Positions 1 through 64,000 of a stretch of DNA of 64,000 nt are shown piece after piece (within the stretch, counting starts at the first letter, position 1; every line of letters starts with the position of its first letter). Source of the stretch: Halorhabdus tiamatea SARL4B (GTDB lineage Archaea; Halobacteriota; Halobacteria; Halobacteriales; Haloarculaceae). The notes beneath the pieces are model-generated. The model was not told where the DNA came from, ran no database searches, and worked only from the letters and a program-made list of their open reading frames with translations. The stretch covers positions 1,178,001 through 1,242,000 of the forward strand of contig NC_021921.1 of NCBI RefSeq assembly GCF_000470655.1. The letters are read 5' to 3'. The position numbers and the translations under genes are program-made.

Positions 1-421
1 CGCCGATCCAGACGTTGTCGCCGATCGTCACGGGCTTGCCGTACTCCGGGCCCTTGATGCGCTCGTCCGCGTCGAGTGGGTGGGTCGCGGTGTAGATGTG
101 GACGCCGGGACCAAGTTGGCAGTTCCGACCGATCTCCACCCGGCAGACGTCTAAGACGACACAGTCGAAGTTCGCGTAGAAGTTCTCGCCGACGTGGATG
201 TTCTCGCCGTAATCACACCGGAACGGCGGCTCGATGTGACATTCGTCGCCGAGCGACCCGAGCAAGTCCTCCAGCACGTCCCGGCGTTTCCCGTGTTCGC
301 CCGGTTCGGTTCGATTGTACCGCTGGGTCAATCGACGGGCACGCTCCCGGTCGGCGACGAGTTCGGGATCGGACGCGTCGTAGAGCTCCCCGTTCAGCAT
401 CTTCTCTCTTTCACTGTCCAT
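1..421 (-). CDS. maa: Sugar O-acetyltransferase (maltose acetyltransferase-like), 3' end cut by window edge
   Basis: The visible 140 residues start [18 protein letters not shown], the conserved N-terminal Mac domain of maltose and galactoside acetyltransferases. They continue into left-handed beta-helix hexapeptide repeats (for example [16 protein letters not shown], then [21 protein letters not shown]), where the HIYTATH stretch holds the family's catalytic histidine. Such enzymes move acetyl from acetyl-CoA to a sugar hydroxyl in the cytoplasm. The reading frame is still open at base 1, so the C-terminal repeats lie outside the window. An A/T-rich box near 449 lies about 27 bp before the ATG and suggests a leaderless mRNA. 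The true sugar acceptor cannot be told from sequence. Confidence 0.9.
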
Positions 422-526
422 GCGTTACCTGATTCGGCGAACCAGATATGTACACCGGACGCCCTGGCACGCGAGGGACGGACCGACCCATCGAACGACC
501 AACGAGTCGACCGGAGCGATTTGGAG

Positions 527-1012
527 TCACTCCTCGACGAGTTCATCGAGGAGCGTGTTGAGTTCGTAGGCCTCTAGGGCCCGCTGGCTGTCCTTGAGTG
601 TCGAGATCACGAACGTCGAGTTCGTCCGCTCGACCTCTTCGAGAGCCTCGAAGTCGCTGACGAGTCGTTCGACCATGTCCGAGTCGGTCAGGTGGGCGAT
701 GACGATGAAGTCAGTCTCGCCCATCGTGAGGTAGACCTGCGTGACCCCCTCGATCGCGCCGAACTTCTCGGCGACGTCGTCGTAGGTCCCGCTGTATTCG
801 GCGAGCACTTCGACGATGACCGTCACGCCCAGACCGACCGCGTCCAGGTCGATGTCGTTGAGATCGTTCTCGATGACGCCGTCCTCCCGGAGGTTGTTGA
901 GTCGGTAGTGGATCGTCGAGATCGGGATATCCGTCTCCTCGTGGAGGCGCTCGGGGCTGTCCGTCCCGAGGTCGGCGATCGCCTTGAGTATCCTGACGTC
1001 GCGCTCGTCCAT
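527..1012 (-). CDS. Lrp/AsnC family transcriptional regulator
   Basis: This 161-residue protein has the standard Lrp layout: an N-terminal winged HTH (MDERDVRILKAIADLG, then the recognition helix region ISTIHYRLNNLREDGVI) and a C-terminal RAM ligand-sensing domain (about residues 65-145, with the typical GVTQVYLTMGETDFIVIA core). Lrp proteins form octamers and respond to amino acids. The ATG at 1012 is preferred over a GTG at 1021 because an A/T-rich box sits near 1041. It is divergent from the EamA exporter at 1180, and spaced direct repeats lie between them, so it may control itself and that exporter (inference). Confidence 0.9.
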   Translation of the reverse strand: MDERDVRILKAIADLGTDSPERLHEETDIPISTIHYRLNNLREDGVIENDLNDIDLDAVGLGVTVIVEVLAEYSGTYDDVAEKFGAIEGVTQVYLTMGETDFIVIAHLTDSDMVERLVSDFEALEEVERTNSTFVISTLKDSQRALEAYELNTLLDELVEE

Positions 1013-1087
1013 GCGTGACACCCTCGGCGGTGACCGGTAAGTATGCTCCGCTCGCCGCTCTCGGCGTGATGACCGACGAGAGACAGA

Positions 1088-1159
1088 ATTATCGAACTAG
1101 CGCCCACTGAAGATAGGATTATTGAATCAGATTTAGGTTATCGACAGATTGTTATAGCT
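1088..1159 (+). promoter_or_regulatory. Divergent control region: three TTATYGAM direct repeats and EamA TATA box
   Basis: Three similar octamers TTATCGAA (1089), TTATTGAA (1119) and TTATCGAC (1138) lie 30 and 19 bp apart, close to three and two helical turns. They precede a TATA-like GTTATAGCT at 1151-1159, centred about 25 bp before the ATG at 1180. Between an Lrp gene and the exporter gene, the arrangement fits an operator bound on one DNA face. This is inference. Confidence 0.5.
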
Positions 1160-1179
1160 ACCTATGGAATAGTCGCGTG

Positions 1180-2139
1180 ATGCGATCGAAAACGCTCGTG
1201 CTCTCGCTGCTCGTCGGCGTCCTCTGGGGGAGTTCGTTCCTCGCGATCGACGTCGGGCTGGCGTATTTCCCGCCGCTTCTGTTCGCCGGATTACGGTACG
1301 CGATCGTCGGCGTGGTCGTGCTCGCGGTCGCCGCGGTGATGGTACAGCGGTGGTATCCCCAGTCGCAGGCTGACGTGGGGACCGTTCTCATCGCCGGCGT
1401 GTTCATGATCGCCGGCCACCACGCTTTCCTCTATCTCGGCCTCGAAGAGGTCCCCTCGGCCGTCGCAGCCATCGTCGTGAGTCTCTCGCCGGCGCTGACG
1501 GCCGTCTTCGCAAGCGCGTTGCTACCCGACAGCGACCTCACTGGGCTGCAGGTCGTGGGACTGCTCGTCGGTCTCGGCGGCGTCGTCGTCATTTCCGACA
1601 TCGGCGTGGGGACGGTCGCGGACGTGAACCTCTTCGGCGTTGGGCTGGTCGTCCTCGCCACGGTGAGTTTCGCCTTTGGTTCGGTCGCGACGCGACCCCT
1701 GCGGACGGACCTCTCGGCAGTCGCACTCCAGGGCTGGGCGATGGTCCTCGGCGCTGGATTGCTCGGTGTGACGGGGTACGCGACCGGCGAGTCCGCAGCC
1801 ACCATCGTCTGGACGCCGCTGTCGATTGTCTCGCTGGCCTTCCTCGTCGTTGGGCCGGGCATCGTCGCGTTCTCGATCTACTTCAGCCTCCTCGATCGGG
1901 TCGGCCCGACCGAGAGCAACCTCATCGTCTACCTGGAACCGGTCGTCGCGACCGCGCTGGGCTGGGCGGTACTCGGCGAAGTGATCGACTCGACGACCGT
2001 GGCCGGCTTCGTCGCCATCTTCGTCGGGTTCCTGCTGGTGAAACACCGGTCGCTGTTGCCGTCGTGGGAGCGGCTCCTCGGTCGGGAGCCGAATGCCCAT
2101 CCCGAAGCTGACGGGACGACGTTCAGCAGGTCGGACTGA
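1180..2139 (+). CDS. EamA/DMT-superfamily permease
   Basis: The 319-residue product is almost wholly hydrophobic, with about ten membrane helices arranged as two repeated EamA halves. The first half opens LSLLVGVLWGSSFLAIDVGL and the second contains the family signature near the C-terminus (YLEPVVATALGWAVLGE). DMT permeases move small metabolites, often amino acids or nucleobases, across the cytoplasmic membrane. The ATG at 1180 is chosen over the GTG at 1177 because it fits the 25-27 bp TATA-to-start spacing of leaderless genes. The divergent Lrp gene hints at amino acid export, but the substrate is unknown. Confidence 0.88.
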   Translation: MRSKTLVLSLLVGVLWGSSFLAIDVGLAYFPPLLFAGLRYAIVGVVVLAVAAVMVQRWYPQSQADVGTVLIAGVFMIAGHHAFLYLGLEEVPSAVAAIVVSLSPALTAVFASALLPDSDLTGLQVVGLLVGLGGVVVISDIGVGTVADVNLFGVGLVVLATVSFAFGSVATRPLRTDLSAVALQGWAMVLGAGLLGVTGYATGESAATIVWTPLSIVSLAFLVVGPGIVAFSIYFSLLDRVGPTESNLIVYLEPVVATALGWAVLGEVIDSTTVAGFVAIFVGFLLVKHRSLLPSWERLLGREPNAHPEADGTTFSRSD

Positions 2140-2244
2140 CTCTCGTGGGACCCGTCCCCGTCGCGTGCGACGGACGATGGCCCCGATACTGTCCCCAGCG
2201 ATCATCAGCGCGACGACTAAGTGTGTACCGCGGAAACAACCGGT

Positions 2245-2877
2245 ATGGGACTGCTTGAGGGCATCAAATCAGCGTTGGGGCTCAAAGCCGAGGCCGACGC
2301 GACTCGGGACGCCGACCCCGAGGACCTCTTCGGGATGAGCACCGCCTACGTCACGATGGAGGCCGATCTGAGCTACGAGCCGGCAGGCGAGGCGGCGCTG
2401 TGTTTCTCCGACGTCGACAGCACGGACTTCCAGGACGCGATCGCGGAAGTCCGCGAGATCCTGGCCGCCGGGGAGATCGAGACGGGGACCACCGCGGAGT
2501 TCGTCGAGGACGCCCACGGCTACACCTGGGTCGTCCTCGAGGACGACGACGTCGAGGATCTCGTCACGAGCGTCCACTTCGCCGCGGACACGCTCGTCGA
2601 GAACGGCTACGGCTCGCGACTGCTCGCGGCCGTCTTCGCCTTCCGCGATCCCGAGGCTGACACCGGCTGGGACGAGAGCGATCGCTTCGTCTACTGGGTC
2701 TACTCGTTCCGTCGCGGGTCGTACTACCCCTTCGCACCCAAGCCAGGCGAGCGCGAGCGCGACGCCACCGCGGAGTTCAAACTCCAGAGCGTGCTGGACG
2801 GTGAACTCGACCTCGAGGACGACGAGGCCTACTGGTACCCCCTCTGGCCCGAGGACGCGGGCCACCCCTGGGAGTGA
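2245..2877 (+). CDS. pspAB: PspA-associated protein PspAB
   Basis: The 210-residue protein begins MGLLEGIKSALGLKAEAD and continues DPEDLFGMSTAYVTMEADL, the hallmark start of the archaeal and actinobacterial PspAB family, which accompanies the PspA membrane-stress protein. It is soluble and acidic, with no membrane segment. PspA itself is not in this window, so the gene stands alone here. An A/T-rich ACTAAGT about 27 bp upstream supports the ATG at 2245 over an upstream GTG. The biochemical role of PspAB is not established. Confidence 0.8.
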   Translation: MGLLEGIKSALGLKAEADATRDADPEDLFGMSTAYVTMEADLSYEPAGEAALCFSDVDSTDFQDAIAEVREILAAGEIETGTTAEFVEDAHGYTWVVLEDDDVEDLVTSVHFAADTLVENGYGSRLLAAVFAFRDPEADTGWDESDRFVYWVYSFRRGSYYPFAPKPGERERDATAEFKLQSVLDGELDLEDDEAYWYPLWPEDAGHPWE

Positions 2878-2973
2878 GCAAACCCGACGGGGTTGGGATA
2901 TTCGCCGAGGGAATGACTGAGCGGAGGGAACCGAAGCGACGGAAGTGGACCCGGCGAGAGTCAGCTACCCACC

Positions 2974-2981
2974 GCTGAAGC
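2974..2981. repeat. Left copy of 8-bp target duplication
   Basis: GCTGAAGC here is repeated at 4646-4653 on the other side of the insertion sequence. Each copy is separated from the terminal inverted repeat by a single G. An 8-9 bp duplication is usual for the IS50 group of the IS4 family. Confidence 0.75.
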
Positions 2982-2982
2982 G

Positions 2983-3001
2983 CTGTCTCTTACCCACAAG
3001 T
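2983..3001 (+). repeat. Left terminal inverted repeat of the IS
   Basis: The sequence CTGTCTCTTACCCACAAGT matches the reverse complement of 4626-4644 at 17 of 19 positions, with the first 14 identical. It is close to the 19-bp Tn5 mosaic end. Confidence 0.88.
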
Positions 3002-3035
3002 CCTAATCGAGGAGCTGACGAACCAAGACTGGTAG

Positions 3036-4460
3036 ATGGGACGCCGCTCACGGAGTTGGAAGCCAGAACTCGATGAGGATGGACAGCTGTGTGACATGGA
3101 TGTTTCCGGGTGGATTCGAGCGGAGTTTCGGTCAGCTGAGTTTGGAGACAAGCGCCTGACTGACCGATTGGTTCAACTTGGGGATGAACTCGGCAGCTCA
3201 CCTGCCGAGTCCATCCCCGCTGCCTGCGGAGACTGGGCCTCCACAAAAGCTACATACCGATTTTGCGATAATGACAGTGTGGACCCCAACGAGGTTCTCT
3301 CTGCTCACAAGCAGCAACAGCAATCAAGAGTGAGTCGGTCAGACGAACTCTTGATTGTCTCCGATACCACCGAACTCGTGTTTCCGAGACATCCCTCCAA
3401 AGAGGGCCTCGGCGACATTGGCAATTCTGAAATGGATCTCGAAGGCGTCAAGCTACACTCCACGATCGGAATCAATCCACGCACCCATCGGATGACTGGA
3501 GTCATCGATCAGCAGGCGCTGATCGAGGACCAGCAGGCTGGTGAGAAGTACGATGCCAACGGCAAAGCAGAGCCGATTCAACTTGACAATGAGCATGAGA
3601 AGTGGAGCCGTGGCGACAGGCAAGCCAGAGACTGGCTTGCCGACGATATCCGCCCGCTGTTCATTCATGACCGAGGCGCAGATTCATTCGCGTTCTACGA
3701 AGAAGTCACCGGAGAGATGGAAAGTGCTGGCTTTATCGTCCGAGCGAATCAAAACCGGCGGATTTGGACTGATGATGGTGAACCTGAAAAACTCTTTGAC
3801 TGGAGCAGCGACCTTGCCGAGCAAGGTCGCAAAACAATCGAGATTCAACAGGGAGGTGGGCGCGAAGCGAGAACGGTGGAGTTGTCGATAGCCACTGGAA
3901 CGTGTGAGTTGCGCGCACCAAGGAATAATCCTGAGCAAGAGGGTTCAATCGAGGCGAATGTCGTGAGAGTCGACGAGGTCGGTGAAAATGACGACCCGAT
4001 TCAGTGGGTGTTGCTCACCACTGAATCGGTCGAAGAGTTTGAAGAGACACTGACACTCATCGACTATTACGGCCTCCGCTGGCGAATTGAAGACTGGCAT
4101 AAAGTGCTCAAGAGTGGCTGTAACATCGAAGAACGGCAACTGCAGACTTGGGAGCGGATGGAAGTTCTGTTGAGCATGTATTCAGTAATCGCGTGGAAAG
4201 TTCTGGAGTTACGAGAACTTGCCCGTGGTGATAGTTCAGTATCTCCGGCGGTCCTGCTGAGTGAGGCAGAGTGCACAATTCTGGAAACGAAATTTCCAGA
4301 ATTGAGCGACCAAGATGGAAAATCATACGCAGTGAGCGTCGCTAAACTCGGCGGTTATCTTGATCGTGGTTCAGATCCGCCACCAGGGTGGGAGACGATG
4401 TGGAAAGGACTCCAGAAGCTACGCATGTGGGCTGAAGGATACGAACTCGGTGCTGAATGA
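3036..4460 (+). CDS. IS50/Tn5-like DDE transposase
   Basis: The 474-residue protein has a Tn5-type N-terminal DNA-binding region (about residues 24-92, GWIRAEFRSAEFGDKRLTDR and ASTKATYRFCDN). The RNase H-like core follows. Catalytic residues are visible: D110 in VSDTTEL, D212 in FIHDRGADSF and E352 in RWRIEDWHK. The IS4-family YREK signature is present with exact Tn5 spacing: Y345, R348, E352 and K359. No frameshift or internal stop is seen. A possible promoter, CCTAATCGAG at 3002-3011, lies about 27 bp before the ATG, just inside the left end. The gene is single in the element, with no resistance cargo. Confidence 0.93.
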   Translation: MGRRSRSWKPELDEDGQLCDMDVSGWIRAEFRSAEFGDKRLTDRLVQLGDELGSSPAESIPAACGDWASTKATYRFCDNDSVDPNEVLSAHKQQQQSRVSRSDELLIVSDTTELVFPRHPSKEGLGDIGNSEMDLEGVKLHSTIGINPRTHRMTGVIDQQALIEDQQAGEKYDANGKAEPIQLDNEHEKWSRGDRQARDWLADDIRPLFIHDRGADSFAFYEEVTGEMESAGFIVRANQNRRIWTDDGEPEKLFDWSSDLAEQGRKTIEIQQGGGREARTVELSIATGTCELRAPRNNPEQEGSIEANVVRVDEVGENDDPIQWVLLTTESVEEFEETLTLIDYYGLRWRIEDWHKVLKSGCNIEERQLQTWERMEVLLSMYSVIAWKVLELRELARGDSSVSPAVLLSEAECTILETKFPELSDQDGKSYAVSVAKLGGYLDRGSDPPPGWETMWKGLQKLRMWAEGYELGAE

Positions 4461-4483
4461 GCGCGCTTCGCGGCTCATTCAGC
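4452..4483 (+). terminator. Strong hairpin spanning the transposase stop codon
   Basis: GCTGAATGAGC at 4452-4462 pairs perfectly with GCTCATTCAGC at 4473-4483, and the loop side adds GCG with CGC and one bulge. The TGA stop at 4458-4460 lies within the stem. It may end transcription or slow transposase translation (inference). Confidence 0.55.
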
Positions 4484-4625
4484 GGAACCCGTCGAAATAA
4501 CGAGTTCAACTGAGCTTTTCACGCGGCTTCATCGAGACCTCTCTAATCTTGGGCAGATACTGATAGAGATTTGATTGATTTCTTCTTCTCATGCCTGATC
4601 TGGTTGAACTTACGCTATAGTATCG

Positions 4626-4644
4626 AGTTATGGGTAAGAGACAG
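4626..4644 (-). repeat. Right terminal inverted repeat of the IS
   Basis: Read on the minus strand it is CTGTCTCTTACCCATAACT, differing from the left end at positions 15 and 18 only. Confidence 0.88.
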
Positions 4645-4645
4645 G

Positions 4646-4653
4646 GCTGAAGC
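4646..4653. repeat. Right copy of 8-bp target duplication
   Basis: GCTGAAGC is identical to 2974-2981. Removing the element and one copy rebuilds an imperfect hairpin around CCCACcGCTgaAGCcGTGGG, so insertion was into the centre of a palindrome. Confidence 0.75.
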
Positions 4654-4708
4654 CGTGGGCTTCCGCGCTGTTACCGCTGTGACCAGGCCGCTTGTCCGAT
4701 CTAGCCGA

Positions 4709-5308
4709 TCACTGCTCGTCCAGTAGCGTCTCGACTGCCTCCAAAACGTCCGCCCGCACCGCTTCAGCCGCTCGCGTCGCGTCGATCCGGACGAACCGCT
4801 CCGGGTCGTCGTCGATCAGTCGCTCGTAGTTCTCCCGGACGGCCCGGAGCTGTTCGATCCGTTCGAACTTGTTGGTCCCGCCGCTGCGCTCGGCCCCCGT
4901 CTCGGCGTCGACGTCGAGGTAGATCGTCGCGTCCGGCGGTCGCGTCCAGGGCTCGTGGATCTCCCGGACGAAAGCGAGAGGATCGTCCAGCCGATCGGCG
5001 AGCGTCGCGCCCTGGTAGGCGTAGCGGGAGTCCGAGTAGCGATCCGAGATAACGACCTCGCCGCGGTCGAGGGCTGGTTGGACCGTATTCGCGAGGTGAG
5101 CGGCGTGATCAGCCGTATAGAGGAACAACTCGGCGAGAGAGTCGGCGTCGTCTTCCTGGATCGAGCGCCGGACGGCCTCGCCGTACCACGACTCGGTCGG
5201 CTCCCGGGTGAAGGTGAACTCGGGGTCGAGGTCGGCGGCGTGTCCCTGCAGAAATTCCCAGGCGGAGGACTTCCCGCTGCCGTCGATCCCCTCGAGCGTG
5301 ATGAGCAT
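4709..5308 (-). CDS. tmk: Thymidylate kinase (dTMP kinase)
   Basis: The enzyme phosphorylates dTMP to dTDP using ATP, for DNA synthesis. The 199-residue product starts [20 protein letters not shown], giving the P-loop GIDGSGKS at about residues 7-14. The DR(Y/H) motif follows ([14 protein letters not shown]) and then the [10 protein letters not shown] segment. A frame extension upstream to 5503 is rejected because it lacks family similarity and an A/T-rich box near 5332 fits the ATG at 5308. It is divergent from the reductase at 5429 and is otherwise alone. Confidence 0.92.
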
Positions 5309-5428
5309 AGCGAGCGATCGAACGCGGGATACGTAAGCCCGCCGGCTCGTCGCGGCGGCAGTGACCGTCATCTCGCTCGGTTTGCCGGCCTCCGTGGGTT
5401 TAGAAGGCGTGAGCCCAAATACCGTGGT

Positions 5429-6304
5429 ATGAACGTTCTTGTCACTGGCGGCGACGGCTTCGTCGGTCGACACCTCTGTCGCGAACTCGACGAGCGGGGC
5501 CACGACGTGGCGGCGCTCTCACGCGATCCCGACCCGACAGCACTGCCCGACGGCGTCGAGACAGTGGCGGGCGACGTCACGGACCGATCGTCGATCGACC
5601 CCGCCCTCGAGGGCGTCGACGTCCTCGTGAACCTGGTCGCACTCTCGCCGCTATTCATCCCGACGGGCGGCAACGAGATGCACGAACGTATCCACCTCGG
5701 CGGCACCGAGAACCTGGTCGCAGCCGCCGAGGACGAAGGCGTCGAGCGGTTCGTCCAGATGAGCGCGCTGGGGGCCGATCCCGACGGGTCGACCCACTAC
5801 ATCCGCGCGAAAGGGCGGGCCGAAGAGGTTGTCCGCGAGTCCGCCCTGGAGTGGGTGATCGTCCGCCCGTCGGTGATCTTCGGCGACGGCGGGGAGTTCG
5901 TCGGCTTCACGAAGAAGCTCACGCCGCCAGTGGTCGCACCGCTGCCGGGCGGCGGGAAGACGCGCTTCCAGCCGATCTGGGTCGAGGACCTCGCGCCGAT
6001 GCTGGCCGACTGCGTCGAGGACGACGATCGAGCGGGCGAGGTCTACGAACTCGGCGGCCCGGAACAGCTCACGCTCAAACAGATCGCCAAGCTCGTTCGC
6101 GGCCGGGTCGCGGTCGTCCCCGTCCCGATGGCGCTGGCGGGCGTCGGGCTCTCGATCGGCGGCGCAGTTCCGGGCTTCCCGATGGGATCCGATCAGTACC
6201 GCTCACTGCGGTTCGACAACACGACTGCCGAGAACGACGTCACAGCCTTCGGGACCGAACCGGACGTCCTGCTCACACTCGAGGAGTATCTCCACGGGAT
6301 CTGA
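5429..6304 (+). CDS. NAD(P)-binding SDR protein, complex I NDUFA9-like
   Basis: The 291-residue protein has an N-terminal Rossmann fold with the extended-type glycine motif GGDGFVGRH (residues 7-15) and an acidic strand end. QMSALGAD and the [10 protein letters not shown] (YxxxK-like) segment are typical of atypical SDR proteins related to the mitochondrial NDUFA9 subunit. Archaeal members are often called complex I NDUFA9-family or NmrA-like. The substrate is not predictable. A TATA-like GTTTAGAAG about 27 bp upstream supports the start. It precedes the cetZ operon but has a separate promoter. Confidence 0.82.
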
Positions 6305-6370
6305 TTCGCCAATCGAAGCCCGGCGACGCATTCACGTGGCCCACTATCAGACGCGGGAACGGGGCAAAAA

Positions 6371-6379
6371 GCTTATACG
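6371..6379 (+). promoter_or_regulatory. TATA box for cetZ
   Basis: GCTTATACG lies in an A/T-rich patch about 40 bp before the cetZ ATG at 6415. It predicts a short 5' leader of about 14 nt, unlike most genes here, which look leaderless. Confidence 0.5.
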
Positions 6380-6414
6380 CGCTTTCCGACTGTTTCGAGC
6401 CAAGAGATACACTT

Positions 6415-7593
6415 ATGAAACTCGCCATGATCGGCTTCGGGCAGGCCGGCGGGAAGATCGTCGACAAGTTCCTGGAGTACGACGAACGGACGGGCAGCGG
6501 CATCGTCCGGTCGGCGGTCGCGGTCAACACCGCCAAGGCCGACCTGCTCGGCCTCGAGCGCGTCCCCGAGGAGAACCGTGTCCTGATCGGCCAGGCGCGG
6601 GTCAAGGGACACGGCGTCGGTGCGGACAACGAACTCGGCGCGGAGATCGCCGAGGAGGACATCGACGAGGTTCAGGGGGCCATCGACAACATCCCCGTCC
6701 ACGAGGTCGACGCGTTCCTCATCATCGCCGGCCTCGGCGGCGGGACCGGGTCGGGCGGGTCGCCGGTCCTCGCCAAGCATCTGAAGCGGATCTACACCGA
6801 ACCGGTCTACGGCCTGGGCATCCTGCCCGGCAGCGACGAGGGCGGCATCTACACGCTCAACGCCGCCCGGTCGTTCCAGACGTTCGTCCGGGAGGTCGAC
6901 AACCTGCTGGTCTTCGACAACGACGCCTGGCGGAAAACAGGCGAGTCCATGGAGGCGGGCTACGAGGAGATCAACGACGAGATCGTCAAGCGCTTTGGCA
7001 TCCTCTTCGGTGCGGGCGAGGTCGAACAGGGTGGCGAAGTCGCCGAGAGCGTCGTCGACTCCAGCGAGATCATCAACACGCTGGCGGGCGGCGGCGTCTC
7101 GACGGTCGGCTACGCGGCCGAAGAGGTCAACCTGGACGACGACGGGGGGCTCCTCTCGCGGTTCCGTGGCGACGACTCCACGAACTCGATGGAGTCGGCA
7201 AACACGACCAACCGGATCACCTCGCTGGTCCGGAAGGCCGCGCTGGGCCGGTTGACTCTGCCTTGCGAGATCGAAGGGTCCGAGCGCGCGCTGCTCGTGC
7301 TGTCGGGTCCCTCGAGGCATCTCAACCGGAAGGGCATCGAACGCGGGCGCAAGTGGCTCGAAGAGCAGACCGGGAGCATGGAGGTCCGGGGTGGGGACTA
7401 CCCCGTCGCCGATTCGGGATACGTCGCCTCGGTCATCCTGCTCTCCGGCGTTCACAACGTCCCGCGGATCAAGGAACTCCAGCAGGTGGCCATCGAGGCC
7501 CAGGACAACATCGACGACATTCGAGACGAAAGCGAAGAGAACTTAGAGGCGTTAGTAGAAGATGACGAAGATGAGTTGGATCCGCTCTTCTAA
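6415..7593 (+). CDS. cetZ: CetZ-family tubulin/FtsZ-like GTPase
   Basis: CetZ proteins are haloarchaeal cytoskeletal GTPases that control cell shape and motility. The 392-residue product starts MKLAMIGFGQAGGKIVDKF and carries the tubulin signature GGGTGSGG at residues 108-115. The nucleotide-binding segment FDNDAWR is present, where FtsZ and CetZ place a conserved N/D. The protein lacks the long FtsZ C-terminal peptide but ends in a very acidic tail (VEDDEDELDPLF). An open frame extends far upstream but has no family similarity, so the ATG at 6415 is used. The next gene overlaps its 3' end by 32 bp, implying cotranscription. CetZ1 versus another paralogue cannot be settled without alignment. 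Confidence 0.92.
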   Translation: MKLAMIGFGQAGGKIVDKFLEYDERTGSGIVRSAVAVNTAKADLLGLERVPEENRVLIGQARVKGHGVGADNELGAEIAEEDIDEVQGAIDNIPVHEVDAFLIIAGLGGGTGSGGSPVLAKHLKRIYTEPVYGLGILPGSDEGGIYTLNAARSFQTFVREVDNLLVFDNDAWRKTGESMEAGYEEINDEIVKRFGILFGAGEVEQGGEVAESVVDSSEIINTLAGGGVSTVGYAAEEVNLDDDGGLLSRFRGDDSTNSMESANTTNRITSLVRKAALGRLTLPCEIEGSERALLVLSGPSRHLNRKGIERGRKWLEEQTGSMEVRGGDYPVADSGYVASVILLSGVHNVPRIKELQQVAIEAQDNIDDIRDESEENLEALVEDDEDELDPLF

Positions 7594-8341
7594 GGGGATC
7601 ACCCTACTGGCGGTGCTGGTGTTCGCGTTCGCCACAGTCGGCGTCGTTACGGCGGCGTCGGTCTCGGCGGACGCCCCAGCAGAGGCACAGGTCGGCGAGG
7701 AGATTACCGTCTCGGCTACCATCTCGGACGTCTACGAGACCTCCGAGGAGTGGACGCTCAACGGGACGACCGAACTGCAGAACGTGACCGGCTGGGAGGT
7801 CACGAAAGTCACGCCAAGCGGTGACGAGAACACGACCCGCTTTGGCGGCTCGACGACGTTCGACGTCCCGATCACCGGCGCGGAGAACCTCAAGTACGTC
7901 GAGGTCTCGATCACGGGGACAGTCCCACCGGTCGAGCAGTTCTCCTACGACCCACCACAGTCTTTCGTCGGGGCTGACTTCAACCGGGTTCAGGGCAACA
8001 ACGAAAACGACATCGAGACGATCACCGTCCATCACTACACCGCAGACAGTAGCGACGCGCGGGCGCTGATCGACGAGGCAGACGCGGCTGTCAACGATAC
8101 CAGCAGCGACGAGGCACAGAGCGACCTCTCCGGAGCGATCTCGTCGTTCGAGAACGGCAATTTCCCGAACGCGAAGAACCTCTCTGAGAGCGCGATCGAC
8201 GCGGCCGAATCCGCCAAACAGTCCGCCCAGACGACCCGGCTGGTCCTGTACGGCGTCGGCGCGCTCGTCGTGATCGCACTGATCGGCGGCGGGATCTACT
8301 ACTGGCGCTCCCAGCAGGACGACTACGACAAACTCCGGTAG
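7562..8341 (+). CDS. Membrane-anchored surface protein downstream of CetZ
   Basis: I do not recognise a named family. The 259-residue protein has an N-terminal signal or anchor helix (ITLLAVLVFAFATVGVVTAAS). An extracellular part follows with beta-rich sequence and several Asn-X-Ser/Thr sites, then an alpha-helical Ala/Ser/Asp region (about residues 160-220), and a C-terminal membrane helix (LVLYGVGALVVIALIGGGIYY) with a short charged tail. The start at 7562 overlaps cetZ by 32 bp; a second ATG at 7571 is possible. The overlap, and the cofC start immediately after its stop, place it inside a cetZ-cofC-cofG operon. Confidence 0.8.
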   Translation: MTKMSWIRSSKGITLLAVLVFAFATVGVVTAASVSADAPAEAQVGEEITVSATISDVYETSEEWTLNGTTELQNVTGWEVTKVTPSGDENTTRFGGSTTFDVPITGAENLKYVEVSITGTVPPVEQFSYDPPQSFVGADFNRVQGNNENDIETITVHHYTADSSDARALIDEADAAVNDTSSDEAQSDLSGAISSFENGNFPNAKNLSESAIDAAESAKQSAQTTRLVLYGVGALVVIALIGGGIYYWRSQQDDYDKLR

Positions 8342-8950
8342 ATGCACGTCGTCGTTCCGTTCGACGGCCGCGAGCCGAAAACCCGTCTGTCTCCCGTTCT
8401 CGACATCGAGGAGCGCCGCGAGTTCGCACGCGCGATGCTCGAAGATGTCGCGAGCACGATCGAATCCGTCGGGTTCGAACCGACGATTCTCGCGACGAGC
8501 GACGTCGACTGCGAGTGGCCCGTCGTCGTCGACGAGCGAACGCTGGACGCGGCCGTGAACGACCGGCTGGCCGAGATTGACGGACCGGTAGCGATCGTCA
8601 TGGCCGACCTCGCGCTCGCGACGCCCGACGCACTGGGTCGACTGTTCGCGGCCGGCGGCGATGTCGTGCTCGCGCCTGGACGGGGCGGGGGAACCAACGC
8701 AATCGTCGCTCGCCACCCCGACTTCCGGGTCGATTATCACGACGCCTCGATCACGGACCACCGGGAAATCGCCCATGATATTGGGGCGGAAATGGCCGAG
8801 GTCGACTCTTTCCGGCTGGCAAGCGACGTCGACGACCCGGCCGACCTCGCGGAGGTCCTGCTCCACGGCGAGGGACGGGCGGCCGCGTGGCTTCGCGAAC
8901 ACGGGTTCGAGCTTGCGAGCGAGGCGGGCCGCGTGAGCATCGAGCGGTAG
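8342..8950 (+). CDS. cofC: 2-phospho-L-lactate guanylyltransferase CofC
   Basis: CofC uses GTP to activate 2-phospho-L-lactate (or phosphoenolpyruvate) for coenzyme F420 synthesis. The 202-residue protein opens [20 protein letters not shown], the nucleotidyltransferase loop with the conserved K-T/S-R-L. It also has the MADLALATP metal-binding segment and the [12 protein letters not shown] substrate loop typical of CofC. The ATG directly follows the TAG of the preceding gene, so translation is probably coupled. cofG lies 72 bp downstream. Confidence 0.92.
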
Positions 8951-9022
8951 TCTCAGAGGAACGTCCGGGGACACGCTGCCGTCGACAGAACGTTTTTGGC
9001 TGCCGTGTTCCGAACTCCGAAC

Positions 9023-10138
9023 GTGATTCCCGGGGCCGAGGCATACGACGTCGACGTCACGATCGATCCCGCCGAGCGCGAGCGACTGCTGTCGGTCGGC
9101 CCCGAAGACGTGGCCGGCCCAGGCGAGGACGGCGGGCCGGCGGCACTTACCTTCGCCCGGAACGTCTTCGTCCCGCTGACGACCGCCTGCCGGTACACCT
9201 GCACGTACTGCACCTACTACGATCCGCCGGGCCAGGCCTCGTTGCTCTCGCCCGAGGAAGTCCGTGAGATCTGTCGAGAAGGAGCTGACGCCGGCTGTAC
9301 GGAAGCACTCTTTACCTTCGGCGACGATCCCGACGACCGCTACGACGCAATCCACGACCAACTCGCCGAGTGGGGCCACGACTCGATTCACTCCTATCTC
9401 CGGGAGGCCTGCGAGATTGCCCTCGACGAGGGGTTGCTCCCGCACGCGAACCCGGGTGATCAGACCCGCGAGCAGATGGCCCAGGTCGCCGACGTCAACG
9501 CCAGCATGGGCGTGATGCTCGAGACGACAGCCGACGTCGACGCCCACGCGGGCTCGCGCCGAAAGGAGCCGGGCCAGCGACTCGCGACCATCCGGACCGC
9601 GGGCGAACTCGGCGTCCCCTTCACGACCGGGATGCTGGTCGGCATCGGCGAGGACTGGACGGATCGCGCCGAGAGCATCCTGGCGATCGCCGAGCTGCAC
9701 GAACGGTACGGCCACGTCCAGGAGGTGATCGTCCAGCCCGTCTCGCCGAACGAGCGCTGGGACCGCGAGCCGCCGAGCCTGGAGACGATGGGCCGGACGG
9801 TCGCGATGGCACGGGCCGGATTGCCCGAGGCGATCAGCGTCCAGGTCCCGCCGAACCTGGCCCGGACGCGCGAGCTCCTCGACTGTGGGGTCGACGACCT
9901 CGGGGGTGTCTCGCCGGTCACCGACGACCACGTCAACCCGGACTACGCCTGGCCGGCCCTCGAGGAACTCCGGGCGATCGCCGACAGTGCGGGCGTCCCA
10001 CTGCGCGAGCGGTTGCCCGTCTACGACCGCTACGTCGACGAGGCGTGGCTCGGCGACCCGATTCTCGACGCGATCCGGGCCGAGGACGCGGCCGGCGAGC
10101 GATACCGGGCGGTACTCGAGTCGACCGGCCAGTTCTGA
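9023..10138 (+). CDS. cofG: 7,8-didemethyl-8-hydroxy-5-deazariboflavin synthase subunit CofG
   Basis: With CofH this radical SAM enzyme makes Fo, the chromophore of F420. The 371-residue product (from the GTG at 9023) carries the CxxxCxxC iron-sulfur motif CRYTCTYC at about residues 56-63. Conserved CofG segments follow (LPHANPGDQTREQM, SMGVMLETT and VQVPPNL). The GTG start is chosen because a T-rich box centred near 8995 lies 27 bp upstream; in-frame TTG 8996 and GTG 9005 are less likely. It sits beside cofC and is convergent with cofH. Confidence 0.93.
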   Translation: MIPGAEAYDVDVTIDPAERERLLSVGPEDVAGPGEDGGPAALTFARNVFVPLTTACRYTCTYCTYYDPPGQASLLSPEEVREICREGADAGCTEALFTFGDDPDDRYDAIHDQLAEWGHDSIHSYLREACEIALDEGLLPHANPGDQTREQMAQVADVNASMGVMLETTADVDAHAGSRRKEPGQRLATIRTAGELGVPFTTGMLVGIGEDWTDRAESILAIAELHERYGHVQEVIVQPVSPNERWDREPPSLETMGRTVAMARAGLPEAISVQVPPNLARTRELLDCGVDDLGGVSPVTDDHVNPDYAWPALEELRAIADSAGVPLRERLPVYDRYVDEAWLGDPILDAIRAEDAAGERYRAVLESTGQF

Positions 10139-10175
10139 CGGTACTTTGATACGCTCCCGGCCCGTCAACACAGGT

Positions 10176-10607
10176 ATGCGCGAGTCACTTCGATCGGCGC
10201 TCGCCTGGCAGGCGCTCGCGCTCGTCTGTTACTTCGCCGGCGTCACCCTCTTCGTCCTCGGGGCTGTCGGGCCGTTTCTCGCCCCGCCGGAGCGGTCGCT
10301 CGCGAACCTGACGACCGTCGACCTCCTGCTCGTCGTCGCCAGCCTCGTGCTGTTCGCTACCGGCGGCACGGCAAGCGCAAAGAGCGGGTGGCGAAACTCG
10401 TTGCCCGCTGGCTCGCCGTGGGGAACCCAGCCCGAGCGATCGAGCCGCGGGGAACCCAGCTACGGGGCCGATCGCGAAGCCGACCGCGAGCCACCCACGG
10501 CGTACGAAGACGGCGAACTGTACGTTCGATGTCCGGAATGTGGCGCGAAAAACGAGACGACCTACTCGTATTGCGGGGAGTGTTCGAGCGAGTTACCACG
10601 GCTGTGA
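10176..10607 (+). CDS. Small membrane protein with C-terminal zinc ribbon
   Basis: The 143-residue protein has two predicted membrane helices (LALVCYFAGVTLFVLGAVG and VDLLLVVASLVLFATGG). A flexible charged linker follows, then a C-terminal zinc ribbon with paired cysteines (CPEC and CGEC) of the DUF7577/zinc-ribbon type common in haloarchaea. No catalytic motif is seen. TTTGATAC about 28 bp upstream supports the ATG. It lies between cofG and cofH, but a link to F420 synthesis is not shown. Confidence 0.78.
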   Translation: MRESLRSALAWQALALVCYFAGVTLFVLGAVGPFLAPPERSLANLTTVDLLLVVASLVLFATGGTASAKSGWRNSLPAGSPWGTQPERSSRGEPSYGADREADREPPTAYEDGELYVRCPECGAKNETTYSYCGECSSELPRL

Positions 10608-10647
10608 GACGTAGTTTCGTCCGATCGCCCAAACCGAAGCGGCGCAG

Positions 10648-12003
10648 TCACTCGATCAGTGGTGTCCCATCGGCCTGTGGCCCGAGTCGCGGGCCCGGCG
10701 GATCGCCGCGGATCGGTTCCCGCTGTCGGTAATCGGTCGACCGTTCGACGGGGATCCGGCCGATCGACCGAACGAGTTCGTCGTAGTCCGCGAACGAGCG
10801 GTACTGGCCGAACTCCCCGCCTGCACGGGCCGTGATCTCCTCGGAGAGGATGGTCCCCATGAAGTCGTCCGCGCCACAGGATAACAGCTTCAGCCCGAAC
10901 TCGTCGCCGTACTTGACCCACGACGACTGAATGTGCTCGACGTTGTCGAGGAACAGCCGCGAGACGGCGATCATGAGCTCGTCCTCGGATTGCGAGGGAC
11001 CGCTCTCGACCATCCCGTTCTCGGCGAGGGGCGTGTTCGGGTGGACGAAAGAGAGCGGCACGAACTCCGTGATCGCGCCCGTCCGGTCCTGAAGATCGCG
11101 GACCCGTTTCAGGTGTCGCGCCCGGTGGGCCTCGTTCTCGACGTGGCCGTACATGATCGTCGAGGTGACGTCGAGGCCCACGTCGGCAGCGGCTTCCATC
11201 GCTTCGAGCCAGCCATCCGTGTCGATCTTGGCCGGACAGATCACGTCCCGGACTTCCTCGACGAGGATCTCCGCGGCGGTGCCCGGCACGCTGTCGAGGC
11301 CGGCGTCGGCGAGTCGACGATAGACCTCGCGGTAGTCCCAGTCGGTTCCCCGCCGGGCGTGGGCGGCCTCCTCGGGCGTCATCGAGTGAACGTGGACGCC
11401 GTCGACGGACATCGCCTCGATCTGTTCGGCGTACGTGCCGGGATCGGTGGTGTAGGCCTCCGGCGAGCGGTAATTCAGTGCGCCTCTGTCCTCGGGACCG
11501 ACAGCCTCCAGGATCTCGCGGTGCTCGTCGTCGAGGGCCAAGGCGGGGTGCAATCCCGAGACGGAGGTCACCTCGTAGATACCGCGTTCGACGGCGTCTG
11601 CGACGATCTCACGGGACTCGGCGGGCGTCTTGGTGAATCCCGGGTGATCGTCGGGGCGGTCGGCCCGGAACTGCTCGGCGCTGTCCTTGAAGTTACAGAA
11701 CAGACACCCGGTGTCACACGCGGTCGTGACGTTGTTGTTGAGGTTGGCGACGACGGTGACTTCCTCGCCGACGACCGCGGCCCGGCGGCGATCGGCGGCC
11801 TCGAGGACGGCCTCCTTGCGCTCGCGGTCGATCCCGCCGCGGTCCGAACCCGTCGTCAGTAACTCGATCGCGTCCTCGACGGTCAGGCGTTCGCCTGCGC
11901 GGGCTTTCGCGAGTGCGTTCTCGAAGGACTGCTCGCTCGCGGGCCGATACTCGAAGTCGAAGTGCTCCCGGGGGACGTTCGTCCCCGCGTCGAACGCAGC
12001 CAT
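10648..12003 (-). CDS. cofH: Fo synthase subunit CofH
   Basis: CofH joins tyrosine-derived hydroxybenzyl radical to 5-amino-6-ribitylaminouracil, the step before CofG. The 451-residue radical SAM protein has the cluster motif CDTGCLFC at residues 96-103. The conserved SGLHP, HVHSMTPEE and TSTIMYGHVE segments of the CofH/MqnC group are also present. The C-terminal 40 residues are rich in Pro, Gly and Arg and look disordered. Plus-strand GTCATAACG at 12022-12032 gives a TATA box about 27 bp before the ATG. It is convergent with the cofG side of the cluster. Confidence 0.93.
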   Translation of the reverse strand: MAAFDAGTNVPREHFDFEYRPASEQSFENALAKARAGERLTVEDAIELLTTGSDRGGIDRERKEAVLEAADRRRAAVVGEEVTVVANLNNNVTTACDTGCLFCNFKDSAEQFRADRPDDHPGFTKTPAESREIVADAVERGIYEVTSVSGLHPALALDDEHREILEAVGPEDRGALNYRSPEAYTTDPGTYAEQIEAMSVDGVHVHSMTPEEAAHARRGTDWDYREVYRRLADAGLDSVPGTAAEILVEEVRDVICPAKIDTDGWLEAMEAAADVGLDVTSTIMYGHVENEAHRARHLKRVRDLQDRTGAITEFVPLSFVHPNTPLAENGMVESGPSQSEDELMIAVSRLFLDNVEHIQSSWVKYGDEFGLKLLSCGADDFMGTILSEEITARAGGEFGQYRSFADYDELVRSIGRIPVERSTDYRQREPIRGDPPGPRLGPQADGTPLIE

Positions 12004-12142
12004 CCCTCGATAGGTCGGGATCGAGCGTCATAACGTCAGGGGTCGCGTCGAAGCGCGCCGGCGTCGAAACGGGCAGACCGTCAAGCGGATCTGTTGACCC
12101 CGAACACAACGTTGATTCGACGGACCCCCCTCTGGGTGCCCA

Positions 12143-13741
12143 GTGAACGACCGCTCTCCCGACGACGAGTCGGACCCGTCTGCGGACGACCGACTCGAGT
12201 CCCCACCCACGACGTCTCCCCCTCCAGACCCCGACGGAGACCAGACGGAGGACGACCCAGCCGGCGACGACGGGTCGGCGAACTCCATCACCGAAGGGAG
12301 TCTCATCCGGCCGCTGATCGGACTCGCGTGGCCGATCGTCGTCATCCAGCTGTTGCAGGTCACCTACAACATCGCCGACACGCTGTGGCTCGGCCGGCTG
12401 TCGGCCGACGCCGTCGGCGCGATCAGCCTCGCCTTCCCGCTGATCTTCCTGTTGATCGCCGTCGCCGGCGGCTTTACGACCGCTGGAGCTATTCTCGTTG
12501 CCCAGTACACCGGCGCGAAAGGCGACCGGTCGGCTGGCCTCGTGACCGGCCAGACGGTCAGCTTTGTCGGACTGCTGTCGGTCGTGATCGGGGTCGTCGG
12601 GTACTTCTACACCCGTCCTGCGCTCGAACTCCTGCCGAGCGACCCGGAGACGTCGGCGTCGGTCATCCCGCTTGCGGCCGACTACATGGAAGTCATCTTC
12701 ATGGGGATCCCGCTGATGTTCGGCTTTTTCATCTTCTCGGCGCTCATGCGGGGCTACGGCGACACGCGGACCCCGATGTTCGTGATGGTCGTATCCGTGG
12801 CGTTGAACGTCTTCGCCGACCCCTTCTTCATCTTCGGGTTCGCCGACAATCCGCTGTTTTCGTGGCTCGGCCTCGGTGGGCTGGAAGCCACCCTGCACGC
12901 GGCGACCGGCTTCACTGGGCTCGGTATCGAAGGTGCGGCGCTGGCGACGATCCTCTCGCGTGGGGTCGGGACCGCGATCGGCCTCTGGCTGTTGTTCGGG
13001 ACGGGAATCGGCCCCGCCGTCACGTTCGAGCACCTGCGGCCCGACTTCGAGGTCATCGAGGATATCGTTCGACTGGGGACCCCGAGCATGGTCGAGCAAT
13101 CGACCAGCGCGCTGGCGATGATCACACTGACGGCCATGATCGTCACGTTCACGCCGCCGGTCGTGGCGGCCTACGGCCTGGGCAATCGCCTCATCTCGCT
13201 GGTCTTTCTGCCGGCGATGGGGTTGGGCCGGGCGATCGACACGATGGTCGGCCAGAATCTGGGGGCCGATCGGGCCGATCGGGCCTCGCGGGCGACCTGG
13301 CTGGCCGCCGGGACCGGCGCGGGCGTGATGGCGGTCGTGGCTGTCATCGCGGTGGTGTTCACCGAACCCATCGTCGCCGTGTTCATGGGCGACGTGCCCG
13401 ATGCCGCCGCGACCATCGCTAACGGGGTCGAATACGTCCGGATCCGGTCGGTCGAGTTCGCCTTCATCGGCGTGACGCAGGTTATCCTCGGAGCTTTCCG
13501 GGGGGCCGGAAACACCCGCACGGCGATGGTCATCTCGATTCTGACGCTGTGGATCGGCCGGGTCGGGAGCGTCTACGTCCTCGTGTTCGCTCTCGGGTGG
13601 GGCGCGACCGGCGTCTGGGTCGGGATGGCGCTCGGCAACATCGTCGGTGCAGTCATCGGCGTCGCGTGGTTCCTCCGGGGCACCTGGACGGAGCGATACA
13701 TCGACGAACCCGCCGTCGACGCCGAGGAGACAATCTCGTGA
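12143..13741 (+). CDS. MATE-family efflux transporter
   Basis: The 532-residue protein starts with a long acidic, proline-rich cytoplasmic tail of about 50 residues. It then has twelve predicted helices in two MatE halves; recognisable segments are LIGLAWPIVVIQLLQVTYNIADTLWLG at the first helix and VGQNLGADRADRA after the first domain. MATE transporters export drugs or metabolites using Na+ or H+ gradients. The start is a GTG at 12143. The long acidic N-tail could contain later starts, but no other good start codon precedes the first helix. Confidence 0.88.
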   Translation: MNDRSPDDESDPSADDRLESPPTTSPPPDPDGDQTEDDPAGDDGSANSITEGSLIRPLIGLAWPIVVIQLLQVTYNIADTLWLGRLSADAVGAISLAFPLIFLLIAVAGGFTTAGAILVAQYTGAKGDRSAGLVTGQTVSFVGLLSVVIGVVGYFYTRPALELLPSDPETSASVIPLAADYMEVIFMGIPLMFGFFIFSALMRGYGDTRTPMFVMVVSVALNVFADPFFIFGFADNPLFSWLGLGGLEATLHAATGFTGLGIEGAALATILSRGVGTAIGLWLLFGTGIGPAVTFEHLRPDFEVIEDIVRLGTPSMVEQSTSALAMITLTAMIVTFTPPVVAAYGLGNRLISLVFLPAMGLGRAIDTMVGQNLGADRADRASRATWLAAGTGAGVMAVVAVIAVVFTEPIVAVFMGDVPDAAATIANGVEYVRIRSVEFAFIGVTQVILGAFRGAGNTRTAMVISILTLWIGRVGSVYVLVFALGWGATGVWVGMALGNIVGAVIGVAWFLRGTWTERYIDEPAVDAEETIS

Positions 13742-13766
13742 GTCACGAACGTCGATCCGTTTACGT

Positions 13767-14132
13767 TCAGGAAAACAGCAGTCCGAGATTGATCCCGGTG
13801 ATGACGGTGCCGACGATCGCCAGGAGAATCGGCGGGCCGTAAAACAGCAAGTAATCGTCTTCGAGGCGACCGGCCCAGATGCTGATCCCGAGACAGGCAT
13901 ACAGCACGAGCAACTTCATCGCCAGGAAGCCGCCGCCACCGAAGAGATCGATCGCGAGGTTGACGATCGGGTTCGCCTCGACGTGGACCCGGCTGAAATA
14001 GGCGATCGTAATCGTCGTGACGATGTCGCCGACGCCGTAGGTCGCCAGCGCGAGCAACCACACGTTCCGGAAGGAGTCCTCTTCGAAGGGCGAGCCTTCG
14101 AGGTGGAGCCAGTCAGGGCGGGCCGTTGCCAT
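13767..14132 (-). CDS. DUF5658-like small membrane protein
   Basis: The 121-residue protein has about four membrane helices (for example FRNVWLLALATYGVGDIVTT and LAIDLFGGGGFLAMKLLVLY) and an NPIVN motif between the first two. This matches the DUF5658 family of short haloarchaeal membrane proteins of unknown role. An A/T-rich GATATTTG near 14160 lies about 27 bp before the ATG. It is convergent with the MATE gene. Confidence 0.78.
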   Translation of the reverse strand: MATARPDWLHLEGSPFEEDSFRNVWLLALATYGVGDIVTTITIAYFSRVHVEANPIVNLAIDLFGGGGFLAMKLLVLYACLGISIWAGRLEDDYLLFYGPPILLAIVGTVITGINLGLLFS

Positions 14133-14365
14133 CGATCAACATAAGCACCCCAACCGACAAATATCACATCCCCCGGTTATCAAATCCGATGTTGGAGGGT
14201 GAGGCGAACAGGGCAATTGTCATCACTCGTAGAGTAGCTACGAACTGGCAATGTTCGTCATGAGCGCTCAATATCGGTGAGAAGAGCAAAGATGTCCTGC
14301 GGGGACTTGGATACTGGTTTTCGAACAGAGATGGGGAGAATAGACGCTACATCTGCTGATGGTAT

Positions 14366-15235
14366 TTAGCCACATCGGACGGTGTTTCCGTCGGAGTGTT
14401 CAACACATCCCTTCGTTGGAGTCCCGGACAATGTTATGTCTGGTTCGTAGATCAGTCTATCATCAGAATCTCGAATGTCAGTGTTATCGACGAACAATGT
14501 CCCAGTTTTCGTCGTAAGATTGGCCGTGATCATGCCACCTTGTTTGGTTTTGAGTGTGGCAGAAGCAAGGCTCATGTCGCCATTTGATTCGAATTCAATA
14601 TTGCCTGTTGGGCCTTCGACAGTGGCCGAGTCGAGCAAAAGATCCCCATCAGTGGCTGACAGAATCACATTGCCGTTCTTGGATTTGATGTCCGATCGTT
14701 GAGCGGAGATCTGATCGGCCGATAAGTCGATCGCGTCATTTGCATCGATCGTTGTATCGGCGATGTTGAGCGTTTCGTTGGCGATAACGGTGACAGCACT
14801 GTTCTTCGATTTGACCTTCGAACCCGTGACTGTGACGTCACCCTGTGTGGCGGTAAGACTGACAGGGCCAGTACCCGATTCTATCGTAACTTTCGAATTG
14901 ATATCCCCTGCAGTTATTGAAACGCCGTCATTCTTCGCTTTGACTTTACCCATACCATCAGGAATAACGAGGTTCGCAGATGGATCATTAAATTCGTAGA
15001 GTTGTTCTTCAGAGTATGTTGACTCATCCGAATCGTAGAATCCATCCCCATCTTTGTCGTCCCACGCGTCCCCTCCTGGAGGAGACCCGTCGAACGTGTC
15101 CGCTGCCTGGATCGACCCGCTGCCGGTCGCTGAATCGCTGAACATCCCGTAGGTCGTCGCGCCGGCACTGAATCCGACACCGGCGACGAACACGCCCGCG
15201 ATCACGGCAACGGCGAGAAGTCGGCGCGAACTCAC
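14366..15235 (-). CDS. Secreted beta-helical repeat protein with SipW-type signal peptide
   Basis: The 289-residue protein starts VSSRRLLAVAVIAGVFVAGVG and continues GMFSDSATGSGSIQA, which is the SipW-dependent signal layout (a hydrophobic helix then FSDxxT). An EF-hand-like calcium loop follows (DKDGDGFYDSDE, about residues 64-75). About 170 residues of short repeats come next, such as DVTVTGSKVKSKN, NLNIADTT-like rungs, SDIKSKNGNVILSATDG and ASATLKTKQGG, suggesting a beta-solenoid. The GTG start overlaps the SipW stop in a GTGA, so translation is coupled. Two cysteines near the C-terminus may pair. Function unknown; a surface or matrix role is inferred. Confidence 0.8.
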   Translation of the reverse strand: MSSRRLLAVAVIAGVFVAGVGFSAGATTYGMFSDSATGSGSIQAADTFDGSPPGGDAWDDKDGDGFYDSDESTYSEEQLYEFNDPSANLVIPDGMGKVKAKNDGVSITAGDINSKVTIESGTGPVSLTATQGDVTVTGSKVKSKNSAVTVIANETLNIADTTIDANDAIDLSADQISAQRSDIKSKNGNVILSATDGDLLLDSATVEGPTGNIEFESNGDMSLASATLKTKQGGMITANLTTKTGTLFVDNTDIRDSDDRLIYEPDITLSGTPTKGCVEHSDGNTVRCG

Positions 15236-15777
15236 GACGTCTCCCCCTCCTCCGACTCCGTTACGTCCGTGTACAGCGACCACATTTCCGAGACGACCAA
15301 CAGAGTCGCTGGCACGACGACGAGGGTGACGAGTCCCGTCGTCGATCCCGCAAAGGCGATCAGATAGCCGATCAACGGGACGTGAAACTGCACGACGCCG
15401 ACGACGTTCGAAGCTGCGACGAGTTGCTCGTCGGGGTTGTCGTTCGCATCGCCCTTGGTACGGAACTGCAGTTGGTCATCAGCCGTTTCGATATCGACGA
15501 CGCGGTGTGTGACCCGGGTTGTACTCCCAGCATTCTCAGATTCTACGTAGGTGATCACGTCCTCTCGTTCGATGCGATCCGCGGGGACGTCACTGACGAG
15601 AACGACGGCTCCGGCGTCGATACTAGGCGACATACTGTCAGAACGGACGACGAAACTGTGGTCAGCACCCGCGAGTTGTGGGACTGTCGTGACGAGTACC
15701 GCGCCCAAAACGAACAGGAAAACGAGGACTACTGCGATGGTTCCGAGTCGTCTCCAGTCGAAGTCTGTCGGATTCAT
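15232..15777 (-). CDS. sipW: Signal peptidase I, ER/SipW type
   Basis: The 181-residue enzyme has an N-terminal membrane helix (IAVVLVFLFVLGAVLVT). The catalytic serine lies in VRSDSMSPS (Ser48). A histidine replaces the bacterial lysine in TTRVTHRVV (His91), and a conserved GDAN motif (Asp110) follows, so it belongs to the Ser-His archaeal/ER class. A second helix pair lies at the C-terminus. It stands between two proteins with SipW-type signals, one ending 59 bp upstream and one overlapping by 4 bp downstream, and is probably their dedicated processing enzyme. Confidence 0.9.
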   Translation of the reverse strand: MNPTDFDWRRLGTIAVVLVFLFVLGAVLVTTVPQLAGADHSFVVRSDSMSPSIDAGAVVLVSDVPADRIEREDVITYVESENAGSTTRVTHRVVDIETADDQLQFRTKGDANDNPDEQLVAASNVVGVVQFHVPLIGYLIAFAGSTTGLVTLVVVPATLLVVSEMWSLYTDVTESEEGETS

Positions 15778-15836
15778 TACGTCGGGAGATTACCGAGCTG
15801 TCGAACGATCACGCGGATTCCAAGAGACGGTCCGCG

Positions 15837-16370
15837 TTACGTCTGTTGGGTGGCGTTGAACGTCACCGTGATACCGACACTATCGCCCTGGTAGTCGTTG
15901 CCAGTATCTTCCCCGAGAGTAAAGTTAGCATTTACCGTGATCGTGTCGCCCCCGCCGAGCGTTGCAACGTTTTCGTAGGTGCCAGTAAGGTCGGCAAGGG
16001 TTCCACCCGAGAAGGAGCCAATGTCTGTTCCACCTGCGTTGAGTTCAGCGGTGTTGACGTCTAACTGCTGGGAGAAATTAGAATTGTCGTCGACCGATAC
16101 GTCAACAGTCAGGTTAGCGGCGACGCCCGCCTCGTACGTCGTGCTGATCGACTGCATGCCTGTACTTTCCGTGGGATAGAGGCCAGTAACGGAGAAATTG
16201 CTACTAACGGGATCCAGAGTCAAATCGCCTGCCTGGATACTGTTATCGGATGTCGTCTCGTCGCTGAACAGTGCGAACGTCCCCACACCGGCCGCTGCCG
16301 CCGCGAGTCCGATGACTAGTATGCTTGCCAGTACGCGCCGTCTCGTGAGCTTGATATCGAAGTCAATCAT
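15837..16370 (-). CDS. TasA/camelysin-like secreted protein with SipW-type signal
   Basis: The 177-residue protein starts KLTRRRVLASILVIGLAAAA, then GTFALFSDETTSDNSIQAGDL, the classic SipW-dependent signal and cleavage context seen in TasA and CalY. The mature region of about 140 residues is beta-rich, Asn/Thr/Gly-rich and cysteine-free, with the GTYENVATLGGGDT and TVTFNATQ segments of the TasA/CalY fold. Related archaeal proteins form bundling pili and bacterial TasA forms biofilm fibres. It is the first gene of a three-gene operon with sipW. A TATA-like TTTAAGTGG at 16432-16440 (minus strand) suggests a leader of about 40 nt. Confidence 0.85.
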   Translation of the reverse strand: MIDFDIKLTRRRVLASILVIGLAAAAAGVGTFALFSDETTSDNSIQAGDLTLDPVSSNFSVTGLYPTESTGMQSISTTYEAGVAANLTVDVSVDDNSNFSQQLDVNTAELNAGGTDIGSFSGGTLADLTGTYENVATLGGGDTITVNANFTLGEDTGNDYQGDSVGITVTFNATQQT

Positions 16371-16968
16371 GGGTGAAACCCTGGTTCTCGCCTTCGAAGA
16401 GGCGTTTCTATGTAAGTGAACACACTACACCCACTTAAATCACCGTACGTCTATTCTTCGTGTGAAAAACCAAACGAACATTTGATAACTGGAGCGATAG
16501 TATTGAATATGCCAGTAATTGCATAAAAAACAGATCGTATCGATATCAATCCGGCTGAAATCGTGAAAGACCCATATGCACAGTCGTGATAATCGAGCGT
16601 TAGAAGCCGTCTATATCCACATTTCGGCCGTTTAAGCCATCCTTTCGAATAGACGAACAGTATCACCTGTGATATCAGAGGTTTCAGCCCCGAAAGCGGT
16701 GGTTTTCATCGATGTGGCTGTCAGCCATCACGAAGACTCCACCGATATATTCGCCACAAAGACAATACAGGCCGACAGAGCGGTCGTTGAGGACTTGACG
16801 CCCAGGTATCGAGATTGAAACAGTCACTATCGACGGCAGGAAGATCGTAACTGAACGCAGCCGACAGGTATTCACTCCACACGTTCCGTCGGCGAGACGT
16901 CGTCCCGCTTGGGAGAACTGCTGGATCGATTCATGGGAATGGAAGAACGAAGCCGAACGTCTCGCCGA
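16371..16968. other. 598-bp low-GC intergenic region without a convincing gene
   Basis: The part nearest 16370 holds the promoter of the SipW operon. From 16450 to 16880 the sequence is much more A/T-rich than its surroundings. Short open frames of 60-70 codons exist on the minus strand (16451-16666 and 16684-16875), but their composition and lack of haloarchaeal acidity argue against coding. Fragments such as NVWSEYLSAAFSYDL in the minus-strand frame near 16860 look protein-like but have no start and soon stop, so a decayed mobile-element remnant is possible. Confidence 0.6.
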
Positions 16969-18003
16969 TCACGCGTTGGGCAGCAGATCAACGAGTACCC
17001 CGAGCGTCTCGAGGATCACCCAGCCCACGAAAGCCCCGTAGATCACGAGCAGTCCGAACGCTTCCCGATCCGAGAGTCGGAGGTCCGTCCGGAGGACTGT
17101 AAAGAGCGCGATTGTCGCCGCCGTCAGCACGCCGAACATCGGGACGGCCATCGCAAAGTCGACCGTCTCGGCACCCACGATGAGGACGCCGACGGGGATT
17201 GCTACCAGCAAGTCGAACGTGTTCGAGCCGAGGACGTTCGCCAACGACGTGACGCCGCGCTGTTCGCGGGCTGCCCGGACGCTAACGAGTGCGTCCGGCG
17301 CACTGGTCGCTGCCGCGATGATCGTCACGCCGAGAAGGAACGCGGGGACACCGAAGGCTTCGCCAAGGGCGGACACCGACTCGACGAGGAAGTGGACCGC
17401 GACGACGATCACGAGCAGCCCAGCTGCGAGCAAGCCCCACTGTCGACCCGGCTCGATGTCGTTTTCCGCCGCCGGAGGGACGGTGCTCGCCCGGTGGTCG
17501 GCGGTATCCTGGTACTGGATGAAGACGTAGAGCCCGTAGAGGCCAAAGGGGAGGAGTGCGAGCGGGCGGGTGATCGTCCCCTCCAGACTGACGCCTCCGA
17601 CGGGATAGTAGATGACACCCAGTGCGAAGGTGATCAACAGGACCGAGACCGCGAGCATGTAGAACTGGGCTTCCTTGTAGACGAGGGTGCGGTTGGACTC
17701 GAGTGGCTCGTCGGTCAGGAGGCTGGCGAGAGCGGGGATGACGAGGACGTTGAAGATCGCCGAGCCGACGATCCCGCCGACGCCGAGCGCGAGCGAGCCG
17801 GCCAATCCCGCGATCACGACGGTCGCGAGTTCGGGCATGCTCGAGCCGACGGCCGCGATCACGGCCCCCTGAACGACCTGCGGAAGGCCGTAGTGGGTTG
17901 CCAGTCGGTCGCTGGCCCCTTCGAGCCAGCCACTACCGAGCCAGATTGCGCCTGACGCGAGGGCGATAATCGCGACGTCGAACACGTGGGCAGTCGTGGT
18001 CAT
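16969..18003 (-). CDS. Sodium/calcium exchanger family protein (YrbG-like CaCA)
   Basis: The 344-residue membrane protein has about ten helices in two inverted halves. Each half holds an ion-binding alpha repeat: GSSMPELATVVIAGLAGS with GSAIFNVL in the first, and ATSAPDALVSVRAA with LGSNTFDLL in the second. The acidic residue needed for ion binding is present in the first repeat (E) and is D in the second. A hydrophilic cytoplasmic loop of about 30 residues separates the halves. It lies 43 bp downstream of the antiporter gene on the same strand, so both are probably one ion-homeostasis operon. Na+/Ca2+ exchange is inferred. Confidence 0.9.
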   Translation of the reverse strand: MTTTAHVFDVAIIALASGAIWLGSGWLEGASDRLATHYGLPQVVQGAVIAAVGSSMPELATVVIAGLAGSLALGVGGIVGSAIFNVLVIPALASLLTDEPLESNRTLVYKEAQFYMLAVSVLLITFALGVIYYPVGGVSLEGTITRPLALLPFGLYGLYVFIQYQDTADHRASTVPPAAENDIEPGRQWGLLAAGLLVIVVAVHFLVESVSALGEAFGVPAFLLGVTIIAAATSAPDALVSVRAAREQRGVTSLANVLGSNTFDLLVAIPVGVLIVGAETVDFAMAVPMFGVLTAATIALFTVLRTDLRLSDREAFGLLVIYGAFVGWVILETLGVLVDLLPNA

Positions 18004-18046
18004 ATGGGGGAGTGGCAGTCAGAAACTCCACAGGTTGCAGGGAGGA

Positions 18047-19930
18047 TCACTCCTGGCAGAAGGCCATACCCTTCCGGACGGCGTCGCTCTCGCCCAGGAG
18101 CGTCACCTTGTCGCCGGCCTCGATCGTGTAGTCGGCGCTCGGAACGATGGTTTCGCCGTCACGGTTGACCAGGGCGATCAGACACGAATCGGGCAGATCC
18201 GGCCCGATATCCTTGATCTGTCGCCCGATCAGGTTCTCGCTGGTGACTTCGACCTCCTGGACGTCGCCGACGCGGTCGATGTCCGTCATCCAGCCCGCGA
18301 GTGCGGGGCGCTCGATCTGGTTGTCCATAGCCCACGCGACCGCCATCGAGGAGGAGATCGTCCGCACACCCAGATCCTCGAAGGCCTCGACGTTGTCGGG
18401 GTTGTTCGCCCGAGCGATGACGTCCTCGATTTCGAAGTTCGTGCTCGCGAGTTGGGCGACCAGCAGGTTGGTGTCGTCGTCGCCAGTCGCGGCGACGACC
18501 GTCTTGGCGTTGTTCGCGCCGGCCTCCCGCAAGACATCGGTATCCGTGCCGTCCCCGATGATAGCGGTGAAGCCGTCGTTGCGGATGGCTTCGACCTGTG
18601 TTTCGTCGTCTTCGACGATGACGACGTTCTCTCCACGCGCTTCGAGACGGTCGGCGAGCGCGCGGCCGACGCGGCCGCCGCCCACGATGATGACTCGCAT
18701 TGGTATCACGTCAAAGTATTGTGCGACGTAGCGTGCCAGACCGCCCTCGACGACGGCCGTGGCGAGGATGACGAGGAAGACCGTACCGATGAGGATGTTG
18801 GCCTCCGCCGCCATCCCCTGTGACTGCAGTTCGATGGCGAACAGCGTCGCGACGGACGCGGGGATGATCCCACGCGGGCCGACGAAGCTCATGAACGCCC
18901 GTTCGCCGAACGTAAACCGACCGCCAACCGTCGAGACGTACATCAACAGCGGCCGGATGAAGACCGCGACCGCCACGGCCACGAGCAGTCCGGGGACCAG
19001 AACGTCAAAGAGGACGCCCAGTTCGAGGATCGCCGCCAGCGTAATGAAGACGAACGAGAGCACCAGCAGCGTCACGTCGCCTTTGAAGGCCGTGATCTCC
19101 TCCTCGTAGGGGATGTCCAGATTGCCCAGGACGATCCCCGCCGTCGCGGCGGCGGCGACCCCGGCTTCGCCCGAGAGGTAGTTCGCGCCGGCGTACGCGA
19201 CGATCGCGCCCGCCAGGACCAACAGCCGGGCGTTCCGGGGAGCGTCCCCCGGTGAGAGATCGACGTACCGCAACAGGTAGTAGATCGTGCCGGCGACGAT
19301 CCCGCCGACGAGGACGCCCTGGCCGAGACGCTCGGCGAACGCGCTGAGTAACTCGACAGGCGGCGCACCGCTGAGGACAATCACCTCGAAGACCACGACC
19401 GCCGTGATCGCCGCGGTCACGTCGTTGACGATCCCCTCCGTTTCGAGTGCGGCGGCGACGCGGTCCCGGACTGGAACGACCTGCAGGATCGGGGCGATGA
19501 CGGTCGGCCCCGTCGCGACGAGCAACGCACCGATCAGAAAGGACAGTCCCCAGGTGGTCTCGGCGAAAGCGAGCTTGACGGCGACGGCCGTCCCGACAAG
19601 CGCGATGCCAGCACCGAGGGTGACCAGCCGGAACGTCGCCGCCGGGGCCTCGCGTAACCGATCGAGGTGGAGGTGAAAGGCCCCCTCGAAGACGATGATC
19701 GCCACCGAGAGCCCGACGATCGCCGAGAGGGGTGCCGCACCGAACGTCGAAAGCGAGAACAGCCGCTCCGGTAGTACGAGCCCGGACAGCGGGCCGATCG
19801 CCAGCCCGGCCGCGATGTAGAAGATGATACTCGGGAGTCGCCAGCGCGCGGCCAGCAACTGTGCGCCGACACCCAGCGCGAAGATCATCGCCACGAGCAG
19901 GACGATTACGTCCGCGCCACCGGCGCTCAC
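18047..19930 (-). CDS. NhaP-type cation/proton antiporter with RCK (TrkA-N and TrkA-C) domains
   Basis: The 627-residue protein has about 12-13 membrane helices (residues 1-400). Antiporter motifs are visible: GPTVIAPILQ, EGIVNDVTAA (with the NhaP-type Asn-Asp pair) and FVGPRGIIPASVA. A TrkA-N Rossmann domain (about 402-520) has GGGRVGRALADRL and the acidic VIVEDDE strand end, followed by a TrkA-C domain ending at the C-terminus. It probably exchanges Na+ or K+ for H+ under nucleotide control. A clear Shine-Dalgarno GGAGGT precedes the GTG start by six bases, unusual in this window. Confidence 0.9.
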   Translation of the reverse strand: MSAGGADVIVLLVAMIFALGVGAQLLAARWRLPSIIFYIAAGLAIGPLSGLVLPERLFSLSTFGAAPLSAIVGLSVAIIVFEGAFHLHLDRLREAPAATFRLVTLGAGIALVGTAVAVKLAFAETTWGLSFLIGALLVATGPTVIAPILQVVPVRDRVAAALETEGIVNDVTAAITAVVVFEVIVLSGAPPVELLSAFAERLGQGVLVGGIVAGTIYYLLRYVDLSPGDAPRNARLLVLAGAIVAYAGANYLSGEAGVAAAATAGIVLGNLDIPYEEEITAFKGDVTLLVLSFVFITLAAILELGVLFDVLVPGLLVAVAVAVFIRPLLMYVSTVGGRFTFGERAFMSFVGPRGIIPASVATLFAIELQSQGMAAEANILIGTVFLVILATAVVEGGLARYVAQYFDVIPMRVIIVGGGRVGRALADRLEARGENVVIVEDDETQVEAIRNDGFTAIIGDGTDTDVLREAGANNAKTVVAATGDDDTNLLVAQLASTNFEIEDVIARANNPDNVEAFEDLGVRTISSSMAVAWAMDNQIERPALAGWMTDIDRVGDVQEVEVTSENLIGRQIKDIGPDLPDSCLIALVNRDGETIVPSADYTIEAGDKVTLLGESDAVRKGMAFCQE

Positions 19931-19991
19931 GAGGAAACCTCCATACGTACACCCTTTCGCCCGACGGCCATAAATTGGACGATCCCAGCGG

Positions 19992-20903
19992 TCATCGTGT
20001 GCTATAATCCAGATACTGGAGGACGCCCCGAACGTTCATAGCTGTCTCTCCTCGTCCCTTCTCGGCCCCCCAGACCTCGCCGGCCGCCGTCTCGCCGGCG
20101 AAGTGCTCGATTACGGCGTCGTCGTCTTCGAGTTCGTTGCGGGCCGCGGCGACCGCCTGAACCCAGTCGCTCAGAGTCCGGGCGTACCGTTCCAGCTGAT
20201 CGGTCGCCATCGCCGGGCCGAAATGGGAGTAAAGCAGCGTCTCGGGCGCGAGTTCCTGCAGCAACTCGACGTCCCGCAGGGCCTGCTCTAAGTCGAAGTC
20301 CGGCGGCGGCGAGGTCGGAAGCACGTCGTCACGCGTGGGGACGTACAACCCGGCCGCGTCGCCGGTGAAGACGGCGTCGTTTGCGGGGTCCTCGTAGACG
20401 ACCTGGTGTGGGGCGTGACCGGGCGCGTGGTGGGCGATCAGCGAGTGATCACCCAGATCGACGCGATCGCCGTCCTCGACTGCCCGAATTCGCGCGTCGG
20501 GGACGGGGTCCGGTTCGACGTAGTGCGTGATCTGCTCGCCGACGGCCTGTTTGGTTCCCGCCCAGAGTCGTTCGGGATCGGCCAGATGGGGTGCACCGAT
20601 CTCCTGGACGACGATCGTGGCGTTCGGACACGCCTCGGCGAGAAAGCCAGCCCCACCTGCGTGATCGAGATGGACGTGCGTGACGGCGATGACCTCGATG
20701 TCTTCGGGAGCCAGACCGACTGTCTCGATCGCGTCGAGGATCCGATCGGAGTGGGTGCCGATGCCAGTCTCGACGATCGCCGGTCGCTCGGCGTCGAGAA
20801 CGTACACCGAGCCGTACTCGATCACCTCGTACATGCCAGTGTCGACGAACCAGAGGTCCGAACACGAGCCAGTCGCGACCTGCCGAACGTCACCGAATCC
20901 CAT
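19992..20903 (-). CDS. MBL-fold metallo-hydrolase
   Basis: The 303-residue protein has the metallo-beta-lactamase signature HVHLDHAGG (H76, H78, D80, H81). The later metal ligands are in APGHAPHQ, TGDAAGLY and YSHFGP, so a two-metal site is likely complete. It has no signal peptide or membrane segment. The substrate is unknown; glyoxalase II-like thioester hydrolysis is one option. The minus-strand T-rich stretch near 20931 gives a box 27 bp before the ATG. Confidence 0.88.
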   Translation of the reverse strand: MGFGDVRQVATGSCSDLWFVDTGMYEVIEYGSVYVLDAERPAIVETGIGTHSDRILDAIETVGLAPEDIEVIAVTHVHLDHAGGAGFLAEACPNATIVVQEIGAPHLADPERLWAGTKQAVGEQITHYVEPDPVPDARIRAVEDGDRVDLGDHSLIAHHAPGHAPHQVVYEDPANDAVFTGDAAGLYVPTRDDVLPTSPPPDFDLEQALRDVELLQELAPETLLYSHFGPAMATDQLERYARTLSDWVQAVAAARNELEDDDAVIEHFAGETAAGEVWGAEKGRGETAMNVRGVLQYLDYSTR

Positions 20904-21003
20904 GGGAGAACCTGAGGACTACGGAACAAAAAGCGCTTCCAACCGAGCGGCCAGCCGACACATCCGCGGCCAGCCGACCGGAAATCGGCGATCCGTCGAA
21001 GCG

Positions 21004-21153
21004 TCAGGCGTTACGGGGTTCCTTGGCCTTCGGGCGAAGCTTGCCGTACCCACACTTCCGGCAGCGGTCGGCACGCTCGGGGTTGCGAGCGTTACACCGC
21101 ATACAGATCTGCTTGTCGAGGATTCGCCCTGCCGCCTTGTCGAATTGAGCCAT
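21004..21153 (-). CDS. rpl40e: 50S ribosomal protein L40e
   Basis: This 49-residue gene encodes a small basic zinc-ribbon protein starting [20 protein letters not shown]. The four metal ligands are in ICMRCNARN and CRKCGYG (CxxC-x-CxxC), the signature of archaeal L40e in the large ribosomal subunit. It is full length for the family. GTTAAACG on the minus strand near 21180 lies 27 bp before the ATG and indicates a leaderless transcript. It is divergent from the enolase-superfamily gene. Confidence 0.94.
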
Positions 21154-21248
21154 ATTGGTTTGCTTGCCGACGCGGGCGTTTAACGGTTGCGAGACGGATC
21201 TCGCTGCCTCGACGCACCGTTTATCCCGCTTGGCTCACAGGCAGTGGT

Positions 21249-22292
21249 ATGGACTACGGGCGCGTCGCCGATCTCCCGATCGCGATCGAGGCCGTCGAAC
21301 TGACCCAGCGCGAGCAGGAGACCTCGAGCGGGTTCGCCCGGACGACGACGGTCGTCACCCTCAGAGGCGAGGGCCACGTCGGCCGCGGCGAGGACGTCAC
21401 CTACGACGCCGAGGACCATCGCGCACTCGCCGAGTCGGGACCGTTTCCCCTCGAGGGGACGTACACGCTCGATTCGTTTGCCGAGACCGTCGCGTCGACC
21501 GATCTCTTCCCGGACGGCCCACAGCGGCCCCCGTCGCGACGATACCGGCGATGGGGTCTCGAGAGTGCGGCGCTCGACCTGGGCCTTCGACAGGCTGGTC
21601 TCGATTTCGGTGAGGTGTTCGAGCGAACGTACGATCCGACCCGATTCGTCGTCAGCACCGCTCTCGGCGAGTCGCCGTCCTTCGATCGGATCGCCCGGCT
21701 CCGGGAGGTCTATCCGGACGTCGAACTCAAGCTCGACCCCGTCCCGGCGTGGACGGCCAAGTTGATCGACCGCCTCGCGGCGACCGACGCCGTCCGGATC
21801 CTCGACCTAAAGGGCCAGTACGCTCACGCCGACGTCCACCAGCCGGCGACCCCGTCACTGTATAAGCGAGTGTTCGGCGCGTTCCCGGCGGCGATCGTCG
21901 AAGACCCGGCCACCAGCGAGGAGACGCGACCCTTGCTTGCCGAGCACGCAGACCGACTCTCGTGGGACGTCCCGGTCACCGACGTCGACGCACTCGAATC
22001 GCTCCCCCACGAGCCCCAGTGGGTGAACGTCAAACCGTCCCGGATCGGCAGCGTCGAAGATCTGTGTGCGGTCGTCTCGTACTGCCAGGACAACGACATC
22101 GCGATGTACGGCGGCGGCCAGTTCGAACTCGACGTCGGTCGCTCCCAGATTCAGGCGCTCGCGTCGTTGTTCTACCCCGACGGCCCCAACGACGTCGCGC
22201 CGAGCGCGTTCAACGACCCCGAAATCGAGGGCGGTCTTCCCGAGAGTCCCCTCGACCCGCCGGAGGCGACCCCCGGTTTCGGGACACACTGA
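21249..22292 (+). CDS. Enolase-superfamily (muconate-cycloisomerase-like) protein
   Basis: The 347-residue protein resembles the OSBS/muconate cycloisomerase branch of the enolase superfamily. Barrel-strand motifs appear in order: VELKLDPVPAW, ILDLKGQ, AIVEDPAT (Glu ligand), LSWDVPV and WVNVKPSRIGSV (the Lys at the end of a strand). The N-terminal capping domain is present. Substitutions at metal-ligand positions cannot be excluded, so activity is uncertain. A TTTATC box about 26 bp upstream supports the ATG. Confidence 0.72.
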   Translation: MDYGRVADLPIAIEAVELTQREQETSSGFARTTTVVTLRGEGHVGRGEDVTYDAEDHRALAESGPFPLEGTYTLDSFAETVASTDLFPDGPQRPPSRRYRRWGLESAALDLGLRQAGLDFGEVFERTYDPTRFVVSTALGESPSFDRIARLREVYPDVELKLDPVPAWTAKLIDRLAATDAVRILDLKGQYAHADVHQPATPSLYKRVFGAFPAAIVEDPATSEETRPLLAEHADRLSWDVPVTDVDALESLPHEPQWVNVKPSRIGSVEDLCAVVSYCQDNDIAMYGGGQFELDVGRSQIQALASLFYPDGPNDVAPSAFNDPEIEGGLPESPLDPPEATPGFGTH

Positions 22293-22317
22293 ACTCGGAC
22301 ATCGGCCCCCGATCCGG

Positions 22318-22818
22318 CTACTCGGACTCCTCGACGAGATACTCCTCCTGGACCGCGACGACCTCGCTCGAATCGTCGCAAGCGGCGTAGCGTTCGAGCG
22401 GTTCGTCGTTGAGTTCCAGGAACGTGTGGCCCCACCGGAACTTCGAGAGGATGCGCTCGGCGTGGTCGCGTTCCCCGAGGATGACCAGCCCGCCGGCCAG
22501 CGCCTCGACCGTGTTCAGCTGGAACGGCGTCCCGTAGTTGACGGGGTTGGCGGCGACCAGAAAGGGCAGCGACCGCTGGACGCCCGCAAAGTCGAAGGCC
22601 TCCCGTTCGGCGGTCTCCCACGAGCAATCGAGGGCGATCAGCCGGTCGTGGTCGGCGTCGGCCGGCGAGAGCGCACGGTCGGCGAAAGGGTTGAGGACGA
22701 CCCCGGCCGGCGTCGCCCGGGCCGACCGATGGAGGGTCACCATGTCCATGCGGTCGAGCTTCCGGGCCGTACACTTCTCCGGGTCGTCGTCACCCTCGTA
22801 GCGGACGTGTAACTCCAC
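22318..22818 (-). CDS. tsr3: tRNA/rRNA aminocarboxypropyltransferase Tsr3-like (DUF367)
   Basis: The 166-residue protein begins [23 protein letters not shown], the RLI-like N-terminal motif of Tsr3, and contains the conserved [16 protein letters not shown] and [13 protein letters not shown] segments. Tsr3 transfers the aminocarboxypropyl group of SAM to a small-subunit rRNA uridine. The GTG at 22818 is chosen because a T-rich box centred at 22845 lies 27 bp upstream and the domain starts there. An ATG at 22869 would add 17 poorly conserved residues. Confidence 0.88.
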
Positions 22819-22954
22819 GGGCGAGGTAGCGGCCAGCGAGACAAAAGTGCCCCGGAGCGTGTCTGGCACCGCCGTCGAAACACGCTTCTCTGGGCGTCTT
22901 CAGGCGACGAAAGCGCGGAATACCCTTATGACGACCCGGCCGCTACGTCCGGCA

Positions 22955-24346
22955 ATGCTGTCACCGGGTGAACAGCCGCCAGCCTTTACGCTGCCCGCCG
23001 TCGTCGAGGGCGACGTCGAGACGCTGTCGCTCGCCGAGTATCTCGGCGACCGGATCGTGATTTTGGCGTTCTACCCAGGGGACTTCAACCCGGCCTGTGG
23101 CGAGGAGAGTGACCTCGAGGAACTCGACCTCTTCACGATGCAACCCGACGTCGCCGTGATCGGAGTCGCTCCCGATACAGTCTTCAGCCACCGGGCGTTC
23201 GCCGAGGAGTACGATCTGGCGATTCCCCTCGCCGCGGACACCCGCGGCGAGGTGGCCGAGGCCTACGGCGTCGCCTTCGAGGACGACCACGGCCAGCACC
23301 TCGCCGAACGGGCAGTGTTCGTCGTCGACCTCGACGGCGTCGTCCAGTACGCCTGGTCGAGCCAGGATCTACAGCAGGTGCCGCCGGCCGAGCCGATCCA
23401 GCGAGCGGTCGGCGAGATCGGTGGGGACAGGGCGGCCGTCTCGCGGTACCGCGTCGCCCACGCCCACTACGTCGAAGGGCGGCGGACGTTCACGAGCGCG
23501 ATGGGCGAGTTCGAGGACCACGACTGGATGGTCTCGCGGTCGGACTTCCAACGAGCACGCGAAGAGTTCACGACCGCCACCGATCAGTTCGCCACGGCCG
23601 GGCGGTTCGTCGACGACGATCGGCTCTCGGATCACTTCGAACGCGCGAGACGGAAGGCCAACGCGCTCTGGGGGGCCGCCGACTGGCTCGCCGACGCGGC
23701 CGACGCCTTCTCGAGTGGCGACGGCGAGGAGGGCACTGCCTACCGCAACGACGCCGAGTCCCCCCTGGAGACGGCCCGTGATCTCGCCGAGCCGCTGGAT
23801 CCCGACGACATCACCGTCGAGGACGACGCCGTGAACATCGACCCGGATGCGCTCGCGGACGACGCCACGACCTCGGCGATGGAGGCGATCCGATCCGAAC
23901 TCGACGGCGAGGTGGCCGGCGGCGTCGACCTCGAACTCGGGGAAGAAACCATCGAAACCGAGGACAACAGCGACGACGATCCGGCACCGGAGGGGCCGGA
24001 CACCGAGGCTGCTAGACGAATGCGCGAGTACGCCGGCGTCGGAATGGATATCGACGACCCCGACGGGGCCGAAGACGATCAGATCGCCGACGCCCTCGCC
24101 GCGGCCGACGACGGAGCCGGGACGGACACTGAAGCCAACCCCGAGAACGCGGGGGGTAACCACGACGACGGCGAAGAGACGACAGCGGGCCCGAACCGGT
24201 CGCCAACACCCGATAACGCGGCCGAGGAGTGCGCCCCATCCAACGAGGGCGAGGCGGACGACGCCGAAACGGACGTGACCGAGGAGGAGATCGAGGAGAT
24301 CGCCGAGGAGTTGCAGTCCCAGAACGGCGAGGACGGACAGTCCTGA
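22955..24346 (+). CDS. Peroxiredoxin-domain protein with long helical and acidic C-terminal extension
   Basis: Residues 1-150 form a Bcp/AhpC-like thioredoxin fold with the peroxidatic site FYPGDFNPACGEE (Cys48). The usual Thr of the PxxxTxxC motif is Asn here. No resolving cysteine is visible in the domain, so a 1-Cys mechanism is likely. A helical region rich in Ala, Arg and aromatic residues follows (about 165-270, with AHAHYVEGRRTFTSAMGEF and ARRKANALWGAADWLADAADAF). The last 180 or so residues are a strongly acidic, low-complexity tail. A box near 22927 supports the ATG at 22955 over 22928. Ordinary peroxiredoxins are about 155-220 residues, so this is an unusual fusion. Confidence 0.82.
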   Translation: MLSPGEQPPAFTLPAVVEGDVETLSLAEYLGDRIVILAFYPGDFNPACGEESDLEELDLFTMQPDVAVIGVAPDTVFSHRAFAEEYDLAIPLAADTRGEVAEAYGVAFEDDHGQHLAERAVFVVDLDGVVQYAWSSQDLQQVPPAEPIQRAVGEIGGDRAAVSRYRVAHAHYVEGRRTFTSAMGEFEDHDWMVSRSDFQRAREEFTTATDQFATAGRFVDDDRLSDHFERARRKANALWGAADWLADAADAFSSGDGEEGTAYRNDAESPLETARDLAEPLDPDDITVEDDAVNIDPDALADDATTSAMEAIRSELDGEVAGGVDLELGEETIETEDNSDDDPAPEGPDTEAARRMREYAGVGMDIDDPDGAEDDQIADALAAADDGAGTDTEANPENAGGNHDDGEETTAGPNRSPTPDNAAEECAPSNEGEADDAETDVTEEEIEEIAEELQSQNGEDGQS

Positions 24347-24427
24347 GCTGCCGCCGCTTCCCGAGTGGGTCCCGGACGGTCGGAGCCGATTCGAGAAACC
24401 CTTCTGTCCGGTCGTCGTGGATCGACC

Positions 24428-24766
24428 ATGCCCGCAGCCAATCAATCAGACTGCGTGCGATCGTTCTACGCCGCGCTCGACGACCACGACTACGACAGTC
24501 TGGCTGGCCTACTTGCGCCCGGATTCGTCCACGACCGTCCGGGGCTGACCCTCGAAGGCCGCGACCGGTTCATCCGATTCATGCGCGAGGAGCGACCGAA
24601 CAGGCAGACGAGCCATCCGATCGACGCGATCTATCGCGACGGCGAGAGCGAACTCGCGGCCCGTGGCCGGCTGCTGGACGACGACGGCAGGGAAATCGCT
24701 GCCTTCGTGGACGTCTTCGGATTCGACGATGACGGGATCGAATCCGTGCGGACGTACACCCGGTGA
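24428..24766 (+). CDS. NTF2-like/SnoaL-like domain protein
   Basis: The 112-residue soluble protein begins SDCVRSFYAALDDHDYDSLAGLL, then FVHDRPGLTLEGRDRFIRFM, the helical opening of the SnoaL/NTF2-like cone fold. The C-terminal beta-sheet ends with FVDVFGFDDDGIESVRTYT. This fold serves isomerases, hydrolases and ligand-binding proteins, and the function here is not predictable. The ATG at 24428 is preferred over an upstream GTG at 24365 because homology starts there. Confidence 0.78.
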   Translation: MPAANQSDCVRSFYAALDDHDYDSLAGLLAPGFVHDRPGLTLEGRDRFIRFMREERPNRQTSHPIDAIYRDGESELAARGRLLDDDGREIAAFVDVFGFDDDGIESVRTYTR

Positions 24767-24781
24767 GCCTACAGGGGGCGC

Positions 24782-26014
24782 TCACTCGCCGAGCGTCAGT
24801 TGATCGACGACTTCCTTGGGATCGAACGGGTCGAGGTGCTCGTAGCCCTGCCCGGTGCCCAGAAAGAGGATCGGCTTGCCCGTGACGTGAGCGATCGAGA
24901 TCGCCGCGCCGCCCTGCGGGTCGGCGTCGGCCTTCGTGAGAATCGCCCCGTCGACCTCGGCGGCGTTGTTGAACTCGGTCGCCCGAGTAACGGCGTCCTG
25001 GCCGGCGACGGCCTCGTCGACGAACAGCGTCATGTCCGGCTCGATGATGCGCTCGATCTTCGAGAGCTGGTCCATCAACCCCTCGCTTGTATGGAGTCGC
25101 CCGGCCGTGTCGCCCAGCACGACGTCGACGTCGTTGGCCTCGGCGTACTCGACGGCGTCGTAGATGACCGCCGTCGGGTCGCCGCCCTGTTCGTGGGAGA
25201 TGTAGGGGACGTCGAGGGCCTCGGCGTGCTCGCCGAGTTGCTGGTTCGCGCCGGCCCGGTAGGTGTCGCCGTTGGCCAGCACCGACGAGTAGCCCCGATC
25301 TTCGAGGTAGCTCGCGAGTTTGGCGATCGTCGTGGTCTTGCCGACGCCGTTGACGCCCGTGAAGATGATGACGACCGGCTTCTCGGCCTCGGCGATGCGG
25401 TCCTCGAAGTCGAACTGGCCGACGCTGATGACGTCGAACAGCGCCTCCCTGAGGGCGTCCTGGACGAGGTTGCCCGTGCTCTGGAGGCGACGACGTGTCT
25501 CGCCGACGAGGTTCGACTCGACGCCCGCCAAGATCTCGTCGGCGACGCTCATCTCGACGTCGCTGCTCAACAGCGCGAGTTCGAGGTCGTCGAGGTGATC
25601 GGCGAGGTCGTCCTCGTCGATGACGGTCTTGCCGGTCGCAAAGAGCTTCGCCCGCTCGGCGACGCCGCGGTCGGCGTCCGACGCGTCCTCGGAAGACGTA
25701 TCCGACTCGCCGGCTGCTGTGGCGTCATCGGCAGTCGCCGTGGCGTCTTCGGCAGTTGCCGTGGCGTCCTCGGCAGTCGCCGTGGCGTCTTCGGCAGTCG
25801 CCGCGGCGTCTTCGGCGGCCGTCCCATCGGCCGATTCTGCGGCGACCTCCGTGTCGTCGATCGCGTCGCTGTCCGTCGGTTGGGTGTCCGCTGCGGTATC
25901 GTCCACTTCTCCCGTGTCAGCGTCCGCCTCGCCTTCGTCGGTCGCCTCCGCGTCGACGTCTTCCTCGACGTCGTCGCTGAAGCGTCCTAACTTCTCGCGG
26001 AGTCCGTCGAACAT
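24782..26014 (-). CDS. ftsY: Signal recognition particle receptor FtsY
   Basis: FtsY receives SRP-ribosome complexes at the membrane for cotranslational targeting. The 410-residue protein has an N-terminal acidic A domain of about 115 residues containing five ATAEDAT-type heptads. The helical N domain follows, then the GTPase G domain with the P-loop GVNGVGKTTT (220-229), DTYRAGANQQL, DTAGR, TKAD and the closing GTGQGYEHLDPF. All GTPase motifs look intact. It is the last gene of an L18a-pfdA-ftsY operon, 3 bp after pfdA, a conserved archaeal arrangement. Confidence 0.95.
   Translation of the reverse strand: MFDGLREKLGRFSDDVEEDVDAEATDEGEADADTGEVDDTAADTQPTDSDAIDDTEVAAESADGTAAEDAAATAEDATATAEDATATAEDATATADDATAAGESDTSSEDASDADRGVAERAKLFATGKTVIDEDDLADHLDDLELALLSSDVEMSVADEILAGVESNLVGETRRRLQSTGNLVQDALREALFDVISVGQFDFEDRIAEAEKPVVIIFTGVNGVGKTTTIAKLASYLEDRGYSSVLANGDTYRAGANQQLGEHAEALDVPYISHEQGGDPTAVIYDAVEYAEANDVDVVLGDTAGRLHTSEGLMDQLSKIERIIEPDMTLFVDEAVAGQDAVTRATEFNNAAEVDGAILTKADADPQGGAAISIAHVTGKPILFLGTGQGYEHLDPFDPKEVVDQLTLGE
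25720..25820. repeat. 21-bp tandem repeat inside ftsY
   Basis: About 4.8 copies of a 21-bp unit (plus strand TGGCGTCNTCGGCAGTYGCCG) start at 25720, 25741, 25762 and 25783, with a partial copy from 25804. They encode the ATAEDAT heptads of the acidic domain. A 21-bp unit preserves the reading frame whatever the copy number. Confidence 0.85.
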
Positions 26015-26017
26015 CGC

Positions 26018-26488
26018 CTACTCGTCGGCTTCTTCCTGCTGTTGCATCGCCTGCATCTGCTGTTGCATCTGCTGCTGTTGCATCTGCTGGGCCTGCTGTT
26101 CGAGCTGCTGGCTCTCGTCTTCGAGTTCGGAGATCTCCTCTGAGAGCTGCTCGATCTGGTCGTCGATAGCGTCTTTCTTGCGGTCGAGGGTATCGGCTGC
26201 GGCCTCCTGGTCCTGTTCGGCCGCGTAGTCGGCCCCGAGACTCACGGTGATCTCGTCGATGTCGAGGACTTCCGCGCGGACGTAGGCATCGCCGCCGAGC
26301 GGAACCTGGACGGTCGAGCCCGTCTCGAGAGTCTCGATGGCGTCGACGGCCTCGTCGATCTCGGTCTTCTTGTTGCGGAGATCTTGGACCTCGGCTTCGA
26401 GTTCCTCTCGCTCCTCTTCGATCTCCTCGATCGCCTGGGCGATCTGCTGGAGTTGCTGCTGACCGCCACCGCCACCACCGAGACTCAT
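26018..26488 (-). CDS. pfdA: Prefoldin alpha subunit
   Basis: Prefoldin is a hexameric jellyfish-shaped co-chaperone that hands unfolded proteins to the thermosome. The 156-residue subunit has two coiled-coil arms (about residues 8-55 and 90-140) around the beta-hairpin core GSTVQVPLGGDAYVRAEV. The N-terminus is Gly/Gln-rich. The C-terminus is extremely Gln-rich (QQMQQQQMQQQMQAMQQQ). Its ATG overlaps the L18a stop as ATGA, and ftsY starts 3 bp after its stop. Confidence 0.93.
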   Translation of the reverse strand: MSLGGGGGGQQQLQQIAQAIEEIEEEREELEAEVQDLRNKKTEIDEAVDAIETLETGSTVQVPLGGDAYVRAEVLDIDEITVSLGADYAAEQDQEAAADTLDRKKDAIDDQIEQLSEEISELEDESQQLEQQAQQMQQQQMQQQMQAMQQQEEADE

Positions 26489-26658
26489 GCGTCTACCCCC
26501 TCGATCTCGATCTGAGAGCGTTTGAGCCCGTGCTGGGAGCCGAACTCGGCGAGCGTGTGCTCCTCGGCGACGTTTTCGTTCGGTGCCTCGATCTCCGTCT
26601 CGAACGATTGCCAGCCGTCACGGGCCTGAAAGGTCCCGGTGACTGTGTATTCGCTCAT
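26485..26658 (-). CDS. rpl18a: 50S ribosomal protein L18a/LX
   Basis: The 57-residue protein starts MSEYTVTGTFQARDGWQSF and ends GLKRSQIEIEGVDA, matching archaeal L18Ae (LX/L20a), which is about 57-60 residues. It is first in the operon with pfdA and ftsY and overlaps pfdA by 4 bp. Minus-strand GATACTTCC near 26687 provides a TATA-like box for a leaderless mRNA. The eIF6 and L31e genes that often precede it in archaea are not here. Confidence 0.92.
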   Translation of the reverse strand: MSEYTVTGTFQARDGWQSFETEIEAPNENVAEEHTLAEFGSQHGLKRSQIEIEGVDA

Positions 26659-26756
26659 GTTCGGTGAAAGGGAGGGCGACGGGGAAGTATCTTCCCATCG
26701 AGTATGCTCAGCAGCCACGACGGCTCACGCACCCACGGCGGTTCGGCGCGGTCGCC

Positions 26757-27395
26757 TCATTCGCGTGCGTCCGCGACCGCCGCGACGAACTCGGCGGCGT
26801 GTGCCTCGACGGCGTCGAAATCGCCACGCTCGATCGCGTCGTAGTCGATGATCGCGCTGCCCGCACCCACGACGGTCGCACCAGCGTCGAAGAACGCAGC
26901 GACGTTGTCCGGGCCGACGCCGCCGGTCGGCATCAGCGGCAGGTCCCCGAGCGGGGCCTGGATCGCGCTGAGATGGCCCGGGCCGACCGTCGAGGCGGGG
27001 AAGACTTTGATCAGGTCCGCCCCGGCCTCGGCCGCCCGAAGCGCCTCGGTCGGTGTCATCACACCCGGTGCGACGAGCGTGTCGTAGCGGTTGGCGGTCT
27101 CGATGACGTCTTCCTCGAGCGTCGGACCGACGACGAATTCCGCGCCGGCCTCGATGGCAGCACGGGCCGCCGCGGCGTCGATCACCGAGCCGGCCCCGAC
27201 GACTGCGTCCTCGCCGTCGAACGTCTCGACGACGTCGCCGACCAGGTCGCTCGCGTTGCGGGCGTCGACGGTGACCTCGAAGGCGGTCACGCCGCCCGCA
27301 TGGAGTGCTTCGACGGTGTCGATCATCGCGTCGGCGTCGATGTTTCGCAGCACCGCGACGACGCCGCTGTCGACGAGTTGTTCGGTTTCGTCCAT
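26757..27395 (-). CDS. KDPG/KHG aldolase (bifunctional, Eda family)
   Basis: The 212-residue protein is a full-length class I aldolase. The catalytic Glu is in TAFEVTVD (E40), and the Schiff-base lysine is in GADLIKVFPA (K130). The phosphate-binding PTGGVGPDN loop follows. The family cleaves 2-keto-3-deoxy-6-phosphogluconate to pyruvate and glyceraldehyde 3-phosphate, the last step of the Entner-Doudoroff route used by haloarchaea. A frame extension upstream lacks homology, and a TTTT box near 27422 supports the ATG. It is separate from the L18a operon. Confidence 0.9.
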   Translation of the reverse strand: MDETEQLVDSGVVAVLRNIDADAMIDTVEALHAGGVTAFEVTVDARNASDLVGDVVETFDGEDAVVGAGSVIDAAAARAAIEAGAEFVVGPTLEEDVIETANRYDTLVAPGVMTPTEALRAAEAGADLIKVFPASTVGPGHLSAIQAPLGDLPLMPTGGVGPDNVAAFFDAGATVVGAGSAIIDYDAIERGDFDAVEAHAAEFVAAVADARE

Positions 27396-27542
27396 GCTGG
27401 CGAGTGCGAATCCCGCCGTGAAAAGCGTCCCGACTGGGCGAGGCCGGCGTGGCGCTGGCGGCCGCGTCGACGCCGCACAGCCCTGCCGGCCGGCGTCGCG
27501 TCGACACCAACCATTAGGATGGCCGGCGTCGTACGTTGTCAC

Positions 27543-28049
27543 ATGGCACTCCAGGATATCTTCGAGAGCATCCCCGATCCAGGATCGTACTCCTTCCCGG
27601 ACTACGCGATCCCGCAGGGTGACCCCGTGATGCCGGTCGCACTCACCGACGAGGAACTTCACGCGTTGCTCGATCTCTACGAGACCTTCGCCGCCGTGGA
27701 TCCGACGGGGATTGGTGAGAACCCGTTCCTGGCGAACACGACGGAGTTCCTCCAGCAGACCTTCGGGATGCCCTCCTACCGCCCGGACGAACAACTCAAC
27801 GACGACATCGCCGGGATGCTCAACGACTTCGCCGAGGACCTCGGCGGCGGGGAGTTGGGCGTCGTCGACGCCAGTCCGAAACACCACCAGACGCTGTACT
27901 TCTTCCTGGTGAGCGCAAAGGGATATCACATGGCCCCCCACATCCAGTTCGATCCCGATCCGGCCGCCGTCGAGACGCTGTATGACCTCTATCAGCGCGT
28001 CACCGAACAGGACTACTATCTGAAGCGACCCTCGACGATCCTGGAGTGA
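27543..28049 (+). CDS. Conserved haloarchaeal protein of unknown function
   Basis: I do not recognise the family. The 168-residue protein is soluble and acidic, with no signal, cysteines or membrane helices. It contains aromatic and proline-rich patches (DPGSYSFPDYAIPQGDPVMPV and SPKHHQTLYFFLVSAKGYHMAPH). ATTAGGAT centred near 27516 lies 27 bp before the ATG, so the start is well supported. It is divergent from the aldolase. Confidence 0.72.
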   Translation: MALQDIFESIPDPGSYSFPDYAIPQGDPVMPVALTDEELHALLDLYETFAAVDPTGIGENPFLANTTEFLQQTFGMPSYRPDEQLNDDIAGMLNDFAEDLGGGELGVVDASPKHHQTLYFFLVSAKGYHMAPHIQFDPDPAAVETLYDLYQRVTEQDYYLKRPSTILE

Positions 28050-28171
28050 GCTGGGTCGCCGTCGTGTCGATCGAGACCGAGACAGCGAAGCAGGCGATTA
28101 CGTGTGGTCCCACGGTCTCGTATCGATATTATTACGAGTATTTAACATAGAGGCGTTACAATCGAGGATCA

Positions 28172-28843
28172 ATGCACGAGGTTTCCCGTCGTGACCTCCT
28201 CCAGGCTGCCGCCGTCGGCGGCCTTTCCGGCATGGCCGGGTGCCAACATCCGTTCGGCGACTCCGTCCGCACGCCCGAGGTTACGGTCGTCTCGACGACC
28301 GTCCCCACTGCACTGCAAGGCCCCTTCGATTTGACCGTCGAGGTTGTCGAATCGTTTTCGGCCGACCACCCCGGTCAGATTCGAGTCGAATTGGCGCATA
28401 CAGCGTCGACAGACGCGCCGCGACAGATCGCGTTCGGAGCGACGCCCCCGTTCAGCAACTACGTCGGAAGTCGAGTCGACACGTACGACATGTTGCTGGC
28501 GATCCCCGAGCACACCGACCGCATCGAGAAGATCGGACGGCCAGCCCCTGTCGAAGAGTGGGTACCCGAGGAGCCGACCGACGGATGCTGGCGCGGGCCG
28601 ACGGTCCCACGGGACGACGAAACAGATTTGGCCGTCATCCAGCTTTCGCCCGGCGAAACGATCGCCGAGAGCTACACGCTTCTGGGCTTCGGCCAGGAGG
28701 CGTGTCTTCCGTCAGGAACCTACGAGTTCGTGAGTGACGAACCGTACCGGGTCGTACAGGTCGACCAGGCCGACGAAGAATGGGAAAACATCGACAAGGA
28801 GAGATCGGGTTTCGGATTCACGCTCGAACTCGCAGACTCCTAA
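28172..28843 (+). CDS. Tat-exported lipoprotein of unknown function
   Basis: The N-terminus SRRDLLQAAAVGGLSGMAGC has the twin-arginine motif and a lipobox ending at Cys24. The 223-residue product should therefore be exported folded and lipid-anchored outside the cell. The mature part looks like an immunoglobulin-like beta-domain, with two cysteines (in DGCWRGP and EACLPSG) that may pair. No enzyme motif is visible. TATTTAACATA about 28 bp upstream is a good leaderless promoter. Confidence 0.85.
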   Translation: MHEVSRRDLLQAAAVGGLSGMAGCQHPFGDSVRTPEVTVVSTTVPTALQGPFDLTVEVVESFSADHPGQIRVELAHTASTDAPRQIAFGATPPFSNYVGSRVDTYDMLLAIPEHTDRIEKIGRPAPVEEWVPEEPTDGCWRGPTVPRDDETDLAVIQLSPGETIAESYTLLGFGQEACLPSGTYEFVSDEPYRVVQVDQADEEWENIDKERSGFGFTLELADS

Positions 28844-28894
28844 CTCGAAGGCCCGTCACGGTGACTTATGGTCCTCACGCGAGTACGGACACGT

Positions 28895-29779
28895 ATGCAA
28901 ACCCGTCCGCTCGGCACGACCGGTCAGGAGAGTACCGTCGTCACCTTCGGCGCGATCGCGCTGAACTGGCTCGAACAGGAGGGTGCCGACCAGCTGGTCG
29001 AACTCGTCCTCGACCACGGCGTGAACCACTTCGACGTCGCGCCGACCTACGGCGACGCCGAACTCAAACTCGGCCCGAAGCTCCGCGAGCACCGCGAGGA
29101 GATCTTCCTCGGGTGCAAAACACAGGAGCGCTCTTACGAGGGAGCCTGGGAGAAACTCGAACGGTCGCTCGATCGACTCGGCGTCGAGACGATCGACCTC
29201 TATCAGGTCCACGGCCTCGAATACGACCACGAACTCGACGAGATTACCGCAGACGACGGCGCGTTGCGGGCGTTCCGGGAGGCCAAAGACGAGGGACTCA
29301 TCGAAAACATCGGCCTGACGAGTCACGGCGATCCGGCTCTCATTCTCGACGCACTCGATCGGATCGACGACCTCGAGTCGGTGATGTTCCCGCTGAATCC
29401 CGTCGTCGACGCGAAAGGTGACGACGAACACGACTACCAGGCGGTCCTCGACCGCGCCGACCGACAGGACGTCGGAACGCTCGCGATCAAGGCCTTCGCC
29501 GGCGGCTCGTGGCCGTCGACCGAGGAGTTGCCCGAACATCGCCGGCCCTACGCCAACTGGTACGAGCCGGTCGACGACCCCGAGACGATCCGCGATCGGC
29601 TGAACTACACGCTCTCGCAAGGCGTCACCAGCGTGGTCAGCCCCGGCGATCCCAAGCTGGTGAAGATGGTGCTCGACGCGGGCGATCGCTTCGAGGAACT
29701 CGACGACGCGGCCCAGCGCGCCGTCCGCGAGGAGGCCCGCCACGACGAGAGCCCGGTCCCGGAGCAACTCCACCACTGA
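28895..29779 (+). CDS. Aldo/keto reductase
   Basis: The 294-residue protein begins MQTRPLGTTGQESTVVTFGA and continues VNHFDVAPTYGDAELKLG, giving the catalytic Asp and Tyr of the AKR fold. A Lys (GCKTQERS) and a His (LYQVHGLEYDH) complete the tetrad. It probably reduces aldehydes or ketones with NADPH. The C-terminal third ends with the AKR segment TLSQGVTSVVSPGDP. The ATG at 28895 is chosen because TTATGG centred at 28868 is 27 bp upstream. A methyltransferase gene follows after 32 bp. Confidence 0.9.
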   Translation: MQTRPLGTTGQESTVVTFGAIALNWLEQEGADQLVELVLDHGVNHFDVAPTYGDAELKLGPKLREHREEIFLGCKTQERSYEGAWEKLERSLDRLGVETIDLYQVHGLEYDHELDEITADDGALRAFREAKDEGLIENIGLTSHGDPALILDALDRIDDLESVMFPLNPVVDAKGDDEHDYQAVLDRADRQDVGTLAIKAFAGGSWPSTEELPEHRRPYANWYEPVDDPETIRDRLNYTLSQGVTSVVSPGDPKLVKMVLDAGDRFEELDDAAQRAVREEARHDESPVPEQLHH

Positions 29780-29811
29780 TGAACGGCCCGGAGCAGCCTC
29801 AGCACTGACCC

Positions 29812-30528
29812 ATGGACGTTCCCGAGACCGTCACCGCGGCACTCGCCGATTGCCCCGTCGAGGGCGCGCGCTGTCTGGAAGCCGGAGCCGGGGCGGGCAA
29901 CGCGACCGCCGGGCTCCTCGAGGCGGGCGCGGATCACGTCGTCGCGGTGACCAACGAACGCGAGCACGCCCAGACAGTCCGTGAGCGGGTCGGCCGGGAG
30001 TACCGAGACGCAGTCCGCGTCCTGGAGGCCGATCTTCGCGAGATTCCACTCCCCGACGACGCGGTCGAAATCGTCACTGCCCACGCGTTGTTCAACGTCG
30101 TCCCGCCGGCCGCGCTCGACGCGATCGCTGCCGAGGTGACCCGTGTCGCGTCTCCGGGCGCACACCTGATCGTCGACGACTACGCGCCGTTGCCGGGCGA
30201 AGCAGCCATGCGCGACCTCTTCGCCGTCGAGAACGCGGCCGCGGAACTCGCCGTCGGCCGGTCGGCGCTGACCTTCTACCCGGCTCGAGTCCTTCGCGGC
30301 GTCTTCGAGTCCTACGGGTGGGTCCACGACCGAACGAAGTCCGTCCTCGATCCGGTCCCCTGGACCGAATCACACGTCGCCGCCCACGCCGACGTTGCCA
30401 AGGAGTTCGCCGACGACGCCGGGCGAGCCGGCAATCTGCTGGCGGAGAGAGCCGACGAAGTGGCGACGAACATCGGGTCGGAGTCCACCGGCGAAATGTA
30501 CAGCCTGGCGATGGAGCTGCCAGCGTAA
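29812..30528 (+). CDS. Class I SAM-dependent methyltransferase
   Basis: The 238-residue protein has the Rossmann SAM-binding motif LEAGAGAGNATAG (residues 22-34). Motif II follows as VVAVTNEREHA, then LEADLREIPLPDDAVEIVTAHALFNV, typical of the methyltransferase type 11 group. Nothing identifies the methyl acceptor. It starts 32 bp after the aldo/keto reductase and probably shares its transcript. It ends 20 bp before a convergent gene. Confidence 0.85.
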   Translation: MDVPETVTAALADCPVEGARCLEAGAGAGNATAGLLEAGADHVVAVTNEREHAQTVRERVGREYRDAVRVLEADLREIPLPDDAVEIVTAHALFNVVPPAALDAIAAEVTRVASPGAHLIVDDYAPLPGEAAMRDLFAVENAAAELAVGRSALTFYPARVLRGVFESYGWVHDRTKSVLDPVPWTESHVAAHADVAKEFADDAGRAGNLLAERADEVATNIGSESTGEMYSLAMELPA

Positions 30529-30547
30529 CGCTGTCTCCGGTGGGAGC

Positions 30548-30964
30548 TCACGCCGTATCGGTCGCGACGCGATCGAGATACGCGAGTTGGTCCTCGAGTT
30601 CCTGGGTCCGCTTGCGCTTGATCAGCGTCGCATCGAGCACCGCGCCGACGACTCCACCGAGTTCGAACTCCGTCTGTGCGGTGACGGTCGTCCCGTCCTC
30701 GCCGCCCTCGAACCGATAGGTCGTGCGCATCTCTTCGAACATGCCCTCGACCTGCTCGCAGGCAAATTCGGCGTCGGTCTCGACGGCCTCGAGGGTCAAC
30801 GAGAGCTCCGCGAGCCCGATCGCCCGGCTGACGGCCATCCGATCGCCCTCGATATCGACCTCGTCGAACCCCGCGGCACGCATGAACGCCGCCACGTCCT
30901 CGAAGCCCGCCCGGATAGCGCCGGGTTCGGCCGCCACGTCTCGGGAGACAGTGACCTCCTCCAT
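30548..30964 (-). CDS. SRPBCC/START-like domain protein
   Basis: The 138-residue product starts MEEVTVSRDVAAEPGAIRAGFEDV and has the alternating beta-strand, long C-terminal helix pattern of the polyketide cyclase/SRPBCC fold (residues 1-110, then a helix near TLIKRKRTQELEDQLAYL). The fold makes a hydrophobic ligand pocket; the ligand is unknown. It is divergent from the HTH-10 regulator, and the region between contains three GAACAYGTTC palindromes, so common regulation is likely. Confidence 0.78.
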   Translation of the reverse strand: MEEVTVSRDVAAEPGAIRAGFEDVAAFMRAAGFDEVDIEGDRMAVSRAIGLAELSLTLEAVETDAEFACEQVEGMFEEMRTTYRFEGGEDGTTVTAQTEFELGGVVGAVLDATLIKRKRTQELEDQLAYLDRVATDTA

Positions 30965-31002
30965 ACCAGCCCCGAGCAGCCCCGTCGGGGTCAATCTGTC
31001 GT

Positions 31003-31100
31003 CGAACACGTTCGTTCGCCGTGCGAAGGGACGGTCGGCGCACTCCAGCCCGCTCGAACATGTTCGGAACAACTACCCCGGACCAGGCCGAACACGTTCA
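31003..31100. promoter_or_regulatory. Three 12-bp GAACAYGTTC palindromes in a divergent promoter
   Basis: CGAACACGTTCG (31003-31014), CGAACATGTTCG (31055-31066, a perfect palindrome) and CGAACACGTTCA (31089-31100) share one inverted repeat. A further half-site, GAACATG at 31101-31107, contains the regulator's own ATG. Centres are 52 and 34 bp apart. Three near-identical palindromes between divergent genes strongly suggest a dimeric repressor or activator site. The likely binder is the HTH-10 protein or another regulator (inference). Confidence 0.7.
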
Positions 31101-31104
31101 GAAC

Positions 31105-31761
31105 ATGGTACACGCGACGCTTTCGCTGTCGATCCCCCGGCGAATCTGGATCGGCGCGCTCTCCCAGGACCACCCGGACTCGTGCATTCGCGTCCTCTCA
31201 GCGTTCCCGAAGGGCGAGGAGTCGGGCGTCGGGTTGATCGAAGTCGACGGCCCGGACGCCTCGGCGGTCGTCGACGCGATCGAGGCGGAGGAGACCGTCA
31301 CCGACCTCGCCGTCCTGAATCGACACGACGAGACGGCCCTGATCCAGTTCGAGACGACCGACCCACTCCTGCTGTTTCCGATCGTCGGGTCGGGCATCCC
31401 GCTGGAACTCCCCTTCGACATTCGCGACGGTGAGGCCCGATGGGAACTCACGGCCTCCCAGGACCGGCTCTCGGAACTCGGCGAGCAACTCGAGACGCTG
31501 GGGATTGCCTTCACCGTCGAGCAACTCCGCCAGCACGTCGAACCCGAGCAGGTGCTGACCGACCGCCAGACCACGCTGGTTCAGGCGGCGATCGAGCGCG
31601 GGTACTACGACACGCCACGGGAATGTACGCTGACCGAACTCGCCGAGGCGCTGGACATGGCCAAATCCACCTGCAGCGAAACCCTTCACCGTGCCGAAGA
31701 GCAGATAATAAAGGGCTTCTTCGAGGACGAACCGACTGCAAGTGCCCGACGGCGGCTCTGA
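31105..31761 (+). CDS. Bat-like HTH-10 family transcriptional regulator
   Basis: The 218-residue protein has an N-terminal sensory-like domain (about residues 1-140) and a C-terminal HTH-10 DNA-binding domain. The latter contains LTDRQTTLVQAAIERGYYDTPRECTL, then ELAEALDMAKSTCSETLHRAEEQIIKGFF, the haloarchaeal bat/HTH-10 signature. Members regulate genes such as bacterioopsin, but the targets here are unknown. The ATG lies directly after the last palindrome, so translation initiation itself may be blocked by a bound repressor. It abuts the convergent phosphatase gene: the two stop codons form TGATCA. Confidence 0.9.
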   Translation: MVHATLSLSIPRRIWIGALSQDHPDSCIRVLSAFPKGEESGVGLIEVDGPDASAVVDAIEAEETVTDLAVLNRHDETALIQFETTDPLLLFPIVGSGIPLELPFDIRDGEARWELTASQDRLSELGEQLETLGIAFTVEQLRQHVEPEQVLTDRQTTLVQAAIERGYYDTPRECTLTELAEALDMAKSTCSETLHRAEEQIIKGFFEDEPTASARRRL

Positions 31762-32577
31762 TCAGTCCCAGTCGAGACGGTCCCGAAGCGCCGACAAGAC
31801 GTCCTCGTGGATCTCGCCGTTCGTGGCGACCAGCGAGTCGCTGTCGTGTCGCCAGCGGTCGCCCGCGAGATCGGTCACGCGGCCGCCACCGGCCCGGACC
31901 ATGTGCGCGCCGGCGACGGTGTCCCAGGCGGTCATGTGGACCGTCGAGATCGCGGCGTCGATCTCGCCACAGGCGACCATCGCCATGGAAGTCTGGCCGC
32001 TGCCCAGCCGCCGGAGGTCGCCGAGCTCCTCGTGAATATAGCTCGTTACGACGTTGTAGTCGTCGCGATCACGCTGCTTGAGGCCGAAGATCGGTGCGAC
32101 GATCAGCGACGAGGGGACCGTCCGCTCGCTGACCGAACACTCGACGCCGTTCCGTTCGACGACGCCGGGACCCGCCGTGTAGGTGTCGCCGATCGCCGGC
32201 AACACCGTCGCGGCGGCGACCGGTTCGCCGTCGACCGTTCGGGCCAGGCTGACGCCCCAGAGGCGGTTTCCCCGCACGAAATTGTTCGTCCCGTCGATCG
32301 GGTCGATGATCCAGGCCGGCCCCGAGTCGGGCACGGTCTTCTCGGCGTCGTTCTCCTCGCCGACGATCGCCGCCGCCGGGTCGCGTTCGGCGAGTATCTC
32401 GACGATCCGATCTTGGGCTTCCCGGTCCGCTCGCGAGACCGGGTCCATCTGATCGCGCTTGAAGTCGTTACCGATACCTTCCCGGAAGTCCGTACAGGCG
32501 ATCTCGGCCCCGGATTCGGCTGCCTCCCGGGCGATCGAACGCAATCCGGCGGCCGTCTCCTCGTCGATCTCGTTCAC
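31762..32577 (-). CDS. Inositol monophosphatase / fructose-1,6-bisphosphatase family
   Basis: The 271-residue protein carries the metal-binding motifs VGEEND, DPIDGTNNF and, near the end, WDTVAGAHMVRAGGG of the lithium-sensitive phosphatase superfamily. Archaeal members often hydrolyse both inositol-1-phosphate and fructose-1,6-bisphosphate. The GTG start (VNEIDEETAAGL) is chosen because homology begins there; a longer frame to 32976 has no similarity. Confidence 0.9.
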   Translation of the reverse strand: MNEIDEETAAGLRSIAREAAESGAEIACTDFREGIGNDFKRDQMDPVSRADREAQDRIVEILAERDPAAAIVGEENDAEKTVPDSGPAWIIDPIDGTNNFVRGNRLWGVSLARTVDGEPVAAATVLPAIGDTYTAGPGVVERNGVECSVSERTVPSSLIVAPIFGLKQRDRDDYNVVTSYIHEELGDLRRLGSGQTSMAMVACGEIDAAISTVHMTAWDTVAGAHMVRAGGGRVTDLAGDRWRHDSDSLVATNGEIHEDVLSALRDRLDWD

Positions 32578-32975
32578 AGTATCACTCGATGGATGCGAAC
32601 GGAGGGGCCGCCGAAACTTGAGTGGTGGGGCTCCGCGGTCGGGCGGGTTTCGAGACCGGACAGCGACGTGACAGAATTGCCGGGCCACCACGCGCTGCTG
32701 GCACGGGCCAGTAGTCGGATGGCGATAGCCCCGACGATGACGTTGCGGACGCGAAGGCTGGCGACAGCGGGGACGGCCGTGTCGGCGATGCCACCGAACC
32801 AGGGGGCCGACACCACCGGCAGTGTGTCGTACCGAGGACGGGCGCTCGTCCCGCCTCGACGTCGGCAGTGATGAGCCTGCTCCAGCCGGCCCGCCTCCGG
32901 GTCCCTGCTGTGCGGTATGAGGGGGAGCAAGTGTCGAAGACAGGTTTTTGCCCCCGGCTCGGGACTGTACGTCCA

Positions 32976-35579
32976 ATGAGGTGGATCGGGTCGAGTCGCG
33001 GGGTCGTGATTGTGGCGCTCGTGGGAATTATCGTCGGCGGGGGATTCCTCATCGGCGGTGCGGACGTGGCGGTCGCCGACACCGAGAACGGCGACCCACC
33101 CACACTCGAGATCGGACAGACCACGACGGGGAACGTCTTCCTGGCTGACGAACAGCCACGGGTGACCGTCGAGTCGGACGCACCGAGCGTTGAGTGGACT
33201 GTCCAGGACCACCGAGGACGGCTGATCGACGACGGAACGACGCCGGTCGACGGTGAGCGGACGCTGGAACCATCCCTGCACGAGGTGGGTCACTACACGC
33301 TGGAAGTGGAAACGACCGGCGAGGAACAGTCGGCCACGGCCCGGACGACACTGGCGGTCCTGCCGGCCGACGGCTTCGACAACGACGATCCGTTCTTCGG
33401 GATGTCCACGCAGTTCAACGCCGGCTGGGACCATGAACTGATGGACGTGATGGCGAGAGCGGGCGTCACGACCGTCCGCGAGGACTCGGGCTGGAGTCGG
33501 ATCGAACGCGCCGGGGGTGCCTACGACTTCTCGCCCGCTGACGAGTACATGACCGCGCTTCAGGAACACGGCTTCGACCGGCTCTACATCCTGGCCTACG
33601 GGAACGACCGCTACGACCCCGAGAACAGCGGCTACTTCACGATCCCCTACACTGACGCCTATCGTCGGGCGTTCGCGAACTTCTCGGCAGCGTCGGTCGA
33701 TCACTACGCGGACGTCGATGTCGTCGAGGTGTGGAACGAGCCGAACCTCGATACGTTTGCCCGGGGGCCGACCGGGACCGATCCGGGTGCCTACGCCGCA
33801 CTGCTGGCGGCGACCTATCCCGCCGTCCACGACCGGGATAGGAACGTGACGGTCCTCGGCGGGGCGGCGGCGGCCAACTACACCGGTGAGGGAGTACGAC
33901 CCTTCGATGCGACGTGGTGGCGCGGCCTGCTGGAAGCCGGCGGTGGCGAGTACATGGACGCCATGTCGATCCACCTTTATCGGGACGAACCGACGGGCTT
34001 CGCGCGGGACCTCTCGGAGCTCCGGGAGATGACGCGCGAGCATAACGATGGCGACGCGCTGCCGATCTGGGTGACTGAACTCGGGTGGCCGGCGACGCCG
34101 ACGTCGCCCGGTGGCGAACAGTCGGCCGACCAGGCCCGCCACCTCGTCCAGAGTTACGCCCGACTGAGTGCCGCCGGCGTCGAACGGTTTTACTGGTATA
34201 CGTTCCGGGACACCACGCTCGACCGCGGCACGACCCCACAGACGGCCGAAGCCAATGCCTTGGGTGGTCTCCTCAGAGCGCCGGACAACCCACGCGGGGC
34301 GCACACGCCGCGTCCAGGACTGGTCGCCTACGCCACGGTGACTCGCCAGCTATCGGGTGCCGAGTTCGTCGAGAACGCCTCGAGACCCGTCCAGCAGTAC
34401 GTCTTTGCCGACGGCGGCGAGCGGACCCGCGTGCTCTGGGCCGACGAGCGGACCGACGTGACCGTTCACACGGACGAACCAGTGAGTGTCACCGGGATGC
34501 TCGGCGACCGAACCCGGCTGGAACCACGCGACGGCGAGGTCTATCTGACGGTCGGGCGGGACCCGATATACCTCGGCGGTACTGTCTCGGAGATCACGGC
34601 AGGCGCGCCCGTCTCGGTCGCCGGGCCTGTCACGTCAGCGAGCGAGGAGTCGACGATCACCGTCAATGCCGACCTTGACGGGCCCGTCACCCACCGGATC
34701 GCCGGCGAGACGACGACCGTCGACGGGGGGACGACGGGCTCGATACCCGTTCCGTCGAGCCACCGCGACCGGGCTGGCACCGCCGTCGATGTCGTGTCAG
34801 TGGACGGCGCGCCGATCGCCCGGCTGGAGACGCCAGTCGGGGCACCCACAGCCCGCCTGGGCGAACCGAGCGAACTCTCCGGGCTGACCCTCGAAACGGC
34901 CAATCCGGGCGGGGGCTGGTTCTCCGAAGCCAACGACGTCGGCACAGCCCACAGCGCGTTCACCGCAACCATCCGGGACGGCCGACAGTGCTGGCGCAGC
35001 GACATCACCGCCGGCAGGCCGGGCAATAGCCTCCACCTCGACATCCCGAATGGCCATCTCGACGCCGGGGCCGATCGGCAGGTGTCGGTGGCCTACTACG
35101 ACGGGACGGGCGGGGAGATCGGCCTGCAGTACGACGGAGTCGAGAACAACGCGTCGTGGGGTGGCTCCGTCTCCCTCACGGGAACCGAGCAGTGGCGGAC
35201 CCACACCTTCGACCTGCCGTCCGCAGCGCTTCGCGACGGACTCGGTGCCGGTCACGACATCCGGTTGGTCTTTGACGGTGGCGACGGCGACGCCTGCGTT
35301 GGATCCATTACGGTCGGGAGCGAGGGGGCTCCGCCGTTGCCGGCATCCGCCGACAGTTCGAGCCCAGGAGATCGCCCGCCGTCAAGTACGGCCACCGCGA
35401 CACCGACGGGGAATCCGGCCGACAACGACACCACGACGACCACGTCGGCGACGGTTGCGACCGGCCCATTCTCACCGACGGGATCGGACGTGACCACGAC
35501 AGCCGGCCCTGGATTCAGTCTCATCAGTGCGTTCGTGGCGGTACTCGCCACTGGTCACGTCGTCCGGCGGTCCGAGTAG
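32976..35579 (+). CDS. Secreted clan-A glycoside hydrolase with C-terminal PGF-like sorting segment
   Basis: The 867-residue protein starts with an export helix (VVIVALVGIIVGGGFLIGG). A beta-domain (about 45-130) precedes a TIM-barrel GH-A catalytic domain (about 135-450). The acid/base Glu is in VVEVWNEPNL (E255) and the nucleophile Glu in WVTELGW (E368), the pattern of GH39/GH5-like retaining enzymes. Beta-rich, carbohydrate-binding-like regions follow. A Thr/Ser-rich stretch ends in GPGFSLISAFVAVLATGHV and RRSE, resembling the PGF-CTERM archaeosortase signal. The substrate (xylan, glucan or another) is not clear. Confidence 0.85.
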   Translation: MRWIGSSRGVVIVALVGIIVGGGFLIGGADVAVADTENGDPPTLEIGQTTTGNVFLADEQPRVTVESDAPSVEWTVQDHRGRLIDDGTTPVDGERTLEPSLHEVGHYTLEVETTGEEQSATARTTLAVLPADGFDNDDPFFGMSTQFNAGWDHELMDVMARAGVTTVREDSGWSRIERAGGAYDFSPADEYMTALQEHGFDRLYILAYGNDRYDPENSGYFTIPYTDAYRRAFANFSAASVDHYADVDVVEVWNEPNLDTFARGPTGTDPGAYAALLAATYPAVHDRDRNVTVLGGAAAANYTGEGVRPFDATWWRGLLEAGGGEYMDAMSIHLYRDEPTGFARDLSELREMTREHNDGDALPIWVTELGWPATPTSPGGEQSADQARHLVQSYARLSAAGVERFYWYTFRDTTLDRGTTPQTAEANALGGLLRAPDNPRGAHTPRPGLVAYATVTRQLSGAEFVENASRPVQQYVFADGGERTRVLWADERTDVTVHTDEPVSVTGMLGDRTRLEPRDGEVYLTVGRDPIYLGGTVSEITAGAPVSVAGPVTSASEESTITVNADLDGPVTHRIAGETTTVDGGTTGSIPVPSSHRDRAGTAVDVVSVDGAPIARLETPVGAPTARLGEPSELSGLTLETANPGGGWFSEANDVGTAHSAFTATIRDGRQCWRSDITAGRPGNSLHLDIPNGHLDAGADRQVSVAYYDGTGGEIGLQYDGVENNASWGGSVSLTGTEQWRTHTFDLPSAALRDGLGAGHDIRLVFDGGDGDACVGSITVGSEGAPPLPASADSSSPGDRPPSSTATATPTGNPADNDTTTTTSATVATGPFSPTGSDVTTTAGPGFSLISAFVAVLATGHVVRRSE

Positions 35580-35804
35580 GCACGATCGAATGTAGCGGTG
35601 TCGCTTCGAGCCCCACCATTTCCGGCCGCTCGGCGACCCCCACGAGGACGTGGCCGCGGGGGTGTTCGCCCCAGACGGCGAGCTCCGGAAGGCCGAGGCA
35701 AGGCTGGTGGCGGGTACTCTATGACGGCGAATCCGGTGGCGATGAACGGCGGGCCCGGAGTGGTTTTAAATACGATGTATGGTTAAATATTGCCGCGATC
35801 GGCG

Positions 35805-37112
35805 TCAGTTCGAACCGCGGCCGGGGTTGTCCTCGATCGACGACAGCAGCGATCGCAGCAGCGAGCGGAGTTCGGCACCCGAAGCGCCTCCCGTGTCACT
35901 CTCGAGGTTGACGTCGGCCCAGACCATCCGGTGGTCGGAGGCCTCGGCGACGGCCGTGGCCATCTCGCTCTGGGCGCGACCGCGGACCGGCCAGACGACG
36001 CCGCCGTCCTCGTAGGCGAACTCGGGGGCGGGGAGCACGTAGTCGACCTGCTCGACGACGCCCTCGAAGTCGCCGTCGATACGGGTGGCGTACTCGTTGC
36101 CGTTGACGCGGCCGCCGGTGCTGGTCGGCAACTCCTCGGTGTAGAAGTCCTCGTTCTCGAAGAAGAACGGCTGGGACGGATCCATGACCCGATCGGCGGT
36201 CGGCCCGGCGTTCATGTCGCCCATCAGCACGTACGGTTCGTCCTCGGCGAGGCCGCCCTCGTTGCCGTCGTCGTCGTAGATGTACTCGGCTCCGGCGACG
36301 TAGTCGGCCCAGAAGCGGTTCTCGTCGTGATTCCACCGGTCGTTGAAGTTGTTCGACCCGTCGAAGCCCGGCGGCGTCGGGTGAGAGACCAGGCCGTGGA
36401 CGACCTCGCCGTCGACCCGGATCGGCACGTCGACGTGGTTCTTCGAGGACAGCCGGAAGACATCGGCCTCCTCCTCGGTCAGCCAGATGTCCCCGTCGCC
36501 CTTGCTGAGGGCCATCGAGCCGTCGTCGACGGGCGCGAGGTTGTTCGGCATGTCCGTCCAGACGAACTCCTGGAACGTCCGGACGTCGTCCTCGAGGATC
36601 GGGTACTGGCTCGCGATAGCGAACCCGTAGTGGCCCGGGTACATGCCGAACCCGTAGGCGTCGCCCGGCCGCGCGCCCGCCTCGCCGTCCTTGTTGAAGT
36701 CGTAGTCCTCCTCCGGCAGCAGGCCGGTGTTGCTGTCCGGCTGAAGGGTATAGGGAAAGCTGATGGGCTCGAGGTGTTCGGCCTGGGGCTCCATCAGGTA
36801 GTTGTCGATGAACGCCCGAACGTTGGACGTGTCCGTGGGGATGTCCTCGACGGTCGCCTTCTGGAAGTTGTTGTCGATCTCCTTGATCGCGATGACGTCC
36901 GGATTGGCTTCCTGAATGATCCGGGCGGCGTATTCGGCTTGCTCGTCGCCCTTCTCCTGGACTTGCTCGGTCTGGAGTTCGACGATGTTGAACGCCGAGA
37001 AGCGCGTCGACTCCCGGTAGGAGTACGCGCTCGCGGTCCCAACCATGCCTGCAGTCGCTGCTGTGGCGCCGATACCTTTCAGGAACGTCCGCCTGGTCGT
37101 GTTCCGAGGCAT
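35805..37112 (-). CDS. Tat-exported endonuclease/exonuclease/phosphatase-family protein
   Basis: The 435-residue product opens with a Tat signal (RNTTRRTFLKGIGATAATAG, with an ATASA cleavage context). It contains EEP-fold motifs: SAFNIVELQ, VIAIKEIDN with the conserved Glu, LMGDMNAGPTADR and a C-terminal DHRMVWAD with the catalytic Asp-His. It could cut nucleic acids, phospholipids or phosphate esters outside the cell. The promoter is a TATA-like TTTATATATG at 37134-37143 (minus strand), about 26 bp before the ATG. Asp/Glu are very common, as expected for an extracellular halophilic enzyme. Confidence 0.85.
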   Translation of the reverse strand: MPRNTTRRTFLKGIGATAATAGMVGTASAYSYRESTRFSAFNIVELQTEQVQEKGDEQAEYAARIIQEANPDVIAIKEIDNNFQKATVEDIPTDTSNVRAFIDNYLMEPQAEHLEPISFPYTLQPDSNTGLLPEEDYDFNKDGEAGARPGDAYGFGMYPGHYGFAIASQYPILEDDVRTFQEFVWTDMPNNLAPVDDGSMALSKGDGDIWLTEEEADVFRLSSKNHVDVPIRVDGEVVHGLVSHPTPPGFDGSNNFNDRWNHDENRFWADYVAGAEYIYDDDGNEGGLAEDEPYVLMGDMNAGPTADRVMDPSQPFFFENEDFYTEELPTSTGGRVNGNEYATRIDGDFEGVVEQVDYVLPAPEFAYEDGGVVWPVRGRAQSEMATAVAEASDHRMVWADVNLESDTGGASGAELRSLLRSLLSSIEDNPGRGSN

Positions 37113-37133
37113 CGTTTATTTATATACTATCCA

Positions 37134-37143
37134 CATATATAAA
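37134..37143 (-). promoter_or_regulatory. TATA box of the EEP-family gene
   Basis: TTTATATATG on the minus strand is centred about 26 bp before the ATG at 37112, the leaderless spacing seen across the window. Confidence 0.55.
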
Positions 37144-37352
37144 TGTGTATGATAAACCATCGCTGATTCTGAATAGGTGGACGAAAAGACGTCTCGAACC
37201 GATTTGTCCGTCAAAACGTATACAGCACGGATATATTTATATCTAGAGATTGCTTATAAATAGAGCGGGGTGCACGCAGTCGATCGGCGGTGTCGGGCCG
37301 CAATAGCGTCCAGAAACACCCCTGACACCGGGCGTCGAGAGATCGACTCGAA

Positions 37353-37370
37353 CGGTGAAATTTTTCACCG
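37353..37370. promoter_or_regulatory. 18-bp palindrome before the MFS gene
   Basis: CGGTGAAA at 37353-37360 and its complement TTTCACCG at 37363-37370 are separated by TT. It ends 19 bp before the GTG start at 37390 and follows an upstream TATA-like CTTATAAATA near 37252-37261. It could be an operator or an RNA hairpin in the 5' leader. Confidence 0.5.
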
Positions 37371-37389
37371 CGTATTCCGACAGAGAGAT

Positions 37390-38547
37390 GTGAACAACCG
37401 GAGGCGCTGGACGGCCGCGATCTTCACGTTCGTTCTCGGGGACGCTATCGCGCTCCAGATGCGCGGGGCAGTCCTCCCGCGGGTCGCGGCGGACTTCGAG
37501 ATTCCGGAGGCGCTGCTGGGACTGGTCGCGCCGGCGGGGACGCTGGGCTTTCTGCTGGCCGTGCTTGCGGTCGGGCTGGTCGCGGGTCACCTCCCGATCA
37601 GGCGGACGATGCTCGCCGGGTTGGGGGTGGCCATCTTCGCGTTGCTTGCGATGGCACTCGCACCAGTCTACGTCCTCTTTCTGGGCTTTCTGTTGATCCA
37701 GGGGACGGCCGACGGCGTCGGGCGCGCGCTGGATCGACCCGTGCTCAGTCACCTCTACCCCGACCAGCGGGGCCGCACCTTCAATCTCTATGCGATGGCG
37801 TGGGCGGTCGGCGGCGCGAGCGCACCGCTGCTTGCGAACGCCGTGATCGCCGTCGCGGACTGGCGGTTGGTCTTTTCCCTCGTGGCCGCGCTGTTCGTCG
37901 TCCCGGTCGCCTTGCTCGCCCGCGCGACTGACCTGGAATCGGTCGCCGGCGAACGACAGCTAACGGTCGCACGGTTGCGAGAGGTTATGAGCGATCCGGC
38001 CGTCCTCGGGATGGCCGCCGCGCTGGTGTTCAGCGGCGGCATCGAGGGGAGCCTCTTCACCTGGCTGCCCTATTTCGCCAGCCAGCGCGTGACCGAGTCA
38101 CAGGCCAACCTCGTGCTCTCGGGCGTGCTCGTCTCCTACATTCCGGCCCGGGCCGCCTACGGACTCGTCATCGAGCGCTTCGAGTACCTCGCGGTGACGT
38201 TCGTGCTGGCTGTCGTCGCGACGCCGCTGGTCTATCTGGCGTTCACCACGGAGTCCATCGCAGTGTTCGTCGCCGCGATCGTCGCGACAGGGGTAGCGGT
38301 GAGCAGCTTCTTCCCGACGCTTTCGGCCTTCGGCGTCGACGAACACCCGGCATACAGCGGCCCGATCAGTGCGATCGCGACCGGCGCGAACTACCTCGGC
38401 ATGTCGCTGTTCCCGCCGCTGGTCGGCCTGGCCAGCAGCTACGTCGGACTCGGGACGGCGCTGTCCCTGTTGGCCGGCGCGTTCGTCTGTCTCGGGGCGA
38501 TCATCGCAGCGACGGCCTGGCAGCGACGCGCCAGCCCGTCCAGCTGA
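37390..38547 (+). CDS. MFS transporter
   Basis: The 385-residue protein has twelve predicted helices in two six-helix halves, with the FTFVLGDAIALQMRGAVLP opening typical of MFS permeases. The GTG at 37390 (VNNRRRWTAAIF) is chosen because it directly precedes the first helix; a 5' extension would add an unlikely 40-residue tail. The upstream palindrome suggests regulation. The convergent TrmB gene begins 10 bp past its stop. Transported substrate unknown. Confidence 0.85.
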   Translation: MNNRRRWTAAIFTFVLGDAIALQMRGAVLPRVAADFEIPEALLGLVAPAGTLGFLLAVLAVGLVAGHLPIRRTMLAGLGVAIFALLAMALAPVYVLFLGFLLIQGTADGVGRALDRPVLSHLYPDQRGRTFNLYAMAWAVGGASAPLLANAVIAVADWRLVFSLVAALFVVPVALLARATDLESVAGERQLTVARLREVMSDPAVLGMAAALVFSGGIEGSLFTWLPYFASQRVTESQANLVLSGVLVSYIPARAAYGLVIERFEYLAVTFVLAVVATPLVYLAFTTESIAVFVAAIVATGVAVSSFFPTLSAFGVDEHPAYSGPISAIATGANYLGMSLFPPLVGLASSYVGLGTALSLLAGAFVCLGAIIAATAWQRRASPSS

Positions 38548-38556
38548 GGTGACCAC

Positions 38557-39675
38557 TCACGGCAGGGGAATCGGTTGTGCGGACTTCGAGAGGTCGTCGT
38601 CGATCCCCGACAGCGTAATGTCGTCGATCTCGATGCGATAGACCTCCATATCCTCGTAGACAGCCCCCCAACTCCCAAGTTCGTACGTTTCAGTGCCGAG
38701 GTCGAGCAGCACGGTGAGCGACCCCGAGAGTTGTTCGATCGTCGGCGGTCCGCTCTTGCGGAAGTCATTGGGGTAGGAGATATCGCTGACGAGACCGGAG
38801 ATCGTCCGAATTTCCCCCTGGCCGTTGTCGTAGCCGGTCACTGTGAGCGAGACATCGACGCCGCCGTCAAGCAGGACAGCGAAGTCACGGACGAACTCCT
38901 CTAAGGTGACGTAGGTCCATCCGCTGGTGGTATCGACGTAGGCTCGGTCGTTGAGCGCCCAGTTGCAGGTATAGAAGTACCAGTGGAAGATAAACGAGAG
39001 CATCTCGTCCTCGACGAGGAGGCCGTGCTGATCAGAGACACTGGCGTCCGGCGTGAAGAAACAACGGTCACGGTCGACGACGGCGAGGAACGGACCGGGG
39101 ATGTACGACAGGCGGAGTTCCGAGACGGCGGCCTCGACGTCGATATCGGTCGCGATCTCGACAGACTCCTGTTCGTCGTACAGCGTTACCCGCACAATGA
39201 CACCGTTCTCCCGTGCACGCACCAGCGCAGGATGTAGCGTTTCGAACTGGGCGGGTGTCAGCACTATCTCGATGAGCATTTCACTCCCCTCGATGGCCTC
39301 CTTCGCTCGCTCTAAGAGAGTCTCCTGATGTTTGACGACACCCCCGTCATCGTCGTACAGTTGCGGTTGCTCCCAGCGGTCCTCGATGTCGTCGGCGGCC
39401 TGCTGGAGGAGTTGGCCAGTCGAGCGGAGTTCTTCGAGGACGACGTCCGGATCTCGCGGGCGCACGTGGAGTTGGTCGCGTTCGATCGTCTCGACGAACC
39501 CCTTCTCCTCGAGGTCCCGCAGCACTTTGTAGATCTGTGAGACGGGCACCGAGCAGTTCCGGGCGACTTTTACCGCAGCCGCGACCCCGAGTTCGAGAAC
39601 CGCGAGGTAGGCGTCGGACTGATACGACGTCAACCCCGTGTTCTCTAAGGCGTCCCGAAGTTCTTCTTCATCCAT
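38557..39675 (-). CDS. trmB: TrmB-family transcriptional regulator
   Basis: The 372-residue protein has an N-terminal winged HTH (MDEEELRDALENTGLTSYQSD, then the helix at VPVSQIYKVLRDLEEKGFVETI). The TrmB effector-binding region follows, including the phospholipase D-like part with EIVLTPAQFETLHPAL and HGLLVEDEMLSFIFHWYF. TrmB in haloarchaea controls sugar catabolism and gluconeogenesis. The ATG at 39675 sits 27 bp after a clear TTATAATG box on the minus strand. The two GH94 genes, GH3 and the KDPG aldolase in this window are plausible targets, but this is untested. Confidence 0.88.
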   Translation of the reverse strand: MDEEELRDALENTGLTSYQSDAYLAVLELGVAAAVKVARNCSVPVSQIYKVLRDLEEKGFVETIERDQLHVRPRDPDVVLEELRSTGQLLQQAADDIEDRWEQPQLYDDDGGVVKHQETLLERAKEAIEGSEMLIEIVLTPAQFETLHPALVRARENGVIVRVTLYDEQESVEIATDIDVEAAVSELRLSYIPGPFLAVVDRDRCFFTPDASVSDQHGLLVEDEMLSFIFHWYFYTCNWALNDRAYVDTTSGWTYVTLEEFVRDFAVLLDGGVDVSLTVTGYDNGQGEIRTISGLVSDISYPNDFRKSGPPTIEQLSGSLTVLLDLGTETYELGSWGAVYEDMEVYRIEIDDITLSGIDDDLSKSAQPIPLP

Positions 39676-39697
39676 ACGAGTACGATTCAAAATCGGT

Positions 39698-39707
39698 CAT
39701 TATAACG
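39698..39707 (-). promoter_or_regulatory. TATA box of the TrmB gene
   Basis: On the minus strand the box reads CGTTATAATG. It is centred about 27 bp before the ATG and implies a leaderless transcript. Confidence 0.6.
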
Positions 39708-39858
39708 CTTGTTCTCTGCACACATGGACCACTGAATCGCCAGCCGCGTAGCACACAGTCCAGACAGAGAAGACATACCGTCCGACTGTGCCTCGGGGGT
39801 GCCGGAAGACGACTGATCGACCCGTACCGTTATTGGGACGGGCGACGCCACCCGATGC

Positions 39859-40293
39859 ATGGGCGAGACAATCCTGCTCCCGGTCGACGAGTCACCGCTG
39901 TCGGCTCGGGCGATCGAATTCGCCGGCCGAGAGCATCCCGAAGCGACGGTCCACCTGTTGCACGCCCTCGATCAGGTCGAATCGAACTACGACTTCGACG
40001 GGACGTCGCTCTCTGCAAGTCCGGACGGTCAGTCCGGACGCATCATCGAGAACGGTCGGCGCGTCCTCGCGGACGCCCGCGAGTCGGCGGCAGCGACGGG
40101 GCTCGACGTCGCGGCGACCGAACTCGCGAGTGGCCGGCCAGCCAGTCAGATCACGACCTACGCCGCCGAACACGGCGTCGATCACATCGTGATGGGAAGC
40201 CACGGGCGGACGGGACTGTCGCGCATCCTGCTGGGTAGCGTCACGGAGCGCGTCCTCCGAAACTCGACCGTCCCGGTGACTGTGGTTCGGTGA
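39859..40293 (+). CDS. Universal stress protein (UspA family)
   Basis: The 144-residue protein starts MGETILLPVDESPLSARAIEFA, with a conserved Asp at the first strand. It ends with the ATP-binding motif IVMGSHGRTGLSRILLGSVT and the VTVV strand, i.e. the GxxGx9GS pattern of ATP-binding Usp proteins. It is a single-domain member, of usual length. A TTATTGGG box about 27 bp upstream suggests a leaderless message. Precise role is unknown. Confidence 0.9.
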   Translation: MGETILLPVDESPLSARAIEFAGREHPEATVHLLHALDQVESNYDFDGTSLSASPDGQSGRIIENGRRVLADARESAAATGLDVAATELASGRPASQITTYAAEHGVDHIVMGSHGRTGLSRILLGSVTERVLRNSTVPVTVVR

Positions 40294-40349
40294 CGGCCGG
40301 ATCGACGCCCCAGCGGCGGGCTGATTCGTCGCCCAAAATAGCTCTCGCC

Positions 40350-41249
40350 CTACTGAATTGCCAGTGCCGTGTCGATGTCCGCCCCGTCGACGAGATCGAC
40401 CGCCAGCTCGGCGTCACCCGTCATCTCGGCTTCGTTCTCCAGAAGGACTGTTTCGCTCGGAAACAGCCGGTCACCGACGAGGAGGCCGTGATCGCGCGCC
40501 GTCGACCCCGAGACCGTGATGTAGACGCCCAGGCCGACCTCGGCGATGAGGTCCTCCTCCGTCCGGTCGCGGTCGGGATGCCGGAAGTCGATCCCCTCGA
40601 CAGCGCCGGTCCCGAGGACGGCCGTCACGAGACGCTCATAGCGCGGCGAGATGGCGAGTTCCCCTGCGTAGTCAGCGACGAACTCGCGCGTGAGATCCCC
40701 CTCCAGCGTGTCGGCAACGGAGGGGGTCGCGAGCAGCGTGTGATAGACAGTGTCACCGAGGCCGGTGTGGACGCGGACGTCGGTATCGAGCGGATCGATC
40801 CGCGCGTTGAGCGCCGCCAGATCGGTGAGCGGTTCGGGTTCGAGTCCGACGACTTCCTCGAGGACGAGGTCGGCGCTGTCGAATCCAAGCGCGAACTCGT
40901 GTTTCCGGAGCGCGCGGAAGGGTTCCTCGCGGCCGACCAGTTCCAGATCCACCGACTCGGTCGGGATCGTCACGCTGTCGAAGACGATCCGGCGGGGCAT
41001 CCCCTGTCGGTCGTCCCGCATCAGCGTGTATTCGGGGGCAGTCGGGTCCCCGGCGTCGCTGTAGCTCGAAAGGCGATCGTAGACCGGCGCGTCGGGCTTT
41101 TGGTCGCCCTTGGCGATGGCCTTCTCGTAGCGCAGCGTCGAGATGATCCCGTCGGCCAGGCCCGTCCGGCCGGTCCGGCTCGCGATCCGTTCGAGGACCG
41201 CCTCCAGGGGCCGACCTTTACGGGGCACGGCCATCCGCACGCTCGTCAT
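40350..41249 (-). CDS. HisG-like (ATP phosphoribosyltransferase-like) protein
   Basis: The 299-residue protein begins MTSVRMAVPRKGRPLEAVLERI, close to the opening of HisG (AVPKGR and an N-terminal helix). It has a later ALGFDSADLVLEE segment similar to HisG's ligand-binding domain. Real histidine-pathway HisG proteins keep a PRPP motif that I cannot identify clearly here, and the C-terminal half is unfamiliar. It could be a paralogue with another job. A TTTTA box near 41273 supports the ATG at 41249. It is convergent with the UspA gene and divergent from serA. Confidence 0.6.
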   Translation of the reverse strand: MTSVRMAVPRKGRPLEAVLERIASRTGRTGLADGIISTLRYEKAIAKGDQKPDAPVYDRLSSYSDAGDPTAPEYTLMRDDRQGMPRRIVFDSVTIPTESVDLELVGREEPFRALRKHEFALGFDSADLVLEEVVGLEPEPLTDLAALNARIDPLDTDVRVHTGLGDTVYHTLLATPSVADTLEGDLTREFVADYAGELAISPRYERLVTAVLGTGAVEGIDFRHPDRDRTEEDLIAEVGLGVYITVSGSTARDHGLLVGDRLFPSETVLLENEAEMTGDAELAVDLVDGADIDTALAIQ

Positions 41250-41370
41250 TACCGGAAGATGGGCGAGTGTGCCTAAAACCGGCGCGGTTCGCGATCGGCA
41301 GCCTCCGTGGTCACCCAAGTCAGAGAACGAACTCTAAAAGGTTAATGTGCTGGGGGGATTCCCTCCAGGC

Positions 41371-42933
41371 ATGAAGGTACTGGTCACGGACCCGATCGAC
41401 GACGCCGGGCTGGCACGCCTCCGGAGTGCCGGCCTCGACGTCGAGACCGACTTCGACATCGACACTGCCGGCGTCCTCGAGAAGATCGGGGACGTCGACG
41501 CCATGCTCATCCGCGGGACGGAGATCACCCGCGAGGTATTCGAGAACGCACCCAACCTCAAGATCGTCTCGCGAGCGGGCATCGGCGTCGACAACATCGA
41601 CATCCCCGCGGCGACCGACCACGGCGTCATCGTCGCCAACGCCCCCCGCGGGAACGTCTACGCCGCCGCCGAACACACGATCGGGCTGGCATTCAACGCC
41701 GCCAAGCAGATCCCACAGGCCCACATGCAGGTCGCCGCAGGTGGGTGGGACGGCGAGGCGTTTGACGCGCTCGAACTCGGCGACATGACCGCCGGGATCG
41801 TCGGCCTCGGCCGACTCGGCCAAGAGGTTGCCTGGCGGCTGGACAACCTCGGCATGGATCTGGTCGCCTACGACCCCTATCTCGGGGAAGCCCGAGCGCG
41901 CCAAATGGGGATCGAACTCCTCGAACTCGACGAACTGCTCGAACGCGTCGACATGCTCTCGGTCCAGGCCCGACTCACCGACGAGACACGCGGGCTGATC
42001 GGCCCCGAGGAGATCGATCGCTTCGGCGGCGATCTGGTCGTGTTGACCTCGCGTGGCGGTATCGTCGACGAACCAGCCCTCGCCGACGCCGTCGAGTCCG
42101 GCGAGATTGCGGCCGCCGGCGTGGACGTCTTCTCGACGGAGCCACCCGAGGACAACCCGCTGCTCGACGTCGATAACGTCGTCGTGACGCCCCATCTCGG
42201 CGCGAAGACCCACAACGCCCAGGTCAACGTCGCCGTCACGGCCGCCGACAGCATCATCTCGGCGCTCGAAGGTGACCTGGTTCAGAACGCCCTCAATCTC
42301 TCCTCGACGGACGCGAGTTCGGATCCCCGGACCCGCGGGTTCGTCGACGTCGCCGAGACCGCGAGCAAGATCGCCCTCCGGCTGTTCGACGGTCGCGTCG
42401 AGTCCATCGAGATCGAGTACGCCGGCGAGCTAGCCGACGAGGATACCGACCTCGTCACCGCAGCCGTGTTCAACCCCTTCGGCTGGCAGGACGTCGTCGT
42501 CGACGCGCCGACCCGGATCGCCGAACAGCGCGGCATCCAGGTCGTCGAGAGCAAGCGCCGTGAGACCGAGGACTACCAGAGCCTGGTCTCGATCACCGTC
42601 AGCGACGGGGGGAGCGAACTCACCGTCAGCGGGACGCTGTTTGGCGACAACGAGCCCCGGCTTGTCGAGATCGACGGCTTCCGGGTCGACGCAACGCCCT
42701 ACGGTCACATGCTGATCTCGCGCAACCGCGACGAACCGGGCGTCATCGGCGCGCTCGGAGGCATCTTCGGCGAGCACGGCATCAACATCGCCGGGATGGC
42801 CAACGCCCGCGAGTCCATCGACGGTGAAGCGATGTCGGTCTACAACCTCGACGAACCCGTCACACCCGAGTTGCTCGACGAACTCGAATCAGATTCCCGT
42901 GTCACGGGCGTGACGGCGATCGACCTGGACTAG
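41371..42933 (+). CDS. serA: D-3-phosphoglycerate dehydrogenase (long form with ACT domain)
   Basis: SerA oxidises 3-phosphoglycerate, the first step of serine synthesis. The 520-residue protein has the NAD-binding motif [15 protein letters not shown] (residues 143-157), the catalytic Arg in [13 protein letters not shown], and His in [15 protein letters not shown]. An ACT domain occupies the C-terminal 80 residues ([19 protein letters not shown]). The length fits the long SerA type with an allosteric intervening domain. TTAATG centred near 41344 fits a leaderless start. Its stop overlaps that of the convergent protease gene in CTAG. Confidence 0.94.
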
Positions 42934-44195
42934 GCCGCCGTCTCTTCGGATTCGTCGGCTACCGTTCGGATGTGTTGCAGCCGTTTTGGGACGGGTGGGT
43001 GATCGTAGTGGAACGTCTCGTAGAGGGGATGGGGAAACGGGTTCGAGAGGTTCTCGCCCGTCAGATCGGCGAGCGCGTCGGCCATCGGTTCGGCACCCAT
43101 GACCTCGACCGCGAAGGCGTCGGCCTCGCGCTCGTGTGCGAGCGACAGCCGGTTGGTGAGCGGCGCGGAAAGCTGGGAAACAGGCGTGAGCCACAGCACG
43201 GCCAGGAGTAATCCGGCGTAGACCGGCTGGCCAGCAATCTCGAACATCTCGTAGAGCCACGTCGCTTCGACCAGCAGCGACGCGCCGAGCAGCAACGCCC
43301 CCATCCAGAGGACGCTCGCGCCGAGTTGCGTCCAGATGTGGCCGCGATCGTAATGGGCGAGTTCGTGGGCGAGGACAGCCTGCACCGAGGAGATTGACAG
43401 TTGCTCGAGCAGGGTGTCGAACAGCACGACCCGCTTGGTCCGGCCGAAGCCTATGAAGTAGGCGTTGGCATGAGACGACCGCCGACTGGCGTCCATCTCG
43501 TAGATCGCGTCGGTGTCGAAGCCCGCACGGTCGAAGACGTCAGTCACTGCATCGTGGAGATCGCCGGACTCGATCGGGTCGAAGTCGTTGAACAGCGGCG
43601 CGATCACGCGCGGGTACAGCACCTGCATGAGCAACGAAAAGCCGACGAACAACGCCCAGGCGCCGACCCACCACAGCCCGCCCAGCGCGTCGATGGCGAG
43701 GAAGACCGCCGCGGCGAGGACGCCGACCAGCACGACCGTCACGACCAGCGAGACGAGTTGATCCCGGACGTAGAGGCGTAGCGTCTGCTGATTGAACTCG
43801 AAGAGGTCCTCGACGACGAACGTCTCGACGACATCGAACGGGAGGGTGAACGCCTGGAGTGCGAGAACGGTCCCGACGACGAGGGCAGTCCCGCGAACGA
43901 AGGGTGGCCAACCTGTCGCCTCCAGGGCCGCGACGGCGTCGGCGTAGACGCCCGCGTAAAGGGCCACCAGGACGAAGACGAGCGTCATCCAGGTCTGGAG
44001 TTGTCCCAGGGCCGTGCCGAGTCGGTTGTACGCGAGTAACTCCTCGGGATCGTCGATCCCGAGACGATCAGTCACGAGATCCGCTTCCTCGGCGACGGTC
44101 CGTTCGGCGTGGCGGACGTTCAACGCGGCGAGCGCGGTGAAAAAGCCGGTCGTCCCGACCAGCAACGTGACGAAAAGGGCGTGATAGACGAGCAT
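42930..44195 (-). CDS. M48 metalloprotease, Ste24/CAAX-protease-like
   Basis: The 421-residue membrane protein has about seven helices and the zinc motif HELAHYDRGH (H277, E278, H281). The third ligand Glu lies in AHEREADAFAVE. N-terminal sequence and membrane topology match archaeal Ste24-like zinc metalloproteases of the M48 family, acting in membrane protein quality control. The ATG at 44195 is preferred because it starts the first helix and a TTATTG box near 44222 precedes it. It shares the CTAG stop overlap with serA. Confidence 0.9.
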   Translation of the reverse strand: MLVYHALFVTLLVGTTGFFTALAALNVRHAERTVAEEADLVTDRLGIDDPEELLAYNRLGTALGQLQTWMTLVFVLVALYAGVYADAVAALEATGWPPFVRGTALVVGTVLALQAFTLPFDVVETFVVEDLFEFNQQTLRLYVRDQLVSLVVTVVLVGVLAAAVFLAIDALGGLWWVGAWALFVGFSLLMQVLYPRVIAPLFNDFDPIESGDLHDAVTDVFDRAGFDTDAIYEMDASRRSSHANAYFIGFGRTKRVVLFDTLLEQLSISSVQAVLAHELAHYDRGHIWTQLGASVLWMGALLLGASLLVEATWLYEMFEIAGQPVYAGLLLAVLWLTPVSQLSAPLTNRLSLAHEREADAFAVEVMGAEPMADALADLTGENLSNPFPHPLYETFHYDHPPVPKRLQHIRTVADESEETAA

Positions 44196-44343
44196 ACCCG
44201 TGGTTGGACATGCCGGACAATAAGCCACCGGACACACCAGCGGCAGTAATCACACCGGTCCAGGTGACCCGGGCGTGTGACCCCACCCCACGCAATTTGC
44301 CGGGGAACGAGAACCTTACCTCGGGACAGCCGAACGTAGAATC

Positions 44344-44865
44344 GTGCACCGTTCGCGGTTCATCGTCGCCCTCGCCGCGGCGTTCGGCGCGATGACGGTC
44401 GCTCTCGCTCTCGCGGGAGTCCTGTATAATCTCGCGATCCTGGCACCAGCCGCGGTGTTCGGTGCGGTGACGTCCCTCCTCTGGATGCACGGGACCGGCC
44501 GACTGGCCGCCCGCGTCTACCGTCGCGTCGAACGACAGGCGGCGACCAACGGCGGTCCGTCAGGGTCGCGGAGCGCGGAGCAACGGGAGCGAGCCGGTCG
44601 CCGTCGACGGTCACGACGTGCCGAGAACCGGCGAACGGCCGGCCGCGAGCGGCGCGCGAACGCGACGCGTCCGAATCGCTCGGAACCGGAGGAGATGTCT
44701 CGACGGGAAGCCTCCCGCGTGCTCGGCGTCGAGGCCGGGGCCGACCAGGAGACGATCAAGCGAGCGTACCGCGAGCGCGTCAAGGACGTCCACCCCGACG
44801 CTGCCGACGGCGACACCCAGGCGTTCAAGCGCGTCCGGACCGCCTACGAGCGTCTCGAAGAATGA
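44344..44865 (+). CDS. Membrane-anchored J-domain protein
   Basis: The 173-residue protein has one or two N-terminal membrane helices (FIVALAAAFGAMTVALALAGV and LAPAAVFGAVTSLLWMHG). A highly basic Arg-rich linker of about 60 residues follows, then a J domain (about residues 122-173) with the HPD tripeptide at 150-152. It lacks the glycine and zinc regions of DnaJ, so it is a class C protein. It would recruit Hsp70/DnaK to the membrane. The linker is unusually basic for an acidic proteome. CCTTACCT about 27 bp upstream fits a leaderless start. Confidence 0.87.
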   Translation: MHRSRFIVALAAAFGAMTVALALAGVLYNLAILAPAAVFGAVTSLLWMHGTGRLAARVYRRVERQAATNGGPSGSRSAEQRERAGRRRRSRRAENRRTAGRERRANATRPNRSEPEEMSRREASRVLGVEAGADQETIKRAYRERVKDVHPDAADGDTQAFKRVRTAYERLEE

Positions 44866-44931
44866 GTGGAGCCACACAGATTCAATTCCCTCTTTTGCGA
44901 TTTCACTGCTCACTGTCGTTCGCAGATGAAA

Positions 44932-45002
44932 TGCGCCGGCCGGGAATTGAACCCGGGCTATGAGCTTGGGAAGCTCATGTCCTACCACTAGACCACCGGC
45001 GC
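44932..45002 (-). tRNA. tRNA-Gly (CCC anticodon)
   Basis: The 71-nt gene folds into a full cloverleaf. The GCGCCGG acceptor strand pairs with CCGGCGC, followed by discriminator A. The anticodon stem TGAGC/GCTCA encloses the loop TTCCCAA, giving anticodon CCC. The T-loop is TTCAATT. No intron is seen. The CCA is not encoded. The 3' side runs into a T-rich stretch on the minus strand. Confidence 0.93.
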
Positions 45003-45323
45003 GCTCGTCACTGCGTTCCTCGCGCGCCGAGGCTCGCAAATCCTCCGGATTTGCTCACCACCGGCGCACACCGAGGATCGCAGGTCCATCTGACCTGCTC
45101 ACCACCGGAACGCTCGTTACCTCGCGTTCCGAGCCTTGCCTCACTTCGTTCGGCAAGACTCCGGCGCTCGGTTACTGCCGTCGGTTTCCAATATCCCCGT
45201 GATCACACTTGAACATAGCGCTTCGTCGTCGTGTCGCGACCCATCGCCGAAGACACCACGCGCGTCCAGCAATATCGCGTCGGAAGGTGACTATTAGTTC
45301 CTGGAACGCCAACAGCTCCCTAT
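45003..45323. other. Hairpin array between tRNA-Gly and nadE
   Basis: Three inverted repeats lie at 45036-45054 (8-bp arms, GCAAATCC/GGATTTGC), 45080-45098 (7-bp arms, GCAGGTC/GACCTGC) and 45135-45157 (6-bp arms, CTTGCC/GGCAAG). The exact 13-mer TGCTCACCACCGG follows the first two at 45052-45064 and 45096-45108, and its CCACCGGCGC part repeats the 5' end of tRNA-Gly. This region has no gene. The last 25 bp hold the nadE promoter. Confidence 0.65.
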
Positions 45324-46151
45324 ATGTCAGAAACCGAGGCGATCACGCAAGGAGACTCGCCACTGGATCTGTCGCTATCAGCGACGGAACTCGAGGGGCG
45401 GCGCGAACACATCACGGACTTCATCGCGGACCAGCTCGATACCGCCGGGGTCGAGCGGGCGGTGTTGGGCCTCTCCGGTGGCGTCGACAGCTCGCTGGTC
45501 GCCCATCTCGCCGTCGAGGCTATCGGGGCCGAAAACCTCCACGGGCTCGTGATGCCGAGTTCGGTCAACGACGAGGCGACGATGAGCGACGCCGAACGCG
45601 TGGCGATGGATCTGGGCATCGAGTACGACGTCATCGAGATCAACCCCATCGTCGATTCGTTCCTCGATGTCTATCCGGAAGCAGAAGGCGAGAAGATGGC
45701 GGTCGGGAACGTTCGCGTCCGTGCGCGCGCAGTGCTCAACTACCTCGTCGCCAACACCGAGAACGCGCTGGTTCTGGGGACGGGCAATCGCACCGAGTCG
45801 TTGACGGGCTACTTCACGAAGTACGGCGACGGGGCCGTCGACTGCCATCCGATCGCGAACCTCTACAAACAGCAGGTCCGCCAGCTGGCGCGCCACGTCG
45901 GCGTCCCCCAGGGGATCGCCGAGCGCACGCCGACCGCCGGTATGTGGGTCGACCAGACCGACGAAGCGGAACTCGGTGTCGAGTACGACACGCTCGATTC
46001 GATCCTCGCACTGGCAATCGAGGGCAAAGTCGGAACGAGTGCGACAGCCAGGATCGTCGGCGTGGATAGAGAGATTGTCGAGCGCGTGCGTTCCCTTTAC
46101 GAGCAAAGTGGTCACAAGCGCTCTCTGCCCCCGACCCCAGAGCCGCTGTGA
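45324..46151 (+). CDS. nadE: NAD+ synthase
   Basis: NadE amidates deamido-NAD+ using ATP and ammonia or glutamine. The 275-residue protein is the single-domain, ammonia-dependent type without an N-terminal glutaminase. The ATP-pyrophosphatase P-loop SGGVDSS is at residues 51-57. VLGTGNRTESLTGYFTKYGDG and the PTAGMWVDQTDEAELG loop are intact. A TATTAG box about 28 bp upstream agrees with the start at 45324. Confidence 0.93.
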   Translation: MSETEAITQGDSPLDLSLSATELEGRREHITDFIADQLDTAGVERAVLGLSGGVDSSLVAHLAVEAIGAENLHGLVMPSSVNDEATMSDAERVAMDLGIEYDVIEINPIVDSFLDVYPEAEGEKMAVGNVRVRARAVLNYLVANTENALVLGTGNRTESLTGYFTKYGDGAVDCHPIANLYKQQVRQLARHVGVPQGIAERTPTAGMWVDQTDEAELGVEYDTLDSILALAIEGKVGTSATARIVGVDREIVERVRSLYEQSGHKRSLPPTPEPL

Positions 46152-46254
46152 CGACCCTCGAAGCGACACACGGACGAATCTGGGGCGCACAACCCGGGTT
46201 TATGTAGGGGGGCTTTCCAAAGGTCTTTGACTTTCCCTCTACTAGGTGCCCTTA

Positions 46255-46944
46255 ATGCAGGAAGCCGCGGTGGTCCGCCGGACCGCGAAGGACGTCCTCG
46301 AGGACGTCGAGCCCGAGCGGCTGCACGATCGGATCGTGTCCAGGCTCGACGAGAGTCCGATGAGGGCCGGTGTTCTCACGGTACAGTGTGCGCGTGCCGT
46401 TCTCGAACGTCGCGGGACCGGTGGGACTCGACCCGTCTTCGAGCGACCCGACGATCCGCTGGCGGATGAGATCGCCCGACGCGCTGTCGGCGCTCAACTC
46501 ATCTACGAGGGACTGAGACTGACTCGATCGCTCTCTCAGGACCCGCCGTGGCTCTCGGGTCGAAAGGAAGCCGGTGATCTGGACGTACTGATCGCCGACA
46601 TCCTGGTCGCCAGGGGCTTTCACCTTCTGGCGCGGACGGAGGCCGCTGACGAGGCCGTCGCGACGGTCCAGGCGTTTGGCCGTGACCAGACCGTCAGGCG
46701 GGAGACCGACGACCCATTGCTGGATCACAACCTCGAGGCCGACGTCTACGAACTGGCAACCGTCGCTGGAACGACCGCCGTCGGCGGGCAGCCATCGCCG
46801 TCGCTGCGGGAATACGCAGGCTCGCTCGCCCGAAAGGCCCGAACCAACGGTGGCACGGCCGAACCCGAGACGGATCAGCTGGCGAGACTCGTCTCCGTCG
46901 ATTCGGCCCCCGGCGACGGGGTTCGGACCTCGGCCGACCACTGA
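46255..46944 (+). CDS. Haloarchaeal all-helical protein, isoprenoid-synthase-like (DUF7114?)
   Basis: The 229-residue protein is predicted almost wholly alpha-helical. The segment AQLIYEGLRLTRSLS and, later, DLDVLIADILVARGFHLLART resemble the second and fourth helices of trans-prenyl diphosphate synthases, but the Asp-rich DDxxD metal motifs are absent. It may be a catalytically dead relative, as in DUF7114-like haloarchaeal families. The start ATG at 46255 follows a TTTATGTAG at 46200-46208. tRNA-Thr lies 45 bp downstream. Confidence 0.7.
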   Translation: MQEAAVVRRTAKDVLEDVEPERLHDRIVSRLDESPMRAGVLTVQCARAVLERRGTGGTRPVFERPDDPLADEIARRAVGAQLIYEGLRLTRSLSQDPPWLSGRKEAGDLDVLIADILVARGFHLLARTEAADEAVATVQAFGRDQTVRRETDDPLLDHNLEADVYELATVAGTTAVGGQPSPSLREYAGSLARKARTNGGTAEPETDQLARLVSVDSAPGDGVRTSADH

Positions 46945-46989
46945 AAATCGAAACGCCTAAAGTCAACTCGGGGTAAGCAGTTAATGCGT

Positions 46990-47061
46990 GCCTGGGTAGC
47001 TTAGCGGTAAAGCGCGTCCTTGGTAAGGACGAGACCCCGGATTCAAATTCCGGCCTAGGCT
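46990..47061 (+). tRNA. tRNA-Thr (GGT anticodon)
   Basis: The 72-nt sequence folds as a tRNA. Acceptor strands GCCTGGG and CCTAGGC pair with one G-T wobble. The anticodon loop TTGGTAA sits within a CC/GG-rich stem. The T-stem is CCGGA/TCCGG around TTCAAAT. The discriminator is T, as in other archaeal threonine tRNAs. A run of five T follows immediately and is likely the terminator. Confidence 0.93.
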
Positions 47062-47129
47062 TTTTCCGAGCGACTGACCCCTGAGCGTCAGCGATGGGGT
47101 CCTGAGCGAGTGAAAACGCCGAATGCGGA

Positions 47130-47191
47130 ATTTGAATCCCTGGAAGACGAACGCAGTGAGTCTTCCTCCGGTTCAAATCCCGGCCGGCGGC
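47130..47191 (+). other. tRNA 3'-end fragment within a long imperfect hairpin
   Basis: Bases 47167-47190 form a perfect T-arm (TCCGG, TTCAAAT, CCCGG) followed by an acceptor-like CCGGCGG, a C and then TCTTTT, exactly like a tRNA 3' end. No matching 5' half exists upstream. The same segment is the right arm of a 19-nt inverted repeat with 16 pairs, left arm 47130-47148, loop of 11 nt. This suggests an attachment-site or integration remnant next to tRNA-Thr. Confidence 0.5.
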
Positions 47192-47274
47192 TCTTTTCGA
47201 AGCGGTTCATTCACGAACGGAGTCGGCCGCCAGAGCCCCCCGAATTTACCTCGCGTGGCACCCACCCTCACCGC

Positions 47275-47916
47275 ATGCACGACCTTACACAACCGATCGA
47301 GACGGGGATGCAGACCTATCCCGGCGATCCGGCCGTCAGCGTCGAGTCGGTCGCGACCCACGACTCGGCTGGCTACCGGGAATCCAAACTCACCTGCGGA
47401 ACTCACACTGGAACCCACGTCGATGCCCCCGCCCACACTGAAGCAGATGGGAAAACCCTCGACGAGTTCGACGTGGCGGCCTTCGAGCGACTTTGCCGTC
47501 GCGTGGACTGCCGCGACCTCGACGCCCGCGAGCCGATCCCCATCGACCGCGTGCCGACGGTCGCCGCCGACGTGGACTGTCTCGTCTTCTGGACTGGCTG
47601 GGACGAACACTGGGACACGGACCAGTATCTCGATCACCCGTATCTCTCGCCGGCGGCCGCCGAACGCTGTGCCGAACAGGGGCTGGCCGTCGGCGTCGAC
47701 ACGCTGAATCCCGATCCGACGCCGAGCGAGCGGGCGGCGAGGGACGAGCCAGACGGGTTTCCCGCCCATCACGCGATTCTGGGGTCAGGACTGCTGATAT
47801 TCGAGAACCTGCGGAACCTCGGGGCAGTCGGGGAACGCTTCGAACTCCGGGCGTATCCACTCAGACTGGACGGCGACGGTGCGCCGGTCCGGGCGGTCGG
47901 CGTCGATCGACGCTGA
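47275..47916 (+). CDS. Cyclase-family (kynurenine formamidase-like) hydrolase
   Basis: The 213-residue protein has the HxGTHxDAPxH motif (CGTHTGTHVDAPAH, residues 42-55) characteristic of the zinc-dependent cyclase/formamidase superfamily. An LVFWTGWDEHW strand and a C-terminal HHAILGSGLLIFENL core complete the pattern. It likely hydrolyses an N-formyl or cyclic amide. An AATTTACC box about 28 bp upstream supports the ATG; a longer frame from 47110 overlaps the tRNA fragment and is not credible. Confidence 0.88.
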   Translation: MHDLTQPIETGMQTYPGDPAVSVESVATHDSAGYRESKLTCGTHTGTHVDAPAHTEADGKTLDEFDVAAFERLCRRVDCRDLDAREPIPIDRVPTVAADVDCLVFWTGWDEHWDTDQYLDHPYLSPAAAERCAEQGLAVGVDTLNPDPTPSERAARDEPDGFPAHHAILGSGLLIFENLRNLGAVGERFELRAYPLRLDGDGAPVRAVGVDRR

Positions 47917-47961
47917 TCGGTCCGCAACGTGGATCGTCGTCCCAGGGTTTCGAGAACCGGT

Positions 47962-48594
47962 TCACTGACGTTCGGTGGTGCCCAGCAGCCAGCCGCCAAA
48001 GAGGATCGTAAAGCACTGAATCGGGAGACTCACCAGCCGTTCGAGCCCGCCGATGCCGAGGGGTGTGTCACCGCCAAGCGCCAGAAACGCCACGAGCGCG
48101 AGTAGCGTGCTTGCGCCGAGTCCAGCCGACAGCCAACGGATCGTGCCACGTGTTTCAACGGCGGCGAGCAGCGCCGTGACACCGCCGCCGGCGAACGCCA
48201 CGAGTGCGGCGATCGCGTGGGGAGCGCCGACGTGGACTGGGAACGCGGCGACGCCGAGAACGCCCACCCCGGTCGCGGTGAACGCGCCGGCCAGTCGTGG
48301 GCCGAGGGCGGACCGGGCCGCCAGACCCGCCAGGATCACGAGACCGCCCCCAGTCCCCATCGAGAGCGCGAACACCGTCGCGGCGGGCTGGACGAGCTGG
48401 CCCGAGGCGTCCGTCGCACCGAGTTCGCTGATCGTCTGGGCGTGGATCGAATACCCGGGGTAGAGCGACCCGGCGACGGTGATCCCGATCGTGATGAGCG
48501 TGCCGGCGACGACGAGGGCCCCGCCGGCCAGTCGCCGGCGGTCGAATTCACGCAGCCCGCCGATCGGCTGGTCCCACCAGCTGGCCAGGTCCAT
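47962..48594 (-). CDS. DUF998-like membrane protein
   Basis: The 210-residue protein has about six membrane helices, starting with RRLAGGALVVAGTLITIGITVAGSLYPGYSIHAQTISELG. The short region after helix one (YSIHAQTISELGATDASG) matches the DUF998 family signature. Function unknown. The ATG at 48594 (MDLASWWDQ) is used, with a T-rich minus-strand box near 48622. It is convergent with the cyclase. Confidence 0.82.
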   Translation of the reverse strand: MDLASWWDQPIGGLREFDRRRLAGGALVVAGTLITIGITVAGSLYPGYSIHAQTISELGATDASGQLVQPAATVFALSMGTGGGLVILAGLAARSALGPRLAGAFTATGVGVLGVAAFPVHVGAPHAIAALVAFAGGGVTALLAAVETRGTIRWLSAGLGASTLLALVAFLALGGDTPLGIGGLERLVSLPIQCFTILFGGWLLGTTERQ

Positions 48595-48663
48595 ACCCAC
48601 ACTGTGGTATCGAGTGGCAAAAACGGCGTCGGTGGGAGACGATGAAAATCGGCATTTCGGAGT

Positions 48664-49122
48664 CTATTCGGCCGGTTTTCTCGGCGAGAGCGGTTCGCAG
48701 GCCCGGATGGTGTCGACGACCACGTCGGCGGTGACCGACCGGACCGTCGCTTCCGTGAGCAGTTCGGCGACGTGCTGGTGCATGTCGTCGGTGTCACGGA
48801 ACCGCCCGACCAGGAGGAAGTCGTCCTCCCCAGTCACCTCGTAGGCCGATCGCACCCAGGGGTACTCGCCGAGTGCCTCTCTGATACCCTGGGTCGCACC
48901 GCCCGTTCGAACGCGAATGACGGCCGTCACGTCGTAGCCGAGTTCGTCGTCGTCGATCGTCGCGGCGTACCCCGTGAGGACGCCGGCGTCCTCCAGGCCC
49001 TCGATCCGGCGTTCGACGGTTTCCGTGGCGACTCCGACGTCTGCAGCGAGGTCCTCGATCGACGCACGACCGTCTTCGAGGAGGGCGTCGACGAGCGCGC
49101 GGTCGATATCATTTAATTCCAT
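48664..49122 (-). CDS. Lrp/AsnC-type regulator beside glnK-amt
   Basis: The 152-residue protein has an N-terminal winged HTH (MELNDIDRALVDALLEDG, then the recognition helix TETVERRIEGLEDAGVLTG). A C-terminal RAM domain has the usual DDFLLVGRFRDTDDMHQHV core. It starts 14 bp after the glnK stop, on the same strand, so it is probably the third gene of an amt-glnK-lrp operon and may tie ammonium uptake to amino acid status (inference). Confidence 0.88.
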   Translation of the reverse strand: MELNDIDRALVDALLEDGRASIEDLAADVGVATETVERRIEGLEDAGVLTGYAATIDDDELGYDVTAVIRVRTGGATQGIREALGEYPWVRSAYEVTGEDDFLLVGRFRDTDDMHQHVAELLTEATVRSVTADVVVDTIRACEPLSPRKPAE

Positions 49123-49136
49123 GCCGAGTGTGGGTC

Positions 49137-49523
49137 TCAGACTGCCTCGGGGCCGCTCTCGCCGGTGCGGACCTGGACGGCGTCCTCGACCGGCAGGACG
49201 AAGATTTTCCCGTCGCCCTTCTCGCCGGTGTGAGCCGCCTCGCGGATCGCCTCGACGACGTCCTCCGCAGGGACTTCGGCGACGACACACTCGATTTTGA
49301 CCTTCTGGAGGAGGTCGACGACGTACTCCTCGCCGCGCCATTGGCCCTTCTTTGCGGCCTGTGAGCCCCGACCGGAGACCTGCGTCACCGTCAGCGACGG
49401 TGCGCCGACTTCCGCGAGTGCCTGCTTGACCGCACCCAGCCGATCGGGTCGGATCATCGCCATGACGAGTTTGATCTCGCCGTCGGGGTCGTCCATAGTT
49501 TCGTCAGTCTCGGTTTCACTCAT
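49137..49523 (-). CDS. glnK: P-II nitrogen regulatory protein GlnK
   Basis: GlnK senses 2-oxoglutarate and ATP/ADP and plugs the ammonium channel. The 128-residue protein has a short acidic N-tail, the conserved [30 protein letters not shown] opening, the T-loop [11 protein letters not shown] and the C-terminal [20 protein letters not shown]. The T-loop tyrosine is kept. The ATG overlaps the end of amt by 8 bp, so translation is coupled. It lies between amt and an Lrp gene. Confidence 0.93.
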
Positions 49524-50844
49524 CGGAACCACCCCGCGAGCGGACGGCACTGACACCGCCGTCGGCGACGAGCGGCTCTTCGTCGCCGAACTCGGGGTAG
49601 GTCTCGACGCCGTGCTCGCTCAGATCGAGGCCCTCACGCTCGTGTTCGGGCGTGACGCGAGCCTGGCCGAGCGCCTTGAGGACCCCCCAGACGGCCCCGG
49701 TTGCCAGGATCGTCCACACTGCGATGACGACGACGCCCGCCAGTTGCGTGAGGAAGGCGTCGATCACTGGGACGCCGAGATCGGCGGCGACGAACGGGAA
49801 CGCAAGCGTCCCGAGCACGCCGGCGCTGCCGTGGACCGGGAACACCGCACAGACGTCGTCGATCCCCAGGCGGTTCTCGACGAAGCCGAAGACGATCGGG
49901 AGCTGTGCGCCGGCGAGCCCGCCGACCGCGAACGCGCCCCACCACACCGTCGTGTCCGGGATCGCCGTGATCCCGACGAGCCCGGCCAGCAGCCCGTTGG
50001 CGACGTACAGCGTGTCGACCTTGCCGGTCTTGAGCCACGCGACCAGCCCGGCACCCATCGCGCCGGCGGCCATCGCGATCGTCGTTCCCATCGCGACGCG
50101 ACCCAGGACGGCACCGTTGAACGCCAGCAGTTCGCCGTTCGGGCCTGCCTCGGCGAAGACGGCCGCGGTGCCGACGTTGAACCCGTACCAGCCGAAGGCG
50201 AGCATCAGCGTCCCCAGCACGGCGAAGGTCATCGAGTGACCGGGGATGACGTTCGCCGAGCCGTCCTCGGCGTAGCGGTCCATCCGCGGGCCGAGCATGT
50301 AGGCGGCGGTCAGCCCGGCGATCCCGCCGAGCCCGTGAACGATCATGCCGCCGGCGAAGTCGTGGAACACGGCGTCACCGAACTGGATGTACTCACCGGC
50401 CCACGTGATCCCGGTGACGACGGGGTAGATCACCGCGGCGAGCAGGAACGTGTAGGTGACGTACGCCCGGAGCCTCGCGCGGCCGGCGACGGCTCCCGAG
50501 ACGATGGTGGCCGCCGTCATCGCGAAGACGGCCCCGTAGAGCCAGCCGATGTAGCCGCTTGCGTCGTCAGCCAGGTACGGCAGCGAGTCGGTGAACGGAC
50601 TCCCGCCGACGAGCCCGGAGATCCCGGCCCCGATCAGGAAGAACACCGACACGCCGACGCTCCAGGTCAGGAGGTTCTTCGTCAACTGGTTGGCGACGTT
50701 CTTCGCCCTGACTTGCCCGGCCTCGAGCATCGCGAAGCCGGCGTGCATGAAGAAGATCAGGAACGTGACGGTGAGTACCCAGACGTTGCTAATCCCATCG
50801 GTCAACGCACTCGGTTCGACCTGCAACGGGAGAGCTTCGATCAT
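49516..50844 (-). CDS. amt: Ammonium transporter
   Basis: The 442-residue Amt/MEP/Rh protein has eleven helices. The signature segments are visible: [19 protein letters not shown], the [13 protein letters not shown] pore histidine region, and the second pore histidine in [15 protein letters not shown]. It forms trimers in the membrane and lets in ammonium. It is the first gene of the amt-glnK-lrp operon. Confidence 0.94.
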
Positions 50845-51198
50845 ATCTCACACGCCCCTGACTTCCGCAAGCTTTTGTCCAACTTTACACCGAATCCGAC
50901 TGCGATTGTGATCTTATTCACGTTTGAACCTGATTGGGAGACCCATACATAAGGATTTGCTTCAGATTCGAAAATATTTGCATGAGTAGGCATACATTTG
51001 TCCGAAATGCCATAGTATATTAACAGTATAAGGTCGTTATCTGTAAATATTCATGCGACCGTCAAGGGAGCAATGTGGACGTTCGTGCACCGCGATCGTG
51101 GCGAAATGTCCGGAAGCAGGGTCGAAACGGTCGCACGCGCATCAGGTATAGCGACGGCTGGTCGGCCTGGCTTTGTCACTCCTGCAAGCGGCGGCTTT
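50845..51198. other. 354-bp amt promoter region
   Basis: No gene is present. From about 50870 to 51055 the sequence is distinctly A/T-rich, unlike the neighbouring coding DNA. Several TATA-like strings occur on the minus strand (such as TTATGTATG near 50950 and GTTAATATAC near 51020). The size and composition suggest a highly controlled promoter for amt, perhaps with activator sites. Exact sites cannot be fixed by eye. Confidence 0.6.
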
Positions 51199-51564
51199 TC
51201 AGATCGCGTCGGTCCCGCGATCGCCGGTGCGGACCTGGACGGCGTCGGACACGGGCAGGACGAAGATCTTCCCGTCGCCTTTCTCGCCAGTGGTTGCCCC
51301 CTCGCGGAGTGCGTCGACGACGGTCTCAGTCTCGTCGCTCTCGACGACGCACTCGATTTTGATCTTCTGGTGGAGGTCGATGACGTACTCCTCGCCGCGC
51401 CACTGGCCGGTTTTGGCCGGCTGTGAACCTCGTCCGGAGACCTGTGTGACCGTCAGCGAGGGTGCGCCCGCTTCGGCGAGAGAAGCCTTGACGTCGCTGA
51501 GTTTCTCCGGGCGGACGATCGCCATCACGAGTTCGAGATCGGTGTCGTCAGTGGCTGGTGACAT
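51199..51564 (-). CDS. Second P-II protein GlnK-like, separate from amt
   Basis: The 121-residue paralogue resembles the first Gln[32 protein letters not shown], the T-loop [11 protein letters not shown] and [20 protein letters not shown]. It starts at ATG 51564 with its own TATA-like TTTTATC centred at 51592, about 28 bp upstream. Downstream the A/T-rich amt promoter follows, so it is not simply cotranscribed with amt. It has no adjacent second transporter, though many haloarchaea carry two amt-glnK pairs. Confidence 0.92.
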
Positions 51565-51625
51565 ACGACCGAACACCGGCCGGGTTGAGGATAAAACCCC
51601 GCCAAGCCGGCAGGGTGCTTCGGGA

Positions 51626-52606
51626 CTACAACCGCTCGGCCAGGTCCTCGGCGAAGTAGGTCAGGATCAGGTCCGCGCCCGCGCGCTTGATCGACAGCAG
51701 CGACTCGTAGGCCGTCGCCTCCAGGTCGAGCCACCCCTGTTCGCTTGCCGCGTGCAACATCGCGTACTCGCCGCTGACGTTGTAGGCAGCCACGGGGTGA
51801 TCGAAGCGCTCGCGCACGTCACGGACGACATCGAGATACGGCAACGCGGGTTTGACCATCAGGACGTCGGCCCCTTCCTCGACGTCCAGTTCGACCTCGC
51901 GCATGGCCTCGCGGGCGTTGGCAGGATCCATCTGGTAGTGTCGACGATCGCCGAAGGCGGGTGCACCGTCGGCGGCGTCCCGGAACGGGCCGTAGAAGGC
52001 CGACTCGTACTTCGCGGCGTAGCTCATGATCGGAACCCCGGTGTGACCGGCGTCGTCGAGGCCTTCCCGGATCGCCCCGACCATCCCGTCCATCATCGCG
52101 GAGGGCGCGACCATGTCCGCCCCCGCCTCGGCGTGGGAGACGGCCGTCCGGGCCAGAGCCTCCAGGGTCGGATCGTTCTCGACGGTCAACGTCGGGTCTT
52201 CGCGAGCGTCGGGTTCCAGCAGGCCACAGTGGCCGTGGTCGGTGTACTCACACAGACAGACGTCGGTGATGACGTAGGCGTCTGTCTCGGCGGTGATCCG
52301 CCGGACGGCCGCCTGGACGACGCCGTCGGCAGCCCAGGCTCCGGATCCTTCACCGTCCTTGGACTCGGGCACGCCGAAGACGATGATCGCCTCGACGCCG
52401 GTCTCGCGAATTTCCTCGACGCGGTCGACCGCGCCGTCGACGGGGACGCGCTCGTGGCCCGGCATCGTCTCGATCGGAACCCGCTCGTCAGTCGTCGCGT
52501 CGACGAAGACGGGCGCGATCAGATCGGTCGCCTCCAGCGTGGTTTCGCTGACCAGCGGTCTGATACCGTCGATCCGGAGACGGCGGGGGCGGTCGGGAGT
52601 ATCCAT
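51626..52606 (-). CDS. hemB: Delta-aminolevulinate dehydratase (porphobilinogen synthase)
   Basis: HemB condenses two 5-aminolevulinate molecules into porphobilinogen for haem and cobalamin. The 326-residue protein has the zinc cysteines [14 protein letters not shown] (C117, C119, C127) and the Schiff-base lysines in SYAAKYES (K199) and LMVKPA (K252). It is a Zn-dependent type. The ATG at 52606 ([10 protein letters not shown]) starts the domain. Confidence 0.94.
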
Positions 52607-52719
52607 GTACGGGCCTTGTTGTGTCGGGGGGAAAGCCGTGACGCTCTCTCGGCCGCTGGCAGGCGACATGGCGCGTGTCGCAACATTCTTTAGGTTCCTA
52701 CTTGATTCTACACTGAGAG

Positions 52720-55167
52720 ATGAAGTACGGGCATTTCGACGACGAAGCGCGTGAGTACGTAATCACGGAGCCACAGACGCCCCGGCCCTGGATCAACTAC
52801 ATCGGCCGCCAGGATTACGTCGGGATGATTTCCAACACGGGCGGTGGGTACAGTTTCTACCAGGATCCACGCTATCGGCGGCTTATCCGGTATCGCTACA
52901 ACAACGCCCCCCGGAACGTCGGCGGCCGGGGCCTATATGTGCGTGACGCCGAGAGCGGCGAGTACTTTTCGCCGACATTCCAGCCCGCTCGCGAACCGCT
53001 GGACGACTACGAAGCCCGCCACGGCCTCGGGTACACCACGATCCGGGGCGAGAAGGACGACGTGGCTGGGGAAGTGACCTATTTCGTGCCCCCCGGCGAG
53101 GACCTGGAAGCCTGGCGCGTCACCGTCGAAAACAACAGCGACGAGTCCCGCAACCTGCAACTGTTCTCTCTCGTCGAGTTCTGCCTGTGGGACGCCGTCG
53201 ACGACAGTTCGAACTACCAGCGCAACTACAACACCGGCGAGGTCGAAGTCGAGGATTCAGTTATCTACCAGAAGACCGAGTATCGCGAGCGGCGCAACCA
53301 CTTCGCCTACTTCGCCTGTTCGGCCGACATCGACGGCTTCGACACCCAACGGGACGCCTTCGTCGGCCAGTACAACGGCTTCGACGAGCCGGCGGTGCTT
53401 GAGGACGGCGAGGCCACCGATTCTATCGCCCACGGGTGGTCGCCGATCGGCTCCCACCAGGTCGATGTGGAACTCGAACCGGGCGAGAGCGAGGAGGTCG
53501 TCTTCCTGCTGGGCTATCACGAGAACCCCCAGGACGACAAATGGGCGGAGCCAGGCGTCATCAACAAGGAGTACGTCGAGGAGACCATCGAGGAGTATCT
53601 CGATCCCGCCGCCCTCGACGAATCCTTCACCGAACTCGAGGAGTTCTGGGCGGACCAGCTCTCGGCGCTGCAAGTCGAGACGCCCGATCCCGAGACCGAC
53701 CGGATGGTCAACACCTGGAATCCCTACCAGAACACCGTGACGATGAACCTCGCACGGTCGGCTTCGCTGTACGAGACCGGGCTCACGCGGGGCATCGGCT
53801 TCCGTGACTCCCTGCAGGACCAACTTGCGGTCCTCCACCAGTTCCCCGATCGCGCTCGAAAGCGCATCCTAAATCTCGCGAAGATCCAACTGAAAGACGG
53901 CGGCGCGTACCACCAGTACACCCCCCTCACCGGCGAGGGCAACGCCGACATCGGTGGCGGGTTCAACGACGACCCGATGTGGCTGGTCATGTCCACCGCC
54001 GCCTACGTCAAGGAGACCGGCGACACCTCCATTCTGGCGGAAGAGGTCGTCTACGAGAACGAACCCGGGACCGAGGAACCCCTCGCGGAGCACCTCCAGC
54101 GCGCCGTCGAATACGTCCGGGAACGCCGCGGCCCTCACGACCTGCCGCTGATCGGCCACGCCGACTGGAACGACTGTCTCAACCTCAACTGCTTCTCCGA
54201 GAACCCGGACGAGTCCTTCCAGACGGCCGAACACGACGTCGAGGAGGAGCGCGCCGAGTCGGTGTTCATCGGCGGCCAGTTCGTCTACGCCGTCGAGGAA
54301 CTCGCCGAGTTGGCCGACCAGACCGACCTCCTGCCCGAGTCCGCCGAGGAGTACCAGCGATACGCCGACGAGATGGCCGACGCTGTCGCCGACGCCGGCT
54401 GGGACGGCGCGTGGTTCCGGCGGGCCTACGACCACTTCGAGGACCCGATCGGATCGAGCGAGAACGACGAGGGGCAGATCTTCGTCGAGTCCAACGGCAT
54501 GTGCGGGATGGCCGGGATCGGCCGCGAGGACGGCAAGGTCCAGGACGCGATGGACTCGGTCCGGGAGCGACTGGCGACCGAACACGGCATCGTGCTCCAC
54601 CAGCCCGCCTTCACCGAATACGACGAGCGCTACGGCGAGATCACCTCCTACCCGCCGGGCTACAAGGAGAACGGGAGCGTCTTCTGTCACACGAACCCCT
54701 GGATCATGATCACCGAGGCGAAACTCGGCAACGGCGAGCGGGCCTTCGACTATTACAAGCGCATTTGCCCGGCCGCCCGTGAGGACATCAGCGACGTCCA
54801 CACCACCGAACCCTACGTCTACGCCCAGACCATCGCCGGTCCGGACGCCCCGACCACCGGCGAGGCCAAGAACTCCTGGCTGACCGGAACGGCGGCCTGG
54901 AACTACGTCGCGATCACCCAGTACATCCTCGGCGTCCGGCCCGACCACGACGGTCTCGTGGTCGATCCGTCGATCCCGGCCGAGTGGGACGAGTTCTCGG
55001 TCCACCGCGAGTTCCGCGGCGCGACCTACGAGATTACTGTCGAGAATCCCGACGGCGTCGAATCGGGCGTCGATCGGGTCGAAATCGACGGCGACACCAT
55101 CGACAGCCAGACGATCCCCGACCTCGGTGACGGGGAAGTCCACGACGTGCGCGTCGTGATGGGCTGA
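52720..55167 (+). CDS. GH94 disaccharide phosphorylase, cellobiose phosphorylase-like
   Basis: The 815-residue enzyme has an N-terminal beta-sandwich (about 1-290), a helical linker, an (alpha/alpha)6 barrel and a C-terminal beta-domain. The catalytic motif [19 protein letters not shown] (D482 to D485) matches cellobiose phosphorylase more than chitobiose phosphorylase. [21 protein letters not shown] at the start binds sugar. It would convert cellobiose and phosphate to glucose-1-phosphate and glucose in the cytoplasm; no signal peptide is present. A TTTAGG box about 28 bp upstream fits a leaderless start. A GH94 paralogue follows 64 bp downstream. Confidence 0.9.
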
Positions 55168-55231
55168 GCCAGTTGCCCCCTGTTTTGCATCGTTCGCTAA
55201 CCGAACCCACACCACCAACCCACGACAGACA

Positions 55232-57589
55232 ATGACATACGGACACGTCGACCAGGAGACAGGCGAATACGTCATCGACCGACCCGACACGCCGACGCCG
55301 TGGATCAACTACCTCGGCGAGGGCGTCTACGGCGGCATCGTCTCGAACACCGGTGGCGGGTACAGCTTCTACAAAGATCCGAAGAACCAGCGCGTGACGC
55401 GCTACCGGTACAACGCCGTGCCGGACGACCAGCCCGGCCGGTACGTCTACCTGCAGGATCGGGAGAGCGGTGAGTACTGGTCGCCGACCTGGCAGCCAGT
55501 CAAGGACGAGCTCGCCGACTACGAGTGTCGCCACGGGCCGGGCTACACCACGATCGAGAGCGTCTACGACGACATTGCGGCCGAGATGACGTATTTCGTC
55601 CCGCTCGGCGAGGACTGCGAGCTGTGGGTGCTGGACATCGAAAACGAGGGTGAAGAGACTCGCACCCTCGGCGCGTTCTCCTACGTCGAGTTCTCGTTCC
55701 CGGACGCCGCGGCCGACCAGATGAACCTCGACTGGACGGGCCAGATCATGCGTTCCCGCGTCGACGAGGACGCCGGCGTCATCGAGGCGTACTCCTCGGC
55801 CGAGGAGATCAGCTACACCCACGCCACCAGCGCCGAGGTCGCGGGCTTCGACACCCAGCGTCGCGAGTTCGTCGGCCAGTACGGAACGCTGGAGGAACCC
55901 GCGGTGCTGGATGCCGGTGCGGCCACGGACTCGACGGCCACCCACGACAACGTCATCGGCTCGTTCGAGCACGACATCGAACTCGACCCGGGCGAGCGCG
56001 AACGGATCGTCTTCCTGACCGCGCCGGAGCGCGACGACGATCTCATCGAGAAGTACGAGGACCCGTCGGTCGTCGACGAGGAACTCGACGCCCTCCAAGC
56101 GGAGTGGGACGAGTACCTCTCGACGTTGCAGGTCGAGACTCCTGACGAGGAGATGAACACGATGCTCAACGTCTGGAACCCGGTGCAGTGTCGCTCGACG
56201 CTTTACTGGTCCCGAACGGCCTCGCGCTACCAGGCCGGGTTGGGCCGCGGGATGGGCACCCGCGATTCGAGTCAGGACACCCTCTCGATCGTCCACGCCG
56301 TGCCCGAGCAGGTCCGGGAGACCCTGGAGAGCCTCTGGGAGATCCAGTTCCCCGACGGGCACGCCTGGCACCAGTTCTACCCACTCAGCGGCGAGGGAGA
56401 CGCCGGTCTGGCCAAGGAAGACCCGTCCAAGCCGCAGTGGTTCTCCGACGACCACCTCTTTCTGGTCCTCGGGACGGTCCAGTATCTCAAGGAGACCGGC
56501 GACGACGACTTCCTCGAAGCGGAGATCCCCTTCGAGGACGGCTCGACGGGCACCGTGCGCGAGCACATCGAGCGCGCCATCGCGTTCACCGACGAGCACC
56601 GGGGCAAACACGGCCTCCCGCGGATGGGCTACGCCGACTGGAACGACTCGCTGAACCCCGACGACGGCAGTGGCGAGGCCGCGAGCGTCATGGTCGCCAT
56701 GATGTACTGCCGGGTTCTCCGGGAAGTCGCTGATCTCTATGAGTTCCTCGGCGACGAAGACCTGGCAGCCGAACGTCGCACCCAGCGTGCCGAGGAGATC
56801 GGCCGCATCGACGACCACGCCTGGGACGGCGCGTGGTACACCCGCGCCTACGACGACGACGGCGACGTCATCGGGTCGGCCAGTGAGGACTACCAGCAGA
56901 TCTCGTTGAACACCCAGACCTGGGCGGTGCTGGGCGGCGTCGACGACGAGCGCGCCGAGCGGGCGATGGAATCGGCTCACGAGCGTCTGAACACGAAATA
57001 TGGCTTCGCGCTGCTCGACCCACCCTGGGAGGGTGAAGGCACGATCGACCGGATCGGCGGAACGACGACCTACCCACCCGGAGCCAAGGAGAACGGCGGC
57101 ATCTTCTGTCACGCCCACACGTGGTCGGTCGTCGCCGCCGGCCTGCTGGGCGACGGCGAACGCGCCCACCAGTACTACCGGCAGCTGAACCCGATGACAC
57201 ACGAGGACGAAGCAGAACTGCGGCGGACGGAGCCATACGTGTACGTCCAGAACGTTCTCGGCCCCGCCCACGAGGACTTCGGTGTCGCGAAGAACTCCTG
57301 GCTCACGGGCACGGCCTCCTGGGCGTACGTCGGCGCGACGCAGTACCTGCTTGGCATCCGGCCGACCTTCGACGGCCTCGTGATCGACCCGACGATCCCG
57401 GCCGAATGGGACGGCTTCGAGATGACCCGCGAGTTCCGCGGCGCGACCTACGAGATCACGGTGGAAAATCCCGAGGGCGTGGAGAGTGGGGTTGAAAGTG
57501 TCGAGGTCGACGGCGAGGTGATCGTGGGCGATGTGGTGCCTGCATTCGAGGACGGCACGAGCCACGAGGTTCGGGTCGAAATGGGTTGA
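55232..57589 (+). CDS. Second GH94 disaccharide phosphorylase (tandem paralogue)
   Basis: The 785-residue protein is collinear with its neighbour from the first residues (MTYGHVDQETGEYVIDRPDTPTPWINYLGEG). Its catalytic motif GYADWNDSLNPDDGSGEAASV (starting at D469) differs downstream of DWND, so acceptor or sugar specificity is likely different (cellodextrin, laminaribiose or chitobiose-type are options). No export signal is seen. It probably shares a transcript with the first GH94 gene and arose from duplication. Confidence 0.88.
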   Translation: MTYGHVDQETGEYVIDRPDTPTPWINYLGEGVYGGIVSNTGGGYSFYKDPKNQRVTRYRYNAVPDDQPGRYVYLQDRESGEYWSPTWQPVKDELADYECRHGPGYTTIESVYDDIAAEMTYFVPLGEDCELWVLDIENEGEETRTLGAFSYVEFSFPDAAADQMNLDWTGQIMRSRVDEDAGVIEAYSSAEEISYTHATSAEVAGFDTQRREFVGQYGTLEEPAVLDAGAATDSTATHDNVIGSFEHDIELDPGERERIVFLTAPERDDDLIEKYEDPSVVDEELDALQAEWDEYLSTLQVETPDEEMNTMLNVWNPVQCRSTLYWSRTASRYQAGLGRGMGTRDSSQDTLSIVHAVPEQVRETLESLWEIQFPDGHAWHQFYPLSGEGDAGLAKEDPSKPQWFSDDHLFLVLGTVQYLKETGDDDFLEAEIPFEDGSTGTVREHIERAIAFTDEHRGKHGLPRMGYADWNDSLNPDDGSGEAASVMVAMMYCRVLREVADLYEFLGDEDLAAERRTQRAEEIGRIDDHAWDGAWYTRAYDDDGDVIGSASEDYQQISLNTQTWAVLGGVDDERAERAMESAHERLNTKYGFALLDPPWEGEGTIDRIGGTTTYPPGAKENGGIFCHAHTWSVVAAGLLGDGERAHQYYRQLNPMTHEDEAELRRTEPYVYVQNVLGPAHEDFGVAKNSWLTGTASWAYVGATQYLLGIRPTFDGLVIDPTIPAEWDGFEMTREFRGATYEITVENPEGVESGVESVEVDGEVIVGDVVPAFEDGTSHEVRVEMG

Positions 57590-57611
57590 AACTGCGAGTT
57601 CCGTCTCCGGA

Positions 57612-58022
57612 TCAAGAATCCGTCACCACCACGTCGAGGTCGACGAGATCGTACAGCGGTGGCTTGTCGAAGTCCGTGGCATTGTGCGTGACGAACGTGC
57701 CACCCGCAGCGTGGGCGGTCGCGAGATTGAGCAGATCGGCGGGATCCAGCCGGATCCCCTGTGCGCGAAGCTGTTCGTCGAGATACGCGGCTTCGAGGGC
57801 ACAATCGTCGGTGAAATCCAGCACGCGATCGAACTGCTCGTCGAGGACGCGCTGGGTCCTGAGCATCTCCGTCCGGCCCGACCCGGCCTTGTAGGACTCC
57901 CAGGCGACGACGGCGGGGATCGTCCACTCCTCTCTGCGGTACTGCCCGAGGTGTGACAGGATCGCCTCGTCCGGATCGCGGCCGGCGATCTTCGCGAGGA
58001 CGTCACGATCGAGAACGATCAT
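57612..58022 (-). CDS. vapC: VapC-like PIN-domain toxin
   Basis: The 136-residue protein has PIN-domain acidic residues: D5 and D7 in IVLDRDVLAKI, a Glu in VVAWESYKAG, Asp in RLDPADLLNLATA and Asp in VTHNATDFDK. PIN toxins are Mg-dependent RNases. It overlaps the antitoxin by 4 bp (ATGA). It ends 22 bp from the convergent GH94 gene. Confidence 0.88.
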   Translation of the reverse strand: MIVLDRDVLAKIAGRDPDEAILSHLGQYRREEWTIPAVVAWESYKAGSGRTEMLRTQRVLDEQFDRVLDFTDDCALEAAYLDEQLRAQGIRLDPADLLNLATAHAAGGTFVTHNATDFDKPPLYDLVDLDVVVTDS

Positions 58023-58240
58023 CGCCGATGGGACAGTGACTCGTTTAATTCGTCGTGAGCCGCCCGCATCTCCGCTTCCAATGCCCCGTCCTCGTCGAGG
58101 AAGGCGAGACTGCCAGCTATCTCTTCGATGTCCTTCTCCCGGCGGCTCAGCCGATCCAGTAGTTCGTCGAAGGACTCGTCGTCACGCTTCAGGGCACGCA
58201 GGCGTTCCTTGACCTCGTCGGAAACGCGAATCGTACTCAT
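58019..58240 (-). CDS. vapB: VapB-like antitoxin
   Basis: The 73-residue protein starts MSTIRVSDEVKERLRALKRDDESFDELLDRL, the beta-helix-helix N-terminus of archaeal VapB antitoxins (DUF217/RHH-like). The C-terminal half is acidic and would wrap the toxin. It precedes vapC with a 4-bp overlap, the normal toxin-antitoxin order. CCTATTCACC on the minus strand near 58266 is a TATA-like box 27 bp upstream. Confidence 0.88.
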   Translation of the reverse strand: MSTIRVSDEVKERLRALKRDDESFDELLDRLSRREKDIEEIAGSLAFLDEDGALEAEMRAAHDELNESLSHRR

Positions 58241-58356
58241 ATGTATACGGTGTGTACGAGGGTGAATAGGTGTTACGCCGGTCAGAGAGCGTCACAGATC
58301 CAACCGGATCGACGAAGCGTTTGTCCCAACGAGTGTGCCAGGCCACCGCCAGCAGG

Positions 58357-59112
58357 TCAGAACGGAAAACCTCCGTATCGCAGGTAGACCATGTCGAGGA
58401 TCAACAAAAGCTGGAACAGCCCCTGCACACCACCGAGCATCGCGTTCTGTTTGCCGATCGCGGCGATGACGCCGGAGTCCGGACTCGCCGACGTCATCTC
58501 CCGGTAGATCCGCAACTCGCCGGGCATCAGGAACCCGAAACCCTGGACCGAGAGGATCGTCACGATCGCCAGCGCGACCGCGATCGCGGGCTCGATCGCC
58601 GGGAGATCACCGATCGTCGTTGCGACCCAGGCGAGCGAACCGACGGTCGCGATGCCGAAGGGGACCTGCCAGCGCCAGTCCCGCCAGGCGTCGAGTCGCC
58701 AGCCCAACAGCAGGAGGATCGGAATCAGGTTCGCCGCGGTGAACACCGCGAGCCAGCCCTCGCGGTCGGCCAGATAGCCCAGTTCGAGCGCGAGGGCGAT
58801 CCCCGAGGCGATGGTCACCGTCGCCAGCGACGGGAGGAGAAAGGCGGTTTTGGGCGTGAGTCGCTGGAACACCGCCGCGCTCTCTTCCTCGTCGAGGCCG
58901 CCGATCACCGGCCCGAGCACCGCGCCGATGAACACGTCGATGCCCGTCCAGAGGACGCCCGCCATCACGTGGACGTAGGTGTGCCCCTGAAGCGATGCGA
59001 CTGTGAGCGCGTAGCCCAGCGCCGCCAGCGGGATCGCGACCACCGCGACTGCAAACGCCGGATTCGCCCGTTGTGCCATGCCTGCGATGGTCTCCCGTAC
59101 CGTCGTTGCCAT
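58357..59112 (-). CDS. Integral membrane protein of unknown function
   Basis: The 251-residue protein has about seven predicted helices, with GHTYVHVMAGVLWTGIDVFIGAVLGPVIGGL near the second and third. The conserved HxMAGxxWxGxD resembles haem- or copper-handling DUF2269/CopD-like membrane proteins (weak). The C-terminal region includes MPGELRIYREM. A TTAAC box near 59141 on the minus strand supports the ATG. No assignment is made. Confidence 0.75.
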   Translation of the reverse strand: MATTVRETIAGMAQRANPAFAVAVVAIPLAALGYALTVASLQGHTYVHVMAGVLWTGIDVFIGAVLGPVIGGLDEEESAAVFQRLTPKTAFLLPSLATVTIASGIALALELGYLADREGWLAVFTAANLIPILLLLGWRLDAWRDWRWQVPFGIATVGSLAWVATTIGDLPAIEPAIAVALAIVTILSVQGFGFLMPGELRIYREMTSASPDSGVIAAIGKQNAMLGGVQGLFQLLLILDMVYLRYGGFPF

Positions 59113-59262
59113 ACGGGACGGCGAACCGGCGACCTGATGTTAATGGTACGTCTCCCTGCAACGGAGACCGGTTCTCGCGTTGCCGGACGGACCGGACCCC
59201 CGCCGTGATGGGACGCTTCCCACCAATCTTTTCTCCCGTGACGACGCGTCTTCTGGGAGACA

Positions 59263-61494
59263 ATGGCCCAGGACGACCCACCCTATCGCCGGACCGACCA
59301 GCCGACGGAACGCCGCGTCGAAGACCTGCTCTCCCGGATGACACTCGAAGAGAAAGCCGGGCAAGTGGTCGGAACCTGGGCCGGAGAGCGTGGCGAGACG
59401 CACGATATTCCCGCGGTCAGGAATGGGATCGTCGAGCACGGCTTCGGGAGCGTCGCCGCCTTCGGCTGGGCAGGGGCAGCGGTTTCGGAGCCGCGCGAGG
59501 TTGTCGAGGCCGTCAACGACCTCCAGGGGACGGCGATCGAGGAGACCCGGCTCGGCATCCCGCTACTCGTCAACGTCGATGCCGTCCACGGCCACGCCTA
59601 CGTCGAGGACGCGACTGTGTTCCCGAACGGGCTAGGCGCGGCGGCGACCTGGGACCCGGCGCTGATCGAACGCTCCGCAGCCGCGACGGCGCGGGAAGTT
59701 CGCGCCACGGGCGCACACCAGAACTACGCGCCGACGTGCGACGTCGCACGGGAGCCACGCTGGGGCCGCGTCCAGGAGACCCACGGCGAGAGCCCGCGAC
59801 TCGCCGCCGACTTCGCTGGGGCGAAGGTACGCGGTCTCCAGGGGGAAGAGATCGACGACCCCGAGTCGGTCCTCGCGACGGCCAAGCACTTCCCCGCCTA
59901 CAGCGATCCCGAGCGCGGCCAGGACGGCGCACCGGTCGAAGTCTCCGAGTGCGTCCTGAGGAACACGTTCTTACCCCCGTTCGAGGCCGCGATCGACGCG
60001 GGCGTCGAGTCGGTCATGCCGGCCTACAGTGCGACGAACGGCGAACCGGCCCATAGCTCCCGGTACTTGCTGACCGAACGACTCCGGGACGAACTCGGGT
60101 TCGACGGTCACGTCGTCGCCGACTGGAGCGGGGTCAAGCAACTCCACCAGTCCCACGGCGTAACCACGGGCTGGCGCGAGTCCGTCCGTCGCACTCGCGA
60201 AGCGGGCCTGGACGTGGGATCGGTCGATCACACAGTCCACGTCGAGAAACTCGTCGAACTCGTCGAAGACGGACAACTCGACGAGGCGATTCTCGACGAC
60301 AGCGTCCGACGAGTCCTCCGGGTAAAATTCGAGCTGGGGCTGTTCGAAGACCCGTACGTCGATGTCGAGGAGACTGTCTCGACGCTGGGCTGCGACGAGC
60401 ACCGTGAACTCGCCCGAAAGACCGCCCGGCAGTCGATGACACTGCTCGAAAACGACGGGATCCTCCCCCTATCTGGCGACGAGACGGTCTTCGTCGGCGG
60501 GCCCAACGCCGACGATCTCGTCCACCAGGTCGGTGGGTGGAGCCACCACGAGGCTGACGGGCTGGCAGGAGTCACTGTCCGGGAAGCCATCGAGGCGCGG
60601 GCGGCAGGCGAGGTGCTCTACGAGCAGGGAGCGACGCTCACCGAGGAGCGAGACGTCGATGACGCAGTCGAGAAAGCCAGTCAGGCGGACGTCGCCGTCC
60701 TGGGACTCGGTGAAGGCTGGTACATCCACGAGTTCGGCCCCCAGGACATGCTCGGCACTGACACCGGGGAGTGGCCGACGCGCTCGGAGTTGCGCCTCCC
60801 ACCAGCCCAGCGACGGCTGGCCGAGGAGATCCACGAAACCGGGACGCCAGTTGTCGGCGTCCTCCTCACTGGCCGGCCGCTGATCGTCGACTGGCTGGCC
60901 GACCACGCCGACGCCCTGCTGCTGGCGTACTTCCCTGGCACGGAAGGCGGCCAGGCCGTCGCGGAGACGCTGTTCGGCGATTGCGATCCCGGCGGGCGAC
61001 TCCCGATCTCGATCGCCCGGTCGCACGGCGATCTCCCACAACTGCACGATCACGCCCGCCATCCACTCACGCTCGGCGCGGACGAACATCCAGATTCCTA
61101 CGACCCGCTGTATCCGTTCGGCCACGGGCTGAACTATACGACGTTCGAACGTCGCGATCTCGAACTCGACGAGACGACCGTCAGACCTGACGGGACGGTC
61201 TCCGTCGCGATGACCGTCGAGAACGTCGGCTCGCGACCGGGCGAGGACGTGATCCAGGTCTACGGTGGACAGAAGACGCCATCCAGAGTGCGTCCCGAAC
61301 GGGAGCTGGTCGGCTACGATCGCGTCGCACTCGATCCCGGCGAAGCGAGGACCATCGAGGTCGAGATCCCCGTCGAGCACTTCGGATTCTACAAACCAGG
61401 GGAGGGCCACGTCGTGGAGTCTGATACGTACGCCGTGACGGTCGCGGACATGGAAGCAGCGTTCACGGTCGAAAGAGTGGGTAACCGAGATTGA
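59263..61494 (+). CDS. GH3 family beta-glucosidase/glycosidase
   Basis: The 743-residue protein has the GH3 N-terminal TIM barrel (about 1-330), including NVDAVHGHAYVEDATVFPNGLGAAATWD and ATAKHFPAYSDPERGQ. The nucleophile lies in GHVVADWSGV (D287; the family's usual SDW is ADW here). The alpha/beta sandwich and C-terminal fibronectin III-like domain (about 640-735) are complete. No signal peptide is present, so it likely acts in the cytoplasm on cello-oligosaccharides with the nearby GH94 enzymes. Bracketing genes include vapBC, so the sugar genes are not one operon. Confidence 0.92.
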   Translation: MAQDDPPYRRTDQPTERRVEDLLSRMTLEEKAGQVVGTWAGERGETHDIPAVRNGIVEHGFGSVAAFGWAGAAVSEPREVVEAVNDLQGTAIEETRLGIPLLVNVDAVHGHAYVEDATVFPNGLGAAATWDPALIERSAAATAREVRATGAHQNYAPTCDVAREPRWGRVQETHGESPRLAADFAGAKVRGLQGEEIDDPESVLATAKHFPAYSDPERGQDGAPVEVSECVLRNTFLPPFEAAIDAGVESVMPAYSATNGEPAHSSRYLLTERLRDELGFDGHVVADWSGVKQLHQSHGVTTGWRESVRRTREAGLDVGSVDHTVHVEKLVELVEDGQLDEAILDDSVRRVLRVKFELGLFEDPYVDVEETVSTLGCDEHRELARKTARQSMTLLENDGILPLSGDETVFVGGPNADDLVHQVGGWSHHEADGLAGVTVREAIEARAAGEVLYEQGATLTEERDVDDAVEKASQADVAVLGLGEGWYIHEFGPQDMLGTDTGEWPTRSELRLPPAQRRLAEEIHETGTPVVGVLLTGRPLIVDWLADHADALLLAYFPGTEGGQAVAETLFGDCDPGGRLPISIARSHGDLPQLHDHARHPLTLGADEHPDSYDPLYPFGHGLNYTTFERRDLELDETTVRPDGTVSVAMTVENVGSRPGEDVIQVYGGQKTPSRVRPERELVGYDRVALDPGEARTIEVEIPVEHFGFYKPGEGHVVESDTYAVTVADMEAAFTVERVGNRD

Positions 61495-61649
61495 AACGAA
61501 CCAGCGGCGACCCGGAGACGTGGATCTGGCCGTCGAATGCGAGGTCCGCGGTCCAGAAGATAGGGTTTCAGCCGACATCGCCGTGCTGGTACCGGGTTAC
61601 CCAGAACGATACAGTTCGGTTTCGTGATTGTCCACTGTAGGAGTTGCAA

Positions 61650-62111
61650 TCACTCGGCTATCTCCCAGTGGGTTCGACCGACGGTTATGACCCACCGTAG
61701 TGTGTACCCGAGAACGAAGGCAGGGACGGCAAAAACGATCGCCTCCACGGCGATGTACGTCAACATGTCGAGCCGAAAGAGACACGCGACCGCGTCGAGA
61801 AGTGAGCCATCGGGGTCTCGGAAGACTGCCCAGTCCGCTTGATATCCGAGCAGCGACATGTGGGTGATAAGCCAGCCGAAGACGAGTCCAGCGCGATAGT
61901 ATCCGATCAGTAGTGCGCCTATCACCCCAGCGAGTGCCCCATATGGATGAATGAGTATGACCCCAGATCCGGTAGGATAGATGCCGAATGCATAGGCGGC
62001 GAACGTGAAAGCGAATGCACCACAAGCCAGCAAAAGGAGGCTGAGATACTCGCGAAGACCCGTCTGATCAGTTCCAAACAGGATGGCAAGCAGTTTGGGG
62101 ATCAAATTCAT
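61650..62111 (-). CDS. Hypothetical membrane protein in a lower-GC patch
   Basis: The 153-residue protein has about four membrane helices (YLSLLLLACGAFAFTFAAYAFG, PYGALAGVIGALLIGYYRAGLVF and others). No family is recognised. Its codons are clearly less GC-rich at third positions than those of proA or GH3, suggesting different origin. ACTTTAGC on the minus strand near 62139 gives a TATA-like element 27 bp before the ATG, which supports it being a real gene. It lies between GH3 and proA. Confidence 0.65.
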   Translation of the reverse strand: MNLIPKLLAILFGTDQTGLREYLSLLLLACGAFAFTFAAYAFGIYPTGSGVILIHPYGALAGVIGALLIGYYRAGLVFGWLITHMSLLGYQADWAVFRDPDGSLLDAVACLFRLDMLTYIAVEAIVFAVPAFVLGYTLRWVITVGRTHWEIAE

Positions 62112-62359
62112 GATGGGAAAATGTTTCCCCAGAATGCTAAAGTAACTATTGGAAGAGCTCCGTTTTCGGGGCGACCGACCACAAATCCAATAATGCGGCC
62201 GCGCAGTGAGGATCCGGTGTCGATCGTACTACAGAAGTCCGGTGCTCGTCCTAGACTGTGACGAACTCACGGCCGACTCTGCGTTTCTGCGATTCCGACC
62301 CGCCCTACCAGGAGGCGAAGCGGCCGTCACCCCCGAAAAGACACTGCGCTACCGACGCC

Positions 62360-63691
62360 TTACCATTCGCCGTCGAACCCCTCGTGGGAGAAGGGGAGCG
62401 CGTCCTCGCCGGCGTAGGAGGCAACCAGGTGGCCGTCGCCTTCGAGGTAGTACTTGTAGGTCGTCAGCCCATCCAGGCCGACGGGCCCGCGGGCGTGGAT
62501 CTTCCCCGTCGAGATGCCGACCTCCGCGCCCAGGCCGTAGCGATACCCGTCCGCGAAGCGCGTCGAGGCGTTGTGGAAGACGCTCGCGGCGTCGACGCCC
62601 GTCATGAATGTCCGGGCCTTGGCGTCGTCCTCGGTCAGGATCGACTCGGTGTGTTTCGAGCCGTTTTCGTTGACGTGGTCGATGGCGTCCACCAGCGAAT
62701 CGACGACCTTGATCGAGAGGATCAGGTCGCCGTATTCGGTGCGCCAGTCCTCGTCGGTCGCTTCGTTTACATCGACATCCGCGTCAACGAGAATCTCCCG
62801 GGTGCGCTCGTCGCCACGCAACTCGACGCCGGCCGCGGCATAGCGATCGGCCATCTCGGGCAGGAAGTCCTCGGCGACGGCCTCGTGGACCAGCAGCGTC
62901 TCGACGGCGTTGCAGACCGCGGGGTACTGGACTTTCGCGTCGAAGGCGACGTCCTCGGCCTCCGCGAGGTCGGCCTCGCTGTCGACGAAGACGTGACAGA
63001 CGCCCTCAGTGTGGCCCAGGACGGGGATCTGGGTGTTGTCCTGGACGTAGCTGACGAACGCCGAGGAGCCACGGGGCATCAGCAGGTCGATGTGTTCGTC
63101 CATTTCGAGGACGGTGTCGACGGCCTCGCGCGCCTCGATCAACTGGACCCAGCCCTCGGGGATGGCGTCGATCTCCTGAGCAGCCTCGCGGATGAGCTCG
63201 AAGAGTTCGCGGTTGGACTCGCTGGCCTCGCTGCCGCCTTTGAGGATGACCGCGTTGCCCGACTTCAGCGCGAGGGCGGCGATCTGGACCAAGGCGTCGG
63301 GCCGGGACTCGAAGACTGTCCCGATCACGCCGATGGGGACCGCGACCTTGTAGAGGTCCAGGTCGTCGTCGAGGTGGCGCGCTTCGAGGGTCTCGCCGAG
63401 GGGGTCGTCCATCGCCGCGACGCTCTCGACCATCTCGACGATGGAGTCGACCTTCGCGTCGTCGACCTTCAGGCGGTCGACTAAGGCCTGGGTGTACTCG
63501 CCGGCTTCGAGCAGCTCCTCGGCCGCTTCGACGTCCTCGTCGTTGACCGCGATGACGTCCTCGCGGTGGTCGTCGATAGCGTCGGCGATCGCTTCCAAGG
63601 CGGCGCTCCGGTCGGCGGCCTCGACGTTCGCGAGTTCGAGGGCCGCGCTCTCGGCGGCCTCGACCTTGGTTTCGGTATCCGTATCAGTCAT
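62360..63691 (-). CDS. proA: Glutamate-5-semialdehyde dehydrogenase
   Basis: ProA reduces glutamyl-5-phosphate to the semialdehyde in proline synthesis. The 443-residue protein has NADP-binding [27 protein letters not shown] and the catalytic cysteine in [17 protein letters not shown]. The C-terminal [27 protein letters not shown] is conserved. The ATG at 63691 (MTDTDTETK) overlaps the proB stop by 8 bp, so the genes are translationally coupled. Confidence 0.94.
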
Positions 63692-64000
63692 CGTATGCTC
63701 CATTGACAGGCAAGAATATTGTGCCCACCGGTTCGGCCTCGGCGATGCGCTCGAGGACGTCCGGTTCGGCCGAGCCGGCGATCACCGCCGGGATCCCGTG
63801 CTCGTTGGCCGTCCGTGCGCCCTCGACTTTGGTCGTGATCCCGCCGAACCCCTCGGTCGTGCTCTGGGCGACGATCTCCTGGATCGCCCCGTAGTTGCTC
63901 CCGACGGCCTCGATCTTCGTGGCGTCAGGGTCGTCCTTGGGGTTGCCCGTGTAGACGCCGTCGACGTCGGTCAGCGTCACCAGCAGATCGGCGTCGATCC
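63684..64000 (-). CDS. proB: Glutamate 5-kinase, 5' end cut by window edge
   Basis: The visible frame runs to base 64000 without a start codon. It encodes the C-terminal 105 residues of an amino-acid kinase: [25 protein letters not shown], then [26 protein letters not shown]. This is the proline-pathway kinase that feeds ProA. No PUA domain is present after the kinase, as in other archaeal short ProB forms. It directly precedes proA with an 8-bp overlap. Confidence 0.92.

Follow-up and report, generated by a model that had tools for sequence, protein, structure and literature searches.

The window analysed here is a 64,000-nucleotide stretch of the Halorhabdus tiamatea SARL4B genome (contig NC_021921.1), and it carries three genes on its minus strand in the order tasA-like, sipW and beta-helix partner (Table 1). 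The original prediction had placed a TasA-like gene, sipW and a third gene in one operon with the last two coupled by a GTGA sequence. All three genes are present as placed, with the TGA stop of sipW and the GTG start of the third gene overlapping at 15235-15232. G+C content is 55-59% across the operon (window positions 14001-18000) and 60-69% elsewhere in the window. A TTTAAGT stretch lies upstream of the tasA-like gene in the presumed leader (16380-16440), as does the short inverted repeat CGCCTCTTCGAAGGCG. The operon is flanked (12143-19930) by genes that were named by eye as MATE transporter, DUF5658-like, Na/Ca exchanger and KefB-like.

Table 1. Features of the tasA-sipW-partner operon in window coordinates (L numbers denote comparison loci).
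Feature	Position	Strand	Remarks
tasA-like fibre subunit P0001, 177 aa	15837..16370	-	TRRRVL twin-arginine N-region, SipW-type signal, predicted beta-rich core residues 46-177
Predicted mature N-terminus/donor strand of TasA-like protein, LFSDETTSDNS then I45	16239..16271	-	Aligned with TasA residues 28-38; cleavage site predicted
sipW, P0002, 181 aa, ER/archaeal-type signal peptidase	15232..15777	-	S48 H91 D110; C-terminal hydrophobic segment
GTGA overlap, sipW stop TGA/third-gene GTG start	15232..15235	-	Same 4 nt in L032, L033, L037, L038, L039
Beta-helix partner gene P0003, 289 aa, GTG start	14366..15235	-	Fil_haemagg_2 29 bits, cut-off 22
SipW-type signal peptide of partner, residues 1-30	15146..15235	-	Boundary predicted
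Putative donor strand of partner, MFSDSATGSGSI, residues 31-42	15110..15145	-	F32, I42 spaced like TasA F29, F39
Putative calcium-binding loop DKDGDGFYDSDE, residues 60-71	15023..15058	-	Conserved as DxNGNGxxDxGE in alignment
Beta-helix domain, residues 83-289	14369..14989	-	AlphaFold pLDDT mostly above 90

The first protein, P0001, passed the cut-offs of the Pfam family Peptidase_M73 (PF12389, TasA/camelysin; 38.9 bits, cut-off 22.5) and of the NCBIfam model for SipW-type signals, TIGR04088 (35.5 bits, cut-off 19). Profile searching against PDB structures returned the TasA fibre subunit as its closest solved relative. The family profile A5, made from 30 haloarchaeal relatives, matched the TasA fibre structure 8aur with an E-value of 1.6e-12, and the alignment ran from the donor strand through the last strand, starting at TasA F29. 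In the TasA fibre the donor strand comprises residues 28-38, and F29, I32 and F39 are contact residues (PMC9674648). AlphaFold modelled a confident beta-rich core at residues 46-177 behind an unstructured N-terminus. These profile matches bear out the suggestion of a TasA/CalY-like protein and identify P0001 as a true TasA relative, a relation that at the level of fold rests on sequence because TasA was not among the top 50 matches listed when the model was searched with Foldseek. A search of the whole genome yielded no TasA-like gene besides that of the operon, and the single TIGR04088 match is likewise the operon's own.

The second protein, P0002, scored 106 bits against TIGR02228 (cut-off 51.9). 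Its residues S48, H91 and D110 are taken to be catalytic, as established for the Ser, His and Asp in enzymes of the SipW type, and were invariant in an alignment of 11 P0002 homologues. A Ser-His pair instead of Ser-Lys, together with the Asp, places the protein with the ER/archaeal-type signal peptidases, in agreement with the expected Ser-His peptidase of SipW type. Against NF046067, the Bacillus SipW equivalog model, P0002 scored 111 bits, and because this falls under the cut-off of 190 the profile scores mark it as a relative and not as the Bacillus equivalog. One further, weaker signal-peptidase match was detected elsewhere in the genome.

In the partner, P0003, a TasA-like signal leads into the motif FSDSATGSGSIQAAD, after which come a short linker of Pro and Gly, a DxDGDG loop and the beta-helix. 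Scored with a profile trained solely on TasA-like signals, the N-terminus of P0003 exceeded 99% of shuffles. With the same profile every SipW-type helix homologue lay above the 99th percentile of composition-matched shuffles, and all of them outscored every distant helix relative with another kind of N-terminus. TIGR04088 did not report P0003 itself, and its homologues in L031 (19.7 bits) and L038 (24.5 bits) passed the cut-off of 19; the shuffles and these two matches are in line with the claim of a second protein with a SipW-type signal. The TapA model TIGR04087 gave weak N-terminal matches in L103, L031 and L038, and neither model matched P0003 at E below 1. In 10 of 10 aligned helix proteins an F or L is followed exactly ten residues on by I or V, which is the spacing of TasA F29 and F39. 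Speaking against a donor strand in this segment, the TasA I32 position is a serine (S35) in the window's partner, and P0003 is unmatched by both TIGR04088 and TIGR04087. AlphaFold left residues 1-47 of P0003 mostly below pLDDT 50, giving an unstructured N-terminus with the beta-helix after it. The likeness of this N-terminus to the TasA donor strand had been missed in the original prediction.

A twin-arginine motif (window 16346-16329) sits in the SipW-type signal of nearly all haloarchaeal TasA-like proteins (window and L031-L134). It was counted in 75 of the 79 TasA-like N-termini found, a figure that is biased upward because the search query itself carried the motif, and two of the four exceptions read GRRR. 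Inspection of the helix proteins by eye found the motif in 1 of 11. As the motif is common in the TasA-like proteins and rare in the helix proteins, it suggests that the TasA-like subunit may be exported by Tat and the partner by Sec.

No beta-sandwich was found in the partner, and the loop and helix come directly after the N-terminal motif. A donor-strand beta-sandwich in the predicted structures of both secreted proteins had been put forward as support for the TasA relation. The prediction gave a beta-rich core for the first protein, whereas the partner is a beta-helix with no second TasA-like sandwich. Unrelated folds, named at the outset as what would refute the idea, were not the outcome of structure prediction, with the qualification already given for the Foldseek top 50. 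The loop may bind calcium. Searching the PDB with the partner helix in Foldseek gave mainly beta-helical proteins; they superposed poorly, and no match had an E-value below 0.001. Pfam matched P0003 over a haemagglutinin-repeat stretch only, best at residues 121-159. Two family assignments were rejected on the Pfam results: a two-partner secretion haemagglutinin, as the N-terminal TPS secretion domain is absent from P0003, and an archaeal type IV pilin (PF07790), as its Pilin_N domain is likewise absent.

Pilin_N was found in distant relatives of the partner helix, for example in L040, L049 and L140. The loop-plus-beta-helix module also occurs on type IV pilin or DUF7289-like N-termini (L040, L046, L049, L140, L041, L042, L045, L050 and L058-L062), and one carrier, L140, is the methanogen Methanohalophilus. 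Since the module sits on varied N-termini, including that of a methanogen, it looks like a mobile display module. In another group of helix proteins (L043, L044, L047, L048, L051-L053 and L055-L057) the signal ends in FST or FSS and an Ig-like domain follows it at the N-terminus; these proteins may have a fibre-type domain fused to the beta-helix. Pfam gave no informative match to this Ig-like domain in the L043 group, and searching by motif for similar proteins next to the helix genes with an Ig domain returned nothing but those helix genes.

Genome contigs were scanned for the helix using a five-sequence alignment as query. The tasA-sipW-helix order was present in eight loci (the window, L031, L032, L033, L037, L038, L039 and L138) that span four genera of one family, including Halorhabdus and Haloarcula. 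The junction of sipW with the helix gene is a four-base overlap in six of the eight, a 17-base overlap in L031 and a two-base gap in L138. Order and overlap are kept in most loci at protein identities of 34-42%. The three-gene order, found alike in eight loci of four genera, is not chance. A lack of conserved neighbours beside sipW in every relative had been named as a second way for the idea to fail; several genera share the order. SipW-type helix proteins were detected in 10 of 392 sampled genomes of the order, all from one family, and sipW was present in 10 of these 10 compared to 156 of 392 (about 40%) overall, counts that are not independent events because the sampled genomes are related. 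In three of the ten, all Haloarcula, the SipW-type helix gene lies away from sipW and the mature motif scores weakly.

A coupled gene behind sipW was not restricted to loci with the helix. Within a few bases of 40 of 50 haloarchaeal sipW genes there followed an ORF with a hydrophobic N-terminus, overlapping sipW by four bases in 26 of the 40, compared to 39 coupled hydrophobic ORFs and 10 four-base overlaps at the stops of 311 other long ORFs; these proportions are estimates because the controls were long ORFs and not curated genes and because the sipW sample was preselected, either by similarity to the window's sipW or from loci found via the helix. Scored with the TasA signal profile, the N-termini of 28 of the 40 coupled ORFs ranked above 95% of shuffles. 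The C-termini in this third slot vary and include the beta-helix, PKD domains (L100, L114 and L132), Thr/Pro-rich or acidic tails and others, and the coupled proteins of L095-L134 and of the earlier loci are mostly without a Pfam match. In L095, L096, L101 and L105 the third-slot protein has a putative signal anchor, a Thr/Pro-rich linker and a TasA-like domain. Coordinates were recorded for three of these genes (L095 4168-5019, L101 4066-5010 and L105 4093-5043), which encode a hydrophobic N-terminus, a Thr/Pro/Ser-rich linker and a C-terminal TasA-like domain and whose products could be membrane-anchored acceptor subunits. The coupled genes behind sipW are candidates for a general class of fibre end pieces. 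The generality of the coupled partner in haloarchaea was absent from the original prediction.

Comparison of the window with L038, a locus of the same genus, found the flanking genes to be 89-94% identical, with identities of 34% for tasA, 46% for sipW and 33% for the helix protein. For L039 the flanks were 90-93% identical and the cassette proteins 67% (tasA), 73% (sipW) and 35% (helix). In the sipW tree two loci of the window's genus, L038 and L098, branched with other genera (SH-aLRT 96), outside the window's group (99). In L098 sipW adjoins the same DUF5658-like gene and the helix gene is absent. As the flanks are about 90% identical, the cassette proteins 33-73% identical and the sipW tree discordant, replacement of the whole cassette by recombination through the flanks is suggested as the simplest account of these sequences, with very fast divergence as a possible alternative. 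The variability of the cassette at a fixed site is a further feature that the first description of the locus had missed.

The gene content and conservation of the cassette are well supported; we infer protein processing and docking, comprising cleavage by this SipW, strand insertion, a position at the fibre end and an adhesive or display role. The reading that we favour, at a probability of roughly 60%, is that the partner acts like TapA, as a subunit that only donates a strand: it would start or cap the TasA fibre and present the beta-helix there. SipW would remove the signals from both exported proteins, and the TasA-like subunits would then polymerise by donor-strand exchange, each inserting its N-terminal strand into the next subunit. 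The partner would donate the same strand, with the beta-helix replacing the acceptor beta-sandwich so that there would be no groove to receive another. Because it would offer a strand but no groove, the partner would be limited to one fibre end (tip or base), the one with an open first groove, where it would start assembly and display the beta-helix. Placement at the end also follows the analogy with TapA (PMC10151520), which has been described as a donor-only partner of TasA (PMC9674648, PMC10151520); the sequence and single-chain model of P0003 are consistent with such a role.

The leading alternative, which we consider unlikely, is that the partner works as an adhesin of its own, secreted or on the surface, and shares only the signal peptidase with the TasA-like protein without docking onto a fibre. 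The mature residues common to both proteins might serve SipW recognition instead of forming a donor strand, and recognition by itself could account for the common N-terminus. An independent adhesin also fits the three Haloarcula genomes in which the SipW-type helix gene is far from both sipW and tasA, and the occurrence of the beta-helix module on type IV pilin and other N-terminal domains. However, order and four-base overlap have been held in most loci at the low identities given above, the common motif continues past whatever cleavage site is assumed, as far as the TasA F39 position, and differently built coupled partners across haloarchaea retain a similar N-terminus. We regard it as improbable that the hydrophobic segment of the partner stays uncleaved and holds the beta-helix at the membrane, which would make the partner a base or cell-surface protein. 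The length of this segment, the missing twin-arginine motif in most partners and the anchor-like third-slot proteins of L095, L096, L101 and L105 would fit such an anchor, but conservation of the SipW-type cleavage region and the passing TIGR04088 scores of two partner homologues speak against it. That the first gene encodes a camelysin-type metallopeptidase and the operon a secreted protease system, as the Pfam name (Peptidase_M73, camelysin metallo-endopeptidase) might imply, was rejected with next to no probability left to it, as P0001 has no histidine at all and therefore no zinc-protease motif and its nearest solved structure is the TasA fibre subunit.

Extending the donor-only reading to the other coupled genes, we tentatively propose, at somewhat under even odds, that the third slot is a general, exchangeable end-piece slot of haloarchaeal TasA fibres in which a donor-strand plug is joined to one of several unrelated display parts (beta-helix, PKD domains, Thr/Pro-rich or acidic tails) and cassettes are swapped whole from species to species at a fixed chromosomal site, so that the fibre end changes and the assembly mechanism stays. 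If the partner docks, archaeal donor-strand fibres would have dedicated end pieces, as in Bacillus, and would follow a simple modular rule that is testable in a genetically tractable haloarchaeon. The many coupled genes behind sipW that lack annotation would thereby gain a candidate function as well.

Archaeal TasA-related fibres and the pairing of SipW with TasA are already known. A search limited to the open literature turned up no publication that mentions SipW together with haloarchaea or Haloferax volcanii. To judge from the open literature that could be searched, the coupled donor-strand beta-helix protein, its generality in haloarchaea and the exchange of cassettes are undescribed, in keeping with the earlier remark that the pairing with a beta-helix was an unfamiliar layout. 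One of the closest known systems is the tapA-sipW-tasA operon of Bacillus subtilis, in which a TasA-family subunit and an ER-type peptidase are likewise accompanied by another SipW-type substrate whose N-terminus resembles a donor strand, and in which sipW also overlaps the accessory gene (PMC9674648, PMC10151520). The order here is tasA-sipW-partner instead of tapA-sipW-tasA, and the window's partner has a beta-helix where TapA has an Ig domain. The sipW, tasA, capP and calY locus of Bacillus cereus similarly holds TasA/CalY subunits, SipW and an accessory assembly protein, but CapP is chaperone-like with an N- and a C-domain, and the parts of that source consulted mention no beta-helix (PMC13082335). 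Filamentous haemagglutinin-type repeats (PF13332) resemble the partner in local repeat similarity above the cut-off and in their beta-helix fold, but only a short stretch matches, and the partner has a SipW-type signal and no two-partner secretion domain. Among archaea, the bundling pili (AbpA of Pyrobaculum calidifontis and AbpX) are fibres structurally related to TasA (PMC9674648, PMC10151520), but they are distant in sequence, and the AbpX entries 9rhp and 9sj2 match the TasA-like profile weakly.
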